From: Terrirubrum flagellatum
GTDB taxonomy: Bacteria > Pseudomonadota > Alphaproteobacteria > Rhizobiales > Beijerinckiaceae
Assembly (NCBI RefSeq): GCF_022059845.1
Contig: NZ_CP091852.1
Coordinates: forward strand, 62,001 to 126,000
Length of the DNA: 64,000 bases
Reading direction: 5' to 3'
The notes under the pieces: generated by a model
Told to the model about the DNA's origin: nothing
Database searches by the model: none
What the model saw: only the letters and a program-made list of their open reading frames with translations
In this document: piece after piece, positions 1 through 64,000 of the stretch
Numbering within the stretch: the first letter of the stretch is position 1
Layout: the number at the start of each line of letters is the position of its first letter
Position numbers and translations under genes: made by a program

Positions 1-2
1 AG

Positions 3-797
3 GGCCCTTTCATCAGCACGGCGAAGAAGGGCGTCCATTCGCCGGAGTATATTCGGCCGATCGACACAGCGTCGCTGCAGACGCTGATGGCGCTCGGCAA
101 ATATGGCAGGTCGCTTGTCACAATCGCGCCAGAGCTCGTGGCCGCGGCGGACATCCGTAAGCTGGTTAGCGCCGGCGTGCGCGTCTCCGCCGGGCATAGC
201 GACGCGACGCACGCGCAGATGTTGATGGCGATTGACGCCGGGTTGACCGGGGTGACTCATCTTTTCAACGCCATGTCGCAGATGTCGGCGCGTGAGCTCG
301 GGCTCGTCGGAACGACATTCGTCGACGGCCGATTGATCGCCGGCGTTATCTGCGACGGAATTCACGTACACCCACTTAATCTGCGGACCGCCTTTCGCTT
401 GTGTGGTGCCGATCGGTTGATGCTGGTCACCGATGCGATGTCGACGGTCGGATCAGACATAAGACAGTTCTCGTTGCAGGGGCGTCCTGTCGCTCGCGAC
501 GGCGATCGGCTGGTCGCCGCGGACGGAACGCTCGCGGGCGCGCATCTCGACATGATGGCTGCGGTCAGGAACGCTGTTCAGATGATGGGCGTATCGCTGG
601 AAGACGCGCTGATCATGGCGTCGCGCACGCCTGCAAGATTTCTCGGGCTTGGCGATGAGCTTGGTCGAATCAAGCCTGGCTATCGCGCGGATCTCGTAGC
701 CTTCAGCGGCGACTGGAGCGTCGTCAAAACCTGGATCGGCGGCGAGGAAGCATCGCATGACGGCGGCGAGCAAATGCGCGCGCGGGCGCGCGGCTGA
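3..797 (+). CDS. nagA: N-acetylglucosamine-6-phosphate deacetylase, C-terminal part
   Basis: Partial gene: the frame is open from the window edge, so the N-terminus lies outside. The visible part begins with the family motif GPFISTAKKG and continues with the NagA metal/substrate motifs AGHS, THLFNAM, CDGIHVHP and LVTDAM, ending in the usual GYRADLV segment that closes the amidohydrolase fold. NagA removes acetate from GlcNAc-6-phosphate in the cytoplasm during amino-sugar and peptidoglycan recycling. An anmK gene at 9.0-10.2 kb belongs to the same recycling theme. Family identity is clear from these motifs. What precedes it cannot be seen. Confidence 0.93.
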   Translation, partial: GPFISTAKKGVHSPEYIRPIDTASLQTLMALGKYGRSLVTIAPELVAAADIRKLVSAGVRVSAGHSDATHAQMLMAIDAGLTGVTHLFNAMSQMSARELGLVGTTFVDGRLIAGVICDGIHVHPLNLRTAFRLCGADRLMLVTDAMSTVGSDIRQFSLQGRPVARDGDRLVAADGTLAGAHLDMMAAVRNAVQMMGVSLEDALIMASRTPARFLGLGDELGRIKPGYRADLVAFSGDWSVVKTWIGGEEASHDGGEQMRARARG

Positions 798-938
798 GCG
801 CGAAATGAATCAATGCATTCTATCGGGGAAAGGCGATCGTAAGCGATAGTCACCAGATTTCCGAAGACGCGTAAATCCCATCTGTTGCGTCGCGCGAAGC
901 CAACGGAGCTCCCGAACGATAAGTAAAACGAGGTGATC

Positions 939-1190
939 ATGCGGGTGAACTATTTCTCCTGGCTGCGCACAAAAACCGGCGTATCGCGCGAAGATGTGGC
1001 GTTGCCGCAAGGCGGCGCGACTGTCGCTGATCTCGTGACCCACCTCGCCGGCAAGCATCCCGCGCTCGGAGAAATCGCCAATACGCCGGGCGCGCTGCGC
1101 TGCGTCGTCAATCGTCGGTATGTCGAGAATTCGCACAGTCTGGCGGAAACAGATGAGGTTCAGTTTTTCCCGCCCGTTACGGGAGGCTGA
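939..1190 (+). CDS. MoaD/ThiS-family sulfur-carrier protein
   Basis: An 83-residue beta-grasp protein ending in the bare di-glycine PPVTGG, the C-terminus that E1-like enzymes adenylate and convert to a thiocarboxylate. The start is the ATG at 939, with AGG at 931-933 five bases upstream. A GTG at 933 is in frame but lies on the ribosome-binding site. The gene is convergent with the MoeB-like gene and their ends overlap by 14 bases. MoaD feeds sulfur into molybdopterin, but no moaE, moaA or moaC is visible here, so this copy may serve another sulfur-transfer pathway. The family call is firm; the pathway is inferred. Confidence 0.85.
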   Translation: MRVNYFSWLRTKTGVSREDVALPQGGATVADLVTHLAGKHPALGEIANTPGALRCVVNRRYVENSHSLAETDEVQFFPPVTGG

Positions 1191-1977
1191 GCATTGTTTC
1201 CAATCTGGCATCGGCGGTCGCCGCTTCGCATGTCGGACAATTCGGCCGGCGCGGAAGCGTGACATGTTCGATGCTCGCAGCCCAGGCGTCATACATGGCG
1301 AGCGAGCCCGACAGGCTCGGTTCGATCCCGAGCAGTTCCTTGATAACCTCGACCGCCTGCATGGCGCCAAGCGCGCCGACAGCCGGGCCAAGTACGCCGA
1401 TATCGGCGCAGGAAGGCGTCACGGCGCGCGGCAGGGCTTCCGGATAGAGGCATCGATAACAGGGATGCGGCCGGCCCAAATAGGCCTTGAACGTGGTGAG
1501 AATGCCGCTCGTCACCTGAATCGCTGCGCTGACAAGCGGAATGCGGCGGGCGAAGCAAGCGGCGTGCACCGCGTCGCGCGTCGCGAAATTGTCGCTGCCG
1601 TCAGCGACGAGATCATAGCCCGCCACAAGAGCGTCGGCGTTCTCGACATTGATCGGCATTGCATGTTCGATGAGTTCGACATGCGGATTGAGCGCGCGAA
1701 CGGCGACTCGCGCGCTTTCGGTTTTGGCTGTGTCGATGCGATCGGTCGTATGAAGAATCTGTCGATGCAAATTCGAAAGTTCGACATAGTCGAAATCGAC
1801 GATTCCGAGATGGCCGACGCCCGCGCCTGCGAGAAAGAGCAGCAAGGGCGATCCCAGGCCGCCGGCACCGATCACGAGCACGCGCGACGTGGACAATCGC
1901 TCCTGACCGGGTGCGCCGATTTCCGGCAGCGCCATCTGCCGTCGATAGCGTGCGATTTCCTGATCGGAAAGAGACAT
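1177..1977 (-). CDS. moeB: MoeB/ThiF-family adenylyltransferase (E1-like)
   Basis: A 266-residue protein with the nucleotide-binding motif GAGGLG at residues 37-42, the zinc pairs C173-x2-C176 and C247-x2-C250, and a cysteine (C190, PSCADIGVLGP) at the usual catalytic position. It would adenylate the C-terminal glycine of a MoaD/ThiS partner. The candidate partner is the convergent gene ending at 1190. The start at 1977 follows GGGAG. A longer frame reaches 2001 without a better ribosome-binding site. It lies 57 bases downstream of the TIM-barrel gene and is probably cotranscribed with it. Assignment to molybdopterin synthesis specifically is not supported by neighbours. Confidence 0.88.
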   Translation of the reverse strand: MSLSDQEIARYRRQMALPEIGAPGQERLSTSRVLVIGAGGLGSPLLLFLAGAGVGHLGIVDFDYVELSNLHRQILHTTDRIDTAKTESARVAVRALNPHVELIEHAMPINVENADALVAGYDLVADGSDNFATRDAVHAACFARRIPLVSAAIQVTSGILTTFKAYLGRPHPCYRCLYPEALPRAVTPSCADIGVLGPAVGALGAMQAVEVIKELLGIEPSLSGSLAMYDAWAASIEHVTLPRRPNCPTCEAATADARLETMLSLP

Positions 1978-2034
1978 GCGCGCGCTCCCTCTCAAAATCA
2001 TCGCCCGGAACCATATGCCCGCTTGAGAGCGGCT

Positions 2035-3060
2035 TCAATCTGCAATGGACGCGTTCGACGCCATGATTTCGCGCAAAGCATGAAGCGATCGCTCCTGCGC
2101 GCCGTTCGATTCATGGCTGTCGTCTGGGCCGGGTTCGACCTCGAGAACAAGCGTCGCATTGGCGCCGACCCGTTCACGCAAACGACGCCAGGGCAGATTA
2201 CCCGCTCCGATCTCCAACCCTTCCGCCGTGACGGCTTTCGTCAAAGATTCTTCGTCCAATTCCGTCGACAGCGCGTCCTGCGACAGCAGCAGGCTGTCGG
2301 ACAGATGCAGATGGGGCATGCGCGAATCGACGAAATCGAACGGGTGAAGCGCATCGGTGCGCGCCAGATCATCGTCGGTGATCCAGTCGAAACGACGGTC
2401 GTCGCGCAAGGCGGCCAGTCGTCTTTTCTTGTAGTTGAAAAGATTGGCGGACAGCGTGGCGTGCGCGACGTCGATGAACGCTTCGACATTCGTCACGCGG
2501 GCCGCCTCGAGCGCGCTGCGGAATTCTGTGATTTCCCAAGGAAAAAAATGATCCAGGGGGCCGGACAGGAAATGTCGGCCGTCGCGCGGCAGCAGCGAAT
2601 AGTGGCCGACATTCTCAACCAGAAGGCGCAGATCGCCCGCGGCGCGCGCCAGGCGCTGAACAATATCGAGGAAGCCTGCTGTCGCGTCGGCCCGCGACGA
2701 GCGCGCCGGCGCATCGCCGAAAACAAGCGCCCAATAGCGATGCATGACCAGCGCCCCGCAACCGAGCGCATGCGCAGCTGCGATGGCGCGTTCAACAGGC
2801 TCGATATCGAAATCCATCGCCGTGACGCGCGCGACCGATTGATAGGGCTCATGCAGAACGAACCGCACGTCGTCGAAATTGTCACGCAGACGCGCGATAT
2901 TGTCCTTGACCTGCGCGTATCCCGTTTCGCTTGCGAGGTCGCGCGGCCCGAATGTGTGCAATTCAATAATGATTGGGAGGCCGACCTGGCGCAGCCGGTT
3001 TGCTCGATCGGACAATTGTCGAAGATCGATCGCGGCTCCCTTCAGGGCGTATTCCGGCAT
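2035..3060 (-). CDS. Xylose-isomerase-like TIM-barrel protein
   Basis: A 341-residue protein with the AP-endonuclease-2/xylose-isomerase fold. Metal-site residues appear in the expected order: Glu in LLVENVG, Asp and His in FIDVAHA, His and Asp in LHLSDS, and Glu near the C-terminus in LVLEVEPG. Members isomerise or epimerise sugars, inositols or sugar phosphates. The substrate here is unknown. The frame extends to 3150, but the Met at 3060 begins the recognisable fold. It is divergent from the DegT aminotransferase gene (135-base gap) and upstream of the MoeB-like gene, which suggests sugar or amino-sugar chemistry in the same pathway. Confidence 0.72.
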   Translation of the reverse strand: MPEYALKGAAIDLRQLSDRANRLRQVGLPIIIELHTFGPRDLASETGYAQVKDNIARLRDNFDDVRFVLHEPYQSVARVTAMDFDIEPVERAIAAAHALGCGALVMHRYWALVFGDAPARSSRADATAGFLDIVQRLARAAGDLRLLVENVGHYSLLPRDGRHFLSGPLDHFFPWEITEFRSALEAARVTNVEAFIDVAHATLSANLFNYKKRRLAALRDDRRFDWITDDDLARTDALHPFDFVDSRMPHLHLSDSLLLSQDALSTELDEESLTKAVTAEGLEIGAGNLPWRRLRERVGANATLVLEVEPGPDDSHESNGAQERSLHALREIMASNASIAD

Positions 3061-3194
3061 ATGGATCTCGCCTCTGGATTTCGCGGACAATCCGGGAGAA
3101 GCGCGCGGCGCAGCTCCGTCACTTTGCACAGCTCGCGCGATCTTGTCCATCAGTCGGACCGCGTCAGCGCATTAACCTAAGCGAGGTGCTTTCA

Positions 3195-4229
3195 ATGACA
3201 GCGACTGCAGCGCTTCCATTCACCATCGCCTTCGATCCGCGCGACGAAGACGAGCTCATGTCGCGCTGGCGCTCGGTTATCCGCTCGCAGAGATGGAGCG
3301 AGGGCGAGCAGGTTGAGGAATTCGAATCTCTCTGGACGAAATGGAACGACGCCACGGCGGTCGCCTTTGACAATTGGGCCGGCGCCGCGCTCGCCGCGCT
3401 CGATTTCTTCAATGTGAAGGGCGAAAAAGTTCTCTGCCCCTCAAATACTTTTCTCGCCACGCCGCGCGCGGCGCAGCTATCCGACGCCGAGGTGGTTTTC
3501 TACGATTGCAATCGCGAGGATCTCTGCGGATCTTTCGATGATTTCGTACGCAAGGCTGAGCTTGTCCGTCCGAAAGCCGCCTGGATCGTGCATGTTGGCG
3601 GCCACATCGCGTTCGACATTGTGCGCATCGCCAACTATTGCCGCGAGCGGGGAATCCGCCTGATCGAGGATTGCGCGCATTCGCACGGCGCGCATTGGAA
3701 CGGTCGGCGCGCCGGCACTTGGGGCGACCTCGGAATCTATTCGTTCTATGCCACTAAAACGATCTCCACCGGCGAAGGCGGCGTCGCTGTGGCGCGCGAT
3801 CCGGAAATTATCAAGCATCTGCGATCGTTCCGAAACTACGGCCGGGGGTCGAACTATACGATCCAGGGCATGAACCATCGCATGCATGAAATGACTGCGG
3901 CGCTTGCCGTCGTCCAGACGCGTCGCATGGAAGAAATCGTCGCCTGGAAGCGCGACTATGCGCGCGAAGTCCTCGACCGCGCTCATCCCAACCGCGTGCG
4001 CTTTCCCGACGGTATGGAAAGCGGATTCTACAAATACATCGTGTTCGACCCGATCGAAAAGAGCACCGGTCGCGTCTATGAGCTGCCTTGCCATCGCATC
4101 ATGCGTCATGAGGTCGATCTGCCGAACACCGATTGGGTGGCGGCGAACCACTGGTGTGCGCCCATCTATTATCCGCGCGAGGCGCAAACGCCGAAAGCAG
4201 GGAGCGTGGAGCGCGTCGCGTTGGCGTGA
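3195..4229 (+). CDS. DegT/DnrJ/EryC1/StrS-family PLP aminotransferase
   Basis: A 344-residue fold-type I PLP enzyme. The Schiff-base lysine is K188 in SFYATKTISTGEGG, preceded by the cofactor-binding segment EDCAHSHGA (158-166). The family transaminates keto-sugars or keto-cyclitols, often in antibiotic or cell-surface amino-sugar synthesis. The frame is open upstream to 2973, but the ATG at 3195 is preceded by GCGAGGTG and starts the homologous region. The C-terminus (after PIYYPREAQ) is shorter than in most family members. It is the first gene of a plus-strand run with a flavin monooxygenase and SufE. Confidence 0.85.
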   Translation: MTATAALPFTIAFDPRDEDELMSRWRSVIRSQRWSEGEQVEEFESLWTKWNDATAVAFDNWAGAALAALDFFNVKGEKVLCPSNTFLATPRAAQLSDAEVVFYDCNREDLCGSFDDFVRKAELVRPKAAWIVHVGGHIAFDIVRIANYCRERGIRLIEDCAHSHGAHWNGRRAGTWGDLGIYSFYATKTISTGEGGVAVARDPEIIKHLRSFRNYGRGSNYTIQGMNHRMHEMTAALAVVQTRRMEEIVAWKRDYAREVLDRAHPNRVRFPDGMESGFYKYIVFDPIEKSTGRVYELPCHRIMRHEVDLPNTDWVAANHWCAPIYYPREAQTPKAGSVERVALA

Positions 4230-4270
4230 ATGAGCGCCGTACGCTGAAGCGCCGCGAGAGGAGAGACGAG

Positions 4271-5494
4271 ATGACGATTTCTGATGCCGATCGTGCAGCG
4301 CTCTCCGGTTCTTCATTGCGATCGTCAACGCCGGATCCGGCTTCGATGATCGCTCGCGCCAGCGCGATGATCCCGACGCTCTGCGACCGCGTAGCGGTCG
4401 GAGAGCGGGATCGCCGTCTCCCGCCCGAAACCATTGCGGAACTCAGGGGTGCGGGATTCTATCGCGTGCTGCAACCAAAACGGTATGGCGGATATGAGAT
4501 GGCGCCGTCGGTCATGAATGAGCTGCAGATTGAGTTGAGCCGCGGCGATATGTCGGTCGGGTGGGTTTACGGCGTGACCGCGGTGCTCGCCTTCCATCTG
4601 GCGCTTCTCCATGAGCGCGCGCAGGATGATGTATGGAGCGCCAACCCCGATGCGCTTCTGGCCGCAAGCTATATGCCGACAGGCAAGGCGACGCCGGTGG
4701 AAGGCGGCTTTCGTCTGTCCGGCCGCTGGGGCTATGCAAGCGGGGTTGATCACTGCGACTGGATATTTCTTGGAGGGCTCGCGTCGCGGACAGACGACGC
4801 TCCGCCGGACGCCTGCGCGTTTCTTCTGCCGCGACGTGATGTTGAAATTATCGACAATTGGCGGACGATGGGCCTGCGCGCCACCGGCAGCCACGACGTG
4901 GCGGCGCGCGACATTTTCGTGCCCGCCTATCGCGTTCATCGCCATATCGATCGCTTTTCCGGCGCGAGCGCCGGCCTCGCCGTAAACAGCGGGCCGCTCT
5001 ATCGCTTGCCGCTGCCGCAATTGCTCTTCCGCGCCATAACGTCCTCCTGCATCGGCGCGCTGCAAGCGATGCTTGATGCCTTCATCGAACATAACCGCGC
5101 GCGGATCACAGTCATGGGCGCCTCGGCGGCGGCGGACGCAGTCGCCCAATGCGTTGCGGCCGAGACGCTTGCCGCGATCGACGAAATGCGCGCGATGATC
5201 CATCGCAATGTCGCGGCCTTGACGTCCTATGCGGCGCGGCGCGAAGAGGCGCCGATACGGGAGCGTCAAATCCAGCGCATGCACGCAACCATGGTTCCGG
5301 AAAGGTGTTGTGCGCTGGCGCAACGATTGTTCAAAGCGTCCGGGACCTCAGCCTTGCTTGAGGAGAAGCCCTTCGCGCGCATTTTGGCTGATCTTTCGGC
5401 GGCGCGCCAACACGCCGCGGTCCAGTATGAGCAGCACGGACGCGTCATGGGCGCGGCCATGATGGGAATTGAGACAACTGACACGCTTCTCTGA
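4271..5494 (+). CDS. Acyl-CoA-dehydrogenase-fold flavin-dependent monooxygenase
   Basis: A 407-residue protein of the ACAD superfamily. The segment SGRWGYASGVDHCDWIFLGG and the GWVYGV and ATGSHD motifs are typical of class D two-component hydroxylases such as HpaH/HsaA and of pigment-hydroxylase relatives, rather than true acyl-CoA dehydrogenases. Such enzymes use reduced FMN or FAD supplied by a separate reductase; no reductase gene is visible nearby. It lies 41 bases after the DegT gene and 41 bases before sufE, so probably in one transcript. The substrate is unknown; an oxidation step in a small-molecule pathway is the likely role. Confidence 0.78.
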   Translation: MTISDADRAALSGSSLRSSTPDPASMIARASAMIPTLCDRVAVGERDRRLPPETIAELRGAGFYRVLQPKRYGGYEMAPSVMNELQIELSRGDMSVGWVYGVTAVLAFHLALLHERAQDDVWSANPDALLAASYMPTGKATPVEGGFRLSGRWGYASGVDHCDWIFLGGLASRTDDAPPDACAFLLPRRDVEIIDNWRTMGLRATGSHDVAARDIFVPAYRVHRHIDRFSGASAGLAVNSGPLYRLPLPQLLFRAITSSCIGALQAMLDAFIEHNRARITVMGASAAADAVAQCVAAETLAAIDEMRAMIHRNVAALTSYAARREEAPIRERQIQRMHATMVPERCCALAQRLFKASGTSALLEEKPFARILADLSAARQHAAVQYEQHGRVMGAAMMGIETTDTLL

Positions 5495-5535
5495 TGCGTG
5501 TCTGAACATACCAACTTGCGGCGTAGCGTGAGCGC

Positions 5536-5961
5536 ATGACAGCGATCTCGGAAATAAGCCTGGCGATCGAGCAGGAATTTCTTGCGCTGCCTGATTGGGA
5601 GCAGCGCACGCGACGGCTGCTTGATTTCGGGCGTCAGTTGCCGGACATGGATTCGATCCTCAAGGTCGAGGACAATCGCGTCACGGGATGTCAGTCGCAG
5701 GTCTGGATCGCCGGAGGCTACGATGCCGCGGCAGGCATTGTCCGCCTGCAGGCCGCGTCCGACGCGCTGATCGTTCGTGGACTCATTGCGCTGCTGCTGC
5801 GTCTTTATTCCGATCAGCCGCCGGACACGATCCTGGCGCATTCTCCGGATGTCTTCGAACGCATAGGCCTGTCGACGTCGCTGTCGCCAAGTCGGGCGAA
5901 CGGTCTTTATCTCATGGTGAAACGGATTCGCGAGCTCGCGGCGCGCGAAGGCGGTTCCTGA
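5536..5961 (+). CDS. sufE: SufE-family sulfur acceptor protein
   Basis: A 141-residue protein with the SufE signature cysteine C52 in the motif RVTGCQSQVW. SufE takes persulfide sulfur from a SufS-type cysteine desulfurase and passes it to Fe-S assembly or other acceptors. No desulfurase or sufBCD is visible, so it is an orphan copy. It stands next to the JAMM/E1 fusion (convergent, 12-base gap) and in the same 5-kb block as the MoaD/MoeB pair, which suggests it supplies sulfur to a carrier protein. That role is inference; family membership is strong. Confidence 0.88.
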   Translation: MTAISEISLAIEQEFLALPDWEQRTRRLLDFGRQLPDMDSILKVEDNRVTGCQSQVWIAGGYDAAAGIVRLQAASDALIVRGLIALLLRLYSDQPPDTILAHSPDVFERIGLSTSLSPSRANGLYLMVKRIRELAAREGGS

Positions 5962-5973
5962 TCGATGCTGCGA

Positions 5974-7470
5974 CTAGCCGCTTGCGAGCGGGCCTTCGAT
6001 CGGTCCGTCAATGCGCTCGACAGGAGGCCAGTGGGATGGAGCGCTGACAAGCGCCCGGTCCGCGCCCTGATCGGCCGAACCGCGTAGTCCAGCGCATCGA
6101 CAGTTGGCTCGTTTCTTCTGGGGGCGATCTGTCACGCCGAGTCCCTCGGCGACAAAGTTCATCTGCATCCGCTGGAACGGCGGATCGAAGCGACCCGTCA
6201 TCCACCCGATCGCATAACCGGCGGCGAAGGTGCCCGAGACGGTCGTGATATAACCGACCGTATCGATCTGGGGCGTCTCCGTCGGATCCGGCCCGCGCGT
6301 TACCTTCAACGCCGCGCGCTTCGCTTCGCGCTCCTCCGGAGACAAGAGCTCAATTGCGGCTCGCGTTGGATCGACCATGCTGCGGCAATAGGGACAGGGA
6401 TCGTCCGCGAGAAACCGCGTGAGTTGAATGATTTGCCCGGTGACGCGACCGTCGCGCCCCTCGATCAACCCCGCGCAGTCGATCGCTGGAACGAGATAGC
6501 GGATCGCCATTTCGGAGAGCGCGACGCGGCTGTGCTGCTGGTCTGTGCAGCCGAGAATGACATCAGCCGATGCGACGGCGTCGATGATCTCCGTCTGCGG
6601 CAATCGCCCCATATAGGCGTCGACGCGGATCGAGGGATCGATCGCCGCGACATGGCGCTTCGCGAGCAAGGCCTTTGGCGTTCCCTGCTGCGCATGGATT
6701 GGCATCGATCCATGCATGCGCTCGAGATTAGACTCGCTGACGCGATCGATGTCGGCGACGATGATGCGCCCGATGCCGGCGCGCGCCAGGATCGGGATCG
6801 CGGCGGAGCCGGTGCCGCCGGCGCCGATCACGGCGACCGTTGATCGGCGAAGACGCTGGTGCGCTTCTTCTCCGAAAGCGCTCGAAAATCGCGCGACCCG
6901 CTCAGGCGCGGCGGCGGCGGGCGGCGGCGGCTCGCCATGCGGCCATGTCTCGATGTCGGGCCTGCGTTCAACCATGATGCGCTGCACGGTTCGCCATCCG
7001 CCGGCGAAGAAAATCCGGCCCGACGCCGCCAACTTTCCGTCAAGGCGCGAGAATATCAGGCTGGCGTAGGGACGAGCAGGCGCGAAGCCGGACAAGAAGT
7101 CCGCCAGGTGCGAGTCCATGTCGTCGTCGAGCGCGCTCGGCCGCGGCGGCGCGCCCTCCGGATGCGAATGGATGACGCCGACTGCAAAGGGTTGACGTTC
7201 GGCGCGACGCGCGACGCGCGTCATATAACGCGATTGAATTTTCAGGATGTCTTCGGACTCGTCGAGATCGCCCGGCTCCGGCGGCGCGAGGCCGGCGAGC
7301 GTCAACACAAGTCCGCCCGGCGTATCGCGCCAACCGAACCAGGCGAAACTTCCCCATTCGCGCGCGGGATGCCGACGAAAGATAAGGTCAATCAGCGCGC
7401 CGAAATCCGGCTCCGCCATCCGCACGAGCGCGTCAGGCGCTCCCGATGTCGACAGACGAGCGGCTGTCAT
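5974..7470 (-). CDS. JAMM (JAB) isopeptidase/E1 ThiF fusion protein
   Basis: A 498-residue two-domain protein. The N-terminal JAMM zinc peptidase shows E38, H101-S-H103, S112 and D115, all expected ligands and the catalytic acid, although the spacing from H103 to S112 is one longer than the classical motif. The C-terminal E1 (ThiF) domain has GAGGTG at 216-221, an acidic ADID at 239-242, and the zinc pairs C359-x2-C362 and C457-x-C459. No cysteine lies between residues 362 and 457, where MoeB-type enzymes carry their catalytic thiol. It overlaps the small ubiquitin-like gene by four bases (ATGA), so the pair is translationally coupled. The expected activity is trimming then adenylating that protein. 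Confidence 0.88.
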   Translation of the reverse strand: MTAARLSTSGAPDALVRMAEPDFGALIDLIFRRHPAREWGSFAWFGWRDTPGGLVLTLAGLAPPEPGDLDESEDILKIQSRYMTRVARRAERQPFAVGVIHSHPEGAPPRPSALDDDMDSHLADFLSGFAPARPYASLIFSRLDGKLAASGRIFFAGGWRTVQRIMVERRPDIETWPHGEPPPPAAAAPERVARFSSAFGEEAHQRLRRSTVAVIGAGGTGSAAIPILARAGIGRIIVADIDRVSESNLERMHGSMPIHAQQGTPKALLAKRHVAAIDPSIRVDAYMGRLPQTEIIDAVASADVILGCTDQQHSRVALSEMAIRYLVPAIDCAGLIEGRDGRVTGQIIQLTRFLADDPCPYCRSMVDPTRAAIELLSPEEREAKRAALKVTRGPDPTETPQIDTVGYITTVSGTFAAGYAIGWMTGRFDPPFQRMQMNFVAEGLGVTDRPQKKRANCRCAGLRGSADQGADRALVSAPSHWPPVERIDGPIEGPLASG

Positions 7471-7742
7471 GAAAGAATTCTCTCTCGCGCGTCGTTTGCG
7501 CCGCCCAGCACGAATTCGCGCGTCACGAGAAATTGCGCCCCGTTTTCGATGTCGATCGGAGTATCGAGATCGACCGGCGTCAATGCGTCGACCCCCGCGT
7601 CGTGTTCGACGACTGCGTTCATGCGCGGCACGTTGACGAGCGCGGCGATCTCGGCGCCCGTTACGCGCTTCGTCAGGCCGTGCGTCGCGTCGAAGCGGCG
7701 ACGATTGACGAAGATATGAAGCTCTGAGTTACGATCGTTCAT
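7467..7742 (-). CDS. Ubiquitin-like beta-grasp protein with cleavable tail
   Basis: A 91-residue protein resembling one domain of prokaryotic multiubiquitin proteins: an N-terminal strand FVNRRRF, the helix motif VTGAEIAALVNVP (27-39), a late strand FLVTREF, then G80-G81 followed by a ten-residue tail ANDARERILS. A tail beyond di-glycine is what a JAMM peptidase would remove, as in eukaryotic ubiquitin precursors. The ATG at 7742 follows GGAGAA. It lies 33 bases after the CoA-transferase gene and overlaps the JAMM/E1 gene by four bases. Whether it modifies proteins or carries sulfur is not decidable here. No E2-like gene is visible. Confidence 0.75.
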   Translation of the reverse strand: MNDRNSELHIFVNRRRFDATHGLTKRVTGAEIAALVNVPRMNAVVEHDAGVDALTPVDLDTPIDIENGAQFLVTREFVLGGANDARERILS

Positions 7743-7775
7743 CCCGGCTTCTCCGATCCCTCAGGGAAAGCGGAT

Positions 7776-8963
7776 CTAGATCGCCGCGTTGGCGCGCAGC
7801 GTGGCGATCTTCTCGCCGGCCATGCCGAGCCATTCGTCAAGGATCGCGTCTGTATGTTCGCCAAGCGCCGGAGCTCCCCGGCGAACTTCAGGCGGCGTGT
7901 CGTGCATGCGGAAGGCCGGCGCCTGAAAGGGAACCGCGCCGCCGGCGTGCGGCACGTCGACGATTTGCGCGCGGTGCTTCACCTGCGGATGCTCAATCAC
8001 GTCGGCGATCGTCGACACGCGCTCGCACGGCACGTCCGCCGCATGGATCAGGCGCAACGCTTCCTCGCCCGAAACGCTTGCCCCCCAGGCGTCAATGATC
8101 TGCTCGAGCGCTGCGACGTTGCGATTGCGATCGACAAATGTCTTGAAGCGCGGATCATCGATAAGATCCGGCCGTCCCATTGCGCGCGCGAAGCGCGGGA
8201 AATGGTCATCATTGCCCGCCACGACGTAAATCCATTGTCGATCGCCAGACTGGAAACAGTGAGATGGCGAGAGATAACGATCGCGATTGCCATAACGCGT
8301 CATTTCGCGGCCGAAGAGGATTCGTTCCGGAATCGCCGTCGTGAGCATCGACATGCCGCTTTCCATCAGCGTCGCTTCGACAACCTGGCCGCGACCGGTC
8401 TGGTCCCGGGCGCGCAGGGCGGCGAGGGCGGCGATCGTTGCATAGAGCGCGGTGCCGTAGTCGCAGACGAACACGCCGGTCATCGTCGGCGCGCCTTCGG
8501 GATGACCGGTTTGCGACATCACGCCGCTCAGCGCTTGCGCCGCGCCGTCGAAGCAAGGGTGTTGAGCGAGCGGCCCGTCCTGGCCAAACCCGGATATCCG
8601 CACCATGACGAGGCGCGGATTGATCGCGCTCAAGACGTCCCAGCCGCAGCCCATTTTTTCCATAGTGCCCGGACGGAAGTTCTCGATGAGCACGTCCGCT
8701 TTCGAGGCGAGGGCGCGCAGGAGTTCCTGGCCTTCAGGGTTGCGGAAATCAATGGTGAGACTGCGCTTGTTGCGATTGGCCGACATGAAGAACAACGTCT
8801 CGCCGTCGACCAGTTCGCCGACACGCCGGCCTTCTTCGCCGCCGTCCAAACGCTCCACCTTGACGACGTCAGCGCCGAGATCGCCAAAAATCTGGGCGGC
8901 GAACGGACCAGCGATGTAACGCGAGAGATCCAGAACTTTCAGGCCTTCAAGCGCAGCGGCCAT
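7776..8963 (-). CDS. CaiB/BaiF (class III) CoA transferase
   Basis: A 395-residue class III CoA transferase. Family hallmarks are visible: the N-terminal LEGLKVLDLSRYIAGPF, the nucleotide/CoA-binding NRNKRSLTIDF, and the catalytic aspartate D168 in FVCDYGTALYA. These enzymes move CoA between carboxylic acids through aspartyl-CoA thioester and anhydride intermediates. The start at 8963 follows GGGAGA. It is directly upstream of the ubiquitin-like gene (33 bases). Class III CoA transferases are also found near JAMM/E1/ThiS genes in thiocarboxylate siderophore clusters, to my recollection, which fits a thioester-handling pathway but does not prove it. Confidence 0.88.
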   Translation of the reverse strand: MAAALEGLKVLDLSRYIAGPFAAQIFGDLGADVVKVERLDGGEEGRRVGELVDGETLFFMSANRNKRSLTIDFRNPEGQELLRALASKADVLIENFRPGTMEKMGCGWDVLSAINPRLVMVRISGFGQDGPLAQHPCFDGAAQALSGVMSQTGHPEGAPTMTGVFVCDYGTALYATIAALAALRARDQTGRGQVVEATLMESGMSMLTTAIPERILFGREMTRYGNRDRYLSPSHCFQSGDRQWIYVVAGNDDHFPRFARAMGRPDLIDDPRFKTFVDRNRNVAALEQIIDAWGASVSGEEALRLIHAADVPCERVSTIADVIEHPQVKHRAQIVDVPHAGGAVPFQAPAFRMHDTPPEVRRGAPALGEHTDAILDEWLGMAGEKIATLRANAAI

Positions 8964-9044
8964 TGTCGTCTCCCAGCAATGCGATGAAAGGTCCTTGCGA
9001 TGCGGCCCGCGGCGGTTCGCGCCCGGGCCGCATCGCCAGCACGG

Positions 9045-10166
9045 TCAAGCAGCTTTGGCCAACCGGCCGCCGGGAATTGCGACCTTGACGCCGGTGGTCA
9101 GCGGGAAACTGACAGGCAGGCCTCGCAGCAGGCGGACAGCGAGGTATGCGAAACATTCCGCTTCGATGGCGTCGCCGCGCCAACCCACGTCCTCCGCCAT
9201 CAAGGGTTCGACTTTGGCGCGGACCTTGAGAGCGTCCATGATCGCCGGATTCTTGCGGCCGCCGCCGCAGATGATCAGTTGCTTCGGCCGTTCCGGCAAA
9301 AGATCAAGCGCCTTGCCGACGGTCGCAGCCGTGAACGCCGTCAGCGTGGCGGCGCCATCCGCCGGATCAAGTCCGTCGGCCATCGCCGCCGTGAAGTCGT
9401 AGCGATCGAGCGATTTCGGATAGGGCTCGCTCAGGAATGGATGCTGAAGAAGCTTGGCGAGGCGCGGCTCATCGACTTTTCCGCGCCGCGCGATCGCGCC
9501 GTCCACGTCCATCTCGCCGAGATGGTGGCGGATGATCCAATCATTGATCGGCCCGTTCGCGGGACCGGTGTCGAAGGCTATGATGTTGTCGCCGCCGCCC
9601 CACCAGGTGATGTTGGCGACGCCGCCAAGATTGAGCGCCGCCGCTGGCGCGGCTGCGCCGATCTTGCGCAGCAGCGCCGCGTGATAGGATGCAGATAGCG
9701 GCGCGCCGTGGCCGCCAGCGCGCATGTCGTCCGAGCGGAAATCATAGGCGACGTCGACGCCGGTGATGTGCGCCATCAGAGCGCCGTCGCCAAGTTGCCG
9801 CGTATTGCCATGACGGCTCCCGACCGGCGCGATATGCAGCACGGTCTGGCCATGAAAGCCGATCGCGGCGACTTCCTTTGGACTGAGACCGGCTTTCGCA
9901 AGAAAATCGTTGACCGCTAAGGACTGGGCGTGCGTCAGCGCTTTCTCAGCCTGTCGAAAGATCGGCGGCTCCGCTCCTGTGAATCGCCATTCGAGCGCGG
10001 CCTCGACGGCAGCCGAAAGAAGCTTGCGCACGTCGTCTGAATAGGGCGCCAGCGTCCAATGGCCGAACTCGGCGATGCTCTCGCCGTCGGTGCGAATGGC
10101 GGCGACGTCGATGAAGCCGTCGAGCACCGTTCCCGTCATCAAACCAATGGCCCACACAGGCTTCAT
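9045..10166 (-). CDS. anmK: Anhydro-N-acetylmuramic acid kinase
   Basis: A 373-residue sugar kinase of the ASKHA fold. It carries the AnmK signature near the N-terminus ([10 protein letters not shown], residues 8-17), GFHGQTVLH at 103-111, [12 protein letters not shown] at 151-162, NLGGVANIT and FDTGPAN. AnmK hydrolyses the 1,6-anhydro bond and phosphorylates anhMurNAc, yielding MurNAc-6-phosphate in cell-wall recycling. The usual phosphate loop is GLMSGTSLDGID; here Ser-to-Thr, Ser-to-Val and an inserted Phe (DGFID) deviate from it, so a shifted substrate is possible. It sits 81 bases upstream of the CoA transferase. Confidence 0.9.
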
Positions 10167-10195
10167 CGAATTTTCTCCGTGCTGTTTGAATTGGG

Positions 10196-10230
10196 GTCTC
10201 GACCAGCATGCCTTGATATTTGGTCGAGAC
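10196..10230. promoter_or_regulatory. 10-bp perfect inverted repeat in intergenic gap
   Basis: GTCTCGACCA (10196-10205) and TGGTCGAGAC (10221-10230) are exact reverse complements separated by 15 bases. They lie in the 72-base gap between the radical SAM stop and the anmK start. No T-run follows on the minus strand, so it looks like an operator or an mRNA-stabilising hairpin rather than a simple terminator. The protein that reads it is unknown. Confidence 0.45.
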
Positions 10231-10238
10231 AGATCATA

Positions 10239-11207
10239 TCAGGCCGCCTCTGCGTCGGGCGCCAGATTCTTTGCAAAGATTCGTCCTTCCGGTTTTCGGC
10301 AGGTGCGGCAATGCTGCATGTTCTGCCGGCCCTTCGCGGCGAGTTCGGCGCGAAACGCCAAAGCGCGGCCGACGACGACTTCCGCCGATTCAGTGACGAG
10401 GTTGCCGACAACGCCGAGCTTGCCGTGACTGATCACGCAAATCCACACCTGGCCGTCCGGCGCCACGCATAACACATGTCCCGCCCAGAAGCATGGACCC
10501 TGCGGCACCGGCATGAACGCCGCCACTTCCTCAGCGACCATGCGATCGAGCGTCTCGTCGCTTTCCAACGTGTCGGCCGAGGTGATGTTATGCTCGGCGC
10601 CGCCCGGCACGAGCGCTTTCACCTTCACATGATCGTCGACCATCGCAACGAGTCGACGGAATTCATCGTCATAATTCTCTTCGGACTCGCCGAGATCAAT
10701 CTGATAGACGCCGATCGTAAGGCCGGCGCGGCCTTTGCCATGCTCAAGCAGAGTCTCGAGTCCACGCATCGTCTTTCGAAACGTGCCCTTGCCGCGATTG
10801 AGATCGTGGCTCCGTTCATTGCCGCCATCGATCGATACGAAGATCTTATGCGGCCAATCCACCGCGAGGATTTCCCGCACGCGCTTGTGGGTCAGCATGG
10901 TGCCGTTCGTGTGCCACTGAAGCGGGATATCGGGCATCACGTCGCGAACGGTCGCCAGCAGGTCGGCGAAGCGCGGATTCATCAATGGCTCGCCCCGCCA
11001 GTTTAAATGAATGGTCTTAGGTTGGACTGATCCGCTGTACTTCAGTTTTTGAAGTATAATTTTCAGATCAGGAGGATCCATATCTAATTTGCCGTGACTC
11101 TGCTTTGTATAGCAAAGGCGGCATTCCAGATTACATCTGGTAGTAGGATCAAGCCACAGCCAAACAGGGTGTTTTGAAGCAGCATGCTCTGTGCGGAGTC
11201 CAGCCAT
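10239..11207 (-). CDS. Radical SAM/SPASM-domain protein
   Basis: A 322-residue radical SAM enzyme. The SAM-binding 4Fe-4S cluster ligands are C25-x3-C29-x2-C32 (CNLECRLC), followed by a GEPLMNP-type turn. The C-terminal part has a SPASM-like cysteine set (GPCFWAG, VLCVAPDG, VWICVISHG, CRTCRK) that would hold auxiliary Fe-S clusters. SPASM proteins modify peptides, proteins or sugars; no precursor peptide is recognisable here. The start at 11207 follows GAGGTG. Its 5' end is less GC-rich than the surroundings. It is the first gene of a possible minus-strand operon with anmK, the CoA transferase and the ubiquitin-like pair. Confidence 0.8.
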   Translation of the reverse strand: MAGLRTEHAASKHPVWLWLDPTTRCNLECRLCYTKQSHGKLDMDPPDLKIILQKLKYSGSVQPKTIHLNWRGEPLMNPRFADLLATVRDVMPDIPLQWHTNGTMLTHKRVREILAVDWPHKIFVSIDGGNERSHDLNRGKGTFRKTMRGLETLLEHGKGRAGLTIGVYQIDLGESEENYDDEFRRLVAMVDDHVKVKALVPGGAEHNITSADTLESDETLDRMVAEEVAAFMPVPQGPCFWAGHVLCVAPDGQVWICVISHGKLGVVGNLVTESAEVVVGRALAFRAELAAKGRQNMQHCRTCRKPEGRIFAKNLAPDAEAA

Positions 11208-11721
11208 TTACCACCTCTGTGAGTATGTTTGTTTGAATCAAACGTATTCGCCTCACCGACGTTGAATTTTTGACTATTTGTTCCCCCGCATGCCGCCTTG
11301 AGAGAAGACCACATCTCTTATATGGTATCAAGTCAACAATACCAATTTGAGTCGAAATGATTCATTGCTCGCGTACAAGGCAACCGTCGGCGGATCGTTA
11401 CGCCGGCGGAAGCTGACGAGCTGGAGTTATTGTGCGTCCGTCGGGCATACAGCCCGGTCGTCGCCTGAAGACCTGTCGAATTGGCAGGCGCGCAATACAG
11501 TCTTCTGGAGTTGTCTGCGTCGTTCGAGAGCTCAGCTCTCGGAAGCGATCGACCTTAACGCTGGCCGTGCTTTCCGCCCGGTCGAGTTTGCGTCTTTCCC
11601 GTCAATCGCGATCGGAGGTTGAGCTCGCATCCGATCGTTCTGGAATGCACGCAAACAACTCACAGAGAAATTCGGTGCGACTTGCCGTAGTGCCGATCAT
11701 CATTTTCGCTTGCGTTGGCGA
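11208..11721. other. Gene-poor AT-richer intergenic region
   Basis: A 514-base stretch between the radical SAM gene and the LysR gene, visibly less GC-rich than the rest of the window. The short open frames in it have no recognisable family, no good ribosome-binding site and disagree between frames. It contains the 13-base palindrome at 11231-11243 and a looser inverted repeat, TGGTAT (11323-11328) with ATACCA (11339-11344). It probably holds the promoter of the radical SAM operon and the 3' end of the LysR transcript. It could be a recombination junction, since gene content changes completely across it. Confidence 0.5.
11231..11243. promoter_or_regulatory. Palindrome upstream of radical SAM gene
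   Basis: GTTTGA-A-TCAAAC is a perfect palindrome with 6-base arms, located 24 bases upstream of the radical SAM start codon in an AT-rich context. This is a typical position for a repressor operator. The regulator is unknown. Confidence 0.35.
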
Positions 11722-12675
11722 CTAATATCCAGATCGGGTCTTGCGGGACCGGCGTGCGGCGCGCTCCTGAACAGGGGCGGAATTATCCTGGTTTACGGTT
11801 CGGCTGGCCTCGCGCACCTCGTCGAGAAACGCCTTCGCCAGGCGCGACAGCGGCGCGGCCTCCGACCACAGCATATGCGCGGTGGCGGGCGTCTTCGGCG
11901 TGAAGGGCCGCTCGACCAGATTGTGCGAACCACCCTGGCGCGGCGAGAACGGATCGACGACCGCGGCGCCCACCTTGGCCGCGGCGAGCACGCAGGCGGT
12001 GTTGCAATAGCGGACCTCCACCGTGGGCTGAAATGGCGCGCCCGCTTGCGCGAAACTGTCGCGCAGCGCCTCGCCTAATTGCGTGCCGCGCTCAAGGCCA
12101 ATGAAGGGCGTTCCAACGAGATCAGCCGCCGTGATCATCGGGCGCTCCGCCAGCGGATGATCGGGATGCAACACGCACACCATCTCGCCGCTGTGAACGA
12201 TCTCGTGCGCGACGCCCGGGCGTGGCGAAAACCCGAGCGCAAAGCCGAGCTCCGCCACGCGGCTGAGCACGCCGTCGACCGTGCCCTCGTAGCGCCGGAC
12301 GTCGAAGAAGACGCGCGTGTCAGGCCGTCGCTTCAGGAAGTTCGACAGCGCCGGCGGGATGATGCTGTAGGCGAGCGGCGGTGTCGCCACGATCGAGAGA
12401 TATCCCGAGCGGCACTCCTTGAGATCGCGGACCCGATTTTCCAACTTGGCGTGCAGCGCGAAGATCGCCTCGCTCTCCTCATAGAGCGTCATGGCCTCCG
12501 CGGTCGGAAACAGCCGGTTGTTGACGCGCTCGAATAGCGGGAAGCCCGCGCGCTTCTCCATCGCTTTCAGGGCGTTGCTGATCGCCGGCTGCGACAGCGC
12601 CAGCTCATCGGCGGCGGCGACGGTTGTGCGGTGGCGGACGACTGCGCGGAGGATCTCGAGCTGACGGAGGTTCAT
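11722..12675 (-). CDS. LysR-family transcriptional regulator (hydantoin cluster)
   Basis: A 317-residue LysR protein. The N-terminal winged helix (LRQLEILRAVV...AADELALSQPAISNALKAME, residues 3-43) is followed by the usual co-inducer-binding domain. It is transcribed divergently from the carbamoylase/transporter/hydantoinase genes with about 150 bases between the starts, the classical arrangement for a LysR activator of the neighbouring operon. The inducer would plausibly be a hydantoin or N-carbamoyl amino acid. The C-terminal tail is arginine-rich. Confidence 0.9.
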   Translation of the reverse strand: MNLRQLEILRAVVRHRTTVAAADELALSQPAISNALKAMEKRAGFPLFERVNNRLFPTAEAMTLYEESEAIFALHAKLENRVRDLKECRSGYLSIVATPPLAYSIIPPALSNFLKRRPDTRVFFDVRRYEGTVDGVLSRVAELGFALGFSPRPGVAHEIVHSGEMVCVLHPDHPLAERPMITAADLVGTPFIGLERGTQLGEALRDSFAQAGAPFQPTVEVRYCNTACVLAAAKVGAAVVDPFSPRQGGSHNLVERPFTPKTPATAHMLWSEAAPLSRLAKAFLDEVREASRTVNQDNSAPVQERAARRSRKTRSGY

Positions 12676-12825
12676 ATCACTGCGTGAAATAGTCTGGGTG
12701 AAAATATCATAGCAGAAATGATTGATTTTGCACCTGACATCACACGTAATCGGAAAAGGACTTTCGCGGCGAAGTCGGAGCTAAATGCTTCATTTCATGG
12801 CCGTTTGCATGGTTTGGAGGCAGAA
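12676..12825. promoter_or_regulatory. Divergent promoter region, LysR/carbamoylase
   Basis: The 150 bases between the LysR start (12675, minus) and the TTG start of the carbamoylase (12826, plus). It is AT-rich around 12690-12730. LysR-type control of both directions is expected from the layout, but I could not fix a single convincing T-N11-A site by eye. Confidence 0.45.
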
Positions 12826-12828
12826 TTG
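12816..12828 (+). promoter_or_regulatory. Ribosome-binding site deciding a TTG start
   Basis: GGAGG at 12816-12820 lies five bases before an in-frame TTG at 12826. The alternative ATG at 12718 has no such site and would add 36 residues unlike the family. With TTG as residue 1, the active-site Glu and Cys fall at 47 and 172, the same numbers reported for Agrobacterium D-carbamoylase. Confidence 0.75.
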
Positions 12829-13782
12829 GCTCGCGTTTTCCGCGCCGCCGCGGCCCAGATGGGGCCGACGCAGAAGGCGGACTCCCGGCCGCACACGCTC
12901 GCGCGCCTTATCGCGCTGCTGGAGCAGGCGGCGGCGCAAGGCGCCTCGCTGGTGGTGTTTCCGGAACTGGCCTTCACGACCTTCTTCCCGCGCTGGCTGC
13001 TCGAAGGCGAGACGCTCGATCGCTACTATGAGCGGGGCATGCCGAACCCGGCGGTGCAGCCCCTCTTCGATCGGGCGCGCGCGCTCGGCGTCGGCTTTTA
13101 TGTCGGCTACGCCGAACGGACCGAAGAGGGGCGACGCTTCAACTGTTCGATTCTCGTTTCTCCTGACGGCTCCATTCTCGGCCGCTATCGCAAGGTCCAT
13201 CTCCCCGGCTCTGTAGAGCCGCGAGCCGAGGCGCGGTTCCAGCAACTGGAAAAGCGCTATTTCGATTATGGCGACATTGGCTTTCCCGCGTTCCGCGCCG
13301 GTCCCGAATGGCGAAACGCAATCATGGGCATGATGATCTGCAATGATCGTCGCTGGCCGGAGGCATGGCGCGTGCTTGGTCTGCAGGGGGTGGAACTGGT
13401 CTGCGTCGGCTATAATTCCGCCGCCTATGATCCGAACGGAGGCGTGAGTGAAGACGAAGCCTTGCGGACGTTCCACTCAAAGCTTGTCGCTCAATCGAAC
13501 GCCTACATGAACGCCACCTGGGCGATCGCGGTCGCCAAGGCCGGCGACGAGGACGGCTCCGGGCTCATTGGCGGGTCGTGCATCGTCGATCCGAACGGCC
13601 GCATCGTCGCCGAGGCCCAGACGCTCAGCGATGAGTTGCTCGTCGCCGACATCGATCTCGACCTCTGCCGCCAGGGCAAGGACAAGATGTTCAATTTCGC
13701 AGCTCATCGGCGGCCCGAACATTATAGGGTGATTGTCGAGCGCGCGGGCGTGATCGAGCCGGAGTTTCGCAAGGCGACTTGA
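12826..13782 (+). CDS. N-carbamoyl-D-amino acid amidohydrolase
   Basis: A 318-residue nitrilase-superfamily enzyme with the Glu-Lys-Cys triad E47 (FPELAFTTFFPRW), K123 (YRKVHLPG) and C172 (MICNDRRWPEAWR). These motifs match the D-carbamoylase subfamily closely, including the flanking FPRW and NDRRWPEAWRV segments. The enzyme hydrolyses N-carbamoyl-D-amino acids to D-amino acid, CO2 and ammonia, the last step of the D-hydantoinase pathway. A racemase and a hydantoinase-like protein are encoded 5-8 kb downstream in the same direction. The start is taken as TTG (see the separate ribosome-binding-site entry). Confidence 0.9.
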   Translation: MARVFRAAAAQMGPTQKADSRPHTLARLIALLEQAAAQGASLVVFPELAFTTFFPRWLLEGETLDRYYERGMPNPAVQPLFDRARALGVGFYVGYAERTEEGRRFNCSILVSPDGSILGRYRKVHLPGSVEPRAEARFQQLEKRYFDYGDIGFPAFRAGPEWRNAIMGMMICNDRRWPEAWRVLGLQGVELVCVGYNSAAYDPNGGVSEDEALRTFHSKLVAQSNAYMNATWAIAVAKAGDEDGSGLIGGSCIVDPNGRIVAEAQTLSDELLVADIDLDLCRQGKDKMFNFAAHRRPEHYRVIVERAGVIEPEFRKAT

Positions 13783-13817
13783 GATTGGCCGGAGACGGCG
13801 CTGACGGGGGAGCAGAT

Positions 13818-14645
13818 ATGAAACGAATCGCCAGAGCCGCAACCGGATTCGCCGCGCTCGTTGCGTTGACGAGCGCGCAGGCCGCCGAGCTTCCGGACTC
13901 GATCAAGCAGAGTGGAACGCTGCGCCTCACCCTCAACTCGACCTATGCGCCGATGGAGTATCGTGATCCCGCGACGAACGAGCTCGTTGGCCTTGATATC
14001 GATCTCGCGAACGAATTGGCGAAGCGGCTCAGCGTGAAGATCGTCTGGAGCGAAACGCCGTTCGCGGAGCTGATCCCGTCGCTGCAGACCAAACGGGCCG
14101 ACTTCATCATCAGTGGCATTTCCGATCGCAAATCGCGGCGCGAGACGGCTGATTTCGTCGACTATCTCGTCACGGGCCCGCAATTCTTCACGCTCTCCGA
14201 CAGCCCGGCGAAGACGGAGGCTGACCTCTGCGGCAAGAAGGTCGGCACCACGCGCAGCACGAGCTTCCCCCAGGAGATCGAAGCCTGGAGCAAGGCTAAT
14301 TGCGAAGGCGCGGGAAAGCCCGCGGTTCAATATGTTCCTGGCGAGAACAGCATCGATGTGCGTAACCAGCTCAAGCAGGGCCGCATTGACGCCGCTGTTC
14401 AGGGAAGCGAGACGTTGCCCTATGCGCAGCAGCAAGAGGCGGGGAAATATCGCATCCTCGGCAAGCCGATCTCGATTGGCTATCAGGGCGTCATGTTCCG
14501 CAAGGACGACACGACCTTGCGCGAGATCGTGACGCAACATCTCGCCGAGATGATCGCCGACGGGTCGTACAAGAAGATTCTGGAGAAGTGGGGCCTCGGC
14601 GCGAATGGCGTCGACAAGCCGATGCTGAACGCGGCGCCCCAGTGA
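13818..14645 (+). CDS. Polar amino-acid-type ABC transporter binding protein 1
   Basis: A 275-residue family 3 solute-binding protein. A Sec signal peptide (MKRIARA...SAQAAE, cleaved near residue 22) precedes the mature domain, with the typical YAPMEYRDPATNELVGLDIDL and a late GSYKKILEKWG. It delivers solute to the permease encoded immediately after. The start at 13818 follows GGGGGAG. Its stop overlaps the permease GTG start (GTGA). It shares the segment LKQGRIDAA.QGSETLPY with the third binding protein of this operon, so the two are recent paralogues. The ligand is probably a ureido compound or amino acid, by context. Confidence 0.9.
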   Translation: MKRIARAATGFAALVALTSAQAAELPDSIKQSGTLRLTLNSTYAPMEYRDPATNELVGLDIDLANELAKRLSVKIVWSETPFAELIPSLQTKRADFIISGISDRKSRRETADFVDYLVTGPQFFTLSDSPAKTEADLCGKKVGTTRSTSFPQEIEAWSKANCEGAGKPAVQYVPGENSIDVRNQLKQGRIDAAVQGSETLPYAQQQEAGKYRILGKPISIGYQGVMFRKDDTTLREIVTQHLAEMIADGSYKKILEKWGLGANGVDKPMLNAAPQ

Positions 14646-15499
14646 GCGCCGCGTCCGACCCCGCAGCCGGCTTTCCCGATCTCTCGGGTCTGCCGGTCGC
14701 GCGCCAATTCCATTGGCGACGATGGCTCGCGGCTGCGATCATCGCGATTCTAATCGCCGCCATCGGTCGCGCCTTTGTCTATGGGCAAATCGAGTGGTCC
14801 TATGTTGGCCGATTTCTGACCGCGCCGGTGATCCTCACAGGCATCGTCAATACGATGGTGATGGCCGTGCTTGCGATGCTGCTCGGCATCGTACTTGGCG
14901 TCATTGTCGCGATCATGAGGCTATCGCCCAATCCGGTGCTGAAATCCGTCGCCGCCGGCTACACCTGGCTTTTTCGCGGCACGCCACTGATCCTTCAGCT
15001 TCTGCTCTGGTTCAATCTCGCGCTGATCTTTCCGACAATCGGTATTCCCGGCGTGTGGTCGGCCCGCGCCGTCGACGTGATGACGCCGTTTCTGTCAGCC
15101 CTCCTTGGACTCGGCATCAATCAGGGCGCCTATACATCCGAAGTGATGCGCGCCGGCATGCTGTCGGTCGACGCCGGACAATATGAAGCGGCGCAGGCGA
15201 TCGGCATGAGCCGCTTGCGCGCTCTGCGACGCATCATCCTGCCGCAGGCCATGCGCGTCGTGATTCCGCCGCTCGGCAACGAATTTATCGGCATGGTCAA
15301 GGCGACGTCGCTTGCGAGCGTCATCCAGTATCCCGAGGTGCTGCACGCCGCCGAGAATATCTACTACGCCAACTCGCGCGTGATCGAACTGCTTATCGTC
15401 GCGGGCCTCTGGTATCTCCTTGTCGTCTCCATCCTGACGCCGCTGCAGATGCTGCTGGAGCGACGTTTCGCGCGCGGCGCCGCCCAGGTTTCGCGATGA
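14642..15499 (+). CDS. Amino-acid-type ABC transporter permease (HisM/GlnP family)
   Basis: A 285-residue inner-membrane permease with a first hydrophobic segment at about residues 22-43 and the family core [12 protein letters not shown]-type region, [15 protein letters not shown], and the EAA loop ([21 protein letters not shown]) that contacts the ATPase. The GTG start at 14642 overlaps the stop of binding protein 1. An upstream in-frame codon at 14588 would lie inside that gene. It is the only permease gene for three binding proteins, so the transporter presumably works as a homodimer. Confidence 0.9.
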
Positions 15500-16263
15500 C
15501 CAAACCGCTCGTCGCGATCCGCTCCGTCAGCAAGCATTTCGGAGAGTTTCAGGCTCTCAGCCAAGTGTCGCTCGATGTTCGGGCCGGCGAGGTGATGTGC
15601 CTGATCGGCGCCTCCGGCTCCGGTAAAACGACGCTCCTGCGTTGTGTGAACCAGCTCACGCAGATCGACAGCGGCGGCATCTGGCTGGATGGCGAACTGC
15701 TCGGCGTGCGCGAGGAGGGCGGCCGGCTGCATCGACTGACCGAGCGCGAGATTGCGCGCCAGCGCCTGAAGACAGGCATGGTGTTCCAGCGCTTCAATCT
15801 CTTTCCGCACAAGACGGCGCTGGAGAATATCACAGAGGGGCCGGTTCAGGTGCAGGGCCGCAAGCCTGTGGAAGTCGAGACCGAGGCGATGGAGTTGCTG
15901 AAGCGGGTCGGGCTGGCGCAGAAAGCCAATTCCTATCCCGCGCAGCTTTCGGGCGGCCAGCAGCAGCGCGTGGCGATCGCGCGCGCGCTTGCCATGAGGC
16001 CCATGCTGATGCTGTTCGACGAGCCGACAAGCGCGCTCGATCCCGAGCTCGTCGGCGAGGTTCTTGCGGTGATGAAGGAGCTTGCGCGCAGCGGCATGAC
16101 CATGATGGTCGTGACTCATGAGCTTGGCTTCGCGCGCGAGGTCGCGGACAGGGTCGTCTATATGGATCACGGCGCGATCGTGGAGTCGGGCGCGGCGGCC
16201 GAGGTGCTTGGCGCGCCGCGCGAAGCCCGCACGCAGGCCTTTCTTTCAGCGGTGATCGGATGA
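15496..16263 (+). CDS. Amino-acid-type ABC transporter ATP-binding protein
   Basis: A 255-residue ABC ATPase (GlnQ/HisP type). Visible are Walker [10 protein letters not shown], the Q-loop ([12 protein letters not shown]), signature [15 protein letters not shown], Walker [15 protein letters not shown] and the switch histidine in VVTHEL. It energises the permease encoded upstream, with which it overlaps by four bases (ATGA), and it overlaps the next binding protein in the same manner. Confidence 0.93.
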
Positions 16264-17063
16264 CGATGATGAAACGCTTCTTGCTCGCATGCTTCGTCCT
16301 GGCGCCAGTGGTTGCAGGCGCGCAACCCGCTCCCTTGCGGATCGCGCTTTTCGCCTCCTTTCCGCCGATGGCTTACAAGGTGCCAGAGACCAACAAACTC
16401 GCGGGCGTCGATGTCGATCTCGCAGACTATGTCGGACGAAAGCTGAACCGTCCCGTCATATGGCAGGATGTATCTTACGAGCAGGCCATTCCGGCATTGA
16501 CGACAGGACGCGTTGATCTCGCTTTCAGCCTGCTCGATGAACCGGCGTCGCGCGACAAGCTCGACTATATCGACTATCTCAAATCAGGCGTTCAGGCATA
16601 TACGCTGACAAGCCACGCTCCGGTCGCGTCGCTGCTCGAACTCTGCGGCCAGAAGCTCGGCGCCAACCGTCGCAATGGATTTGCCGACCGCATGCGCGAA
16701 TGGAGCGCCGCGAATTGCGTCTCCGCCGGCAAGCCGCCGATTACAGTTGAGAACACCGACGGCACGCAGGCGGCGAGACTGCAGCTTGGCCAAGGCCGTG
16801 TAGACGCCATCGTACAGAGCAGCGAGTCTGTCCCCTACACCTTCAATCAGGAGCCGGGTCGCTATGTCCGTATTGACAAGCCGCTCGCGGCTCTGAGCAT
16901 TGCGATCGCATTTCCCAAAGCATCTACGGCGTTGCGCGATCAGGTGGCTGCTGCGCTCCGCGATGCTGTCGCTGACGGGACCTATGCGGCTGCGCTCGCA
17001 AAGCATGGCCTGACAGACAATTCGGCGGCCGCTGATATCGCGGCGACAGCCTCTAAACCTTAA
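16260..17063 (+). CDS. Polar amino-acid-type ABC transporter binding protein 2
   Basis: A 267-residue family 3 solute-binding protein with a short Sec signal ([11 protein letters not shown]...VVAGAQ). It is the most diverged of the three in this operon: it lacks the PPMEYRDPATG form and reads [22 protein letters not shown] instead. It keeps the [21 protein letters not shown] segment equivalent to the other two. The start overlaps the ATPase stop (ATGA). Further in-frame ATGs at 16266 and 16269 are alternatives. A different ligand preference from the other two is likely. Confidence 0.87.
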
Positions 17064-17072
17064 GGAGAAACG

Positions 17073-17882
17073 ATGATGAAGCGCCTGATTGCCGCGGCCC
17101 TGTTCTGCTTGCCTGCCGCCATGGCGGCGGCGCAGGTTCCGCCTGAAATCGCGAAGAATGGGCTCAAGGTTGCGATCGTGCCGAACTATCCGCCGATGGA
17201 GTTCAAGGATCCGGCGACCGGGCAGCTCACCGGTTTTGACGTCGAACTCGGCGAGGCCATCGCCAAGAAGCTCAACATCAAGATCATCTGGCAGGAGACA
17301 AGCTTCGATCAGATGATGCCGGCGATCCAGACTGGCCGCGTCGACGCCATTCTTTCCGGCATGACCGATCTTGCGAGCCGTCACGAGACGGCGAGCTTCG
17401 TCGATTACATGCGCAGCGGACCGCAATTTTTCGTGCAGGCGTCGCGCGCCACCGAATTCGCGGACATGAAAGGCCTCTGCGGCAAGAGCGTTGGCGCCAG
17501 CCGCCGCACGTCGTTCCCGAAGGAAATCGAGAAATGGAGCAACGCGAATTGCCCGGGCAATCCGCTCAAGTTCGTCGGCACCGAAGGTTCGGCTGACGCG
17601 CGCACGCAGCTCAAGCAGGGCCGCATTGACGCCGCCATGCAGGGCAGCGAAACGCTGCCCTATGTGATGGGTCTTGAGCCGGGCGCCTATATGCCGGTCG
17701 GCAAGGCGATCGCGTTCCAGTATACAGGCCTGGCTCTGCCGGTGAAGGAGAAGGGCTTGCAGACGGCGGTCGCCGGTGCGCTCGACGCGATGATCGCGGA
17801 CGGATCTTACAAGGCGCTGCTGGCGAAGTGGCAGCTTGCTGACAATGCGGTCGAGAAGGCGGCGATCAATCTGGGTGAATGA
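17073..17882 (+). CDS. Polar amino-acid-type ABC transporter binding protein 3
   Basis: A 269-residue family 3 solute-binding protein with a Sec signal (MMKRLIAAALFCLPAAMAAAQ). It shares YPPMEFKDPATGQLTGFDVEL and LKQGRIDAAMQGSETLPYV with binding protein 1. It is preceded by AAGGAGA and followed by two hairpins, so it may be expressed more strongly than the membrane components, as is common for binding proteins. Confidence 0.9.
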   Translation: MMKRLIAAALFCLPAAMAAAQVPPEIAKNGLKVAIVPNYPPMEFKDPATGQLTGFDVELGEAIAKKLNIKIIWQETSFDQMMPAIQTGRVDAILSGMTDLASRHETASFVDYMRSGPQFFVQASRATEFADMKGLCGKSVGASRRTSFPKEIEKWSNANCPGNPLKFVGTEGSADARTQLKQGRIDAAMQGSETLPYVMGLEPGAYMPVGKAIAFQYTGLALPVKEKGLQTAVAGALDAMIADGSYKALLAKWQLADNAVEKAAINLGE

Positions 17883-17898
17883 CGCGGCGCAAGCCGCG
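17883..17898 (+). terminator. Hairpin with GCAA loop after binding protein 3
   Basis: CGCGGC and GCCGCG (6-base perfect arms) close a GCAA tetraloop, immediately after the TGA at 17880-17882. It is too short and lacks a T-run for a classical terminator. An mRNA 3'-stabilising role is more likely. Confidence 0.4.
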
Positions 17899-17916
17899 CG
17901 CTCTGCAAATTGAAGA

Positions 17917-17954
17917 ACGACGTCCGGCAGCGCATGGCGCTGACCGGACGTCGT
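17917..17954 (+). terminator. Strong intercistronic hairpin
   Basis: ACGACGTCCGG (17917-17927) and CCGGACGTCGT (17944-17954) are exact 11-base reverse complements. The 16-base loop contains a second pairing, GCGC/GCGC. It separates the transporter genes from the hydrolase genes (next start at 17980). No T-run follows, so partial termination or mRNA processing/stabilisation is more plausible than full termination. Confidence 0.55.
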
Positions 17955-17979
17955 CAATTGAATTGAAAAGGCTGAAATC

Positions 17980-18864
17980 ATGATGAACCGTCAGGCGCTC
18001 GACAGTATTCCGCTCACGCCCGCGAACACCGCGCCGCCGGCGCCGGATTATCCCTGGCCGAAGCCCTACAGCTCCGCGATGTTCCTGTCCTTCGATGTGG
18101 ATGCGGAGAGCGCATGGACCAGCAAGGACGCCGAGCACGCGAAGCGCCTGATCACCATGAGCTACGGCGCGTTCGAGGCGCGCGTCGGCACGCCGAAGCT
18201 GCTTGAATTGCTGGCGCAGCTTGATCTCAAGGCGACATTCTTTATCACGGGTTGGGCGATCGACGCCTATCCCGCGATGGCGGAGTCGATTCTGAAGGCT
18301 GGTCATGAAATCGGGCATCACGGCTATCACCATTTGATGCCGGACCCTGGCGCGCCTTTCATGGATGAGGAGCTTGAGCGCGGCTTCGAGACCCTGAAGC
18401 GACGCCTTGGCGTGCGGCCGATTGGTTATCGTGCACCGTACGGTGAATTCACGGAAGAATTGCGCACGGCGCTCGTGCGCCATGGGATCGTCTACACCTC
18501 GTCCTTCCGCGACGATGTCAGGCCCTATCGTCATCGCCTCGCGGATGGAACGGCGGGCGCGATCGAGCTCCCGGTCACCGCGAGCTACGACGACTGGATG
18601 CATGGCCTGTCGGCGCGCTTTAGCCCGCGCTCGATTTTTCCGAAGGAGCATGTGCTCTCGATGTGGAAGGATGAGCTCGACGAGGTGCGGGACTGGGGCG
18701 CGATGGTGACGACGGTGCTGCATCCGCAATGCAGCGGCCGTCCCATGCGATTGCGGCTGCTGCGCGAGTTTCTCACCTACGCCAAATCCTGCTCCGACGT
18801 CTGGATCACGACGGGCGAACAGATCGCGGCCAATTTCCAGAAACACGAAGCCGCCGCTTCCTGA
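17980..18864 (+). CDS. Polysaccharide-deacetylase-fold hydrolase (PuuE/imidase-like)
   Basis: A 294-residue NodB-fold protein: SFDVDAES (metal aspartates), GHEIGHHGYHH (metal histidines), GYRAPYGE and LHPQCSGRP in order. It lacks a signal peptide, so it is cytoplasmic and unlikely to act on cell-wall polymers. Within this superfamily, PuuE allantoinases and related cyclic-imide hydrolases have the same layout, and the hydantoin-type neighbours favour a cyclic amide substrate. The exact reaction is not decided by sequence. It is 11 bases upstream of the racemase. Confidence 0.78.
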   Translation: MMNRQALDSIPLTPANTAPPAPDYPWPKPYSSAMFLSFDVDAESAWTSKDAEHAKRLITMSYGAFEARVGTPKLLELLAQLDLKATFFITGWAIDAYPAMAESILKAGHEIGHHGYHHLMPDPGAPFMDEELERGFETLKRRLGVRPIGYRAPYGEFTEELRTALVRHGIVYTSSFRDDVRPYRHRLADGTAGAIELPVTASYDDWMHGLSARFSPRSIFPKEHVLSMWKDELDEVRDWGAMVTTVLHPQCSGRPMRLRLLREFLTYAKSCSDVWITTGEQIAANFQKHEAAAS

Positions 18865-18874
18865 TCGCCGCACC

Positions 18875-19540
18875 ATGACCTCGTCGCGCCGCATCCTTGT
18901 GATTAACCCGAACTCATCGGTCGCCGTCACGGTTGCGATCGATGAAGCGGTCGCGCCGCTGCGGATTGCGAGCGGCCCCGAGATCACTGTGGCGGGACTT
19001 GCTGAAGGGCCTCCGAGCATTTCTTCACAGCGCGATTCCGACAGCGTCATCACGCCGCTGGTGAACTGGGTCGCGCGCGATGACGCCGACGCTTTCGTGA
19101 TCGCCTGCTTCAGCGATCCCGGCCTGCACGCGGTGCGTGAGGCTACGGACGGGCGGCCCGTGATGGGGATCGCCGAATGGGGCATCCTGCGCGCGCTGAC
19201 GCTCGGCGAGCGGTTCGGGATTATCGCGCTGTCGCCTTCGAGCGTTCGCAGGCAGCAACGCATGATACGGCAAATGGGCGTCGACGGCCGCTATGCAGGA
19301 AGCTGGCCGGTGAACGCCAACGCAGCGGAAACCGCCGACGCTTCAATTCGAGACAGATTGATCGAAGCCGGAAAAGCTCTTGTGCGGGAGCGCGGCGCCG
19401 ATGTCGTCGTGATGGGCTGCGCCGGCATGGCTTCGCATCGCGTGGCGATCGAAAAGTCGATTGGCGTCCCCGTCATCGAGCCGACGCAACAGGCGACGGC
19501 GGCGGCGATCGGCGCCGTGCTCCTTGCGGCCCGCGAATGA
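18875..19540 (+). CDS. hyuE: Hydantoin racemase (Asp/Glu racemase superfamily)
   Basis: A 221-residue protein with the two active-site cysteines of the hydantoin/aspartate racemase family: C78 in IACFSDPG and C182 in VVMGCAGM. It also has the N-terminal VINPNSS substrate-anion motif. It would interconvert D- and L-5-substituted hydantoins (or allantoin), allowing full conversion by a stereospecific hydantoinase and the D-carbamoylase encoded upstream. It is transcribed with the flanking hydrolases. Confidence 0.85.
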   Translation: MTSSRRILVINPNSSVAVTVAIDEAVAPLRIASGPEITVAGLAEGPPSISSQRDSDSVITPLVNWVARDDADAFVIACFSDPGLHAVREATDGRPVMGIAEWGILRALTLGERFGIIALSPSSVRRQQRMIRQMGVDGRYAGSWPVNANAAETADASIRDRLIEAGKALVRERGADVVVMGCAGMASHRVAIEKSIGVPVIEPTQQATAAAIGAVLLAARE

Positions 19541-19582
19541 CAAGGGCTGCTCCATTTCGCGGCCAGATGGCGAGCTTGGCTC

Positions 19583-20914
19583 ATGCATTATGATCTTGTG
19601 ATCCGCGGCGGCGTCTGCGTCACCCCGTGGGGCGAAGAACGGGCTGATGTCGGCGTGTCGCGCGGCCAGATCGCGACCTTGCGCGCGAGCGCCGCCGACA
19701 CGGCGGACGCGGCGATCGATGCGCGCGGCCTTCATGTTCTTCCCGGGCTCATCGACAGTCACGTTCATCTGCGCGATCCCGGCGACCCAGCCGTGGAGAC
19801 GATGGCGACGGGCACGAAGGGCGCCGTGCTTGGCGGAATCACAACCGTCTTCGATATGCCGAACACTAATCCGCCGATCGCGACCAAGGAGCGAGTCGAC
19901 TGGAAACGCGGCTATGTCGCGGAGCAAAGCTGGTGCGACGTCGGGCTCTACGTCACCGGCGCCAAGACGAACATTGATCTGCTCGCGGAGCTTGAACGAC
20001 AGCCCGGCGTTTGCGCGATCAAGGTTTTCGCCGGCAGTTCAACCGCGGCGCTGATGGTCGAGGATGACGAACATCTGGAATTGCTGATGCGAGCGGGCCG
20101 GCGTCGCATCTCGTTTCATAGCGAGGACGAGTATCGGCTGCAGGCGCGCAAGCCGCTGTTCCAGCGCGGCATGCCGCATCGCATGCATATGGAATGGCGC
20201 GACGAGGAGTGCGCCTTCCTCGGCACGCGACGCCTGATGGCGCTCGCGCGAAAGACGGGCCGCCCTGCTCACATCCTGCATGTCTCGACCGCAGAAGAGC
20301 TCGCCTATCTCGCGGATTATCGCGACGTCGCGACCGTCGAAGTGCTCGTCAATCATCTGACGCAGGTCGCGCCTGACTGCTACGAAAGACTTCGCGGCTT
20401 CGGCGTGATGAATCCGCCGATCCGCGGCGAGCGCCATCGCGAGGCGAGCTGGGCCGCCTTGCGCGACGGCGTCGTCGACACGATCGGCAGCGATCATGCG
20501 CCGCATTCGCGCGCCGCGAAGGAGCAGCCCTGGCCGGACTGCCCCGCCGGCCTCACTGGCGTACAGACGCTGGTTCCCGTGATGCTCGATCACGTCAACG
20601 CCGGTCGTCTCTCATTGTCGCGGTTGGTCGATCTCATGGCTGCGGGCCCCGCGCGTGTTTATGGACTCGTCGGCAAGGGCCGGCTTGCGGCTGGCTACGA
20701 TGCCGATTTCACGCTGGTCGACATGAAGGCGCGGCGCACGATCGAGGAATCCTGGATCGTGTCGCCATGCGGATGGACGCCGTTCGCCGGCATGCGCATC
20801 GCCGGCTGGCCGGTCGGCGCGATCGTGCGAGGCCACGTCGTGATGCGCGATGACGAGATCATCGGCGGACCCATCGGCCGCCTCGCGCGATTCGAAGGGG
20901 AGCGCATGGCGTGA
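19583..20914 (+). CDS. Dihydroorotase-like amidohydrolase (probable hydantoinase)
   Basis: A 443-residue binuclear amidohydrolase: H60-x-H62 in DSHVHLRDPG, bridging lysine K147 in AIKVFAGSST, later histidines (SFHSEDE, ILHVSTAEE) and IGSDHAPH with the catalytic aspartate. Sequence motifs are those of type I dihydroorotase/allantoinase. The context of racemase, carbamoylase and importer argues for a hydantoinase or other cyclic-ureide ring opener rather than housekeeping PyrC. It overlaps the next gene by four bases. Confidence 0.83.
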   Translation: MHYDLVIRGGVCVTPWGEERADVGVSRGQIATLRASAADTADAAIDARGLHVLPGLIDSHVHLRDPGDPAVETMATGTKGAVLGGITTVFDMPNTNPPIATKERVDWKRGYVAEQSWCDVGLYVTGAKTNIDLLAELERQPGVCAIKVFAGSSTAALMVEDDEHLELLMRAGRRRISFHSEDEYRLQARKPLFQRGMPHRMHMEWRDEECAFLGTRRLMALARKTGRPAHILHVSTAEELAYLADYRDVATVEVLVNHLTQVAPDCYERLRGFGVMNPPIRGERHREASWAALRDGVVDTIGSDHAPHSRAAKEQPWPDCPAGLTGVQTLVPVMLDHVNAGRLSLSRLVDLMAAGPARVYGLVGKGRLAAGYDADFTLVDMKARRTIEESWIVSPCGWTPFAGMRIAGWPVGAIVRGHVVMRDDEIIGGPIGRLARFEGERMA

Positions 20915-22284
20915 ACTCGATCGCGATCTTCGGCAGCTATGTCCTGTCACGCAAGGACAATGCGCAGAATGTGCTGCGCGATCACTGGGTGCTGCTGGAA
21001 GGCGACCGCATCGCCGCCGTCACGCGCGACCGGCCGCACGCAGACGAGATATTCGACAGACCGGGCCGCTTCGTGCTGCCGGGGCTGCTCAATCTCCATA
21101 ATCATTGTTTCAGCGAGGCTGTCGCTCGCACGCACACGGAAGACGGCAATGGCCGCAAGAACAACCAGAGCATCGTCTATACGGTGCTGCTGCCGCTGAC
21201 GAAGCGCGGCGCCGATATCCTCTCGCCTTCAGAGCGTCTGGCGATCGCGCGCCTCGGCGTCCTGCAATTGCTCAAGGGCGGCGCCACCACTGTCATGGAG
21301 CCGTTCCGCAACAGCATTCCCGAGATGTTCGATGCGGCCGAGGAGATGGGCATCCGATTTTATGGGGCGCCCTATCTCTTTTCGACGTCGGATGCGAAGG
21401 CGGGTGCGGACGGCGTCGTGCGTTACGCCGGTGATGACGGGCAGGCGGATTTCGACATATGGAATGCGCTTTATGATCGCTGGCATGGTCGCGGCGACGG
21501 GCGCATTCGGCTCGCGATGAGCCCGCACGCGACAGACACATGCGGTCCTGATCTTTTGCGCGCCTGCGCGGCGCGCGCCCGCGAGCTCGATATTCCCGTC
21601 ACGACGCATCTCGCACAGAGCGCGGCGGAGGTTGCGACAATCGGCGAGCGTTACGACGGGCGCACGCCAGCCGAATATCTCGATTGGCTCGGCTTGCTCG
21701 CGTCCGATCTTCTCGCCGCTCACTGCATCTCAAGCTCGGACAGCGATCTCAAGCTGATGGCGGCGCGCGGCGCGACGGTGCTGAACTGTCCGCGCGTGTT
21801 CGCTCGCGCCGGCGTGACAGCCGCATTCGGGCGCTTCGCCGACCATGGCGTGAAAACCGTGGTGGGGACCGATGGCTACAACATGGATTTCCTCGGAGAG
21901 CTGAACGCGGCGTCGATCATCTCCAAGATTTCGTCGGGACGGGCCGATGTGGCGAACGCGCCCGAACTGATCGAGTCCGTTACCGCGACGGCTGCAAGCG
22001 TCATCAAACGCCCCGATCTCGGCGTCATCGCGCCGGGCGCGACCGCCGACCTGACCGTCGTCGATCTCTCCCATCCGCATCTGCAACCGCTCTTCGATCC
22101 CAGGCGCGGCCTGATCGCGCTCGCGAACCGCGCCAACATCGATCAGGTGATCGTCGACGGGCGCGTGCTGATCGACGGCGGGCGATACGCGTGTGGCGAC
22201 GAGGCGGAAATCACAAGCGCAGGCGCCGCGGCGATCAACAGGATCTGGGAATTGCCGGAGGCTCAGGCCGCGTTCAGCGGTTGA
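20911..22284 (+). CDS. Amidohydrolase/deaminase of the ATZ/TRZ type
   Basis: A 457-residue mononuclear amidohydrolase. Metal residues are visible in LHNH (entry strand 1), SPHATDTCG, TTHLAQS and VVGTDGYNMD. These features match the chlorohydrolase/deaminase branch (guanine deaminase, atrazine and ammeline hydrolases) rather than hydantoinases. The GTG start at 20911 overlaps the stop of the previous gene (GTGA), so translation is coupled. A role in removing an exocyclic amine from an imported heterocycle is plausible but not shown. Confidence 0.83.
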   Translation: MNSIAIFGSYVLSRKDNAQNVLRDHWVLLEGDRIAAVTRDRPHADEIFDRPGRFVLPGLLNLHNHCFSEAVARTHTEDGNGRKNNQSIVYTVLLPLTKRGADILSPSERLAIARLGVLQLLKGGATTVMEPFRNSIPEMFDAAEEMGIRFYGAPYLFSTSDAKAGADGVVRYAGDDGQADFDIWNALYDRWHGRGDGRIRLAMSPHATDTCGPDLLRACAARARELDIPVTTHLAQSAAEVATIGERYDGRTPAEYLDWLGLLASDLLAAHCISSSDSDLKLMAARGATVLNCPRVFARAGVTAAFGRFADHGVKTVVGTDGYNMDFLGELNAASIISKISSGRADVANAPELIESVTATAASVIKRPDLGVIAPGATADLTVVDLSHPHLQPLFDPRRGLIALANRANIDQVIVDGRVLIDGGRYACGDEAEITSAGAAAINRIWELPEAQAAFSG

Positions 22285-22578
22285 GATTTGCCGCGGCTGC
22301 TTCCGGTAGTGTTGCTCCCGCGCGACACTCGCCGACACAATGTCGCCGCGCCTTGGCCGATAACTTCAGGATGATTAGTCGAGAAAGTTAATTATATACG
22401 TTGAATCAAGTATTTGAGTATCTGTTGCACAAGGTTTCTGCGTCGCCGATTGCGGCGACCGGGCGGCGCAATTGTTGCCCCAGGGAAAACCGCCCTGTAT
22501 CTCTTCAAGGCTATTGCGTTTCAGAGTTTGCGAATCCGCGTCCGCGGATGCGTTCAGAAATAAAATTCAGGGGTCGGG
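22285..22578 (+). promoter_or_regulatory. Long leader/promoter region of the autotransporter gene
   Basis: 294 bases with an AT-rich core near 22380-22425 suitable for a promoter. Two perfect hairpins follow: GTCGCCG-ATTG-CGGCGAC (22442-22459) and the palindrome ATCCGCG-TC-CGCGGAT (22534-22549), the latter 30 bases before the start codon. They could regulate translation or bind a repressor. Confidence 0.45.
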
Positions 22579-25500
22579 ATGTCGGGCTCGAAGATTGTGA
22601 ACGGCGGACGGGGCAGGCGTCGCATCGCCCTTCTGCTCGGGAGCACCGCGCTCGTTGGCGTGGCGGCTTTCGCGCCGGCCATTGCGGCCGACTCCACATG
22701 GGTAGGTGGAACCGGCTCGTCCTGGAGCGACGGCACGCAATGGGACAGCACGCCGACCGCGCCGACGGCGGCCGATCGCGCTCTCCTGACGGGTGCGGGC
22801 ACCCAGCCGATTGTGAACGGCGGCGAAAATCTCAGCGTGGGCCAGGTCACCATGTCGGGCGCCAGTACGCTGACGATTCAGGCAAGCGGCATCCTCAATG
22901 TCGTGACCAGCGGCGGCCCGCCGACGCCGGGACTCTTCACCTTGTCGGCCGGCACGCTGACGGGCGCGGGCAATCTCAACGTCGACACCTTCACCATGAC
23001 CGGCGGCGCGGCGTCGGGCGTCACCATTACGGCGGCGACTGCGTTCAATCTGAGCGCGTTCATCAGCGCCAATCTCGCCGGAGCCGGCGCGGTCAATGTC
23101 AACAGCAACCTGACGCTGAGCGGAACCAACACCTATACGGGCGCCACCAACATCGCCAATAACGTGACGCTGACGGCCAGCGGCAGTTCCGCCATCGGCG
23201 ACGCGAGCATCGTCACGTTCGGCAACACCAATTCGACCCTCGCCTTGACCGCGCCTGAAACGATCGGCGCCTTGAGCGGCGGCGGCAAAGTGACTCTCGG
23301 CAATTTCGGGTTGACGCTTTCCGGCGGCACGGCGACTTTCTCAGGCGACATTTCCGGCAACGGCCTTGTCGTCATCAACGGCGCCAACCAGACATTCTCG
23401 AGCGCGAACAGCTATCTCGGCGGCACGAACATCAACGCTGGCACGCTGCGCGTGAGCAATAGCGGCGCGCTCGGGTCCGGCTCGGTCTTTGTCAACGGCG
23501 GCGCCGCGCTCGAAGTGCAGGGCGGCGTCACGATCGGCAACGCTATCACGCTCGTCGGGACGGGCGTGTCGAACGGCGGCGCTCTGAGAAATATTTCGGG
23601 TAACAATACGTATTCGGGCGCCATCACGCTCGGCTCCGCGACACGCGTTACTGCGGATGCCGGGCGGCTGGATCTGAATGGCGGCATCAATGGCGCCGCC
23701 GCGAACACAGATCTGACGTTCGGGGGTGGAGCTGCGATTATCACCGTAGGCGCCGCGATCGGCGCAAACGTCGGCAACGTGGCGGTGAATATGCCCGGCG
23801 GCACCGTCACGTTTTTCACGAACAACAACTACACAGGCAGCACCACGATTTCCGCCGGCCAACTCCAGGCCGCTGCCGGCGACTCAATCCCCGACGCCAG
23901 CGCCGTAACGCTGAATATTCCCGGAAGCCTTTTCATCGCCGCAAGCGAGACCATCGGCTCGCTGACAGGGAGCGGAGCGGTTCGTCTCGGCAATGGCGCA
24001 GCGGTGACGTTGACAATTGGCGCGGACAATACTTCGCCGGCGGCATTCTCAGGCTCGATCATCGATAACGGCGCCGGCGGCACCGGAGGCATCGCCAAGA
24101 TCGGAACCGGCACGCTTACATTGACCGGATTGGGGAGCGGCTACACCGGCGGCACGAGGATCGATCTGGGCATTCTGTCGATCAGCGCCAATGCCAATCT
24201 CGGCTTCCCGACCGGCGGCGTCACGCTGAACGGCGGCACGCTGCAATCGACGGGAACGTTCTCGATGGGCCGCGTCGTCAATGTCACAGCCGCGAGCTCG
24301 ATCGACGTCACCGGTTCGAACAATCTGACCCTGACCAGCACGCTGACGGGCGCCAGCACGCTGACCAAGAGCGGAACCGGCACGCTGACCTTCGGGGCCG
24401 GGCTCAATACGGCCGGCTTTTCCGGCGGCATGGTGCTGGCGGGCGGCACGCTGAGCCTGCAGACCAATCTTGCCGCAGGTTTCGGTGCGATCCAGACGAC
24501 GGGTTCGGTGATCGACTATGGCGCCGGCGTCGACAACGCCGCGCCGATCAACATCAACTCGAACACGACGCAGTTGCAGGTTCTCACGGGAACGGCGACG
24601 CAGTCGGGCAACATCAGCGAGACCGCGGGTCCGCGTCCCCTCGAGAAGATTGGCGCGGGAACGCTCATCCTCAGCGGGACGAACACCTACACGGGAACGA
24701 CGACGATCAGCGCGGGAACGCTCGAGCTTCAGGGCGGCGCGGCGATCGCCAATACGAGCGCCGTCGTGCTTGCGAACGTCGCGGGCGCAACGCTCGCGAT
24801 TACAAATTCCGAGATCATCGGTTCGCTCGCCGGCGGCGGCACGACCGGCGGCAATGTGACGATTGCGGCGGGGCAAGCTCTTACATTGGGCGCCAACAAT
24901 TCGAGCACGACGTTCGCTGGCGTGATCAGCGGCGCGGGCGGTTTTTCGAAGGCCGGAACGGGCGTCTTCACGCTCGCCGGAACCAATGCCTATACCGGCG
25001 GCACCGCGGTCAGCTTTGGTACGCTGGCGTTGTCGGGGACGGGCTCGATCGCGACGTCGTCCATCTTGCAGGTAGGACCCGGCGCCAATTTTGACATCAC
25101 CCAGACCACGGCGGGCGCGTCGATCGCGTCATTGTTCAGCTCCGGCAATGTGTTCCTTGGCGCGCAGACGCTCACCATCACCAACGGCACGAGTCCATTC
25201 TCGGGCGTGATCGCGGACGCGGGCGGCATCGTCAATGCGACGGGCGGCGGGGTGACGGTGACGGGCGGAATCCAGACGTTCTCCGGCGTGAATACCTATA
25301 CCGGCGCGACGACGATCAGCGGAGGCACGCTGGCGTTGAGCGGCGGCGGCTCGATTGCGACTTCGAGCGGCGTATCGCTGGCGACCGGCGCCACGTTCGA
25401 TATTTCTCAGGTGACCACCGGCGCCACGATCCAGACGCTGAACAGCACGGCGGTGGGACAGACCGGCACGGTTGCGCTCGGCTCGAAGGCGCTGACCGTA

Positions 25501-27948
25501 TCGAACGGCGGAACCTTTGGCGGCGTGATCGCCGATGGCGGCCTCGGTGGCGGAGCGGCCGGCAGTCTTAGTGTGACGGGCGGAACGCTGACGCTGAGCG
25601 GTTCGAACGGGCCGGGCGCGCAGTTCACGGGCGCGGCGAACGTGAACGGCGGAGCGCTCGTCGTGACGGGTCTCTTCGGCGACTCCGCGGCGAATGCGGC
25701 GAACGTGGTGGTGGGCGGTGGAACGCTGCTCGGGACGGGCAACGGAACAACGACGGGCGTGATCGCCGGCAATGTGACGATGAACTCAGGAACGCTGTCG
25801 GCCGGCAATGCGCCTTCGACGGCCGGGCTGCTGCGCGTCAACGGCAATCTGATACTCAATGGCGGCACGACCGATTACACGTTCGGCGTCGCGAATGTCG
25901 TCGGCGGCGCGACCAACGATCTGATGAGCGTCGGCGGCAACGTCACGCTGGGAGGCGCTCTGAGCGTGAGCGCGCCGACGTCCGGCTATTATCGGCTCAT
26001 GAACGTTGGAGGGGCGACCGGAGGGAACTTCGCCACCGTGACCAACAATGGCCCCGCGACCGGAACCGCGACTGTCCTGACGAACGTCGCCAATCAGGTG
26101 AATTTGTCGATCATCGCCGCGGGACAGCAACTGCAGTTCTGGGATGGGACTGACCAGACGGGCGTTCAGAATCCAGGCGGCCCAAATGCCGGTCCGCTTG
26201 GCGGCAATGGCGTCTGGAATCAGACCACGGGCACGAACTGGACCGGTTCGGCGACCGGCGAGATCAACGATCAGTGGCGCGGCTCCGTTGCTGTGATTGG
26301 CGCTGAAGCGGTCGCGAACCCGGGAACGATCACGGTTGGCGCGGCGGCTCAGTCGCCAGTCTTCGACACGATCCAGTTCACGGGCGCGAGCGGTTATGTT
26401 CTGACGGGCGGCCAGCTCACGATCGGCGTCGCGGGCGCGAACGCCGGCACTCCAGCGGCGATCGGCTCGATCATCAATGTCAGCGGCGTGACGGCGACCA
26501 TCAATTCGGTCATTCAGAACGGCGCCGGTTCGCGGCTCAATATCGTCGGCGGCGGCGTGCTCAATCTCGGCGGGAACAACACGTTCACCGGCGGCCTGGT
26601 TGTTGGCGTCGGCGGCAGCGGCGCGACGGTGAACGCAACAGCGAGCGGCGCTCTTGGTCTGGGCGGCGTCACGCTTAACACGGGAACGATCAATGTCGCG
26701 GCGGCCACCATTCAGAATGTGACGGGCGTGACCACCGCGGCGGGGACGAACTTCAACAACAGCGGCGCGGTCAATTCCGGCTCATCGATCCAGAATGCGG
26801 GAACATGGGCCACCGCCGCCGGTTCGACGTCGAGCGGCGGCTTCACCAACACGGGAACGGTGAATGCGGCCGGCGGCGCGATCAATGGCGCGATCCTCAA
26901 CAGCAACGCATTCAACGTCACGGGAACGGTGACGAACGACGCGACCTTCACCAACAACGCCAATCTGACGGTGTCGGGAACCGGCAATTTCTCGATTGCG
27001 ACGCGGCTGACCAACAATGCGGCCGGCGTGGTGCTGAACAATGGCGTCATCACCGACGATCTCGTCAACGCCGGCCTGGTGACGAACAACGGGACCTACA
27101 ACGCCAACGTCACGAGCAACACCGGGACGATCACGAACAACGGGACGTGGAACGGCAATGTCGCGTCGAGTTCCGGCATCCTCACCAACGCCGGGACGTG
27201 GAACGGCTCGATCGTCAATTCCGGCACGTTCGCGAATTCGGGGATTGTGTCGAACGGCCTGACCAACTCCAACATCGCCACGACGACGGGCGGGGCGCTC
27301 AATGGCGCGAACGTCAACAGCGGAACCTTCACCGTCAACGGGGCGACGACGGCGAACAGCACGTTCGCCAACAGCGGCACGTTTGCGCTGACAGGCGGCA
27401 ACTTCACCGGCGTCACGACCTTTACGAACAGCGGCACGGTGACGGCGACGGGATCGCGCACGCTCGGCGCGACGAGCTTCGTCAATACGGCGGCCGGCCT
27501 GATCGACCTGCGCAACGGTTCGATCACGGATTCGCTGACGCTGGGCGGCGGCTACACCGGCGTCGCCGGCTCGCGCATCGCGCTTGATATCGATCTGTCG
27601 CGCGCATCAGGCGCGCGCGCCGATCTGGTGACGGTCAACGGCGCAGGCTCGGGTTCGACGTCGCTGGTGTTCAACATTGTCCAGCCCGGCACCGTCGCCT
27701 TCGCGACGCCGATCGACGTGCTGACCGTGACCGGCGGCTCGAGCCTGTCGGTCAATCAGGGGCTGGTGGCGACGAACGGCTTCATCAACTACTTCGCCGA
27801 GAGTTCGCCGGGTTCGGGCCGCTTCCAGGTGGTGTCGGTGTTCAATCCGGCCCCGGTGGCGGGCGTGGCCACGGGGCTCAACAGCGCGATCTCCAGCCTG
27901 ACCACGGGCTTCTTCGAGCGCCTCGGCGATCGTGTCGCGGCCGGATGA
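22579..27948 (+). CDS. Giant autotransporter passenger (beta-helix repeats)
   Basis: A 1789-residue reading frame that encodes a type V secretion passenger but stops just before the barrel. It has an extended signal peptide (basic MSGSKIVNGGRGRRR, hydrophobic stretch, cleavage near AIAA, about residue 36). It then carries many passenger-associated repeats built around SGTNTYTG-TTISAGTL, followed by a segment of short asparagine/threonine-rich repeats (about residues 1387-1634). The end, TGFFERLGDRVAAG, is the normal linker before the outer-membrane barrel, whose sequence continues in other frames to 28863. A restored protein would be about 2,090 residues. Likely function: surface-exposed adhesin. 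Confidence 0.87.
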   Translation: MSGSKIVNGGRGRRRIALLLGSTALVGVAAFAPAIAADSTWVGGTGSSWSDGTQWDSTPTAPTAADRALLTGAGTQPIVNGGENLSVGQVTMSGASTLTIQASGILNVVTSGGPPTPGLFTLSAGTLTGAGNLNVDTFTMTGGAASGVTITAATAFNLSAFISANLAGAGAVNVNSNLTLSGTNTYTGATNIANNVTLTASGSSAIGDASIVTFGNTNSTLALTAPETIGALSGGGKVTLGNFGLTLSGGTATFSGDISGNGLVVINGANQTFSSANSYLGGTNINAGTLRVSNSGALGSGSVFVNGGAALEVQGGVTIGNAITLVGTGVSNGGALRNISGNNTYSGAITLGSATRVTADAGRLDLNGGINGAAANTDLTFGGGAAIITVGAAIGANVGNVAVNMPGGTVTFFTNNNYTGSTTISAGQLQAAAGDSIPDASAVTLNIPGSLFIAASETIGSLTGSGAVRLGNGAAVTLTIGADNTSPAAFSGSIIDNGAGGTGGIAKIGTGTLTLTGLGSGYTGGTRIDLGILSISANANLGFPTGGVTLNGGTLQSTGTFSMGRVVNVTAASSIDVTGSNNLTLTSTLTGASTLTKSGTGTLTFGAGLNTAGFSGGMVLAGGTLSLQTNLAAGFGAIQTTGSVIDYGAGVDNAAPININSNTTQLQVLTGTATQSGNISETAGPRPLEKIGAGTLILSGTNTYTGTTTISAGTLELQGGAAIANTSAVVLANVAGATLAITNSEIIGSLAGGGTTGGNVTIAAGQALTLGANNSSTTFAGVISGAGGFSKAGTGVFTLAGTNAYTGGTAVSFGTLALSGTGSIATSSILQVGPGANFDITQTTAGASIASLFSSGNVFLGAQTLTITNGTSPFSGVIADAGGIVNATGGGVTVTGGIQTFSGVNTYTGATTISGGTLALSGGGSIATSSGVSLATGATFDISQVTTGATIQTLNSTAVGQTGTVALGSKALTVSNGGTFGGVIADGGLGGGAAGSLSVTGGTLTLSGSNGPGAQFTGAANVNGGALVVTGLFGDSAANAANVVVGGGTLLGTGNGTTTGVIAGNVTMNSGTLSAGNAPSTAGLLRVNGNLILNGGTTDYTFGVANVVGGATNDLMSVGGNVTLGGALSVSAPTSGYYRLMNVGGATGGNFATVTNNGPATGTATVLTNVANQVNLSIIAAGQQLQFWDGTDQTGVQNPGGPNAGPLGGNGVWNQTTGTNWTGSATGEINDQWRGSVAVIGAEAVANPGTITVGAAAQSPVFDTIQFTGASGYVLTGGQLTIGVAGANAGTPAAIGSIINVSGVTATINSVIQNGAGSRLNIVGGGVLNLGGNNTFTGGLVVGVGGSGATVNATASGALGLGGVTLNTGTINVAAATIQNVTGVTTAAGTNFNNSGAVNSGSSIQNAGTWATAAGSTSSGGFTNTGTVNAAGGAINGAILNSNAFNVTGTVTNDATFTNNANLTVSGTGNFSIATRLTNNAAGVVLNNGVITDDLVNAGLVTNNGTYNANVTSNTGTITNNGTWNGNVASSSGILTNAGTWNGSIVNSGTFANSGIVSNGLTNSNIATTTGGALNGANVNSGTFTVNGATTANSTFANSGTFALTGGNFTGVTTFTNSGTVTATGSRTLGATSFVNTAAGLIDLRNGSITDSLTLGGGYTGVAGSRIALDIDLSRASGARADLVTVNGAGSGSTSLVFNIVQPGTVAFATPIDVLTVTGGSSLSVNQGLVATNGFINYFAESSPGSGRFQVVSVFNPAPVAGVATGLNSAISSLTTGFFERLGDRVAAG
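26740..27480 (+). repeat. Short Asn/Thr-rich tandem repeats in passenger
   Basis: Roughly 250 residues made of repeated units of the type TN-NGTWNG-V and NSGTF-NSG, distinct from the longer NTYTG repeats upstream. The nucleotide sequence is correspondingly repetitive (recurring AACAACGGGACG and ACCAACAAC-like words), a region prone to slippage and copy-number change. Confidence 0.7.
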
Positions 27949-28098
27949 TCCGGCCCCGAACCAGATCGGCGGCGGCCCGTTCATCCGCTTCTCGACTGGC
28001 GACGCGACCACCAATCTCAATGGCTCGTCGACCGGATCGGGTCTGGTCTCGCAGTCCGCGACCAACACCAAATCGACCTTCACCGGCTTCGGGCCGGC
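27932..28098 (+). pseudogene. Autotransporter junction segment in shifted frame
   Basis: The sequence SRPDDPAPNQIGGGPFIRFS and what follows, up to KSTFTGF, is the typical start of the rhizobial autotransporter barrel. It is read in frame +2, while the passenger before it and the barrel after it are in frame +1. Near 27940 one extra base (or two missing) breaks the passenger frame. Near 28089 one missing base returns to the original frame (TTC-CGG expected, TTCGGG present). The two shifts cancel. Confidence 0.75.
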
Positions 28099-28194
28099 GC
28101 CGACCTTGGCGTCTACAACATCCACGGCACCGGCTGGAACTTCAACACCGGCGTCTTCGGCGGCGTCGCCAACACCAATGGCCGGTCATATTCG

Positions 28195-28863
28195 GTGACG
28201 CCGACGCCGGGCGGCGGCTCGACCAGCGTCAGCACGTCGATCAAGATGAACGTGCCCTATGTCGCGCTGTACGCCTTCCTGTCGAACGGGCCGTTCGTGG
28301 CGGAAGTGAACCTGCGCAAGGATTTCTACGACGCGGTGGTGAACTCGTCGGGCGGCGGCGTGGCGTTCACAGCCAGGGATCAGCGTCTGACCGGCGACGG
28401 GCTGAGCCTCAACGCCAACATGTCCTACCGTTTGAGCCTGTTCGAGAGCTGGTATGTCGAGCCGTCGATCGGCGTGTCGAAGGGGCGCTACACCTTCGGC
28501 AACCTGCCGCTGGCGACGGGGACGGGCGATCAGGCGACGTTTGCGGCGATCAACAGCATTCTGGGCCGGGCCGGCGCCAATATCGGCACGAGCTTCGTGG
28601 TGCAGGACAAGCTGATTCTCGCGCCCTTCATCCATGGCTCGGTGTGGCATGAGTTCGCCAGCGACACGAAGGCGACGGTGCAGACGATCGGCACGACATT
28701 CGACGTGACGTCGGAGCGCGTCGGCACCTTCGGCCAGGTTGGCGGCGGGCTGCAGTTCAAGATCGTCGACACGAACTTCCTCGGCTTCGTGCGCGGCGAC
28801 TATCGCTTCGGCGACAAGGTCCACGGAAAAGCCTTCAACGCAGGTCTCAAATTGCAGTTCTGA
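28195..28863 (+). CDS. Autotransporter beta-barrel domain (frameshift-separated)
   Basis: The rest of the C-terminal translocator in the original frame. The homologous sequence begins upstream at about 28090 (AGADLGVYNIHGTGWNF). Alternating amphipathic strands run to a C-terminal LQF, the terminal-phenylalanine signal for outer-membrane assembly. On its own it lacks a signal peptide and cannot be a functional protein, so it is the C-terminal part of the gene starting at 22579. It could be split by sequencing indels or be a true pseudogene. Confidence 0.75.
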   Translation: MTPTPGGGSTSVSTSIKMNVPYVALYAFLSNGPFVAEVNLRKDFYDAVVNSSGGGVAFTARDQRLTGDGLSLNANMSYRLSLFESWYVEPSIGVSKGRYTFGNLPLATGTGDQATFAAINSILGRAGANIGTSFVVQDKLILAPFIHGSVWHEFASDTKATVQTIGTTFDVTSERVGTFGQVGGGLQFKIVDTNFLGFVRGDYRFGDKVHGKAFNAGLKLQF

Positions 28864-28996
28864 GACGCGCGTTGCGCAGCTGCTTGAACTGCGCCCTCAA
28901 ATCTCGCATGCGCCAATTGCGAAGGAGACGTCGAGCGCGACATTGCCGTCCACGCGGCACGACGTCGTCAGATTTTCAATCGAAACGATAGGCGCA

Positions 28997-29866
28997 TTAT
29001 CGCGCGCGTGACTTCGGGTCCGAAGCGTCGCGGAGAGCGTCGCCGAGCAAGTTGAGCGCGAGCACGGTGATCAGGATCGCGAGGCTGGGGAATACCGCGA
29101 GCCACCAGGCGTCAAGGATGTTCTCGAAGCCCTCCCTGATCATGCCGCCCCAGGTCGCGGCTGGCGGCGGCACGCCGAGCCCGATGAAGCTGAGCGAGGC
29201 CTCCGTGCGGATCGCCGACGCCAGCCAGAGCGAGCTCATCACCACCACGTCCGAAATCATGTTCGGCAGGATGTGCCGGACCATGATGCGGAGCGGTCCG
29301 CAGCCATAGGATCGGCTCGCTTCGACAAATTCGCGCTGCCTCAGCACGATGGTCGGCGCGCGCGCCACGCGCGCGAAGGGAGCAACCTCAGTTACAGCGA
29401 TTGCAATAATGAGGTTTTCGAGGCTTGCGCCGAGCATGGCCGCGATCATCAGCCCGAGCAGCAATGTCGGGAAGGCGAGCAGCACATCGAGCACGCCCAT
29501 CACGAGCTGGTCAAACACCCCGCCCACATAACCCGCGAGCACTCCGATCGCCGTTCCGATCAGCATGGCGATGAGAATCGCCACGAATCCGACGAAAAGC
29601 GAGATGCGGGCGCCGTAAAGCAGACGCGAGAGAACATCGCGGCCATAGCTGTCTGTTCCCAACCAGAATTCGGCCGATGGCGGTTCGAGCCGAACGATGA
29701 TATTTTGTTCGAGTGGATCATAGGGCGCGATCCATGGCGCGGAGATTGCGACGCCAATCAGCAACACCAGCAGAACAAGACCGATCCAGGCGAGCTTGTT
29801 TTCCGACAAGGCGAGCCAGAGGCCGCCCGGACGCAGCTCGATGGTTGTTGCGGCGGCGGCGCTCAC
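28997..29866 (-). CDS. Peptide/opine ABC transporter permease (DppC family)
   Basis: A 289-residue inner-membrane permease with an N-terminal membrane segment, the DppC/OppC signature GTDSYGRDVLSRLLYGARISL, and the ATPase-contacting EASRSYGCGPLRIMVRHILPN. The GTG start at 29866 overlaps the stop of the DppB gene by four bases. It is the last gene of the minus-strand operon starting at 34723. No DppD/DppF-type ATPase is encoded with it. Confidence 0.9.
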   Translation of the reverse strand: MSAAAATTIELRPGGLWLALSENKLAWIGLVLLVLLIGVAISAPWIAPYDPLEQNIIVRLEPPSAEFWLGTDSYGRDVLSRLLYGARISLFVGFVAILIAMLIGTAIGVLAGYVGGVFDQLVMGVLDVLLAFPTLLLGLMIAAMLGASLENLIIAIAVTEVAPFARVARAPTIVLRQREFVEASRSYGCGPLRIMVRHILPNMISDVVVMSSLWLASAIRTEASLSFIGLGVPPPAATWGGMIREGFENILDAWWLAVFPSLAILITVLALNLLGDALRDASDPKSRAR

Positions 29867-30804
29867 GAATATTTCACCCTTGGATCGACCAGCCCATAGG
29901 CGAGATCGGTCAACGTGTTCACGATGATCACGCAGATGGCGAAGATGATCATCAGCCCCTGCAGCAGCGTGTAGTCCCGTGAATTCAGCGCGCTGATGAT
30001 CAGCTTGCCCAGTCCCGGCCGGTTGAAGATGATTTCGGTGAGGACAGAGTTTCCAATCAACGTCCCGAAATAAAGTCCGACCACCGTGATGATCGGAATG
30101 AGACTGTTGCGAAGAGCGTGCGTGACGACGAGCCGCGCCGGGCCAACGCCCTTAGCGCGAGCGGTGCGAATGTAGTCTTCGGTCAGGACGCCCAGCATCG
30201 CGCCGCGGGTCACGCGCATGACATAGGCCATCATGATGATGCCGAGATTGACGGCGGGAAGCGCAAGCGCCCGCATCCGCTCGACGAGATTCGCGCCGCC
30301 GGTGTTGCCGAGAACGGGAAACCAGCCGAGCTGAATTGCAAACACGATCAGCATGAGGATGCCGGAAACGAACGCCGGGAAGGAGAGGCCGACGAGCGAC
30401 GCGACGCGCGAGGCGTAGTCGATCCAGCCGTTGCGGCTGAGCGCGGCCGCGACTCCAAGCGGAAGTCCGAAGAGCAGGCCGATCACGATCGCCGCGACCG
30501 TCAGCTCGATCGTCGAAGGCAGGACGAGCAGAACCTCCTGGATGACGCTGCGCCCGCTGCTCAGCGATTGTCCGAGATCGCCGACCAGGACTTTGCCGAT
30601 GAATGACAAGTATTGAGCATAGACGGGCTGATCGAGGCCGAGCTTCGCCCGCAGCGCGGCCAGCGACGCCGCGCTCGCCTGATCGCCAAGGATCACGGAG
30701 GCGGCGTCGCCGGGAACGAGCCGCACAAGAACGAAAATCGCCGTCAGCATCACGAAGAGGGTGGGGATCGCGAGCAGCAGGCGCCGGATCACATAACTCA
30801 TCAT
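29863..30804 (-). CDS. Peptide/opine ABC transporter permease (DppB family)
   Basis: A 313-residue permease beginning MMSYVIRRLLLAIPTLF, a typical DppB first helix. It carries the family segments VLVGDLGQS and RTARAKGVGPARLVVTHALRN. The frame is open much further upstream, but the ATG at 30804 overlaps the stop of the flavoprotein gene (ATGA) and fits the family start. It forms the membrane channel with the DppC gene product and probably works with the DppA-like protein at 37.1-38.6 kb. Confidence 0.9.
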   Translation of the reverse strand: MMSYVIRRLLLAIPTLFVMLTAIFVLVRLVPGDAASVILGDQASAASLAALRAKLGLDQPVYAQYLSFIGKVLVGDLGQSLSSGRSVIQEVLLVLPSTIELTVAAIVIGLLFGLPLGVAAALSRNGWIDYASRVASLVGLSFPAFVSGILMLIVFAIQLGWFPVLGNTGGANLVERMRALALPAVNLGIIMMAYVMRVTRGAMLGVLTEDYIRTARAKGVGPARLVVTHALRNSLIPIITVVGLYFGTLIGNSVLTEIIFNRPGLGKLIISALNSRDYTLLQGLMIIFAICVIIVNTLTDLAYGLVDPRVKYS

Positions 30805-31931
30805 GCCGCGGCTCTTTCCGGCATGAGGCGGGTCGGCGCGAAACCCGTGATGTCGCGCTTCGTCGCGCCCTTGACGATAATGTCCGCGATGATAGCGCCG
30901 ACGACGGGGACGAGCTGGAAGCCGTGACCGGAATAGCCGAAAGAATGAAAAAGCCCCGGCGTGTTGGGAGACGCGCCAATGACGGGGAGATGATCTCTCG
31001 TTTGCGCCTCGATGCCTGTCCAGCAGCGGGCGATGCGGACGCCACGCGTCGCCGGGAAGAGATCGCTTGCAGCCCGCGCTCCTTTCGCCAGCTCGACGAA
31101 ATTGACGCTGCTGCGCTCGCGCTCGAGATCGGCGGAGCCTTGCAAGCCGCCGCCGATGACGAGCGTGCCCTGATCCGATTGCTTGAAGGACAGCGCGCGA
31201 CCGACAACGCTGACAACAGGATCGAGGAGCGGCGCCAGCCGCTCTGTCACGATCATCATCGAAGCGCGCACGCCGAGCTCGATAACATCGCCGAACAGCG
31301 ACGCGACGCGGCCGGCCCAGGCGCCGGCGGCGTTGACGACGACAGGCGCGCGAAAGCGACGTTCGCCACACGCCAGCAGCCAGGCGCCACGATCACGTTC
31401 CGCAGCATCGACGCCGCAGCCCTCGACGATGACGACGCTGGCGCTTTCGCAGGCGCGTCGAAACGCAGCGATGGTGCGATGAGGGTCCGCGGCGCCATCG
31501 TTGCGCGCGATGAGAGCGCCGACACAGTGAGGGCTCAGATTCGGAAGGAGTCGACGCAATTCGGCCGCGCCGATAATTTCCTCATGTGTATGGCCGAGAG
31601 CGCGCACCTCAGCTTCGCGCTGAAGCAGCGATGGCATTTGCTGTTCCGTCTCTGCGATGCGGAGTTGTCCGTGAGCATGAAAGCCGCAGTCATCACCGAC
31701 GATCGTTTCGATGCGATGCCACATCGCCATGGCTTCGAGCGAGATGGGGATTTCCGCGAGGTCGCGGCCAAGCGTGCGGACGCCTGCGGCTGTCGCGCTC
31801 GACGCATGTCGGCCGATCCAGCGACGCTCGATCACGACAGTCCTTTGGCCCGCGCGCGAGAGATGCAATGCGGCCGTGAGGCCATGCAGCCCGCCGCCGA
31901 TGACCGCGACGTCATATTCCGCTTTCGTCAC
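30801..31931 (-). CDS. FAD-dependent oxidoreductase, DAO family (HcnC/OoxB-like)
   Basis: A 376-residue D-amino-acid-oxidase-fold flavoprotein with the FAD motif VIGGGLHGLTAALHLS at the N-terminus and GYSGHGFQLVPVVG near the end. The start is the GTG at 31931, overlapping the upstream stop (GTGA). The longer open frame to 32072 runs inside the preceding gene. With the HcnB-like and 2Fe-2S subunits encoded upstream it should form a heteromeric dehydrogenase of the opine oxidase, D-hydroxyproline dehydrogenase or HCN synthase type. The substrate is probably an opine or D-amino acid. Confidence 0.87.
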   Translation of the reverse strand: MTKAEYDVAVIGGGLHGLTAALHLSRAGQRTVVIERRWIGRHASSATAAGVRTLGRDLAEIPISLEAMAMWHRIETIVGDDCGFHAHGQLRIAETEQQMPSLLQREAEVRALGHTHEEIIGAAELRRLLPNLSPHCVGALIARNDGAADPHRTIAAFRRACESASVVIVEGCGVDAAERDRGAWLLACGERRFRAPVVVNAAGAWAGRVASLFGDVIELGVRASMMIVTERLAPLLDPVVSVVGRALSFKQSDQGTLVIGGGLQGSADLERERSSVNFVELAKGARAASDLFPATRGVRIARCWTGIEAQTRDHLPVIGASPNTPGLFHSFGYSGHGFQLVPVVGAIIADIIVKGATKRDITGFAPTRLMPERAAA

Positions 31932-33331
31932 GCGGCAGGTTCCTGTTCGTCCAGCGCCGCAAGTTCGCCAAGCGTGACGGGTTTGAGCGGCGGCCTGATC
32001 CGCTGGAAGCCAACTTCCGCAACCGGCCTGTTCTGCGCGGCCGCGATGATGTGAGCGACCGTGTATCCGCATTGACGGCCCTGGCAGGGACCCATGCCAA
32101 CGCGGGTGAACGCCTTGAGCTGGTTCGGTCCGGGTCGTCCTTCCGCGGCGCGCGCGCGCAACTCCTTCGCGCTGATCTCCTCGCAGCGGCAGACGATCGT
32201 GTCATCTGGAGGCGCGAACACCTCAGGACGTGGCGCGTAGAGCGCATCAAGGAATGGACGAATGGCGAGCGCCCTGGCGAGCAACGCGCGTTCCTTGGCG
32301 GCAGCCGCAGCGGCCGCCGCTTCGCTCATCTTGCCGAACCGCGACGCGGCCCGCAGAGCGGCGATGTGTCCGCGGAACTCCGCGGCTTCCGCGCCCGCGA
32401 TTCCGGCGCCGTCGCCCACCACGAAAATATTCGCCTGCGAACTCTCACCCCACTTATCGAGAACCGGAACAAGGCAGCTTTGCTCGCTGTGCCACTTCGT
32501 CGCGCAGCCCAGCGAAAGCGCAGCGTGGATATTTGGAACGACGCCTTCGTGAATCAGCAGCACCTTGGCTGGGATTTCTGTCTCGCGACCATTTTCGGCG
32601 CGGTAGCGCAGCCGTTCGAGACGACCCTCGCCCTCCGCGCGAATATCAACAACATGCCGCACGATGGGAAAGCCGGCTTGTCGCAGCGACAATGACCAGC
32701 GCAGGCCTTTTGCCAGATCGCTGAAATTCGCGAGCGCCTGGGGCAAATGGGGGAGGGCTGCGCGCCATCGTCCGCGCGGCGTCGTATCGAGAAAGCCGGC
32801 GATTGCTCCGCCCGCCGCCAGCAACTGCGTCATGTAGAGAAGAGGCAGCGGCCCGCTTCCAGCGATCCAGACCGGCCCCTTCGGCGCCATGTCGGCGGTC
32901 TTCAACAGGATCTGCGCGGCGCCAACTGTCATCACGCCTGGCAAGGTCCAACCGGGAAAAGGCGTGGGACGCTCCTGCGCGCCGGTGGCGAGAATAATCG
33001 CTTTCGCTCTGACAACATGCGCGCGCCCGTCCTTTGTCAGAAAGGCGCGGAAACCTTGCTCGATCTGCCAGAGCTGACAGTCAGGTTCGTAGAGCGCGCC
33101 GCAGGCGCGAAACGCCGCCGCGCGATCAGCGCCCATGCGATAGGCGTCGCCAAAACGCGCGCCACGCGCGGTCTTGGCGACAGACTCAACGGCTCGCCAG
33201 ATTTGCCCGCCGGGCGCCGTCTGATCGTCGACGACGCGCACTGACAGCCCGTTGCTGCGCGCGGCGACCGCGGCCGCCATGCCGGCGGGACCCGCTCCAA
33301 CGATAAGAAGATCGATCTCGCCTTCATTCAT
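31928..33331 (-). CDS. NAD(P)/FAD oxidoreductase subunit (HcnB/OoxA-like)
   Basis: A 467-residue flavoprotein. It has an N-terminal FAD motif IVGAGPAGMAAAVAA, a PGGQIW turn, a second dinucleotide-binding region around WIAGSGPLPLLYM, and a C-terminal BFD-like 2Fe-2S domain (VCRCEE, then CQGRQC). This is the A/B-subunit architecture of opine oxidases and HcnB. The ATG at 33331 overlaps the upstream ferredoxin-like gene by four bases. It probably passes electrons within the complex to the respiratory chain. Confidence 0.88.
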   Translation of the reverse strand: MNEGEIDLLIVGAGPAGMAAAVAARSNGLSVRVVDDQTAPGGQIWRAVESVAKTARGARFGDAYRMGADRAAAFRACGALYEPDCQLWQIEQGFRAFLTKDGRAHVVRAKAIILATGAQERPTPFPGWTLPGVMTVGAAQILLKTADMAPKGPVWIAGSGPLPLLYMTQLLAAGGAIAGFLDTTPRGRWRAALPHLPQALANFSDLAKGLRWSLSLRQAGFPIVRHVVDIRAEGEGRLERLRYRAENGRETEIPAKVLLIHEGVVPNIHAALSLGCATKWHSEQSCLVPVLDKWGESSQANIFVVGDGAGIAGAEAAEFRGHIAALRAASRFGKMSEAAAAAAAAKERALLARALAIRPFLDALYAPRPEVFAPPDDTIVCRCEEISAKELRARAAEGRPGPNQLKAFTRVGMGPCQGRQCGYTVAHIIAAAQNRPVAEVGFQRIRPPLKPVTLGELAALDEQEPAA

Positions 33332-33624
33332 GACGAGAGAGTCCTGCGGCCTTGCTGTCGCGTGACGCGCATTCCGGCGCGCACCGGCGTCATGCAGCTT
33401 TGTGTGGAGCCTGCTCCATCGACATCCACGAGGCATTCAAAGCAGACGCCCATCATGCAGTAGGGCGCTCGCGGGCTTTCCGAAACCGGCGTGGTGCGCG
33501 TCCAGCTTTCGGGTTGACGCAGAAGCACCGCAGCAACGCTTTCGCCGATTTCGGCCGCGACAGGAGAACCGTCGATAAAAATCGTCACCGCGGCCGGCCC
33601 CGGATCATGCAGCTTTCGGAACAT
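33328..33624 (-). CDS. 2Fe-2S ferredoxin-like subunit (HcnA-like)
   Basis: A 98-residue protein with a plant-type 2Fe-2S pattern C-x4-C-x2-C-x12-C (YCMMGVCFECLVD, then QSCMTPV). It matches the small subunit of heteromeric opine or D-hydroxyproline dehydrogenases. The Met at 33624 is chosen because homology starts there (FRKLHDPG); it overlaps the upstream flavoprotein gene by 20 bases. No strong ribosome-binding site is seen, consistent with coupled translation. Confidence 0.85.
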   Translation of the reverse strand: MFRKLHDPGPAAVTIFIDGSPVAAEIGESVAAVLLRQPESWTRTTPVSESPRAPYCMMGVCFECLVDVDGAGSTQSCMTPVRAGMRVTRQQGRRTLSS

Positions 33625-34723
33625 CAAAACGTCTCGGATGGAAGGGTGAAAAAGCATCCGGCAGGACGCCTTCAGCGATCGCCCCGGCAAGAGCCTCGGC
33701 ATGGAAGGCGGCGAGCGTCACCCCCGAATGGCAGATCGCGACGAATGCGCCGGGATGGCCTTCCGATTGCGCATAGACAGGATAACTGTCGGGCGTCATG
33801 ATTCTCAAGCCGGCCCATTGCCGCACGAGCTTGGCGTTGCGCAGCGCCGGGATAATCCGCAGCGCATTGCTGCTGAGGCGCGCGCCTGACTCAATTGTCG
33901 CGGAAACGTCGAGGCCCGCATCTTCCTTCGTCGCGCCGATCATGATGGTGCCGTCGCCCGTCTGCCGCAGACCGCTTGCGGGAAGCGGGAGAAAGGGCGC
34001 GAATCTTTCAGTGACAAGCACCTGACCGCGCTCCGGACGCAGCGGCGCGTCAAGTCCAACCTGCTGCGCAAGTTCCTGCGAGCCAAGCCCGGCGGCGATG
34101 ACGACGCGCGGCGTCGTCAGCTCTTCTGTTTCCAATCTAATGCGGAAGCCCGCTCCATCAGGCTTGACCCCGAACACGCGCGACCGACGACGAGACGCGC
34201 CGCCGTGACGCGGAACGCCTTCATGCAGAGCGGCCAGCAGCCGCAGCGGATTCACATGACCGTCGCGCCGACCGAAGCTGGCTCCCGCGACCTCCGGCCC
34301 GAGAGCGATATCAGGCAAAAGCCTTTCGAGCGCCGGGCGATCGATCATCTCCCAATCAGCTTCGCCGTCTGCGCGCTGGTTATGCAGCCGCAGGAGATCG
34401 AAGCGACGCTTCTCGAATCCCGTTTCACCAAGGCAGAAGGCGAGGCCGCCATTCCGCTCATATTGAAGGTCGGTCTGGCCTTCGCTTTCGAGCGCATCGG
34501 CGAAGCCGCGCCACGCCGCAATGCCGCTGCGCGTCAGGGCCTGATAGGCCGGCATCCCGAGCCCTTTGCCCTGCAACCAGACGAGGCCGAAATTCGCATG
34601 CGCGGCGCGGAAGTCGCCGTCATCGCCGTCGAGCAGCAGCACCTTCTCCCGGCGTCTGGCGAGGCCATAAGCGATGGCCGCGCCTACCGTGCCGCCGCCA
34701 ATGACCACGATGTCTGGTCGCAT
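33605..34723 (-). CDS. FAD-dependent oxidoreductase, DAO family (first of operon)
   Basis: A 372-residue DAO-fold flavoprotein: FAD motif VIGGGTVGAAIAYGLARR, later GLRIMTPDSYPVYAQ and ICHSGVTLAAFHAEALA. It is the first gene of a six-gene minus-strand operon and a diverged paralogue of the flavoprotein at 30.8-31.9 kb, so the operon encodes two different catalytic DAO subunits. The start at 34723 lies 16 bases from a 10-bp dyad shared with the divergent LysR gene. Confidence 0.87.
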   Translation of the reverse strand: MRPDIVVIGGGTVGAAIAYGLARRREKVLLLDGDDGDFRAAHANFGLVWLQGKGLGMPAYQALTRSGIAAWRGFADALESEGQTDLQYERNGGLAFCLGETGFEKRRFDLLRLHNQRADGEADWEMIDRPALERLLPDIALGPEVAGASFGRRDGHVNPLRLLAALHEGVPRHGGASRRRSRVFGVKPDGAGFRIRLETEELTTPRVVIAAGLGSQELAQQVGLDAPLRPERGQVLVTERFAPFLPLPASGLRQTGDGTIMIGATKEDAGLDVSATIESGARLSSNALRIIPALRNAKLVRQWAGLRIMTPDSYPVYAQSEGHPGAFVAICHSGVTLAAFHAEALAGAIAEGVLPDAFSPFHPRRFDVPKAA

Positions 34724-34738
34724 CCATGCTCCCTTCGC

Positions 34739-34781
34739 CGACTTTGACCTTTGGAAGCGATAGGGTATTTCGTCAAAGTCG
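34739..34781. promoter_or_regulatory. Perfect dyad between flavoprotein operon and LysR gene
   Basis: CGACTTTGAC (34739-34748) and GTCAAAGTCG (34772-34781) are exact reverse complements separated by 23 bases, inside the 92-base divergent intergenic gap. The position and size suit a two-site regulator, most simply the adjacent LysR protein controlling itself and the oxidase/permease operon. Confidence 0.6.
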
Positions 34782-34815
34782 TTTTTCTCTCGACCTTATT
34801 CTCAGGAGTTATGCG

Positions 34816-35733
34816 GTGGCGCGGCGGCTGAACCTGAGGCAGGTCGAGGCTTTCAAGGCGGTCATTGAATTCGGCACGGTCAGCAGGGCGGCCGAGATGA
34901 TGAACATCTCGCAGCCGGCGATGAGCAAGCTGATCGCCCATCTCGAAGAGGATACCGGCCTTCGCCTGTTCGAGCGCGTGAAGGGGCGTCTCGCGCCGAC
35001 GCGGCGCGGCATGCGCCTCTACGAAGAGATCGACCGGATATTCGCCGGCGTGCGGCAGGTGGAGAACGCGGTGGATGCGATCCGCCGCGACGAACAAAGC
35101 CGATTGCTGATCGGCGTGATGCCAGCGCTCTCGGGCTCGTTCATTCAGCAGGCGACATCGCGCTTTCTCGCGAAGCAGCCGCGCGTGTTCTGCTCAATCC
35201 AGTCGCGCAGCTCGCAATGGGTCGCGGATGGACTCGTCACCCGGAAGCTCGATGTCGGACTGATCATCGCGCCGATCGACAACCCCTATATCGTCGCCGA
35301 GCCGCTGATGGCGCATCCCATCGTGTGCATCCTGCCCCTGACGCATCCGCTGGCGGCGAAGGAGGTCATTACGCCGCACGATCTCGAAGGCGTTCCGTTC
35401 GTCTCATTCGATCCGGAAAGCCATACGAGCCGTCGCGCCGGCCAGGCGCTCGAGGCCCATGGCGTCGCGCCCGATATCGTCATGATCGCGAATGTCTCGC
35501 AAACTCTCTGCGAATTTGTCGCCGCAGGCGTCGGCGTTTCTCTCGTTCATCCGCTGATCGTCGGCGGATTGAGGGACAAGCTCGCGATCCGCCGGTTCGA
35601 GCCCGCGGTTCAACTCGATTTTCAGCTTTGCCGGATTCGCGACAGTCGCAACGCCCGGCTTGTCGATGCGTTTCTTGAAAGCGCGAGAGAGGCGGCGGCG
35701 GAGATTTCGCGGACGATCCTCACATCCGGCTGA
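34816..35733 (+). CDS. LysR-family transcriptional regulator (opine/DAO operon)
   Basis: A 305-residue LysR protein: helix-turn-helix in LNLRQVEAFKAVIEFGTVSRAAEMMNIS-type N-terminus, then the ligand-binding domain. The GTG start at 34816 follows AGGAG at 34804-34808 with seven bases spacing. A longer frame to 34726 would run through the dyad. NocR/OccR-like LysR proteins control opine operons in rhizobia, which matches the divergent layout here. Its 3' end overlaps the convergent PrpD-family gene by 14 bases. Confidence 0.9.
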   Translation: MARRLNLRQVEAFKAVIEFGTVSRAAEMMNISQPAMSKLIAHLEEDTGLRLFERVKGRLAPTRRGMRLYEEIDRIFAGVRQVENAVDAIRRDEQSRLLIGVMPALSGSFIQQATSRFLAKQPRVFCSIQSRSSQWVADGLVTRKLDVGLIIAPIDNPYIVAEPLMAHPIVCILPLTHPLAAKEVITPHDLEGVPFVSFDPESHTSRRAGQALEAHGVAPDIVMIANVSQTLCEFVAAGVGVSLVHPLIVGGLRDKLAIRRFEPAVQLDFQLCRIRDSRNARLVDAFLESAREAAAEISRTILTSG

Positions 35734-37066
35734 AATCGATCGCTGCAAGGATTTCGAAGAGAGGTTCGTGATCGCCGTCGCGCAGGCGCCGCAGCGACTC
35801 GATGATTTTCGTCTGCTCTGCGTGTGATGCGACGAAGCGGCTCGCTTGCCGCAGCTTTTCTTCGAGATCGGGCCATGAAGGCGGCGCGCTGGCTTCGCCG
35901 CGCGGCGCGACGATCTCCGAAACGAATTGTTGGTCGCGAGCTATAACAGTCACGCGAGACAGCGTTTCCGCGGGAAAGCGGGCGTCGATGTCAGGGTCGA
36001 GCGTGAGTGAAACCTTCTCCGCGAGCGCGACGATCTTCGGCCTGTCGACCGCTGCTTCTGTGAGCGGAAGCAGCGCCTGCGCGGCATCGAAGGCGACGAG
36101 CGCGAGACAATAGGGGATGCTGAACTGAATGTCGGTGAAACCCAGCGGCCGCGGGCGATTGGCGAGCCGCAGCGCGCCGCTATAGGTCGCGACTTTGATC
36201 GCCTCGATCTCCGTCGCATCGATATCATGCTTCGTGAGAACGCTGAGCAGCGCTTCGACGGGCGCATGCGCGTGCCGGCAGCAGGCGTGAAACTTCTTGT
36301 AGTTCCGCGCGACATAGCCATGCGTTCCAAGATTGTCCGCGATCTGCTCGGCGCGAAAGTGCTCTTCATTGTCGAGCAGCGCCAGCGGTCCGGTATGGCC
36401 GGCCTCCGCCAGGAGAAGCGCGTGCAGAGCGGTGACACTGGACCATGGAATGCCTTCCTTGACGTCGCTTCCTTCCTGCGCGGAGAAAACGGGACCGGCG
36501 CCCGCATGAAGCTGGTTGGGCGCGCTGACGCCAGCGATGGCGAAAGCGTGGGCGAGCGCCTCTGGACCGACATTTCGCAGGACGCCTAGCGCAGCGACTA
36601 CGCCGTAGCCCGACCACATGCCGGTGTTGGCGTAGAAGCGCCGCGCCGCTCCGACCGCCACTCCGACTTCGTAGCCAACGACGATCGCATTCAGCAGTTC
36701 CTCAGTCGATATGCGCGCTTGCTGCGCGGCGGCAAAGGCGGCGGGAATAACGGCTGCGCCGGGATGGCCGCGCGCGATGCGATGGCCATCATCGAGATCA
36801 AGCGCCGCGGCGGCCGACGCGTTGCAGGCGATTGCGCCGGCAAGCCCGAACGACTGTCCGCAAAACCAGACAGGTATCTCGCCACCACCGAAGAATGCAC
36901 CCGCCGCCTGACGAAAAGCGCGCGGGCCGGGCGCGTGGACGCCCGGGATCGTCGCCGCAATGAGATCGAGGACATTGCAGCAGGCCGCGTTCCGCAGATC
37001 ATCACTCAGTTTCTGGCCGCGCGCGCCCACGACATAGTCCGCGAGCCGCTGCATGATATGCGACAT
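35720..37066 (-). CDS. MmgE/PrpD-family protein
   Basis: A 448-residue MmgE/PrpD-fold protein with AALDLDDGHRIARGHPGAAVIPAAFA, the conserved DDGH...HPG block, and KFHACCRHAHAPVEALL. Members include 2-methylcitrate dehydratase, cis-aconitate decarboxylase and isomerases of small acids. No prpB/prpC is present, so propionate catabolism is not indicated. It starts 31 bases after the DppA-like gene and probably acts on a product of the imported substrate. Confidence 0.85.
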   Translation of the reverse strand: MSHIMQRLADYVVGARGQKLSDDLRNAACCNVLDLIAATIPGVHAPGPRAFRQAAGAFFGGGEIPVWFCGQSFGLAGAIACNASAAAALDLDDGHRIARGHPGAAVIPAAFAAAQQARISTEELLNAIVVGYEVGVAVGAARRFYANTGMWSGYGVVAALGVLRNVGPEALAHAFAIAGVSAPNQLHAGAGPVFSAQEGSDVKEGIPWSSVTALHALLLAEAGHTGPLALLDNEEHFRAEQIADNLGTHGYVARNYKKFHACCRHAHAPVEALLSVLTKHDIDATEIEAIKVATYSGALRLANRPRPLGFTDIQFSIPYCLALVAFDAAQALLPLTEAAVDRPKIVALAEKVSLTLDPDIDARFPAETLSRVTVIARDQQFVSEIVAPRGEASAPPSWPDLEEKLRQASRFVASHAEQTKIIESLRRLRDGDHEPLFEILAAIDFSRM

Positions 37067-37097
37067 CAGAGAGCCTTGTCCGTCGCGGGCTCTTTGA

Positions 37098-38645
37098 TCA
37101 GCGCGACTTCAGCGTGCTCGTTTCGATGATCGGAGGCGCAAGATTCATGGCGCCTTTCAGTTCATAGCCGAGATCCAGCCTGTCGCTGCGCGCCCAGACC
37201 TGTCGCAATTCGAACAGGGGAACCGCGCAGACATCCTCCATGATCTTTCGCTGCGCCTCCTTCCAGAGCGCGATCTGACTCGCGGCGTCGGGCGCCGTGC
37301 GAGCCTGTTCGATTTCCTTGTCCGCGACCTTGCAATGCGAGAAGTTCGTCGCGGCTGTGGGCGTGCCGACTGTCGCGCGCGAATGAAAGAACTCGCTGAG
37401 ATAGGTGTCCGCGATCGGGAAGCGAGCGGCGCCATAGAACACCATCCCGCTCAGATCCTTGCGGGTCTGGCTCTGATAGGTCGCGTGATCGACGACCTGC
37501 ATTTCGAGCTTGACGCCGGCCTTGGCGAGCTGGGCCTGGATGATCTCCATGATCGGTTGCTGGGCCGAGATGTTCGAGACGATCGCCTTGATCGTGATTC
37601 CATCCTTGTGGCCGGCTTCCGCGAGCAGCGCCTTGGCCTTCGCGAGATCGAAGCTGTAATGAAATGAGCAATCGACGCCGAGATAACCGATCGGCACGAC
37701 CGAGCAGCCCTTCGGCCCGACATCCTTGCCGACATATCTCACGAGATCATCGACATTGATCGCGGCGGCGATGGCGCGGCGAACGCGGATGTCGTCGAGC
37801 GGAGGGATGCTCTGATTGAGGTGCAGAATGCGGAATTCGCCTGGCTGGAATATCTCGACGTTGAAACCGGGACGCTTGCGCGCGGAATCGACCCAGCGCT
37901 GCTCGCGCTTGCCATACATCAGGTCGATTTCGCCGGACGTGAACGCCAGTTCGCGCGCGCTGTCGGAGGGAATGACGCGGACCATGATCGTATCGATCTT
38001 CGGCTTGCCGCGGAAATATCCGGGATGCGCCGCAAGCTTCACATATTGCTGCGTGACGCGCTCCACGAACGAGAACGGCCCAGTTCCGACAGGATTGGCG
38101 CCGTACTTGTCGCCCAACTCCTCGGCCGCCTTGCGGCTGATGATATTGCCGCCGTGATAGTTGGAGACGCGCCCGAGGAAGTTGACGTCGGGATATTTCA
38201 GGGTCACGCGAACCGTCAGGTCATCGACTTTCTCGACCTTGTCGATCGCCGAAAAATCCGACGAAAACGTCGAGCGCTTCGGATCAGCCGAGCGGTTGAG
38301 GGAATAGACGACGTCGTCGGCATTGAGAACGCCCCAGTCGCCGTGAAATTTCACGCCCTTCCTGAGATGGAACGTCCAGCTCTTGCCGTCCTGGGAGGTT
38401 TCCCAACTCTCGGCGAGATCGGGCTCGAGGTCCTTGGGATCGGCGCTGCCCGGCTTGAAGCGCACAAGCCCGTTATAGATCAGGCTGACCACGGCCTTGT
38501 CGTCCGTCGCGCTGGCGCGGTGGGCGTCGAGCGTGGAAATGTCGCCGCCCGAGCTCGACCGAAGAGTGACCTCCTGCGCGATCGCCATCGACGGCAGAGA
38601 GGCCGCCATCCAGAGGCCGACGATTCCGCCAAGCGTTCCCCGCAC
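37098..38645 (-). CDS. Family 5 (DppA/OppA-type) extracellular solute-binding protein
   Basis: A 515-residue periplasmic binding protein with a Sec signal (RGTLGGIVGLWMAASLPSMAIA), the family 5 motif DLEPDLAESWETSQDGKSWTF-type region and KGVKFHGDWGVLNADDVVYS. The start appears to be GTG at 38645, preceded by GGGGAT. It most likely serves the orphan DppB/DppC permease pair at 29-30.8 kb, although the two units are separated by the convergent LysR gene. Ligand: oligopeptide, opine or similar. Confidence 0.88.
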   Translation of the reverse strand: MRGTLGGIVGLWMAASLPSMAIAQEVTLRSSSGGDISTLDAHRASATDDKAVVSLIYNGLVRFKPGSADPKDLEPDLAESWETSQDGKSWTFHLRKGVKFHGDWGVLNADDVVYSLNRSADPKRSTFSSDFSAIDKVEKVDDLTVRVTLKYPDVNFLGRVSNYHGGNIISRKAAEELGDKYGANPVGTGPFSFVERVTQQYVKLAAHPGYFRGKPKIDTIMVRVIPSDSARELAFTSGEIDLMYGKREQRWVDSARKRPGFNVEIFQPGEFRILHLNQSIPPLDDIRVRRAIAAAINVDDLVRYVGKDVGPKGCSVVPIGYLGVDCSFHYSFDLAKAKALLAEAGHKDGITIKAIVSNISAQQPIMEIIQAQLAKAGVKLEMQVVDHATYQSQTRKDLSGMVFYGAARFPIADTYLSEFFHSRATVGTPTAATNFSHCKVADKEIEQARTAPDAASQIALWKEAQRKIMEDVCAVPLFELRQVWARSDRLDLGYELKGAMNLAPPIIETSTLKSR

Positions 38646-38891
38646 CGTTCATCCCCGTTCCAGCGCTTTCTCAACGGATAGTGCGGGCCGCCGTCCCTGG
38701 CTGTCCAAGTCAAAATTGGGCCTGGGCTATTCTCACAGGTTATACGCCGAGCGAGTCATGACTTGATTTGTCTGCTATTTGATTGGGCGTCTGACGCGCT
38801 CACAGGCGCCCGCGTCGTTGAGTATCGGTTCGCGAGACGAAGGGCCAATTTGGCGCGCATGGGAAAGCGAACAACAGGCTTGAACATGAAG

Positions 38892-39677
38892 TCATGCCTT
38901 TGAAGCGCCAAAAGCGCGCCGCTTCGCACGCGGCATGCGGCCGCTCTGCTGTTCCAGAGCGATCTCCAGAATCGAGAGCCGCGCCTCGATCACGTCGCCA
39001 AGACGCTTGCGCTCGCCGCTTTCCAAAGCGCGCATGCATTCATCGACGATATTGATCGCGCGTTCGAGATCACTTCGTTGCTGTAACGTCATCAGCCGAA
39101 GCGGCTCGACCCAGCCCAGCAAAATATCCATCAATCGTATCACGAGCCCGTTCGCGGTCGCTTTCGCCATGGCGGTGTCGAAGCGCATGCTTGCCGTGAC
39201 GATCAATTGAGCCTGATCTCGCGTGATCGTCTTTGTTGTGACGCGCTTGAGCTCTGCGCGACCGAAAGAGATCGCATCGCGCATCCTCGCGAAATCTTCG
39301 TCCTGAGCATAGGAGGCGGCTTCCTGCGCGACCCATGGCAGAATGAGCCGGCGCAACTCGAGGGCTTCGAACATCTCGCCCAGCCTCATCTCATGGCGTG
39401 GCGCGAGAAAATCGAATGGCACATGTTCGCTGATGACGAAGGCCCCGCCGCCTGATCCTGGCTTGATCTCGATCACGCCGGCTTCAACGAGCAGGCGGGC
39501 GGCCTCCCGCACCGTCGGACGGCTGACGCCGAGCTGCTCCGCCAGATTGCGCTCGGACGGAAAGCGATCGCCAAGCCGGAAATGCCCGGCGCGAATGGCG
39601 TCTGCGAGACGCCTCGCCGCTTCTTCGCTGGGCAGCAGCATCTTCAGGGGTTCGAAGCGGAATTCGGCGCGGGTCAT
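38892..39677 (-). CDS. GntR-family regulator, FadR/FCD type
   Basis: A 261-residue regulator: winged helix (RLADAIRAGHFRLGDRFPSERNLAEQLGVSRPTVREAARLLVEAG) and a C-terminal all-helical FCD effector domain. It is the last gene of the branched-chain-type transporter operon, 23 bases after the livF-like gene. It is therefore likely to be a local repressor sensing the imported organic acid or amino acid. Confidence 0.88.
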   Translation of the reverse strand: MTRAEFRFEPLKMLLPSEEAARRLADAIRAGHFRLGDRFPSERNLAEQLGVSRPTVREAARLLVEAGVIEIKPGSGGGAFVISEHVPFDFLAPRHEMRLGEMFEALELRRLILPWVAQEAASYAQDEDFARMRDAISFGRAELKRVTTKTITRDQAQLIVTASMRFDTAMAKATANGLVIRLMDILLGWVEPLRLMTLQQRSDLERAINIVDECMRALESGERKRLGDVIEARLSILEIALEQQSGRMPRAKRRAFGASKA

Positions 39678-39700
39678 CGTGTCGACCTCGTCTGCATGGC

Positions 39701-40414
39701 CTAAGCGCCGAGATAGGCGCGCTCGATCGCCGGATCGCGCGCCACTTCGTCAGGCGCGCCCTCAACAACGATCCTGCCGAGTTCGACGACATAGACGCGG
39801 TCGGCGACGCGAAGCGCCTGCTCCGCATTCTGTTCGACGACGAGAATGGCGACATCGTCGCGTCGACGTATCTCAAGGATGGCGTCGAACATCGCCTCGA
39901 CGATCATCGGCGCGAGGCCGAGAGAAGGTTCGTCAAGAAGGATGAGTTTCGGTCGCGCCACCAGAGCACGCGCGACTGCGAGCATCTGCTGCTCGCCGCC
40001 CGACAGCGACCAGCCAAGTTGATCCCGTCGCTCTCTCAGCCGAGGAAAAAGCTCTTCCGCCTCGGCGACAGCGCGTGCAAAGCCGCCTTCTGCGCGATCT
40101 GTTGCGGCGGTGCGCGCGACGATCAGATTCTCGGCGACTGTGAGGCCAGGAAACACCCGTCTCCCCTGTGGCACGTGGCTCACGCCGGCGCGGACAATAT
40201 CCTCCGCTGCGGCGCCGACCAGCGACCGACCTTCAAAGGATGCTTCTCCGGCGCGGATCGGCGCGAGGCCCGATAACGCGTTCAACAAGGTCGTCTTGCC
40301 AGCGCCATTGGCGCCGAGCACAGCGATGATCTCGCGCTTCTCGACGCGCAGCGTCAGATCATGAAGGATGTTGGCTTCGTCATAGCCGACGCACAGCCTA
40401 TCGACGGCGAGCAT
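39701..40414 (-). CDS. livF: Branched-chain-type ABC transporter ATP-binding protein
   Basis: A 237-residue LivF-type ATPase: Walker A GANGAGKTT, signature LSGGEQQMLAVARAL, Walker B LILLDEPSLGLAP. The Met at 40414 (MLAVDRLCVGYDEANIL) is the family start. The longer frame to 40453 is within the LivG gene. It overlaps livG by 17 bases. Confidence 0.92.
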   Translation of the reverse strand: MLAVDRLCVGYDEANILHDLTLRVEKREIIAVLGANGAGKTTLLNALSGLAPIRAGEASFEGRSLVGAAAEDIVRAGVSHVPQGRRVFPGLTVAENLIVARTAATDRAEGGFARAVAEAEELFPRLRERRDQLGWSLSGGEQQMLAVARALVARPKLILLDEPSLGLAPMIVEAMFDAILEIRRRDDVAILVVEQNAEQALRVADRVYVVELGRIVVEGAPDEVARDPAIERAYLGA

Positions 40415-41174
40415 GGTCACGCCTCCCGAGATAGGCTTCGATGACAGCCGCATCGTTGCGGATCGTCTCCGGCGTTCCTTCCGCGATCTTGCGTCCGAAA
40501 TTCAGCGCGACAATGCGATCGACCAGATTCATCACGAAGCGCATGTTGTGCTCGATGACGATGATCGCCATGCCCTTCGTCGCAAGCTTGCGAACCAGCG
40601 CGGCGAGTTCATCGGTTTCGCCTTGGGAGAGCCCCGCACAAGGTTCGTCGAGCATCAGAACCCGTGGCTCAGACGCCAGCGCGCGGGCGACCTCCAGCAA
40701 GCGTCGCTGGCCGTAGGACAGGCTCGAAGGAGCGACGTCCAACATCGCCCCGAGTCCGACATCGCGCAGCAGTGACCGCGCGATATCGATTGCGGCGCGC
40801 TCTTCGTTGCGTGATCCCGGCAGGCCGAAAACGCCGGCGAGAAGGCCCGAACGCATGCGGCAGTCGCGCCCGACGACGACGTTTTCGACAGCCGACAAGC
40901 CTGCGAAGAGCTGAAGATTCTGGAATGTGCGCGCGAGACCGGATTTGGCGATGAAGCTGGGTTTGCGCCCGAGCAAGCTGCGCTCCGACAGTTTCACATC
41001 GCCGGCGTCAGGATGATAGACGCCCGACAGCACGTTGATCATCGTCGACTTGCCGGAGCCATTCGGACCGACGAGGCCAAGTATCTCGCTCTTGGCGAGC
41101 GAGAACGATACGTCGTCCAGCGCTTTCAGGCCGCCAAACGTCTTTGTGATTTCGCTAACGACGAGCAGCGACAT
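40398..41174 (-). CDS. livG: Branched-chain-type ABC transporter ATP-binding protein
   Basis: A 258-residue LivG-type ATPase: Walker A GPNGSGKST, the Q-loop (ARTFQNLQLFAGLSAVENV), signature LSYGQRRLLEVARAL (a Tyr replaces the first Gly of SGG, as usual in LivG), Walker B VLMLDEPCAGLS. The start at 41174 (MSLLVVSEITKTFGG) overlaps the LivM gene by 20 bases. Confidence 0.92.
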   Translation of the reverse strand: MSLLVVSEITKTFGGLKALDDVSFSLAKSEILGLVGPNGSGKSTMINVLSGVYHPDAGDVKLSERSLLGRKPSFIAKSGLARTFQNLQLFAGLSAVENVVVGRDCRMRSGLLAGVFGLPGSRNEERAAIDIARSLLRDVGLGAMLDVAPSSLSYGQRRLLEVARALASEPRVLMLDEPCAGLSQGETDELAALVRKLATKGMAIIVIEHNMRFVMNLVDRIVALNFGRKIAEGTPETIRNDAAVIEAYLGRRDHARRR

Positions 41175-42126
41175 CACCGAGGCCGGATTTAGATTGCAAG
41201 GCTCGCCCTGCAAGGCCGACAACTCCGTCCGGCAGTGCGAGCGCGCAGAGCCAGATCGCGAGCCCGAAAACCATGAGATAGTAATCTTTCACAAATCGCA
41301 GCCATTCCGGCAGCGCGACAAGCAGAGCCGCGCCAACGACCGGTCCAATCACCGTGCCCCGACCGCCGAGCAATACCATCGCCAGAAGCGTGATGGTTAA
41401 ACCTAGACTGAAGAATTCCGGGCTGATGAATCGCATCGTATGCGCGTAGAGGCTGCCGGCGACGCCCGCGAAGATCGCGCTGACGCCGAAGGCGAGAATC
41501 TTCACATAGTCGGTGTTGACGCCGCAGACCTCGGCGCCGATCTCGGCGTCGCGCACCGCCTTGAAGGCTCGGCCGTAGCGCGTCGCCTGAACGCGCCAGA
41601 CAAAGAGAACGCCAACCACAGCGAATCCCAGAAGCAGATAATAGAGTGGAACGCCAGCGCGAAACGAGAAGCCGGCGATTTCCGGTCGCGGAATGCCGGA
41701 AAACCCCTGCGAACCATGTGTGACGCTCTCCATGCTGCGGATCAACAGCCGGATCACCTCGCCAAGCGCAAGCGTCAGCAGGGTGAGATAATGCCCCTTG
41801 ATGCGCAACGCAGGAACGGCGATCGCAACGCCTACGACGCCAGAGACGAGCGCGGCTGCGATGAGGCCTACAAGAAATGGCGCGCCATAGGTCGCAACGG
41901 CGATCGCGCTCGCATAGGCGCCGATGGCGAAGAGGGCAGTGTGTCCGAACGAGACCAGCCCGGTGAATCCGAGAAGGAGATTATACCCCGTCGCCAGGAG
42001 GATGAAGATCAGGGCCTGGTGCGCGACGCCGAGCTGATAGTTGTTGGCGAGCAGAAATGGCAGCGCGATTGCGATTGCAAAAGCCGCGAGCCAGCCGATC
42101 ACGCGCCACGCGGGACGAACCATCAT
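41155..42126 (-). CDS. livM: Branched-chain-type ABC transporter permease
   Basis: A 323-residue LivM-type permease with about eight to nine hydrophobic segments and the family core LLLGFTGLVSFGHTALFAIGAYASAIA-type region. It has the ATPase-contact sequence RYGRAFKAVRDAEIGAEVCGVN. It overlaps livH by four bases (ATGA). Confidence 0.92.
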   Translation of the reverse strand: MMVRPAWRVIGWLAAFAIAIALPFLLANNYQLGVAHQALIFILLATGYNLLLGFTGLVSFGHTALFAIGAYASAIAVATYGAPFLVGLIAAALVSGVVGVAIAVPALRIKGHYLTLLTLALGEVIRLLIRSMESVTHGSQGFSGIPRPEIAGFSFRAGVPLYYLLLGFAVVGVLFVWRVQATRYGRAFKAVRDAEIGAEVCGVNTDYVKILAFGVSAIFAGVAGSLYAHTMRFISPEFFSLGLTITLLAMVLLGGRGTVIGPVVGAALLVALPEWLRFVKDYYLMVFGLAIWLCALALPDGVVGLAGRALQSKSGLGDVAARR

Positions 42127-42998
42127 AACTTCTCGGCGATCCGTTCCGGGAAAAGGCCCTTCGGTCTGACGAGAAGGACCAGAACGATCATCGCGAATGC
42201 GATCGTCTCCTTATATTCCGAGGAGAGATACGCCGCGCCGATCGCCTCGATGAGGCCGACAAGCAGTCCGCCGAACACGGCGCCTTTGAGGCTTCCCCAG
42301 CCGCCCACGATCGTGGCTGCGAATCCCTTGAGCATCAGTCCGAAACCCATCGTGTTGGTGACGACGAACAAGGGCGCGACAAGGAATCCCGAGAGGCCCG
42401 CGATCCCCGCCGAAAGGCAATAGGCGAGGGCGCGCATGCGACGCACGCGAATCCCCATCAGCCGCGCCGCGTTCGAATCCTGCGCGGTCGCCTGCAGCTT
42501 CAGCCCCAGGCTCGTGCGCGTCATCGCAAGCTGAAGCCCGCCGATGATCACGATGGCGAGCGCGATGATGAGGAGATTGTGGGGAAAGAGCGCGATCGAG
42601 CCGACTTGCACCGCGCCTGCGCCAAAGAAGGTCGGCAGCGTCAGCGGATAGGGACCCCAGACAAGCGTCGCGAGAGCCTGCATCGCCAGCGCAATCCCGA
42701 TGGTGGCGCTGACCGTCGTCAGGAAGTGCCGACCTTCAAGCGGGGTAAAAATGAAAAGCTGAAACAGGCAACCGATAAGCACGCAGGCCGCGATCGTCGC
42801 CGTCAGCGCCAGCCACAGCGGCCAGCCGAGGATCACGGCGAACGTTACGCCGAGATAGGCGCCGTAAGTCACCCATTCGCTGTAAGCGAAATTGACGACG
42901 CCAGCGGCCGCGATCGTCAAGGTGAAGCCGAGCGCGACGAAGGCATAGACGCAGCCCATCGTCGCGCCGCTGAAGAGAACCTGAAGAAGCGTGCTCAC
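42123..42998 (-). CDS. livH: Branched-chain-type ABC transporter permease
   Basis: A 291-residue LivH-type permease. The GTG start at 42998 lies 12 bases after the binding-protein stop. Typical features are the FALGFTLTIAAAGVVNFAYSEW-type N-terminus and the cytoplasmic loop SLGLKLQATAQDSNAARLMGI that docks with the ATPases. Confidence 0.92.
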   Translation of the reverse strand: MSTLLQVLFSGATMGCVYAFVALGFTLTIAAAGVVNFAYSEWVTYGAYLGVTFAVILGWPLWLALTATIAACVLIGCLFQLFIFTPLEGRHFLTTVSATIGIALAMQALATLVWGPYPLTLPTFFGAGAVQVGSIALFPHNLLIIALAIVIIGGLQLAMTRTSLGLKLQATAQDSNAARLMGIRVRRMRALAYCLSAGIAGLSGFLVAPLFVVTNTMGFGLMLKGFAATIVGGWGSLKGAVFGGLLVGLIEAIGAAYLSSEYKETIAFAMIVLVLLVRPKGLFPERIAEKL

Positions 42999-43010
42999 CG
43001 CAAGCGAACT

Positions 43011-44129
43011 TTATTTCACGCTCGCCGCGAGTTCGAGCTGGCCGCCCTTGATCTCGACAATCGCGACTGACTGTCCGCCATCGCCCTTATTGGCGTAGGT
43101 GTAGACATTGCCGACGCCGGCGCGGTCCTTCACTTCGCGCAGAGCCTTGGCGACCGCCTTGGGATCAGCGCCGACTTTCGCGATCGCGTCAGCCAGCATC
43201 GAGACGCCGTCATAATACTCTGCGGCTGAATAATCGCCGTCGATATTGAACATCTTGCGATAACGCTCGGCCCAGTCCTTCTGCGCGGGGTCGCGCGCCG
43301 GCACGGAGTCGACCGTGCCATAAAAACCATCCGCCGCCCCCGGCTGATAGAGCCGCAGCGTCGACGGCAGCACGCCGCCGTTCGACATGATGACTTTCAT
43401 GCCGAGACCGAGCTGGCGAATCTGCTGCACCGCGACCACCTGATTGGGCGGGTCGCCGGCCACGATCAGCGCGTCGACATTCGCCTCCTTGATGCGAAGG
43501 AGCTGAGGCGTGACGTCGCGATCGGCGCTTTCAAAGCTCTCGACGGCGGCGGGCTTCGTTCCCATGCTCGTGAGCGTCGCTTCGATCGCGGCGCGCCAGC
43601 CCGAGCCATATTCGTTGTTGACTCGCAGCACGCCGACGCGCTTCGCGCCCAATGTATTCACGGCGAACTTCACCGCGGCGGCCGGCACGAGACTGTCGCT
43701 GGTGCGGATGCGGAACAGGTTCGCGACGCCTTTGCGATCGAGCGCAAGCTGCGCGGAGGCGGCGCCGGTGAATGTCGGAACGCCCTCGTCCTCAATGGCG
43801 CCAAGCTGCGACAGCACGAAGCCGGAGACTGTCGTGTTCATGATCGCGACCGGCTTCTGCGCCAGCATGCGGTTGTAGGCGTTGACCGCGCCGGTCTGCT
43901 CCGACCCGGTGTCCTCGATCACCAGCTTAAGCTTCTTTCCGCCGACGCCGCCCTTGGCGTTGATGTCTTCGACGGCGAGCTTCACGCCGTTGACCAACGG
44001 CGCTTCTCCACCGGCGAAGGCGCCGCTCGTGCCGACCACCATGCCGAGCGTGATGTCGTTTTGCGCCTGCGCGCCTGCCGCGCCGAATGCGAGCGCCGCG
44101 ATTCCCAGGAACAGCGAGAGCTTGTTCAT
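43011..44129 (-). CDS. Branched-chain-type ABC transporter binding protein
   Basis: A 372-residue family 6 (LivK/HAAT) periplasmic binding protein with a Sec signal (MNKLSLFLGIAALAFGAAGAQA). It has GMVVGTSGAFAGGEAPLVNGVKLAVEDINAKGG-type opening and RVGVLRVNNEYG. It is the first gene of the SBP-livH-livM-livG-livF-gntR operon. The divergent neighbour is a GlcD-like oxidase, so the ligand may be a 2-hydroxy acid or aromatic acid rather than leucine. Confidence 0.9.
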   Translation of the reverse strand: MNKLSLFLGIAALAFGAAGAQAQNDITLGMVVGTSGAFAGGEAPLVNGVKLAVEDINAKGGVGGKKLKLVIEDTGSEQTGAVNAYNRMLAQKPVAIMNTTVSGFVLSQLGAIEDEGVPTFTGAASAQLALDRKGVANLFRIRTSDSLVPAAAVKFAVNTLGAKRVGVLRVNNEYGSGWRAAIEATLTSMGTKPAAVESFESADRDVTPQLLRIKEANVDALIVAGDPPNQVVAVQQIRQLGLGMKVIMSNGGVLPSTLRLYQPGAADGFYGTVDSVPARDPAQKDWAERYRKMFNIDGDYSAAEYYDGVSMLADAIAKVGADPKAVAKALREVKDRAGVGNVYTYANKGDGGQSVAIVEIKGGQLELAASVK

Positions 44130-44152
44130 CGACCCCTCCAGACCTTGTTGTT

Positions 44153-44171
44153 TGGTACGTTTGCATTACCA
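44153..44171. promoter_or_regulatory. Dyad in divergent promoter of transporter and oxidase
   Basis: TGGTA (44153-44157) and TACCA (44167-44171) form an inverted repeat with 9 bases between, in the 77-base gap between the two divergent start codons. TGGT/ACCA half sites are typical for FadR-type GntR proteins, and one is encoded at the end of this operon. The arms are short, so the assignment is tentative. Confidence 0.35.
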
Positions 44172-44206
44172 TAATCGGCCGTCAATCTCTCCAAATTGGT
44201 TGCGCA

Positions 44207-45610
44207 ATGTCGTCCGATGCTCTGCCCGTCGCCTTTGTCGACGCGATCGTCCGCGAACTCCCGGGCAATGTCGCCTTGTTTGGCGACGCTGTGCCGGAAC
44301 GTCATCATCACGACTGGAGCGGGCTCGCCCCGGTTCGTCCGCTTGCGCTTTTCCGGCCTCGCAGCACGGAGGAGACGTCAACTATCCTGCGTCTCTGCCA
44401 CGTCCATCGGGTGCCGATCGTGCCGCAAGGCGGGCTGACCGGACTCGCTGGAGGCGCGCAGCCGGTGGCCAATGGCGTCGTCATCTCGCTGGAACGCATG
44501 TGTCAGATCGAAGAGGTCGACGTGGTCATGGCGACGATGACGGTTGGAGCCGGCGCGCCGCTCGCAGCCTGTCAGGCGGCGGCGGAAGAGGCGGGATTGC
44601 TGCTGGCGATCGATCTCGGCGCGCGCGGCTCATGCGCGATCGGCGGCAATCTCTCGACCAATGCGGGTGGGAACCGCGTGATCCGCTATGGCATGGCGCG
44701 CGACCATGTGCTGGGCCTCGAAGTCGTGCTGCCAGACGGGACGATCGTCAGCTCGCTCAACAAACTGATCAAGAACAATGCGGGCTATGATCTCAAGCAG
44801 CTGTTTATTGGCTCCGAAGGCACGCTCGGCGTGATCACGCGCGTGATCCTGAAGCTTCATGCGCGGCCTCGCATCTTCGCCAGCGCCTTGTGCGCAGCTG
44901 CGGATTTCGACTCCATTCTGGAAACGCTCAAACAGGCGCGTTCGCAGCTCGGCCCGGCGGTGACATCGTTTGAAGTGATGTGGCCGAGTTTCTACGACTT
45001 CATGTCTTCTCACGTTCGCGGGGCGAAGCGGGCGTTCGCCGACCGGCATGGAGCCTACGCCCTCATCGAGATCGGCGGGTTCGATGGCGCGCGCGACGTC
45101 GAGCGCTTTCAGGAATGTCTGTCCGGTTTGCTCGAACGCGGCGTCCTCAACGACGTGATCGTCGCGCAGTCGGAACGGGAAACGCTCGAAATCTGGGCGG
45201 CGCGGGAAGGGGTTTCCGAATACAGCCAGATTCTCGGCCCGCTCACCGCGTTCGATATTGGCCTCAACCTCACGAAAAGCGGCGTGTTCGTCGAACAGAT
45301 CGAAGCCGAGCTAAAGCGGCGCTGGCCCGACGCGATTCCGCTCTCATACGGTCATATCGGCGACAGCAACCTGCATCTCGTCGTGCATGTGCCGTCGGCG
45401 GGCGCGCATCAGCCGCACGATGAGATTTGCGACCTGGTCTATGGCGCCGTGCGCGCCGCAGGCGGCACTATTTCCGCCGAGCATGGAATCGGCCTCATGA
45501 AGAAGCCTTATTTGGGCTTCACGCGCTCTCCGTCCGAACTCGAAACGATGGCGCGCATCAAGCGCGCGCTTGATCCCCACGCCATTCTAAACCTTGGTAA
45601 AGTGATCTGA
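44207..45610 (+). CDS. FAD-binding oxidase, GlcD/D-lactate dehydrogenase family
   Basis: A 467-residue VAO/PCMH-type flavoprotein. The FAD-binding segments VPQGGLTGLAGG and GGNLSTNAGGNRVIRYG are followed by the C-terminal catalytic HIGDSNLHLVVH and AEHGIGLMKK motifs of D-2-hydroxyacid dehydrogenases. The start at 44207 (MSSDALPV) is the first sensible Met. The open frame further up lies within the divergent promoter and the transporter gene. It probably oxidises the imported acid. Confidence 0.88.
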   Translation: MSSDALPVAFVDAIVRELPGNVALFGDAVPERHHHDWSGLAPVRPLALFRPRSTEETSTILRLCHVHRVPIVPQGGLTGLAGGAQPVANGVVISLERMCQIEEVDVVMATMTVGAGAPLAACQAAAEEAGLLLAIDLGARGSCAIGGNLSTNAGGNRVIRYGMARDHVLGLEVVLPDGTIVSSLNKLIKNNAGYDLKQLFIGSEGTLGVITRVILKLHARPRIFASALCAAADFDSILETLKQARSQLGPAVTSFEVMWPSFYDFMSSHVRGAKRAFADRHGAYALIEIGGFDGARDVERFQECLSGLLERGVLNDVIVAQSERETLEIWAAREGVSEYSQILGPLTAFDIGLNLTKSGVFVEQIEAELKRRWPDAIPLSYGHIGDSNLHLVVHVPSAGAHQPHDEICDLVYGAVRAAGGTISAEHGIGLMKKPYLGFTRSPSELETMARIKRALDPHAILNLGKVI

Positions 45611-45692
45611 TGGAATGGGCTTCCAGTGAAGATCACGCTTTATGTCTGTGGCTGGAATTCCGGCTGCAACCTGCTATTTCACGGTGTTTGAG

Positions 45693-46070
45693 TCAGGCGA
45701 CCTCCGCACCTTCGTGACTGTCAGTGCGCCGGTCGCCCGACGAGAACGAGATCACCGCCACCAGCGGCTCGGCGCTGGTGCAACGCGCCCAGTGAGGCAC
45801 GCCGCGAGGAATGCGGATCGCGGCGCCCGGACTAAGATTGAGCATGTCGTCGCCGAGCTTGTGCTCGCACGCGCCGGACACGACATAGAGCACTTCCTCG
45901 CAATTGGGGTGCGAGTGGAGCGGATTGCGTTTGCCCGGCTCGATGCGCACAAGCCCCACCGTCAGTTCGGCGCCTGGCATCTTCTCCGCTCCAATGAGCC
46001 AGGTGAGGTGCCCCCAATCGAGGGCCATTTTGTCACCCGTCTCAAGCGTCGCGACGACATCCTGAGTCAT
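45693..46070 (-). CDS. Small cupin-domain protein
   Basis: A 125-residue single-domain cupin: motif 1 LHSHPNCEEVLYVVSG supplies two His and one Glu metal ligands, motif 2 PRGVPHWARC the last His. The start at 46070 follows AGGAG. A longer frame runs into the upstream dehydrogenase gene. It is the last gene of the minus-strand operon beginning at 53175. Such cupins are often sugar isomerases or lyases, or accessory epimerases; the substrate is unknown. Confidence 0.83.
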   Translation of the reverse strand: MTQDVVATLETGDKMALDWGHLTWLIGAEKMPGAELTVGLVRIEPGKRNPLHSHPNCEEVLYVVSGACEHKLGDDMLNLSPGAAIRIPRGVPHWARCTSAEPLVAVISFSSGDRRTDSHEGAEVA

Positions 46071-46111
46071 TATCGTTCTCCTGTTCGTTCCGCTGCTCGC
46101 GATATGCGGAT

Positions 46112-47215
46112 TCATTCGGCCGCAAGCGATTTGACGACGCCGGCAGGCGTGGTCGCGAAGAAATCGTAGAGGCGCATCACCTCGGCCGCCGTCTCCAGCG
46201 TTCCCTTGGCGATCGATTTTCCGTTCAGCACCGCCTCGCAGAAATGCAGCACCTCCGGCGCATAGCCGAGATAGAACATGTTGTTGTTGTAGAGCTGGCC
46301 GAGGGAGCATTCCGGCTCCCAGAAGATCGGCGCGGCGTCGTCATTCTGGATAAAGGAGGCGGCGCGGCCATAGGCGGGCAGCTCGGCGCGGCGATAATAT
46401 CTGAGATGCACGCCGTTATCGACAACGGCGTTCGCCTTTTCGCCGATCGCCTCGACACGCTCGAGCGGGCTTGATCCCGACTGGCCGGCGGCGAAATGCA
46501 GCGTTCCGATCGCGCCGGACTGGAATTTAAGCGATGCGACGCAAGCGCCGTTGACGGGCTCCCATTCGTAGCTCGCGCGGGCCACCGGCCCGGCGATGAA
46601 ATGAAGGATCGAGACGGGATGATAGATGTGATCGAGAAAACTCTGCATCTTCGGCAGGTCCGCCCGATCGGCCTCTCGTGGCAGCGCCTGGGGATAGCGG
46701 ACATAGAGCGACGACAGGCGGCCGAACGCATCAGATGCGATGATGTCCTTCAGCTTTTCGATCGCCGGAAAGAACATCTTCTTGAGGCCAGTCATGCACT
46801 GGCGATTATACCTGATGGATGCGGCTTCGAGCTGCTTCACTTCTGCAAGGCTTGCAGCGGTCGGCTTCTCCATCCAGACATGGACGCCTGACGCAAGCGC
46901 ATCAAGCGCTATGTCGGTCGCCTGAACGCGACCATCGGGGTGATAACCCGTGACGATGAAGACAATGTCAGGCTTTTCGTTCGCCAGCATGGCGCGGTGA
47001 TCGGAATAGCTGCCCTCCGCGCCGAAGATGCGCGCATATTCGCGCGCCCGCGCGCCATCGACGTCGCAGACCGCGACGAGATCGACTGGCGCATATCGCA
47101 TTGTCGGATAGACATTGCGATAGGAATGGCCGCCGGCTCCGATGAAGCAGGCCTTCAGGCGCTTTTCATATTCGAAATTGTAGGCGACGCGCCGCTGCTC
47201 GTGATGAACGCTCAT
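46112..47215 (-). CDS. Gfo/Idh/MocA-family oxidoreductase A
   Basis: A 367-residue NAD(P)-dependent dehydrogenase. The Rossmann glycine loop is FIGAGGHSYRNV (24-35) and the catalytic EKP motif lies at residues 116-118 (WMEKPTA). The family oxidises sugars, inositols or sugar acids. It starts six bases after the permease stop and belongs to the sugar-transporter operon, so it probably acts on the imported sugar. Confidence 0.88.
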   Translation of the reverse strand: MSVHHEQRRVAYNFEYEKRLKACFIGAGGHSYRNVYPTMRYAPVDLVAVCDVDGARAREYARIFGAEGSYSDHRAMLANEKPDIVFIVTGYHPDGRVQATDIALDALASGVHVWMEKPTAASLAEVKQLEAASIRYNRQCMTGLKKMFFPAIEKLKDIIASDAFGRLSSLYVRYPQALPREADRADLPKMQSFLDHIYHPVSILHFIAGPVARASYEWEPVNGACVASLKFQSGAIGTLHFAAGQSGSSPLERVEAIGEKANAVVDNGVHLRYYRRAELPAYGRAASFIQNDDAAPIFWEPECSLGQLYNNNMFYLGYAPEVLHFCEAVLNGKSIAKGTLETAAEVMRLYDFFATTPAGVVKSLAAE

Positions 47216-47221
47216 AAACCC

Positions 47222-48052
47222 TCAGCCTTTCAATGCGCCTTGCGTGAGGCCTTCCGTGAAGCGACGTTGGGTCGCGAGATAGAGAAGAACGATCGGCAGG
47301 AACGAGATCACGGTGCCCGCGAAGACGAGGCGGTGATCGGTGGTGTAGGTGCCGGCGAAACGGACAAGGCCAAGCGGCAGCGTCTGCACCTCGGGTGAGA
47401 TCAGCACCACCAGCGGCAGGAAGAAATCGTTCCAGGTGCTCATGGCGCTGATGACGATCAGCGCCAGCAGCGCCGGCCTCGAAAGCGGCAGGAAGATTCT
47501 CGTGAGAATGCGCCAGTGGCCGCAGCCATCGATCTTCGCCGCCTCCACCAGTTCGTCCGGCGTCGAACGGAAAAAGTTGCGCATGAGAAAGACGCCGAAG
47601 GGGGCGCCATTTCCCACCTGCGCCAGCGTAACGCCAAGCAAGCTGTTCAGCAGGCCGAGCCCCGCGAGCAATTGATAGAGCGGCACGATAATCGCTTGCA
47701 GCGGCACAGTGAGGCCGATGATGAGTGCGTAGAACAGGAAGCTCGCGCCCCGGAACCGCATCTTGGCGAAGGCGTATCCGGCGGGCGCGCAGATGATCAG
47801 GGTAAGGACAACGACCGCAATGACGTTGACGAGACTGTTGAAGATAAGATCGCCGAAGCCGCCGATATTCCACGCGTCGCGATAATTCTCAAGCATCGCC
47901 GCCTGCGGCAGGTTGAAGGGATTGCCGGTCGCGATTTCATCTTCGGTCTTGAGGCTTGATAGGATGAGCCAGAGGAAGGGACCAAGAAGAAACAGGAATG
48001 GCGCCGCTAATCCAAGAGCGACGGGCCATTCCGATCGGCTGCGCGCGCTCAT
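47222..48052 (-). CDS. CUT1 sugar ABC transporter permease A2 (MalG family)
   Basis: A 276-residue carbohydrate permease with six hydrophobic segments and the EAA loop ELVEAAKIDGCGHWRILTRIFLPLSRPAL. The start at 48052 overlaps the stop of the partner permease (ATGA). It forms a heterodimeric channel with it. The matching ATPase (MalK type) is not encoded in the window. Confidence 0.92.
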   Translation of the reverse strand: MSARSRSEWPVALGLAAPFLFLLGPFLWLILSSLKTEDEIATGNPFNLPQAAMLENYRDAWNIGGFGDLIFNSLVNVIAVVVLTLIICAPAGYAFAKMRFRGASFLFYALIIGLTVPLQAIIVPLYQLLAGLGLLNSLLGVTLAQVGNGAPFGVFLMRNFFRSTPDELVEAAKIDGCGHWRILTRIFLPLSRPALLALIVISAMSTWNDFFLPLVVLISPEVQTLPLGLVRFAGTYTTDHRLVFAGTVISFLPIVLLYLATQRRFTEGLTQGALKG

Positions 48053-49026
48053 GGCTGTTTCTCGCGCCAGCTGTTGAACAGAACGGTGATCACGATCGCG
48101 ATCAGGCTGAGGATGACGCAGAGCGCGGCGGCGCGCCCCTGCTCCTGAAACTGGAAGGCGAGCTTGTAGATATAGGTAGTGATGAGTTCGCTGCGATAGA
48201 ACGGGCCACCTTGAGTCATCACCCAGATCGTGGCGAAGCCCTTGAGGCCATTGATCATGGCGAGCGAGACGATGAAGGTCATCACGTCGCGCAACCCGGG
48301 AATCGTCACATGGATGAGCTTGCGCCAGGCGGACGCGCCGTCGATGTCAGCGGCGTCATAAAGGGAGTGATCGATATTCTGCAGGCCGGCGAGAAACAGC
48401 AGCATGTAAAGGCCGAAGCCTTGCCAACTCGATGCGACATTGACCGAGAACAGCACCAGCGCCGGATCAGATAGCCAGCCGCGCGCGAGGAAACCGAGGC
48501 CGAGCGTCTCCAGCCCGCCATTGATCAGGCCAAAGAAGGGATCATAGATCTTGGCCCAGATCACGCCGACGACGGCCAGCGACACGACATGCGGCAGGAA
48601 GAGCGCCGATCGGAAAAACACCTGCGTCACGCGCAACTGCGCGATGGCGATCGCGAGCGCAAAGCCGAGCCCGCCGGCGAGAATGACATGCAGCGCGAGC
48701 CAGAGGATCGTCTGTCGCAGCGCGATCCAGAAGATGTCATCTCCTGCAAGCGAGAGATAATTGGCGAGGCCGTTGAAGCGGGCAACAGAATTGAGGCCCG
48801 CAGAATTGGTGAAGCTCAGACCAAGCGTCGCGGCGATCGGCGCCAGTGTGAACAGGCCATAGATCGCGAGCGCCGGCGCAAGGAACAGCATCGCGCGCGG
48901 CAGGCCGTCATAGCTGACGTCGCGCTTCGATCGCATGAGCCATGCCGGCAATAGCATCTTGCGTGCGTCCTGCTCCGGCCGGGACTCTCCGGCCGGAGCG
49001 ATGCGTGAGGCAAAAGCGTTCATCAC
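48049..49026 (-). CDS. CUT1 sugar ABC transporter permease A1 (MalF family)
   Basis: A 325-residue permease with a long N-terminal cytoplasmic part before the first membrane segment, and EAA loop SLYDAADIDGASAWRKLIHVTIPGLRDV. The likely start is the GTG at 49026 (or the ATG at 49023), overlapping the binding-protein stop. It pairs with the downstream MalG-type permease. Confidence 0.92.
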   Translation of the reverse strand: MMNAFASRIAPAGESRPEQDARKMLLPAWLMRSKRDVSYDGLPRAMLFLAPALAIYGLFTLAPIAATLGLSFTNSAGLNSVARFNGLANYLSLAGDDIFWIALRQTILWLALHVILAGGLGFALAIAIAQLRVTQVFFRSALFLPHVVSLAVVGVIWAKIYDPFFGLINGGLETLGLGFLARGWLSDPALVLFSVNVASSWQGFGLYMLLFLAGLQNIDHSLYDAADIDGASAWRKLIHVTIPGLRDVMTFIVSLAMINGLKGFATIWVMTQGGPFYRSELITTYIYKLAFQFQEQGRAAALCVILSLIAIVITVLFNSWREKQP

Positions 49027-50294
49027 CGCGTCTGCGCGGCGCGTTCGGCCTGCGCCTTGAGCTGGTCCATTCCCGTCTTGGCGTCGATCTGCGCAGCGAT
49101 CAGTCCCTGGATCACCTGGAGATAGGCGTCGAGCACATTGCCGGGCATATAGACGCTCGGATTATAGCCGACGCCCTTGTCCGCAGCTTCGAACACGCTC
49201 TTCAGAATGGGTTGCGGCGGCGTGAGCGATTTGAGCTGCCGGGGATAGACCATCCAGCTGCTGGCATGCTCCGCGCGCTTCATCATCACCGCATCGGAGA
49301 GAATGAAGTCGAGCCATTTCAGCGCGAGGTCCTGCTGCTTCGTCGTCGTGGGGATCATCCAGCTCCAGCCGACGCCTCCCGTCGGTATGGATTCTGCTGA
49401 TCCGAGATCGCTCGGCATTGGCGCATAGCCTGCCTTATCCATGGAGAAGTTGGCGCGCCGCGCATTGGTGGTGAACCAGGGACCTGCGACCATGATCGCC
49501 GCTCGCCTGGTGAAGAAAAGCCGCGCCGCCGCATCGAGATCGAGCGCCGCCATATCGCGCGCGACGAAGCCGCGATCGACGAGTTCACGCAGGCGTTCAG
49601 CGCCTTTCAGGAGAGCAGGATCGGTCCAGGCGGCCTCGTTGTTCAGCGCCTTGCCGACCATTTCCTTGCCGGCGCTGATCTGCAGCAGATTGCCGAAGAG
49701 ATGGCCGCCATTGGCGTTGTTGCGCGGGCCCACCGTGATCGGCTGGACGCCTGACTTCTTGATGTCTTCGAGCAGCTTCAGGAAATCCTGATAGGTCGCC
49801 GGAATTTTCCAGCCTTTCTCCTCGAACATATCCTTGTGATAGAACATGCCGATGACGTCGAGCCCGTCAGGGATTTCATAGATTTCGCCACCGAATTGCT
49901 TTTTCAGCTCGGCGTAGAGCCAAGGATAAAGCTGGTTCTTCCAGCCGCGACTTTCGTAGTATCCGGTCAATGGCTGAACGAGCTTGGCCTTCGCTACGAT
50001 CTGTACGCGGCCGATGCCGGAATTGGTGAGAACGAGGTCGGGACCGGCGTTCGACTGAATCGCAGCCTGCACCGCGCCGGTGTTGATGGTGCCGGTGGGC
50101 GGCGTGAAAGTCACGGTGACGCCGGGATTCAGTTTTTCGAAATCCGCTTTGAGCTCATTCCAGAGCTGCGCGACGAGCGGGTCGGTCAGTTGCTCCGGGC
50201 CCCAGATTTTCAACGTCTGCGCCTGAGCGCCGCCTGACGCGAGGCAAAATCCTATCGTCCCGGCAAGCGCCAGGCCGAGCCATGTCTTTCGCAT
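49023..50294 (-). CDS. CUT1 sugar ABC transporter binding protein A
   Basis: A 423-residue family 1 periplasmic binding protein with a Sec signal (MRKTWLGLALAG...ASGGAQA), followed by the LKIWGPEQL and YEIPDGLDVIGMFYHKDMFEEKGWKIP-type segments of this family. It is downstream of the GntR gene by 55 bases and overlaps the permease gene. The ligand is likely a sugar or sugar acid. Confidence 0.9.
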   Translation of the reverse strand: MRKTWLGLALAGTIGFCLASGGAQAQTLKIWGPEQLTDPLVAQLWNELKADFEKLNPGVTVTFTPPTGTINTGAVQAAIQSNAGPDLVLTNSGIGRVQIVAKAKLVQPLTGYYESRGWKNQLYPWLYAELKKQFGGEIYEIPDGLDVIGMFYHKDMFEEKGWKIPATYQDFLKLLEDIKKSGVQPITVGPRNNANGGHLFGNLLQISAGKEMVGKALNNEAAWTDPALLKGAERLRELVDRGFVARDMAALDLDAAARLFFTRRAAIMVAGPWFTTNARRANFSMDKAGYAPMPSDLGSAESIPTGGVGWSWMIPTTTKQQDLALKWLDFILSDAVMMKRAEHASSWMVYPRQLKSLTPPQPILKSVFEAADKGVGYNPSVYMPGNVLDAYLQVIQGLIAAQIDAKTGMDQLKAQAERAAQTR

Positions 50295-50349
50295 GAAGTT
50301 CCTCCCCGATTTCGGCCCGCGATGCGGCGCCGCTTCTTCCTCTGGGGTC

Positions 50350-51033
50350 TCAGGCCCCAGTCATGCCCTCACGCGACATCTCGTTCGCGGCGAGAGCCGC
50401 CATGACGACCTGTTGCACGTCGGCGATATGCTCTCGCATCAGAGCTGACGCATATTCGACGTCGCGATTGCGGAACGCCGCGAGAATGCGGTCGCGCTCC
50501 AGCGCCGCGCGTTCGGCCAGATCGGCGCTGCGATTGGCCATCACGCGGAACACCTGGATTTGAAGCGCGAGGCGCTCCAGCGCCTCCACGAGCGCGTGAT
50601 TATCGGCCAGCGTCGCCACGCCCTCATGGAAGGAGCGATCATGTTCGGCGTAAGCCGCCATGTCGCCCTGACGCAGCGCGGTCACCGCGCGATCGAGAAC
50701 AGTTTCGAAGCGATCGACATCCGCATCCGTCATCCTCGGCACGGCAAGCCGCACGGCGAAGCACTCCAGCGTCTTTCGGAGCTCGTAGAGGTCTTCAACC
50801 TGCTTGCGCGAAAGCGCGCGCACGAAGAAGCCGCGATAAGGCTTGATCTCGACCAGCCCCGCCTTCTCAAGCGTGCCGATCGCCTCGCGGAACGGCGTGC
50901 GGCTGACCGAAAGCTTAGCGATCAGAGCCCGTTCGTCGAGCGCCGCGCCGGGCTCCAGCTCGCCGGAGACGATCATCTGAACCAGCTCTTCATAGAGCCG
51001 TTCGCGAAGGGTGAGGTGACGGGAAGCGCTCAT
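50350..51033 (-). CDS. GntR-family regulator, FCD type (operon A)
   Basis: A 227-residue GntR protein with N-terminal winged helix (LRERLYEELVQMIVSGELEPGAALDERALIAKL..SRTPFREAIGTLEKAG) and FCD effector domain, whose metal-binding residues appear in AAYAEHDRSFHEG and the following helices. The ATG at 51033 is used; an in-frame TTG at 51039 is possible. The palindrome at 51049-51062 sits just upstream and is repeated before the Tm-1-like gene, so this protein is the probable operon repressor and autoregulator. Confidence 0.9.
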   Translation of the reverse strand: MSASRHLTLRERLYEELVQMIVSGELEPGAALDERALIAKLSVSRTPFREAIGTLEKAGLVEIKPYRGFFVRALSRKQVEDLYELRKTLECFAVRLAVPRMTDADVDRFETVLDRAVTALRQGDMAAYAEHDRSFHEGVATLADNHALVEALERLALQIQVFRVMANRSADLAERAALERDRILAAFRNRDVEYASALMREHIADVQQVVMAALAANEMSREGMTGA

Positions 51034-51048
51034 AGCCAAGCACTAGCA

Positions 51049-51062
51049 TATTGCATGCAATA
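51049..51062. promoter_or_regulatory. GntR operator candidate, copy 1
   Basis: TATTGCATGCAATA, a perfect 14-bp palindrome 15 bases upstream of the GntR start codon. The core ATTGCATGCAAT recurs at 53222-53237. This is the form expected for a dimeric FCD-type GntR operator. Confidence 0.7.
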
Positions 51063-51110
51063 CGCAAGTACGAAGTAGGCGTGCTTGTCGTTCCGCCGCT
51101 GATCCGGCCA

Positions 51111-51950
51111 TCACGCGGGAACCTTGAATTCGATTTCCTTGAAGGCGCGCGTCTGCGCTGTCAGCGCCTTCTCTGTCGGCAATCGCTCCATTGAAGAGGC
51201 GCCATAGAAGCCGTTGCAGAGTCTTGTCCGCTGCAGGACGTGGCTTGCGTCGTCCGGCATCGCGATCGGGCCGCCGTGGCAGAGCACGATGACGTCGCTG
51301 CGCACGCGCTTCGCCGCCTCGGCCCAAGCGTCGATCAATTCAGGACATTGATCAAGCGTCAGCGCGGTTTCCGCGCCGATCGCGCCGCCGGTCGTGAGTC
51401 CGAGATGAGCGACGATAATGTCGGCGCCTGCTTTCGTCATCTCGGCTGCGTCTTCGGCCGAGAACACGTAGGGCGTCGTGAGCATGTCCTTCTGATGCGC
51501 GAGCCGGACCATGTCGACCTCATGCCCGAATCCCATCCCCGTCTCTTCGAGATTGGCGCGAAAACTTCCGTCGATGAGACCGACTGTCGGAAAATTCTGC
51601 ACGCCGGCGAATCCGAGCGCGATCAATTCGTCCAGGAAATGATCCATGATCACGAAAGGGTCGGTCGCGTTGACGCCAGCCAGCACCGGCGTGCGTTTGA
51701 CGACAGGCAGAACCTCGCGCGCCATCTCCTTGACGATCTCATTGGCGTTTCCATAAGCCAGCAGCCCTGCGAGAGAACCGCGCCCCGCCATGCGATAGCG
51801 GCCGGAATTGTAGATGACGATGAGATCGACGCCGCCAGCCTCTTCGCATTTGGCGGACAGACCCGTGCCAGCGCCGCCGCCGATGATCGGCTCGCCCCGC
51901 GCGATCGTTTCCCGAAATCTGGCGACGATGTCGCGTCGTCTAAACCGCAT
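51111..51950 (-). CDS. TIM-barrel protein, phosphoenolpyruvate-hydrolase-like family (operon A)
   Basis: A 279-residue TIM barrel of the TIM-barrel signal transduction/PEP-hydrolase-like family. It shows [23 protein letters not shown] near the N-terminus, [13 protein letters not shown] in the middle, [16 protein letters not shown], and VLCHGGPI late. It corresponds to the C-terminal half of plant Tm-1 and is encoded next to the gene for the other half. The start at 51950 is where homology begins. It is nearly colinear with the copy at 58384-59220. The reaction is not established. Confidence 0.82.
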
Positions 51951-51981
51951 GATGGATGTATCTTTCCGTTTGAGATGGATT

Positions 51982-53175
51982 TCAGCCTGCAATTTCGCGG
52001 AATGCTGCGACCAGCGCATCGGCGAACGCATGATCATTGATGTTGAGGTCAAGCTCGATCAGCTTGCGATTCGGCGCCGTCTTCCAGCCTGCTCTGATCG
52101 AATCGAATAACGCCTGATCCGCAGCGGGATCGTGAAAGGGCTTGCCGGGCGCATCGATCATGGAGACGCCCGCCAGCGGCAGGAGAAAGCGGACGGGTCC
52201 TTCCATCCGATTGAGCCGCTCGACGATCCAGGCGCCGATCGCGCGATTCTCATCCGGCGTGGTGCGCATCAGCGTGACCTGCGGATTATGGACGTAGAGA
52301 TTCCGGTCACGGAATTTTTCCGGCACCGCGTCCATCGCGCCGAAATTCACCATATCGACGGCGCCGACCGAGCCAACATAGGGCAGGCGCGTGCGGATCG
52401 CCGCGCCGAAGCGATCGGCAGTTGCAGGAAACACGCCGCCGAAGAGATAGTCGGGAACTTCCGTTGTCGTGATGTCGAGCAATCCTTTGACGAAGCCTGA
52501 GTCCGCGAGCTTCTCCATCGACTGCCCGCCCGCCCCCGTGGCGTGGAAGACATAGGCTTCGTAGTCGCCTTCCAGCGCTTCGCGCGCGCGGGTCACGCAA
52601 GGCGTGGTGACTCCGAACATGGTCATGCCCACGCCCGGCTTGTCGCTTGAAGCAGCAGGCGTCTCATGAAGACACATGCCCGCCGCAGCGTGGGCGGCAT
52701 TGCCGATCACGCGGCGTGAAATCGCATTGAGGCCGGCGATGTCGGCGACGGAATACATCATCGCGAGATCGTTCGGGCCGACATAGGGAGCCGTGTTGCC
52801 GGATGCGACTGTGGACACCATCAGCTTGGGAACGCCGACGGGCAACGCGCGCATCGCCGCAGTGACCAGCGCGGTGTTGCCGGTGCCGCCAAGGCCCAGC
52901 ACGCAGCCGATATCGTCGCGCGACGATAGCCATCGCGTCAGCGCTTCGGACATGGCCGTCACGGCGCGGCCGCGATCGTCCTTGCCAAGAACCGCGTTGG
53001 CGCCGTCGGGGTGATGTCGCGCGATTTCCGCCGCGCTCACATCGGCGGCATGTCCGGCGCGCGTCGAGACGTCGACGAGGATCGCTGGCGCGCCTGCCCT
53101 CTCAACCTCGGTCTTGGCGTAGGCGAGCTCCTCGCCCTTCGTGTCGCATGTGCCGACCACATAAACCCTGCGCAT
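51982..53175 (-). CDS. Tm-1-like ATP-binding (UPF0261) protein (operon A)
   Basis: A 397-residue UPF0261 protein with the diagnostic opening [17 protein letters not shown], a glycine-rich [38 protein letters not shown] and MFGVTTPCV. It is equivalent to the N-terminal, ATP-binding half of plant Tm-1. The ATG at 53175 follows GGGAGGAC, and the palindromic operator lies 46 bases upstream. It is the first gene of an eight-gene operon (UPF0261, TIM barrel, GntR, binding protein, two permeases, dehydrogenase, cupin). Its biochemical role is unknown; the operon suggests sugar-acid catabolism. Confidence 0.87.
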
Positions 53176-53512
53176 GCGTCCTCCCGGCGTCTTGGCGCGC
53201 CGGCTTTCTTTACCACAAAGAATATTGCATGCAATATGCTCTGACGTTCGTGAGAGATGGTGACGCCGGACGTGCATTCGTCGCTCGGAGCCATCGACGT
53301 TGACCTGATTTGGGTAATCAGGCTTTGGCGCAGTGGCGCTATGCAGCTTGATGAGCTGTCGGCTACACGCCTCGTTCCAGATAGCGTCCGCCGTCCGCCC
53401 GCCGAGAACTTGCTGTCGCAAGACGAGCGGACGCCGCCGCCGGCCCTCGCCATTTTCTACAATGGAATTTGCGGCCTCTGGCCAACAGCCGGGCGGGCTT
53501 TGAGTTCGCGAC
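53176..53512. other. Intergenic promoter region of operon A
   Basis: 337 bases with no supportable gene. It holds the promoter and leader of the Tm-1-like gene, including the 16-bp palindrome at 53222-53237, and the 3' end of the half-barrel gene upstream. No convincing terminator hairpin was seen. Confidence 0.5.
53222..53237. promoter_or_regulatory. GntR operator candidate, copy 2
   Basis: ATATTGCATGCAATAT, a perfect 16-bp palindrome, 46 bases upstream of the Tm-1-like start codon. It shares the 14-bp core with the copy at 51049-51062 before the GntR gene. The chance of two such matches at two promoters of one operon is low, so it is the best-supported operator in the window. Confidence 0.75.
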
Positions 53513-54070
53513 CTAGCAAATTGTCAGCGCGAATGGGTGCGGCGGCCCGCGATGCGTGAGCCGGAAATCCGGTCGCAATCCGTCCTCGCGCGGTCGGACT
53601 TCGTCTTCGCGCTCGCAAAGCGCGACGTGAAATCCCGCGGCCTGCGCTTTCGCCAGGAATTCCCGCTCGGCGCCGACGTCGAGCCCCAGCGATCCCAGCG
53701 TTTTCGCCATCGCGCTGTCGAAGAAGGACACGCTGGGAAAATTGATGATCCGCTCGACGCTGCGCTTGCCGAGCAGCGACAGCAGTCCATCGGTCGAACG
53801 CAGCCGATCGAGCGCGAACACGCCAACATAGCACCGTGCGCGCAAAGTCGGCGGCGCGTTGAGCGTCCAGTCTCTATCAATGAATGCGTTGCAATCATGG
53901 ATGGCGAGAGCGGCGAGCCAGGGGCCGCTGTCCTCGGCCAGCCCCTCCATCCACGGACAGACTATGTAAACGTCATCCCCGCCGTCGGTGACGAGCGGCG
54001 GTCGTTCGACGATGTGAACCCGCTGGACGCGATCCCGGCTTTTCCGCCGCTCGACGGCTTTGATCGACAT
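53513..54070 (-). CDS. Half-size diverged TIM-barrel relative, unknown function
   Basis: A 185-residue protein without an obvious full-length family match. Its segment RIINFPSVSFFDSAMAKTLG and following LDVGAEREFLAKAQAAGF align with [20 protein letters not shown] and the next helix of the neighbouring TIM-barrel enzymes. The preceding GGDDVYIVCPW resembles the strand after the GTGLSAK region. It lacks the N-terminal GGGAGTG loop and the last three strands, so it cannot form a complete barrel alone. The start at 54070 follows AGGAG. It is divergent from the cupin gene. It could be a regulatory subunit or a decaying copy. Confidence 0.6.
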   Translation of the reverse strand: MSIKAVERRKSRDRVQRVHIVERPPLVTDGGDDVYIVCPWMEGLAEDSGPWLAALAIHDCNAFIDRDWTLNAPPTLRARCYVGVFALDRLRSTDGLLSLLGKRSVERIINFPSVSFFDSAMAKTLGSLGLDVGAEREFLAKAQAAGFHVALCEREDEVRPREDGLRPDFRLTHRGPPHPFALTIC

Positions 54071-54295
54071 ATTCGCTCCTGTGAGCCCGGGGCCGGATGG
54101 ATCCGCTGCGGTTCCCGATTTTACCCCATTTACCCCGCGGGCCAACTTCACTCCCACGGCGCATTCGAAATAACTGACCTGTCGCGTCGGCGGCCAGACC
54201 GACGATCAAGGCGTTCCGGGAGGAGATGTCGGGCTCGCGCATCGTCGCGGCCGAACCTCGTCCGGATCGCCGATCCCCAGGCCGAAGAGGTTCGC

Positions 54296-54934
54296 ATGTC
54301 CGTTTTCCATCAGAACGAAGCGCCGCCTGGCTGGTGCGAATTGAAGGCCTTCGAGATTCTTGATCTCAAGCCGGGCGATGAACCGGTCCGGCGCTGCGAG
54401 CGACCGAAGACGCGCGCTCTTTGCACGGGAGGAACAGTGCAGCTTCGCCATGGCGATGGATCGACCGTGCTGAAGGAGACGCAATTTCTCGATCTGCATC
54501 TGCTCGGCGGATCGCAGGAATGGCGCGCTCGCGCCTGTTCGCCGACAGCGCAGCTCGTCGTGCTTGCAGGCGATTGGGGCGACGACATTTCCGGCTGCGG
54601 AGTCTTCCGCGTCGCGAATGACGAGAACGCAACAAACACCGGTGATCCCGTGAGCTACCCCAAGAAGACGCGGGTCGATTCTCATTATCACGACTGCGAC
54701 GAATATTGGATCATCCTCGAAGGGCGCGCGACCGTCGTCGTCGGCGACGCGTCGATGGACATGCGCCCGGGCGATTGTGTCAGCATCGGCATGGGCCATC
54801 ATCACGACATGCCGCTCGCGCCGGAGCCGGTGAAGGCGGTCTTCTTCGAAACGACGCTGGAGCGCGACAAGCGCATCGGCCATCTCTGGAACCATACGCA
54901 TGGGCCGGCGCGGCCCCATCCCGAAAGAGTCTGA
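54296..54934 (+). CDS. Cupin-domain protein
   Basis: A 212-residue protein with a clear C-terminal cupin: motif 1 SHYHDCDEYWIILEG and motif 2 MRPGDCVSIGMGHHHDM, which provide the metal ligands. The N-terminal half (PPGWCELKAFEILDLKPG) resembles a second, degenerate cupin. The ATG at 54296 follows GAAGAGG. A better ribosome-binding site (GGGAGGAG) precedes an ATG at 54226, but that frame closes after about 45 codons, so a small indel near the 5' end is possible. It is four bases from the dehydrogenase gene and probably acts on the same sugar-like compound. Confidence 0.78.
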   Translation: MSVFHQNEAPPGWCELKAFEILDLKPGDEPVRRCERPKTRALCTGGTVQLRHGDGSTVLKETQFLDLHLLGGSQEWRARACSPTAQLVVLAGDWGDDISGCGVFRVANDENATNTGDPVSYPKKTRVDSHYHDCDEYWIILEGRATVVVGDASMDMRPGDCVSIGMGHHHDMPLAPEPVKAVFFETTLERDKRIGHLWNHTHGPARPHPERV

Positions 54935-54937
54935 TCC

Positions 54938-56008
54938 ATGACGAAGAAGATCATTCATGTCGGCGTCGGGCTGTTCGGCGCGCGCTGGTGCTCGATGTGG
55001 CTGCAGCCGAACCTCGCGGACAAGACCGCGGAAGTTATCGCCGTTGTCGATGTTGACCCCGTCCGCGTCGAGATCGGCCGCAAGGCGCTCAATCTGCCGG
55101 CGGAACGGGCCTACACCGATCCGCGCGCAGCTTTCGCCGCGCATGCGAAGGAAGCGGATTTCTGCACCGTTGTCGTGCCGCCGAACCATCACGAAGCGAT
55201 CGTCGATCTCGCGCTCGAATTCGGGCTCGACATTCTGTCGGAGAAGCCGATAGCCGATACGATGGAGGCGTCCGCCCGCATCGCGCGGAAGGTCAAGGCG
55301 GCCGGCCGCAAAATGGCGGTGACGATGAGCCACCGCTTCGATCAGGACAAGACGACGCTGCGCCAGATCATCCGGTCAGGCCAGCTTGGGCGCGTCAACA
55401 ATATCAGTTGCCGCTACTTCGCTGATATGCGCGAACATATGGGCTGGGGCGCGCTGTTCCGGCACACGATGCAGGATCCGCTGATGATCGAAGGCGCCGT
55501 GCATCACCTCGATCTGGTCGCTGATCTCGCCGGCGACGAATGCGAGACATTGACCGCGACCACCTGGAAGCCCGACTGGGCCGAATATGCCGGCGACACG
55601 GACGGCGTCGTGCTGATGAAATTCCTCAACGGCGTGCGCGGCGTCTATGAAGGATCGTCGTCTGCCGCGGTCGGTCTGAATGACTGGACGAAGGAATATA
55701 TCAGGGTCGATTGCGAGTTCGGGAGCGCGATTCTCAACAACCGCGAAATCGAGATTTTCTCCCGCAGCGACCTGAAGCGCCAGCGCTGCCGCGAGGGCCA
55801 GGGACAGAAGATCCAGCTCCTGACCCAGGACAAATGGCTGAACACCTGGCTGATCGAGAAGTTCTGCAAGTGGCTTGACGGGGGTCCGGAAATGGAGACC
55901 AACGTTGCGGCGAACGTTCACGCCTCGGCGCTGATCTTCGCCGGCATCAAGAGCGCGCGGAGCGGCGAGACCGTCAACGTGCAGGACTATATCCGCTCCT
56001 TCGGCTGA
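54938..56008 (+). CDS. Gfo/Idh/MocA-family oxidoreductase B
   Basis: A 356-residue NAD(P)-dependent dehydrogenase: glycine loop VGVGLFGARW (8-17) and catalytic EKP at 102-104 (LSEKPIA), followed by HHLDLVADLAGDEC with the conserved His region. It is encoded between the cupin gene and the TIM-barrel regulator. Together with operon A's dehydrogenase/cupin pair it gives the window two such pairs. Confidence 0.9.
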   Translation: MTKKIIHVGVGLFGARWCSMWLQPNLADKTAEVIAVVDVDPVRVEIGRKALNLPAERAYTDPRAAFAAHAKEADFCTVVVPPNHHEAIVDLALEFGLDILSEKPIADTMEASARIARKVKAAGRKMAVTMSHRFDQDKTTLRQIIRSGQLGRVNNISCRYFADMREHMGWGALFRHTMQDPLMIEGAVHHLDLVADLAGDECETLTATTWKPDWAEYAGDTDGVVLMKFLNGVRGVYEGSSSAAVGLNDWTKEYIRVDCEFGSAILNNREIEIFSRSDLKRQRCREGQGQKIQLLTQDKWLNTWLIEKFCKWLDGGPEMETNVAANVHASALIFAGIKSARSGETVNVQDYIRSFG

Positions 56009-56024
56009 GAACTGGAGAGCGGCC

Positions 56025-57875
56025 ATGGAGGACGCTCTGCAGAACGCCCTGCGGTTGTTGAGGGCAGAACTCGCCGCGCCGCGTCCGGCGCGGCGGCGGT
56101 TTCTTGTCGGCGCCGCGATCGGCACGGGCATGGCGGCGCAGTCCGCGACGCGCGGCGGCGCTGATTTCCTGATCGCGCTGAGCGCTGGCCGCATGCGCTG
56201 CATCGGCGAGCCTTCGATCGCTGCGATGCTGCCCATGCGGGATAGCAACGATTTCGTGATGAGTTTTGCGCCGACCGAAATTTTGCCGCGGGCGACTGTT
56301 CCCGTTTTCTTCGGCGCTGCAGCATTCAATCCGCGCCTCGATCTCGCCGGGCTGGTGGATCGTATCGCCGCGGCCGGCTTTGGCGGCGTCGCCAATTTCC
56401 CGACGACCGTGCTTGTCGACGGCGCCTATCGCGTGTTTCTGGAGCAGAATGGTCTCGGCTTCAGCCGCGAGCTCGATCTGCTCGCGCTCGCCCGCGAGCG
56501 CGGCCTTGCGACGCTTGCCTATACGTTGACTGCGGAGGAGGCCGTCGCGGCGGCACGTCGCGGCGTCGATCTCATCAATATCGATCTGGGCTGGAACATG
56601 GGCGCGGCGCCCGGCGTGCGCTCCGATTTGCGGATCGAAGACGCGGCGCTGATCGTCAACCGGATCGCGCAACAGGTTCGCGCCGTCTCGCCATCGACGT
56701 CCTGCGTCGTCGAGGGCGGCCCGATCGTCAGTCCGCGACAGCTCGAGGAATTCTGCCAGATCGCCGAGGTCGACGGTTATGTCGGCGGTTCGACCATCGA
56801 TCGCTTCCCATCCGAGGCCGCGATCGAGGTCGTGACCGCCGCTTTCAAGGCGATCGGCGTTCTCAGGCAGACGGTCGAAGGGCTGGAGAACCGACTGGAC
56901 CGGCGCCGTTTTCCGCTGGCGCTGTGGGGGCATTCACGCGCCGCCGAGAATGCGCGCGTCATGTTCGCGCGGCTTGCGCACACCGATTATCCCGTGATGG
57001 TCGTCGGCGAGACCGGATCGGGCCGTCGCGATGTGGCGCGCGCGCTTCACCAGTCGAGCGCGCGCAAGTCGCGCGATCTCGTCGTCCTGCAATGCGCGAA
57101 CCAGAGCGCAGAGCGTCTCAAGCTCGATCTCTTCGGCGGCATGGTCGGCGCGCATCCGGGCATCGTCAAAAATCGGCTGGGATGGCTGGAGATCGCGCAC
57201 GCCTCCTCGCTTCTCCTTGACGAAGTCGACGAGTTGCCGCTCGACGTGCAGCGCGCGCTGATCGAGGCGGTCGAGAGCGGCCGTTTCTGGCGGCAAGGCG
57301 GCGAAACATCGAATGTGTTGAATGTCAGATTCCTCGGCGTGGCGGAGCGAGATCTCCGGGATGCGGCGCCATCGAAGATCGATTCGCGGTTTGCGGAATG
57401 GCTTGGCTGCTTCACGATCAAGCTGCCGCCTCTGCGCGAACGGCTCGACGATCTGCCGACGCTGATCGACGAGACATTGAGGCAAATCGAGCGGCGGTTG
57501 AACAGTCGACGCAAGAGCCTCGACCCTTCCGCGTTCCGCATGCTGGCGGATCATGGCTGGCCGGGGAACCTGCGCGAGCTCGCGACGGTGCTGGAGCGCG
57601 CGGTGCTCGGCTGCCCAGGCGATGTCGTGACCGAAAAGCACCTTCCGCCGCTGACGGCGGAGCGCGCGGCTCCCGACCATTTCAAAAGCGAGATCGACTG
57701 GATTCTACACGGCTTGAAGGAGAACAGGTTCCGGCGCGGGCGCGCCGCAGCCTATCTCGGCATCTCTCGCAAGACTTTGTACAACAAGATGCAGGCCTAC
57801 GGCTTGTTGTCCGCTGGTCAGGGCGCGCGCGAGCGCGCCAGCCGGCCCCGCGCGCGCAACATAGAGAAATCCTGA
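56025..57875 (+). CDS. TIM-barrel/AAA+/Fis regulator with degenerate sigma54 motifs
   Basis: A 616-residue three-domain protein. Residues 1-280 are a TIM barrel of the same family as the two enzymes nearby (VANFPTTVLVDGAYR, 122-136). Residues 300-545 are a sigma54-activator-type AAA+ domain, and 560-595 a Fis helix-turn-helix (RGRAAAYLGISRKTLYNKM). Walker B (LLLDE, 396-400), arginine finger (LPPLRER) and sensor II (WPGNLREL) remain. Walker A reads GETGSGRR with R334 in place of the lysine, and the GAFTGA loop is GAHPGI (375-380). The barrel probably senses the same ligand; canonical sigma54 activation is doubtful. Confidence 0.88.
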   Translation: MEDALQNALRLLRAELAAPRPARRRFLVGAAIGTGMAAQSATRGGADFLIALSAGRMRCIGEPSIAAMLPMRDSNDFVMSFAPTEILPRATVPVFFGAAAFNPRLDLAGLVDRIAAAGFGGVANFPTTVLVDGAYRVFLEQNGLGFSRELDLLALARERGLATLAYTLTAEEAVAAARRGVDLINIDLGWNMGAAPGVRSDLRIEDAALIVNRIAQQVRAVSPSTSCVVEGGPIVSPRQLEEFCQIAEVDGYVGGSTIDRFPSEAAIEVVTAAFKAIGVLRQTVEGLENRLDRRRFPLALWGHSRAAENARVMFARLAHTDYPVMVVGETGSGRRDVARALHQSSARKSRDLVVLQCANQSAERLKLDLFGGMVGAHPGIVKNRLGWLEIAHASSLLLDEVDELPLDVQRALIEAVESGRFWRQGGETSNVLNVRFLGVAERDLRDAAPSKIDSRFAEWLGCFTIKLPPLRERLDDLPTLIDETLRQIERRLNSRRKSLDPSAFRMLADHGWPGNLRELATVLERAVLGCPGDVVTEKHLPPLTAERAAPDHFKSEIDWILHGLKENRFRRGRAAAYLGISRKTLYNKMQAYGLLSAGQGARERASRPRARNIEKS

Positions 57876-57884
57876 TCGCTCTGT

Positions 57885-57906
57885 CGTCTTGCAGTCTCGC
57901 AAGACG
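57885..57906. terminator. Bidirectional terminator hairpin
   Basis: CGTCTTGC (57885-57892) and GCAAGACG (57899-57906) pair perfectly with a 6-base loop AGTCTC. It lies in the 42-base gap between two convergent genes, the expected place for a shared terminator. T-runs are poor on both sides. Confidence 0.55.
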
Positions 57907-57917
57907 GCGGGTGAAAG

Positions 57918-58361
57918 CTATGACCGCGCCTTGATCGCCTTTTCCAGCGCGATGATCCCGGCGGCGAAGGTGTCGCGGCCAACCTGTTGCTTGATCTGCG
58001 CTTCGTCCTGCTTGCCGACATCGAATGTCGCATGCCACTCGACGAAGGTCCTGTTTCCTTCCGTGACAGGCTTCACCGCAAAGGTCGCGACGTAATTCTC
58101 GATCGGCATCGGCGACACGATGATGTTGTAGGTGAACCAGCGTTCCTGATCGCTGAATGCCAAGAGGCGCTCACGGAGATGGCCGCCATTGGTCAGCGTG
58201 AAATTGCGGACGCAACCCACCTGATCGCTCGGCTTTCCCTCCTCGACTTCGCTTTTGGCGATGAGCGGGTGCCACTCGCCATGGCCGTTGAAATCACGCG
58301 CATAGTCCCAGACCCGATCGACCGGCGCGTCGATGACGCCGCTGACATAGACCTTCGCCAT
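57918..58361 (-). CDS. SRPBCC (START-like) family protein
   Basis: A 147-residue helix-grip protein of the polyketide cyclase/START-like group: opening VYVSGVIDAPVDRVWDYARDFNGHGEWHPLI, then VEWHATFDV and a long C-terminal helix with AAGIIALEKAIKA. These small proteins bind hydrophobic or aromatic ligands or act as cyclases or hydratases. It is the last gene of operon B, 22 bases after the TIM-barrel gene. Confidence 0.83.
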   Translation of the reverse strand: MAKVYVSGVIDAPVDRVWDYARDFNGHGEWHPLIAKSEVEEGKPSDQVGCVRNFTLTNGGHLRERLLAFSDQERWFTYNIIVSPMPIENYVATFAVKPVTEGNRTFVEWHATFDVGKQDEAQIKQQVGRDTFAAGIIALEKAIKARS

Positions 58362-58383
58362 GGATGTCTCTCCCTTTGTTTGT

Positions 58384-59220
58384 TCAGGCGACGCGCCGCC
58401 TGATGGTCTTGAAACTGCGTGTCTGATCCGTCAGCGCGATTTCCGACGGCAGCCGCTCCATGCTGCTTGCGCCATAGAATCCATGGCAATCGCGGCAACG
58501 ATCAAGAATGAATGTTGCGTCGTCAGGCGTCGCGATAGGTCCGCCGTGACAAAGGATGATGACGTCGTCGCGCGCCGATCTCGCCGCTTTCGCGATGGCG
58601 GCGACGCGGTCGACGCAATCGCCAAGCGAAGCCGCCGTTTCCGCGCCGATAGCGCCGCCTGTGGTGAGACCCATATGGGCGACGACGATGTCCGCGCCGG
58701 CTTCGGTCATCAGGCGCGCCTCGTTCTCGTTGAATGCGTAAGGCGTCGTCAGCATATTCTTGGCCGAGGCGAGCCTGATCAAATCGACCTCCAGCACATA
58801 TCCCATGCCGGTTTCCTCGAGATTGGCGCGGAACACGCCGTCGATGAGGCCGACGGTCGGGAAATTCTGCACGCCGGAAAAGCCGATCGCCTTGAGATGA
58901 TCGAGGAAACTGTCGAAATGGCAGAACGGATCGGTGCCGTTCACGCCGGCGAGCACCGGCGTGTGGCGCACGACGGGCAGCACCTCGCGCGCCATTTCGA
59001 GCACGACGTCGTTGGCGTTGCCATAGGCGAGAACGCCCGCGAGCGATCCGCGGCCGGCCATGCGATAGCGGCCGGAATTATAGATGACGATGAGGTCGAT
59101 GCCTCCGGCCTCTTCGCATTTCGCCGAGAGACCCGTGCCCGCGCCGCCGCCGATGATAGGCTCGCCGCGTCGGATCATCTCGCGAAAGCGGTCGAGCAGG
59201 ATCTTTCGATCAACGGCCAT
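58384..59220 (-). CDS. TIM-barrel protein, phosphoenolpyruvate-hydrolase-like family (operon B)
   Basis: A 278-residue paralogue of the operon A barrel, nearly identical in the key blocks [34 protein letters not shown] and [17 protein letters not shown]. The start at 59220 overlaps the end of the Tm-1-like gene by 11 bases; the longer frame to 59400 is inside that gene. The C-terminus ends in an arginine-rich TIRRRVA. It probably works as a pair with the Tm-1-like protein. Confidence 0.83.
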
Positions 59221-60454
59221 GGGCGGCGCTCCGGACAACATCTTTGACATGATCGACGACGGCGTCGGCGAAGCCCGCGTCGTTGATGGCGAAGGGCAGC
59301 CGCACGAGTTGGCGATCGCGCGTCTGGACGATCGTGCGCTCCAATGCTTCGAATAGAGCGGCGTCGGCGGCGGGATCGTGGAAAGCCTGGCCGGGAGCAT
59401 CGATCATCGACACGCCTTTCTCCGGGATGAGAAAGCGGACTGGCCCGTCGCAACGATTCAGACGTTCGCCGATCCATTCGCCCATGCGGCTGTTCTCTTC
59501 GGGCGTGGTGCGCATCAGCGTCACCTGCGGGTTGTGGCTGTAGAATAGACGATCCCGATAATGCGCGGGCACGCTGTCAGGCGGACCGAAATTGACCATG
59601 TCGAGCGCGCCGCAGGAGCCGACATAGGGCAGCCTTGTGCGCGCAATCGCGCCGAGGCGATCCTCAGTGCAGGGAAAGATCCCACCCATGAGATGATCGC
59701 AGACTTCGGTGGTGGTGATGTCGGCGACGGCTGCAAGGAGGCCGGAATCGGCGAGCTTCTCCATCGACTTGCCGCCGGTCCCCGTTGCGTGGAACACGAG
59801 ACAGTCATAGTCGCCCGACAGCTTCGCCGTGACCGCGTTCACACACGCCGTGGTGACGCCGAACATGGTGAGTCCAAGCGCCGGCTTGTCCGTCGCCGCG
59901 ACATCCGGAAGCTTTTGGCGCGGAGCTTTCGCCATGCCGGCGATGGCGCGCGCGGCGTTGCCGAGCACAATTCGCGAGATGCGATTGAGGCCGGCGAGAT
60001 CGGTGACGGAATACATCATCGCGATGTCGCTCGGCCCGACATAGCCGGAGACCTGTCCCGACGCGACCGTCGAGACCATCAGCTTGGGAACGCCGATCGG
60101 CAATTCACGGAAGCCGGGCGCAATGAGCGCGGCGCCGCCCGAACCTCCAAGCCCGATCGCGCCGGCGACGTCGCGCCGGCTCGCCATGAATCGTGCGAAC
60201 GCCTGCGCCATGGCGGCGACAGCGGTTCCGCGATCGCCGGTGAAGACCGCCTTGGCGCCATCGGGATGATGCGCTGCGATCTCTTCGGCTGCGATGTCGG
60301 CCTGTCCGTGGTGTGGTTGCGTCGAGAGATCGACGACGAGGGCGTCAAGTCCTTCGCCGCGGATGAGGTCGCGGACAAAGGCGAGCTCCGCGCCCTTGGT
60401 GTCGATCGTGCCGACGACATAGACCGCTTGAGGCGCCGCGCCGGTGCTCGTCAT
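59210..60454 (-). CDS. Tm-1-like ATP-binding (UPF0261) protein (operon B)
   Basis: A 414-residue UPF0261 protein, paralogous to the operon A copy: [66 protein letters not shown] and [15 protein letters not shown]. Gene order (Tm-1-like, then TIM barrel) is the same as in operon A, but here the pair follows the transporter genes instead of preceding them. It starts 13 bases after the permease stop. Confidence 0.87.
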
Positions 60455-60467
60455 GGTCTGCCTCCCT

Positions 60468-61313
60468 TCATTTCAGCGCGCCCGCGGTCAGGCCGGAGAC
60501 GATCTTCCGCTGCATAAGCAGGAAGACTGCGATGACCGGGAGGACGAAGACGGAGGAGAACGCCATCACACGATGCCAGTCGGCGTATTCGGCGCCGACG
60601 AAGCTGTAGATGCCGACTGTGGCGGGTTGGAGCTCCTGCTCGCTCATCAGCGTGAGCGCATAGACGAACTGGCCATAGGCCTGTACGAAGGCGAGCGCGC
60701 CGACGACGATCAATGGTGTGCGCATCAGCGGCAGCACGATGCGCCAGAAGGTCTGCCAGGCGTTGCAGCCATCCACGCGCGACGCTTCTTCCAGCTCGAT
60801 CGGCACCTGCCGGAATAGTGGGCGCAGGACGATCAGCGCGAAAGCAAGGGTCTTCGAGGTCGTGGCGAGAATGACGGCGCCGAAGGTGTTGAGGATGTCG
60901 AGCGTCCGGAAGATGATGAACATCGGCGTCGCCAGCAGCGCTTCCGGAAAGACCTGAAGCAAGAGGACGATCATCACCGCGACGTCGACGATGCGCGTGC
61001 GTAGACGGCTCATGGCGTAGCCGCCCATCGCGCCGAGCGCGAGGGTGAGCAGCGTCACCGGCCCGGCGATCGTCACGCTGTTGCGGAGATAGCGCAGCAC
61101 GTTCTCGCGCTGGAAGACGTGGCGGAAGGCGTCGAGCGTCGGATTGGCGGGAATGAGCGTCGGCGGGTTGGCGAAGATCTCGGCCGAGTTCTTCAGGCTC
61201 GATGCGAACATCCAGTAGATCGGAAAGAGATAGAGCGCGACGCCCGCAACGCCGATCACGGTGTAGATATAGTCGCGCCGGACAGGCGCAAAGCCGAGAG
61301 AAGCCGCCGTCAT
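60468..61313 (-). CDS. CUT1 sugar ABC transporter permease B2 (MalG family)
   Basis: A 281-residue permease with the EAA loop [30 protein letters not shown] and six hydrophobic segments. The ATG at 61313 overlaps the MalF-type stop by four bases. Together with the MalF partner it forms the operon B channel; again no ATPase gene is present. Confidence 0.92.
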
Positions 61314-62275
61314 GCGATGGCTTCCTTCTTCAGCGTGCGCACATAGATCAGCGCGACGACGAAGACGATCACGAAGGAAAAGGAGCCGATCGCCGAGCCG
61401 ATATCGAACTTGAATTGCTGGAACGAGAATTGATAGGAGAGGAGCGGCAGGACATTGCTGGCGTCGAGCGGTCCACCTTGCGTCATCGCAAAGATCAGGT
61501 CGAACGCGCGCATCGTGTAGATCGTGACGAGGCAGGCGACGGCGAACAGGGTCGCCTGCAATCCCGGCAGCGTGATATAGCGGAAGCGCGCGAACGAGCC
61601 GGCGCCGTCGAGCGACGCGGCCTCATAAAGCTCTTTCGGAATGCTCATCAGCGCGGCCGCGATCAGGATCATGCTGAACGGCATGCCGAACCAGATATTG
61701 GCGATGGTCACTGATGTGAGTGCGACGGCGGGGTCGGAGAGCCAGTGGATCGGCGCGCCAATCAGGCCGAGCTTTGAGAGCGCCGCATTGGCGAGGCCGT
61801 ACTCCGTCGCGAAAATCCATTTCCACAATGCCCCGACCACAAGCGCCGGCAGCATCCACGCGGCGAGGAGCAGGCCACGCAGCAATTGCGCGCCGGGAAA
61901 GCCGCGCGCGAAAAAGAGCGCGACGGCAAGGCCGATTCCGATCTGGGCGATGACATTGACGCCAACGAATAGCAGCGAATTGACGAAGACCTTCTGGAAT
62001 GACGGATCGGCGAGAACGGCGCGGTAATTGTCGAGCCCCACGAAAGGCCTGGCGAGCGTGACAATGTTGCCGAGATTCACCTCCTGCACGCTCATCAGCA
62101 GATTGTAGCCGACCGGGAAGCCAACAAGCGCGATGAGGTAGCCGACAGGAACGATCAGGAACACATAGAGAAGCGGCGAACGCATTCTGGGCACGCCGAA
62201 CTTGAGAAATCCGGCTTGCGCCGGCCCCGCGATGCGCGGAGCCGGCAGGTTCGCAAGGGTCTTCACGGTCGTCAA
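61310..62275 (-). CDS. CUT1 sugar ABC transporter permease B1 (MalF family)
   Basis: A 321-residue permease with the EAA loop ELYEAASLDGAGSFARFRYITLPGLQ and the FAMTQGGPLDASNVLPLLSYQF segment common to MalF proteins. The start appears to be TTG at 62275, coupled to the binding-protein stop; a GTG three codons later is an alternative. Confidence 0.9.
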   Translation of the reverse strand: MTTVKTLANLPAPRIAGPAQAGFLKFGVPRMRSPLLYVFLIVPVGYLIALVGFPVGYNLLMSVQEVNLGNIVTLARPFVGLDNYRAVLADPSFQKVFVNSLLFVGVNVIAQIGIGLAVALFFARGFPGAQLLRGLLLAAWMLPALVVGALWKWIFATEYGLANAALSKLGLIGAPIHWLSDPAVALTSVTIANIWFGMPFSMILIAAALMSIPKELYEAASLDGAGSFARFRYITLPGLQATLFAVACLVTIYTMRAFDLIFAMTQGGPLDASNVLPLLSYQFSFQQFKFDIGSAIGSFSFVIVFVVALIYVRTLKKEAIA

Positions 62276-63501
62276 AGCGGCGTCTTCGCGAGGATAGGCT
62301 GAATCTTGCGCGCCGCTTCCTGCATCGCCTGCTGCGCAGGCTTGGCGTTGGTGATCGCCTCCTGCATCGCGGTCTGCATCGCCTTCGAGATGTCAGGCCA
62401 TTGCGGATGCGGCCCGCGCGCCTTGGCCGACTTCATCTGCTCGAGATAAATGCCGTAGGCTTGCGGCCACAGCGGATTGTCGACCTTGACGTCGGTGCGC
62501 GGCGCCAGCCGGCCTGACTTCCAGCCTTCGTTCAGGATCTTCGGGTTCGACATGAACTCGATGAAACGGAACGCGCCTTCCACCTGCTTCGCGCCCTTTG
62601 GTGCGACGAAGACATAACCGCCGAGCGCGGACGCGGCGACTTTCTTGTCGTCTTTCACCGGCAGCAGGGTCAGGCGCCAGTCGAACTTGGCTTCCTTCTC
62701 CATGCGCGGCAATTCCCATGGGCCGCCAAGCGCCATGGCCGTGTTGCCGGCCATGAAAGTGTTGATCACCTCATATTGCCGCTGATTGATCACGTCTTTC
62801 GAAGCGAGTCCGTCCTTCACCATGGCGGAGAGGAATTCGAGCGCCGCCGTTGCTTCCGGCTGATCGAGCTTGTCGATTGAGCCGCCGGCCTGTGTCAGGA
62901 AAGGCAGGAACTGAAACACGCCCTCTTCGGCCTGCATCGCGCAGAAGCCGAAGCCATAGACATTCTTCGCGGGGTCGCGGAGCTTCTCTGCCGCGGCGCG
63001 CAATTCGCTCCAGGTCTTCGGCGGCTTGTCCGGATCGAGGCCTTTCGCGCGGAACATGTCGGCGTTGTAGTAGAGCGCCAGTGTGTTGGCGTCGCGCGGC
63101 ACGCCGAAGGTGCGGCCCTTCCATTGCGCGGAGGCCCAAGGCCCCTGGAAATAGATGTCGGGCCGAACGACCTGCGACTTCGCGACGAGATCGGTCAGAT
63201 CGGTGAGCGTGCCCTGGCCCGAAAAGCTCGCGACGACGGGATTATCGAGCGTGGCGAGATCAGGCACGGAGCCGGTCGCGGTGGCCTTGATCAGTTCCGT
63301 GACAATCTGCGTCGCCGGCACCAGCCGCGGCTCGATGCGATATTCCTTCTGCGACGCGTTGAAAGCTTCGATGCCGCCATAGATCATGTCGGTTTCGAGA
63401 TTGAAGACATGCCAGAGCGTAACCGTCTTGGTCTGCGCCAACGCCGCTCCGGCCGCGAAAATGGATGCGGTCGCAAGAGCGACGGAAAACCGCTTCCACA
63501 T
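62272..63501 (-). CDS. CUT1 sugar ABC transporter binding protein B
   Basis: A 409-residue family 1 periplasmic binding protein with a Sec signal (MWKRFSVALATASIFAAGAALA), then VTLWHVF, YYNADMFRAKGLDPDKPPKTW and the C-terminal FMSNPKILNEGW. The start at 63501 follows GAGGAAC; the longer frame to 63603 lacks a signal-peptide-like beginning. A second binding-protein gene lies 123 bases upstream, so operon B may have two ligand receptors. Confidence 0.9.
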   Translation of the reverse strand: MWKRFSVALATASIFAAGAALAQTKTVTLWHVFNLETDMIYGGIEAFNASQKEYRIEPRLVPATQIVTELIKATATGSVPDLATLDNPVVASFSGQGTLTDLTDLVAKSQVVRPDIYFQGPWASAQWKGRTFGVPRDANTLALYYNADMFRAKGLDPDKPPKTWSELRAAAEKLRDPAKNVYGFGFCAMQAEEGVFQFLPFLTQAGGSIDKLDQPEATAALEFLSAMVKDGLASKDVINQRQYEVINTFMAGNTAMALGGPWELPRMEKEAKFDWRLTLLPVKDDKKVAASALGGYVFVAPKGAKQVEGAFRFIEFMSNPKILNEGWKSGRLAPRTDVKVDNPLWPQAYGIYLEQMKSAKARGPHPQWPDISKAMQTAMQEAITNAKPAQQAMQEAARKIQPILAKTPL

Positions 63502-63624
63502 GTGTTCCTCCCTGTTTGTGCCGACGCTCTCCGGCCCCGGCGGCGACAGGATGGCGGCGCCCGCGCCGGCCGGGCAACGCACGCCGTCCTCCGAAATGGG
63601 CAATTATGGGTAAGGAGCGACGGC

Positions 63625-64000
63625 CTATTTCAGGTAGCCGCGCCGCCGCATGAACTGCACGGCTTTCGCCTGAAGATCGGTCGCCGCCTGCTCGGCCGTC
63701 TTCGTCCTTGCGCAGGCGGCGTTGGCCTCGTCCGCGATCATCAGCAGGATCTGCTCGGCCTCCTTGACCGGGATGTAGCCGAAGGTCTCGCCGGAGAACG
63801 CTGTTCGCAGCGCTGGATAATGCGGGTATTTCGCGCCGAGCGCCGCGTCCTGCAGCACCGACAGACGCGCCGGCGACGTGCCGACTGCAGCGGTGCGCCG
63901 CACGACCTCCTTTGAGGTCAGCCAGGCCACATATAGACGCGCCGCCTCCGGATTGCGCGCCTTGGCGTTAACGCCGATCGAGGTTCCGCCCAGCAGCGAT
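63625..64000 (-). CDS. Second family 1 sugar-binding protein, C-terminal part
   Basis: The frame is open to the window edge, so the N-terminus is outside. The visible C-terminus (LLGGTSIGVNAKARNPEAARLYVAWL, then the ALRTAFSGETFGYIPVKEAEQILLMIADE segment) is typical of sugar-binding proteins of family 1. It continues the minus-strand transporter cluster of operon B and supports a second receptor or a further importer beyond the window. Confidence 0.83.
   Translation of the reverse strand, partial: SLLGGTSIGVNAKARNPEAARLYVAWLTSKEVVRRTAAVGTSPARLSVLQDAALGAKYPHYPALRTAFSGETFGYIPVKEAEQILLMIADEANAACARTKTAEQAATDLQAKAVQFMRRRGYLK

Follow-up and report, generated by a model that had tools for sequence, protein, structure and literature searches.

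A common origin is generally assumed for sulfur carriers and ubiquitin-like modifiers. The archaeal SAMP is a single ubiquitin-like protein (Ubl) that serves both sulfur transfer and conjugation; the MoaD and ThiS carriers are untailed and are not known to need a peptidase. To our knowledge, few systems are intermediate between sulfur carriers and ubiquitin-like modifiers. Two described groups bear most directly on the locus studied here. The first is Bub (BubA/BubB/BubCD). Operons of a polyUbl gene with a JAB-E1 gene form the fifth type (row 6e) in the part of Iyer et al. 2006 cited here (PMC1779556), and the cited portion of PMC13373217 presents Bub operons as putative immune pathways for which phage protection is not yet shown. 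The second comprises the thioacid pathways Qbs (thioquinolobactin), Pdt (PDTC) and Ptm (thioplatensimycin). As set out in the cited section of PMC6006322, such pathways pair a JAMM peptidase and an E1 with a carrier capped after its GG, use a two-domain type III CoA-transferase to transfer the sulfur to an acyl-CoA and yield thiocarboxylic acids; similar parts are given for Pdt in the cited part of Iyer et al. 2006 (PMC1779556). Urm1 is described in the relevant section of PMC8561144 as carrying out both sulfur transfer and conjugation. The cluster reported below was not described in the titles and abstract openings of the open-access matches listed in our literature search, and a search for BubCD found no match in open-access papers.

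The window is a stretch of 64,000 nucleotides from Terrirubrum flagellatum, and the features discussed here are collected in Table 1. On re-reading the sequence, the coordinates, strands and residues given for the Ubl and JAMM-E1 pair in the original prediction were found to match. The two genes have bases 7467-7470 in common, and the Ubl carries its G80-G81 motif and ten-residue tail in 91 residues. JAMM-E1 has all five JAMM residues (E38, H101, H103, S112 and D115), the GAGGTG loop and two cysteine pairs (C359/C362, a CxxC, and C457/C459, a CxC), and in the alignment it keeps the adenylation residues. Its Pfam matches are to ThiF (1.1e-36) and Prok-JAB (3.7e-6), and no rhodanese domain was matched in it by Pfam.

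Table 1. Coordinates of the Ubl/JAMM-E1 pair and the surrounding genes in the window
Feature	Position	Strand	Remarks
NagA-like amidohydrolase, 3' part	3..797	+	gene crosses window edge
MoeB-type E1	1177..2001	-	ThiF domain only; catalytic-position Cys (..PSC..)
TIM-barrel protein (AP_endonuc_2)	2035..3150	-	without PDB relative by sequence
DegT/DnrJ/EryC1-type aminotransferase	2973..4229	+	likely start ~3195
HsaA-like flavoprotein (acyl-CoA-dehydrogenase fold)	4133..5494	+	likely start ~4271
SufE sulfur-acceptor protein	5536..5961	+	GCQSQ cysteine motif; convergent with jamm-e1
JAMM peptidase fused to E1 (ThiF) domain, BubCD-like	5974..7470	-	498 aa; without catalytic-position Cys
Ubl carrier (Multi_ubiq-type)	7467..7742	-	91 aa; G80-G81, then ten-residue tail A82-S91
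One-domain type III (CaiB-like) CoA-transferase	7776..8963	-	33 bp upstream of Ubl gene
AnmK (anhydro-N-acetylmuramic acid kinase)	9045..10166	-	one of two in genome
Radical SAM/SPASM protein	10239..11207	-	first gene of five-gene same-strand run

The small protein had been predicted to be a beta-grasp protein, and AlphaFold2 models it as one (pLDDT 78.7), with the strand order strand-strand-helix-strand-strand-strand and a poorly predicted tail (pLDDT <50 at residues 85-88). Multi-ubiquitin proteins rank first among its structural matches, both in Foldseek (best E 2.1e-3, none at E<=0.001) and in VIA-align (8u38: Z 10.6, rmsd 3.5, 75 residues). TtuB was among the best 50 Foldseek matches listed, and no ThiS or MoaD chain was present among the best 50 listed by either program. 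A sequence search of the PDB gave no useful match. The Multi_ubiq profile matched the window Ubl alone at E=0.069, under the cut-off, and matched eight of nine aligned family members at E<=1 (best 5.2e-8). The JAMM-E1 model (pLDDT 78.8, pTM 0.81) is matched nearly over its full length by Citrobacter BubCD (9ea4; Z 34.1, rmsd 3.2, 428 residues), while ThiF and MoeB structures rank lower and cover the E1 half only; the profile comparison for the JAB-E1 fusion (BubCD) gave E 8.9e-32. Taken together, sequence, predicted fold and tree place both proteins among the bacterial multi-ubiquitin/BubCD conjugation systems. Their nearest solved homologues belong to systems described as protein-conjugating, which counts against a sulfur carrier and in favour of E2-free conjugation, whereby JAMM-E1 would adenylate the trimmed Ubl and transfer it directly to proteins, as SAMPs are, and the JAMM domain would also remove it.

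The E1 had been reported to have no cysteine at the usual catalytic position, which we take to lie, as in MoeB and ThiF, within 43 residues after the CxxC (here residues 363-405). None is present in that stretch, but this is not a mark of an unusual system, as had been supposed: a cysteine is found there in 0 of 23 JAB-E1 proteins, E2-associated ones included, so the feature is common to E2-containing relatives and is not diagnostic. Two of the 23 (L006 and L046), both outside the window clade, have a later cysteine in the following helix. In L020, L021 and L023, which are E1 relatives from the window's family, S..S is found where other rows keep the CxxC cysteines.

That no E2 is visible holds for the identified genes of the cluster, and the window genome gave no Prok-E2_E match. 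At E<=0.01 it matched none of the seven cluster genomes and none of 14 control genomes, while the same search found it in three of three planctomycete genomes (two over the cut-off, the third weak), in one of which (L036) it occurs together with Multi_ubiq. Prok-E2_B gave no match in any genome, controls included, so that this second search carries no information. In a JAMM-E1 tree obtained by a quick search, a branch with SH-aLRT 96 sets the cluster group apart, with the planctomycete proteins next to it (100), and the Prok-E2_E matches in this sister group are a second point in favour of conjugation. Of the 16 tree rows outside the cluster group (L007, L010, L020, L043, L046 and the 11 that were checked), an E2 was confirmed for all 11: seven are over the cut-off (L005, L006, L021, L023, L034, L045 and L047), L036 is over it in one search and just under it in another, L033 is weak, and L042 and L044 are called by annotation. 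One of these, on a Mesorhizobium plasmid (L045:3181-3860), encodes, besides its JAB-E1, a Multi_ubiq protein of only one domain and, separately, a Prok-E2_E protein. Because this single-Ubl system has an E2, a single Ubl domain is in itself no mark of the sulfur type.

The pair closes a run of five genes on the minus strand (radical SAM/SPASM, AnmK, CoA-transferase, Ubl and JAMM-E1; gaps of 72, 81, 33 and -4 bases), on which the DegT, HsaA-like flavoprotein and SufE genes converge, with the TIM-barrel and MoeB genes further out. Just beyond the window edge (L025) lie an ABC transporter and genes read as MurQ, GntR and SIS; these names and that of the NagA-like gene were assigned by reading and by homology to annotated genes of Sphingopyxis. 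The CoA-transferase (395 aa) contains a single CoA_transf_3 stretch over the whole profile and is thus one-domain rather than two-domain. The cluster MoeB (274 aa) consists of a ThiF domain only, without a rhodanese fusion, and keeps both the catalytic-position cysteine and the CxxC. Elsewhere in the genome there are two other MoeB-like proteins (47-50% identity; one is a 374-aa ORF) and a second AnmK (45% identity), and for this reason the cluster copies of MoeB and AnmK look dedicated. The cluster MoeB and SufE could nevertheless have other carriers as clients. No acyl-CoA synthetase was noticed among the cluster genes identified in an undirected look.

Some further observations concern individual genes. 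The cluster AnmKs are 68-71% identical to the window AnmK, as against 45% for the other AnmK of the genome; they have in common a loop of sequence TGTVLDG.ID, which reads SGTSLDG-VD in the AnmK of Sphingopyxis. The TIM-barrel protein gave no useful match to the PDB by sequence or to plasmids, and its family was seen only in this cluster (one of 337 class genomes at E<=1e-40, the window genome). Its identification as a DUF692/MNIO enzyme was considered and is unsupported: of four members, two match AP_endonuc_2 and one matches Lipase_GDSL_2 weakly. At 22579-27948, the window contains a long ORF of 1789 aa that is repetitive and, by eye, autotransporter-like. A phage or defence origin of the locus is likewise unsupported. 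No JAB-E1 relative was found in one pattern scan of viral contigs, and the Ubl had no match among phages or in PADLOC; JAMM-E1 had at least 25 PADLOC E1-E2 matches, and those listed cover the E1 part only.

The original prediction had called for the same pair to be sought in other genomes and for its neighbours to be compared for E2 or sulfurtransferase genes. Adjacent homologues were found in Salinarimonas rosea, in G551 and in four Nitrospirillum, giving seven full-pair loci with that of the window genome and taking the pairing beyond chance. Eight neighbours are present in all seven, across Hyphomicrobiales and Azospirillaceae loci: the type III CoA-transferase, MoeB, SufE, AnmK, the radical SAM protein, the TIM barrel, the HsaA-like flavoprotein and DegT. 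The SufE cysteine motif is kept in three of three aligned sequences. The Nitrospirillum clusters add SufS (four of four by BLAST; the two tested are both above the NCBIfam cut-off, 544 versus 475 bits). For the window, Salinarimonas and G551 clusters, the stretches fetched contain no SufS; the window genome has a single SufS match at E<=1e-20 (62% identical), located on another contig. Of the two outcomes originally proposed, a thiocarboxylate sulfur carrier or E2-free conjugation, the neighbours favour the first, through SufE, the cysteine-containing MoeB, the type III CoA-transferase and the SufS of Nitrospirillum; the cluster and the second E1 had not figured in that prediction. With sulfur-relay and metabolic genes around the pair in seven of seven loci, and a cysteine-containing MoeB kept alongside, we regard E2-free conjugation as unlikely.

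Full-length relatives seem to be rare in sequence searches. They were found in three of 298 family genomes at E<=1e-60, the window genome included, and in class and phylum samples the window genome alone was recovered each time (1/385 at E<=1e-40 and 1/349 at E<=1e-60). A pattern-limited profile scan of genome contigs returned eight loci (Salinarimonas rosea, four Nitrospirillum and three planctomycetes), but a hit had to contain either of two patterns, and since one pattern falls within the JAMM motif, the scan may pass over relatives whose JAMM domain is dead and may make the family look rarer than it is. A single-protein scan of genome contigs was unproductive. Among 149 relatives searched, eight genomes match at E<=1e-18, and the window genome and G440 alone were placed in the window clade, G421 (L015) having been left out of the placement and G468 and G470 being available as ORF lists only and not in the tree.

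The carriers differ in what follows the GG. The window carrier continues for ten residues, that of Salinarimonas for seven (APAADGR) and those of Nitrospirillum (HG) and Sphingopyxis (AA) for two each, while that of G551 ends exactly at GG. The JAMM residues, called from the alignment since a plain motif search missed three rows that are intact there, are all present in the full-length partners of six of six tailed carriers and in six of seven clade members overall. The exception is G551, in which the JAMM domain has lost H101, H103, S112 and D115. The intact site in the tailed systems and the tail-less carrier of G551 with its dead JAMM domain lend support to the proposal that the JAMM domain trims the tail, and a role as the tail-trimming enzyme fits this joint loss of tail and active site, which is one event in one lineage. 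The E1 part of G551 keeps every adenylation residue checked. Its intact state beside a dead JAMM domain suggests that the E1 part is retained for a function of its own; this retention can also be claimed for conjugation.

Both described groups share features with the pair. As in Bub, the JAB domain is N-terminal to the E1 in a BubCD-like full-length fold, the nearest structures to the Ubl are proteins with multi-ubiquitin domains (Z about 10), and no cysteine is found in the 43 residues after the CxxC in any row compared. In contrast to Bub, one tailed Ubl takes the place of tandem repeats, the genome gave no Prok-E2_E match and the identified cluster genes do not include DUF6527; Bub operons adjoin ImmA/IrrE and HTH genes, whereas the pair lies in a metabolic sulfur cluster. 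With Qbs, Pdt and Ptm, as described in the cited texts, it has in common a carrier capped after GG, a JAMM peptidase, an E1 and a type III CoA-transferase. It differs from them in its Multi_ubiq-type carrier, in the fusion of JAMM to its own E1, in another E1 without the rhodanese that PdtF has, in clustering with SufE (and SufS in Nitrospirillum) and in the presence of muramic-acid genes, while no acyl-CoA synthetase of the PtmA3/QbsL type was seen. PtmU4 and the thioacid group are two-domain in the cited section of PMC6006322, whereas the cluster CoA-transferase is one-domain. We file the pair in neither group, since it has no recognised E2, unlike Bub, and lacks the rhodanese and the two-domain CoA-transferase of Qbs, Pdt and Ptm. 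The GG-ended carrier and the catalytic-position cysteine and CxxC of the cluster MoeB are also features of MoaD/MoeB and ThiS/ThiF.

We consider it reasonably likely that the two genes form a sulfur-carrier module assembled from Bub-type multi-ubiquitin parts. In such a module, the JAMM domain would remove Ubl residues 82-91, an E1 (MoeB, JAMM-E1 or both) would adenylate G81, and persulfide from SufS/SufE would turn the adenylate into a thiocarboxylate. A small molecule would then receive the sulfur, perhaps by way of the CoA-transferase in the manner of thioplatensimycin synthesis. We infer trimming, adenylation, thiocarboxylation and delivery because the parts of the cluster are analogous to those of thioacid pathways; the last two of these steps, the substrate and the need for two E1s are purely inferential. 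As there is no recognised E2 and the sulfur-relay and muramic-acid cluster is conserved, the pair probably delivers sulfur to a metabolite rather than tagging proteins.

Delivery and tagging may also be combined, given that one Ubl may do both in Urm1/Uba4 and SAMP/UbaA. In a dual use of this kind, the thiocarboxylated Ubl would donate sulfur and also modify at least one protein of the pathway, with MoeB forming the thiocarboxylate and JAMM-E1 conjugating or deconjugating. This would account for the presence of two E1s, of which only MoeB has the catalytic-position cysteine, and Urm1 is a precedent in the cited section of PMC8561144; however, no conjugation target or E2 is known, and we think this arrangement improbable. 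Uba4, going by its PDB name, has a sulfurtransferase domain in the same chain, whereas here the two E1s are separate proteins, one of them fused to JAMM.

The recipient of the sulfur would lie within the muramic-acid/amino-sugar pathway, and the product would probably be an amino-sugar-derived sulfur metabolite. MurQ and SIS genes are present in the window, Salinarimonas and G551 loci, NagA in these three and one Nitrospirillum, and a BadF-type kinase in all but the window; the extra muramate genes vary with the stretch fetched. It could be objected that the sulfur genes and the Ubl pair merely adjoin muramic-acid genes, with MoeB and SufE serving MoaD/ThiS or Fe-S assembly. Two Sphingopyxis plasmids carry a Ubl and a truncated JAB fragment beside AnmK, NagA and SIS (MurQ is shown in one), and there an IS3 separates the JAB fragment from a class V aminotransferase fragment (L026:17262-20166). 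The broken sulfur part beside an IS, with the muramate genes remaining, implies that the two parts are separable. Set against this, the eight neighbours are found together again in loci of both Hyphomicrobiales and Azospirillaceae, and the other MoeB-like proteins and AnmK of the genome leave the cluster copies looking dedicated, so that we judge mere adjacency to be very unlikely. In the Sphingopyxis plasmids themselves, the sulfur part appears decayed while the muramate genes persist; that a Ubl and a JAB remnant are found there beside muramate genes also counts in favour of the sulfur-carrier module. Within or near the cluster, an enolpyruvyl-transferase gene, MurA-like by eye, was also seen in G551 (L037:6519-7931, plus strand) and Salinarimonas (L019:1476-2741, minus strand); if it is a second copy, it could be pathway-specific or confer self-resistance.

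Returning to the sulfur-carrier reading, one specific version of it is that a Bub-type module lost its E2 and was rebuilt as a dedicated biosynthetic relay that sulfurates a peptidoglycan-derived amino sugar, for example muramic acid, to give a thio derivative. We offer this only tentatively; if true, a sulfurated peptidoglycan amino sugar would represent an undescribed class of natural product or catabolic compound. More generally, the cluster is a conserved and apparently rare variant in which parts of the Bub kind are probably used like JAMM-trimmed sulfur carriers. If borne out, this would provide a clear example of proteins passing between conjugation and sulfur transfer, for which the tail-less carrier with its dead JAMM domain would serve as a natural control, and it would point to a sulfur-containing metabolite linked to peptidoglycan sugars.
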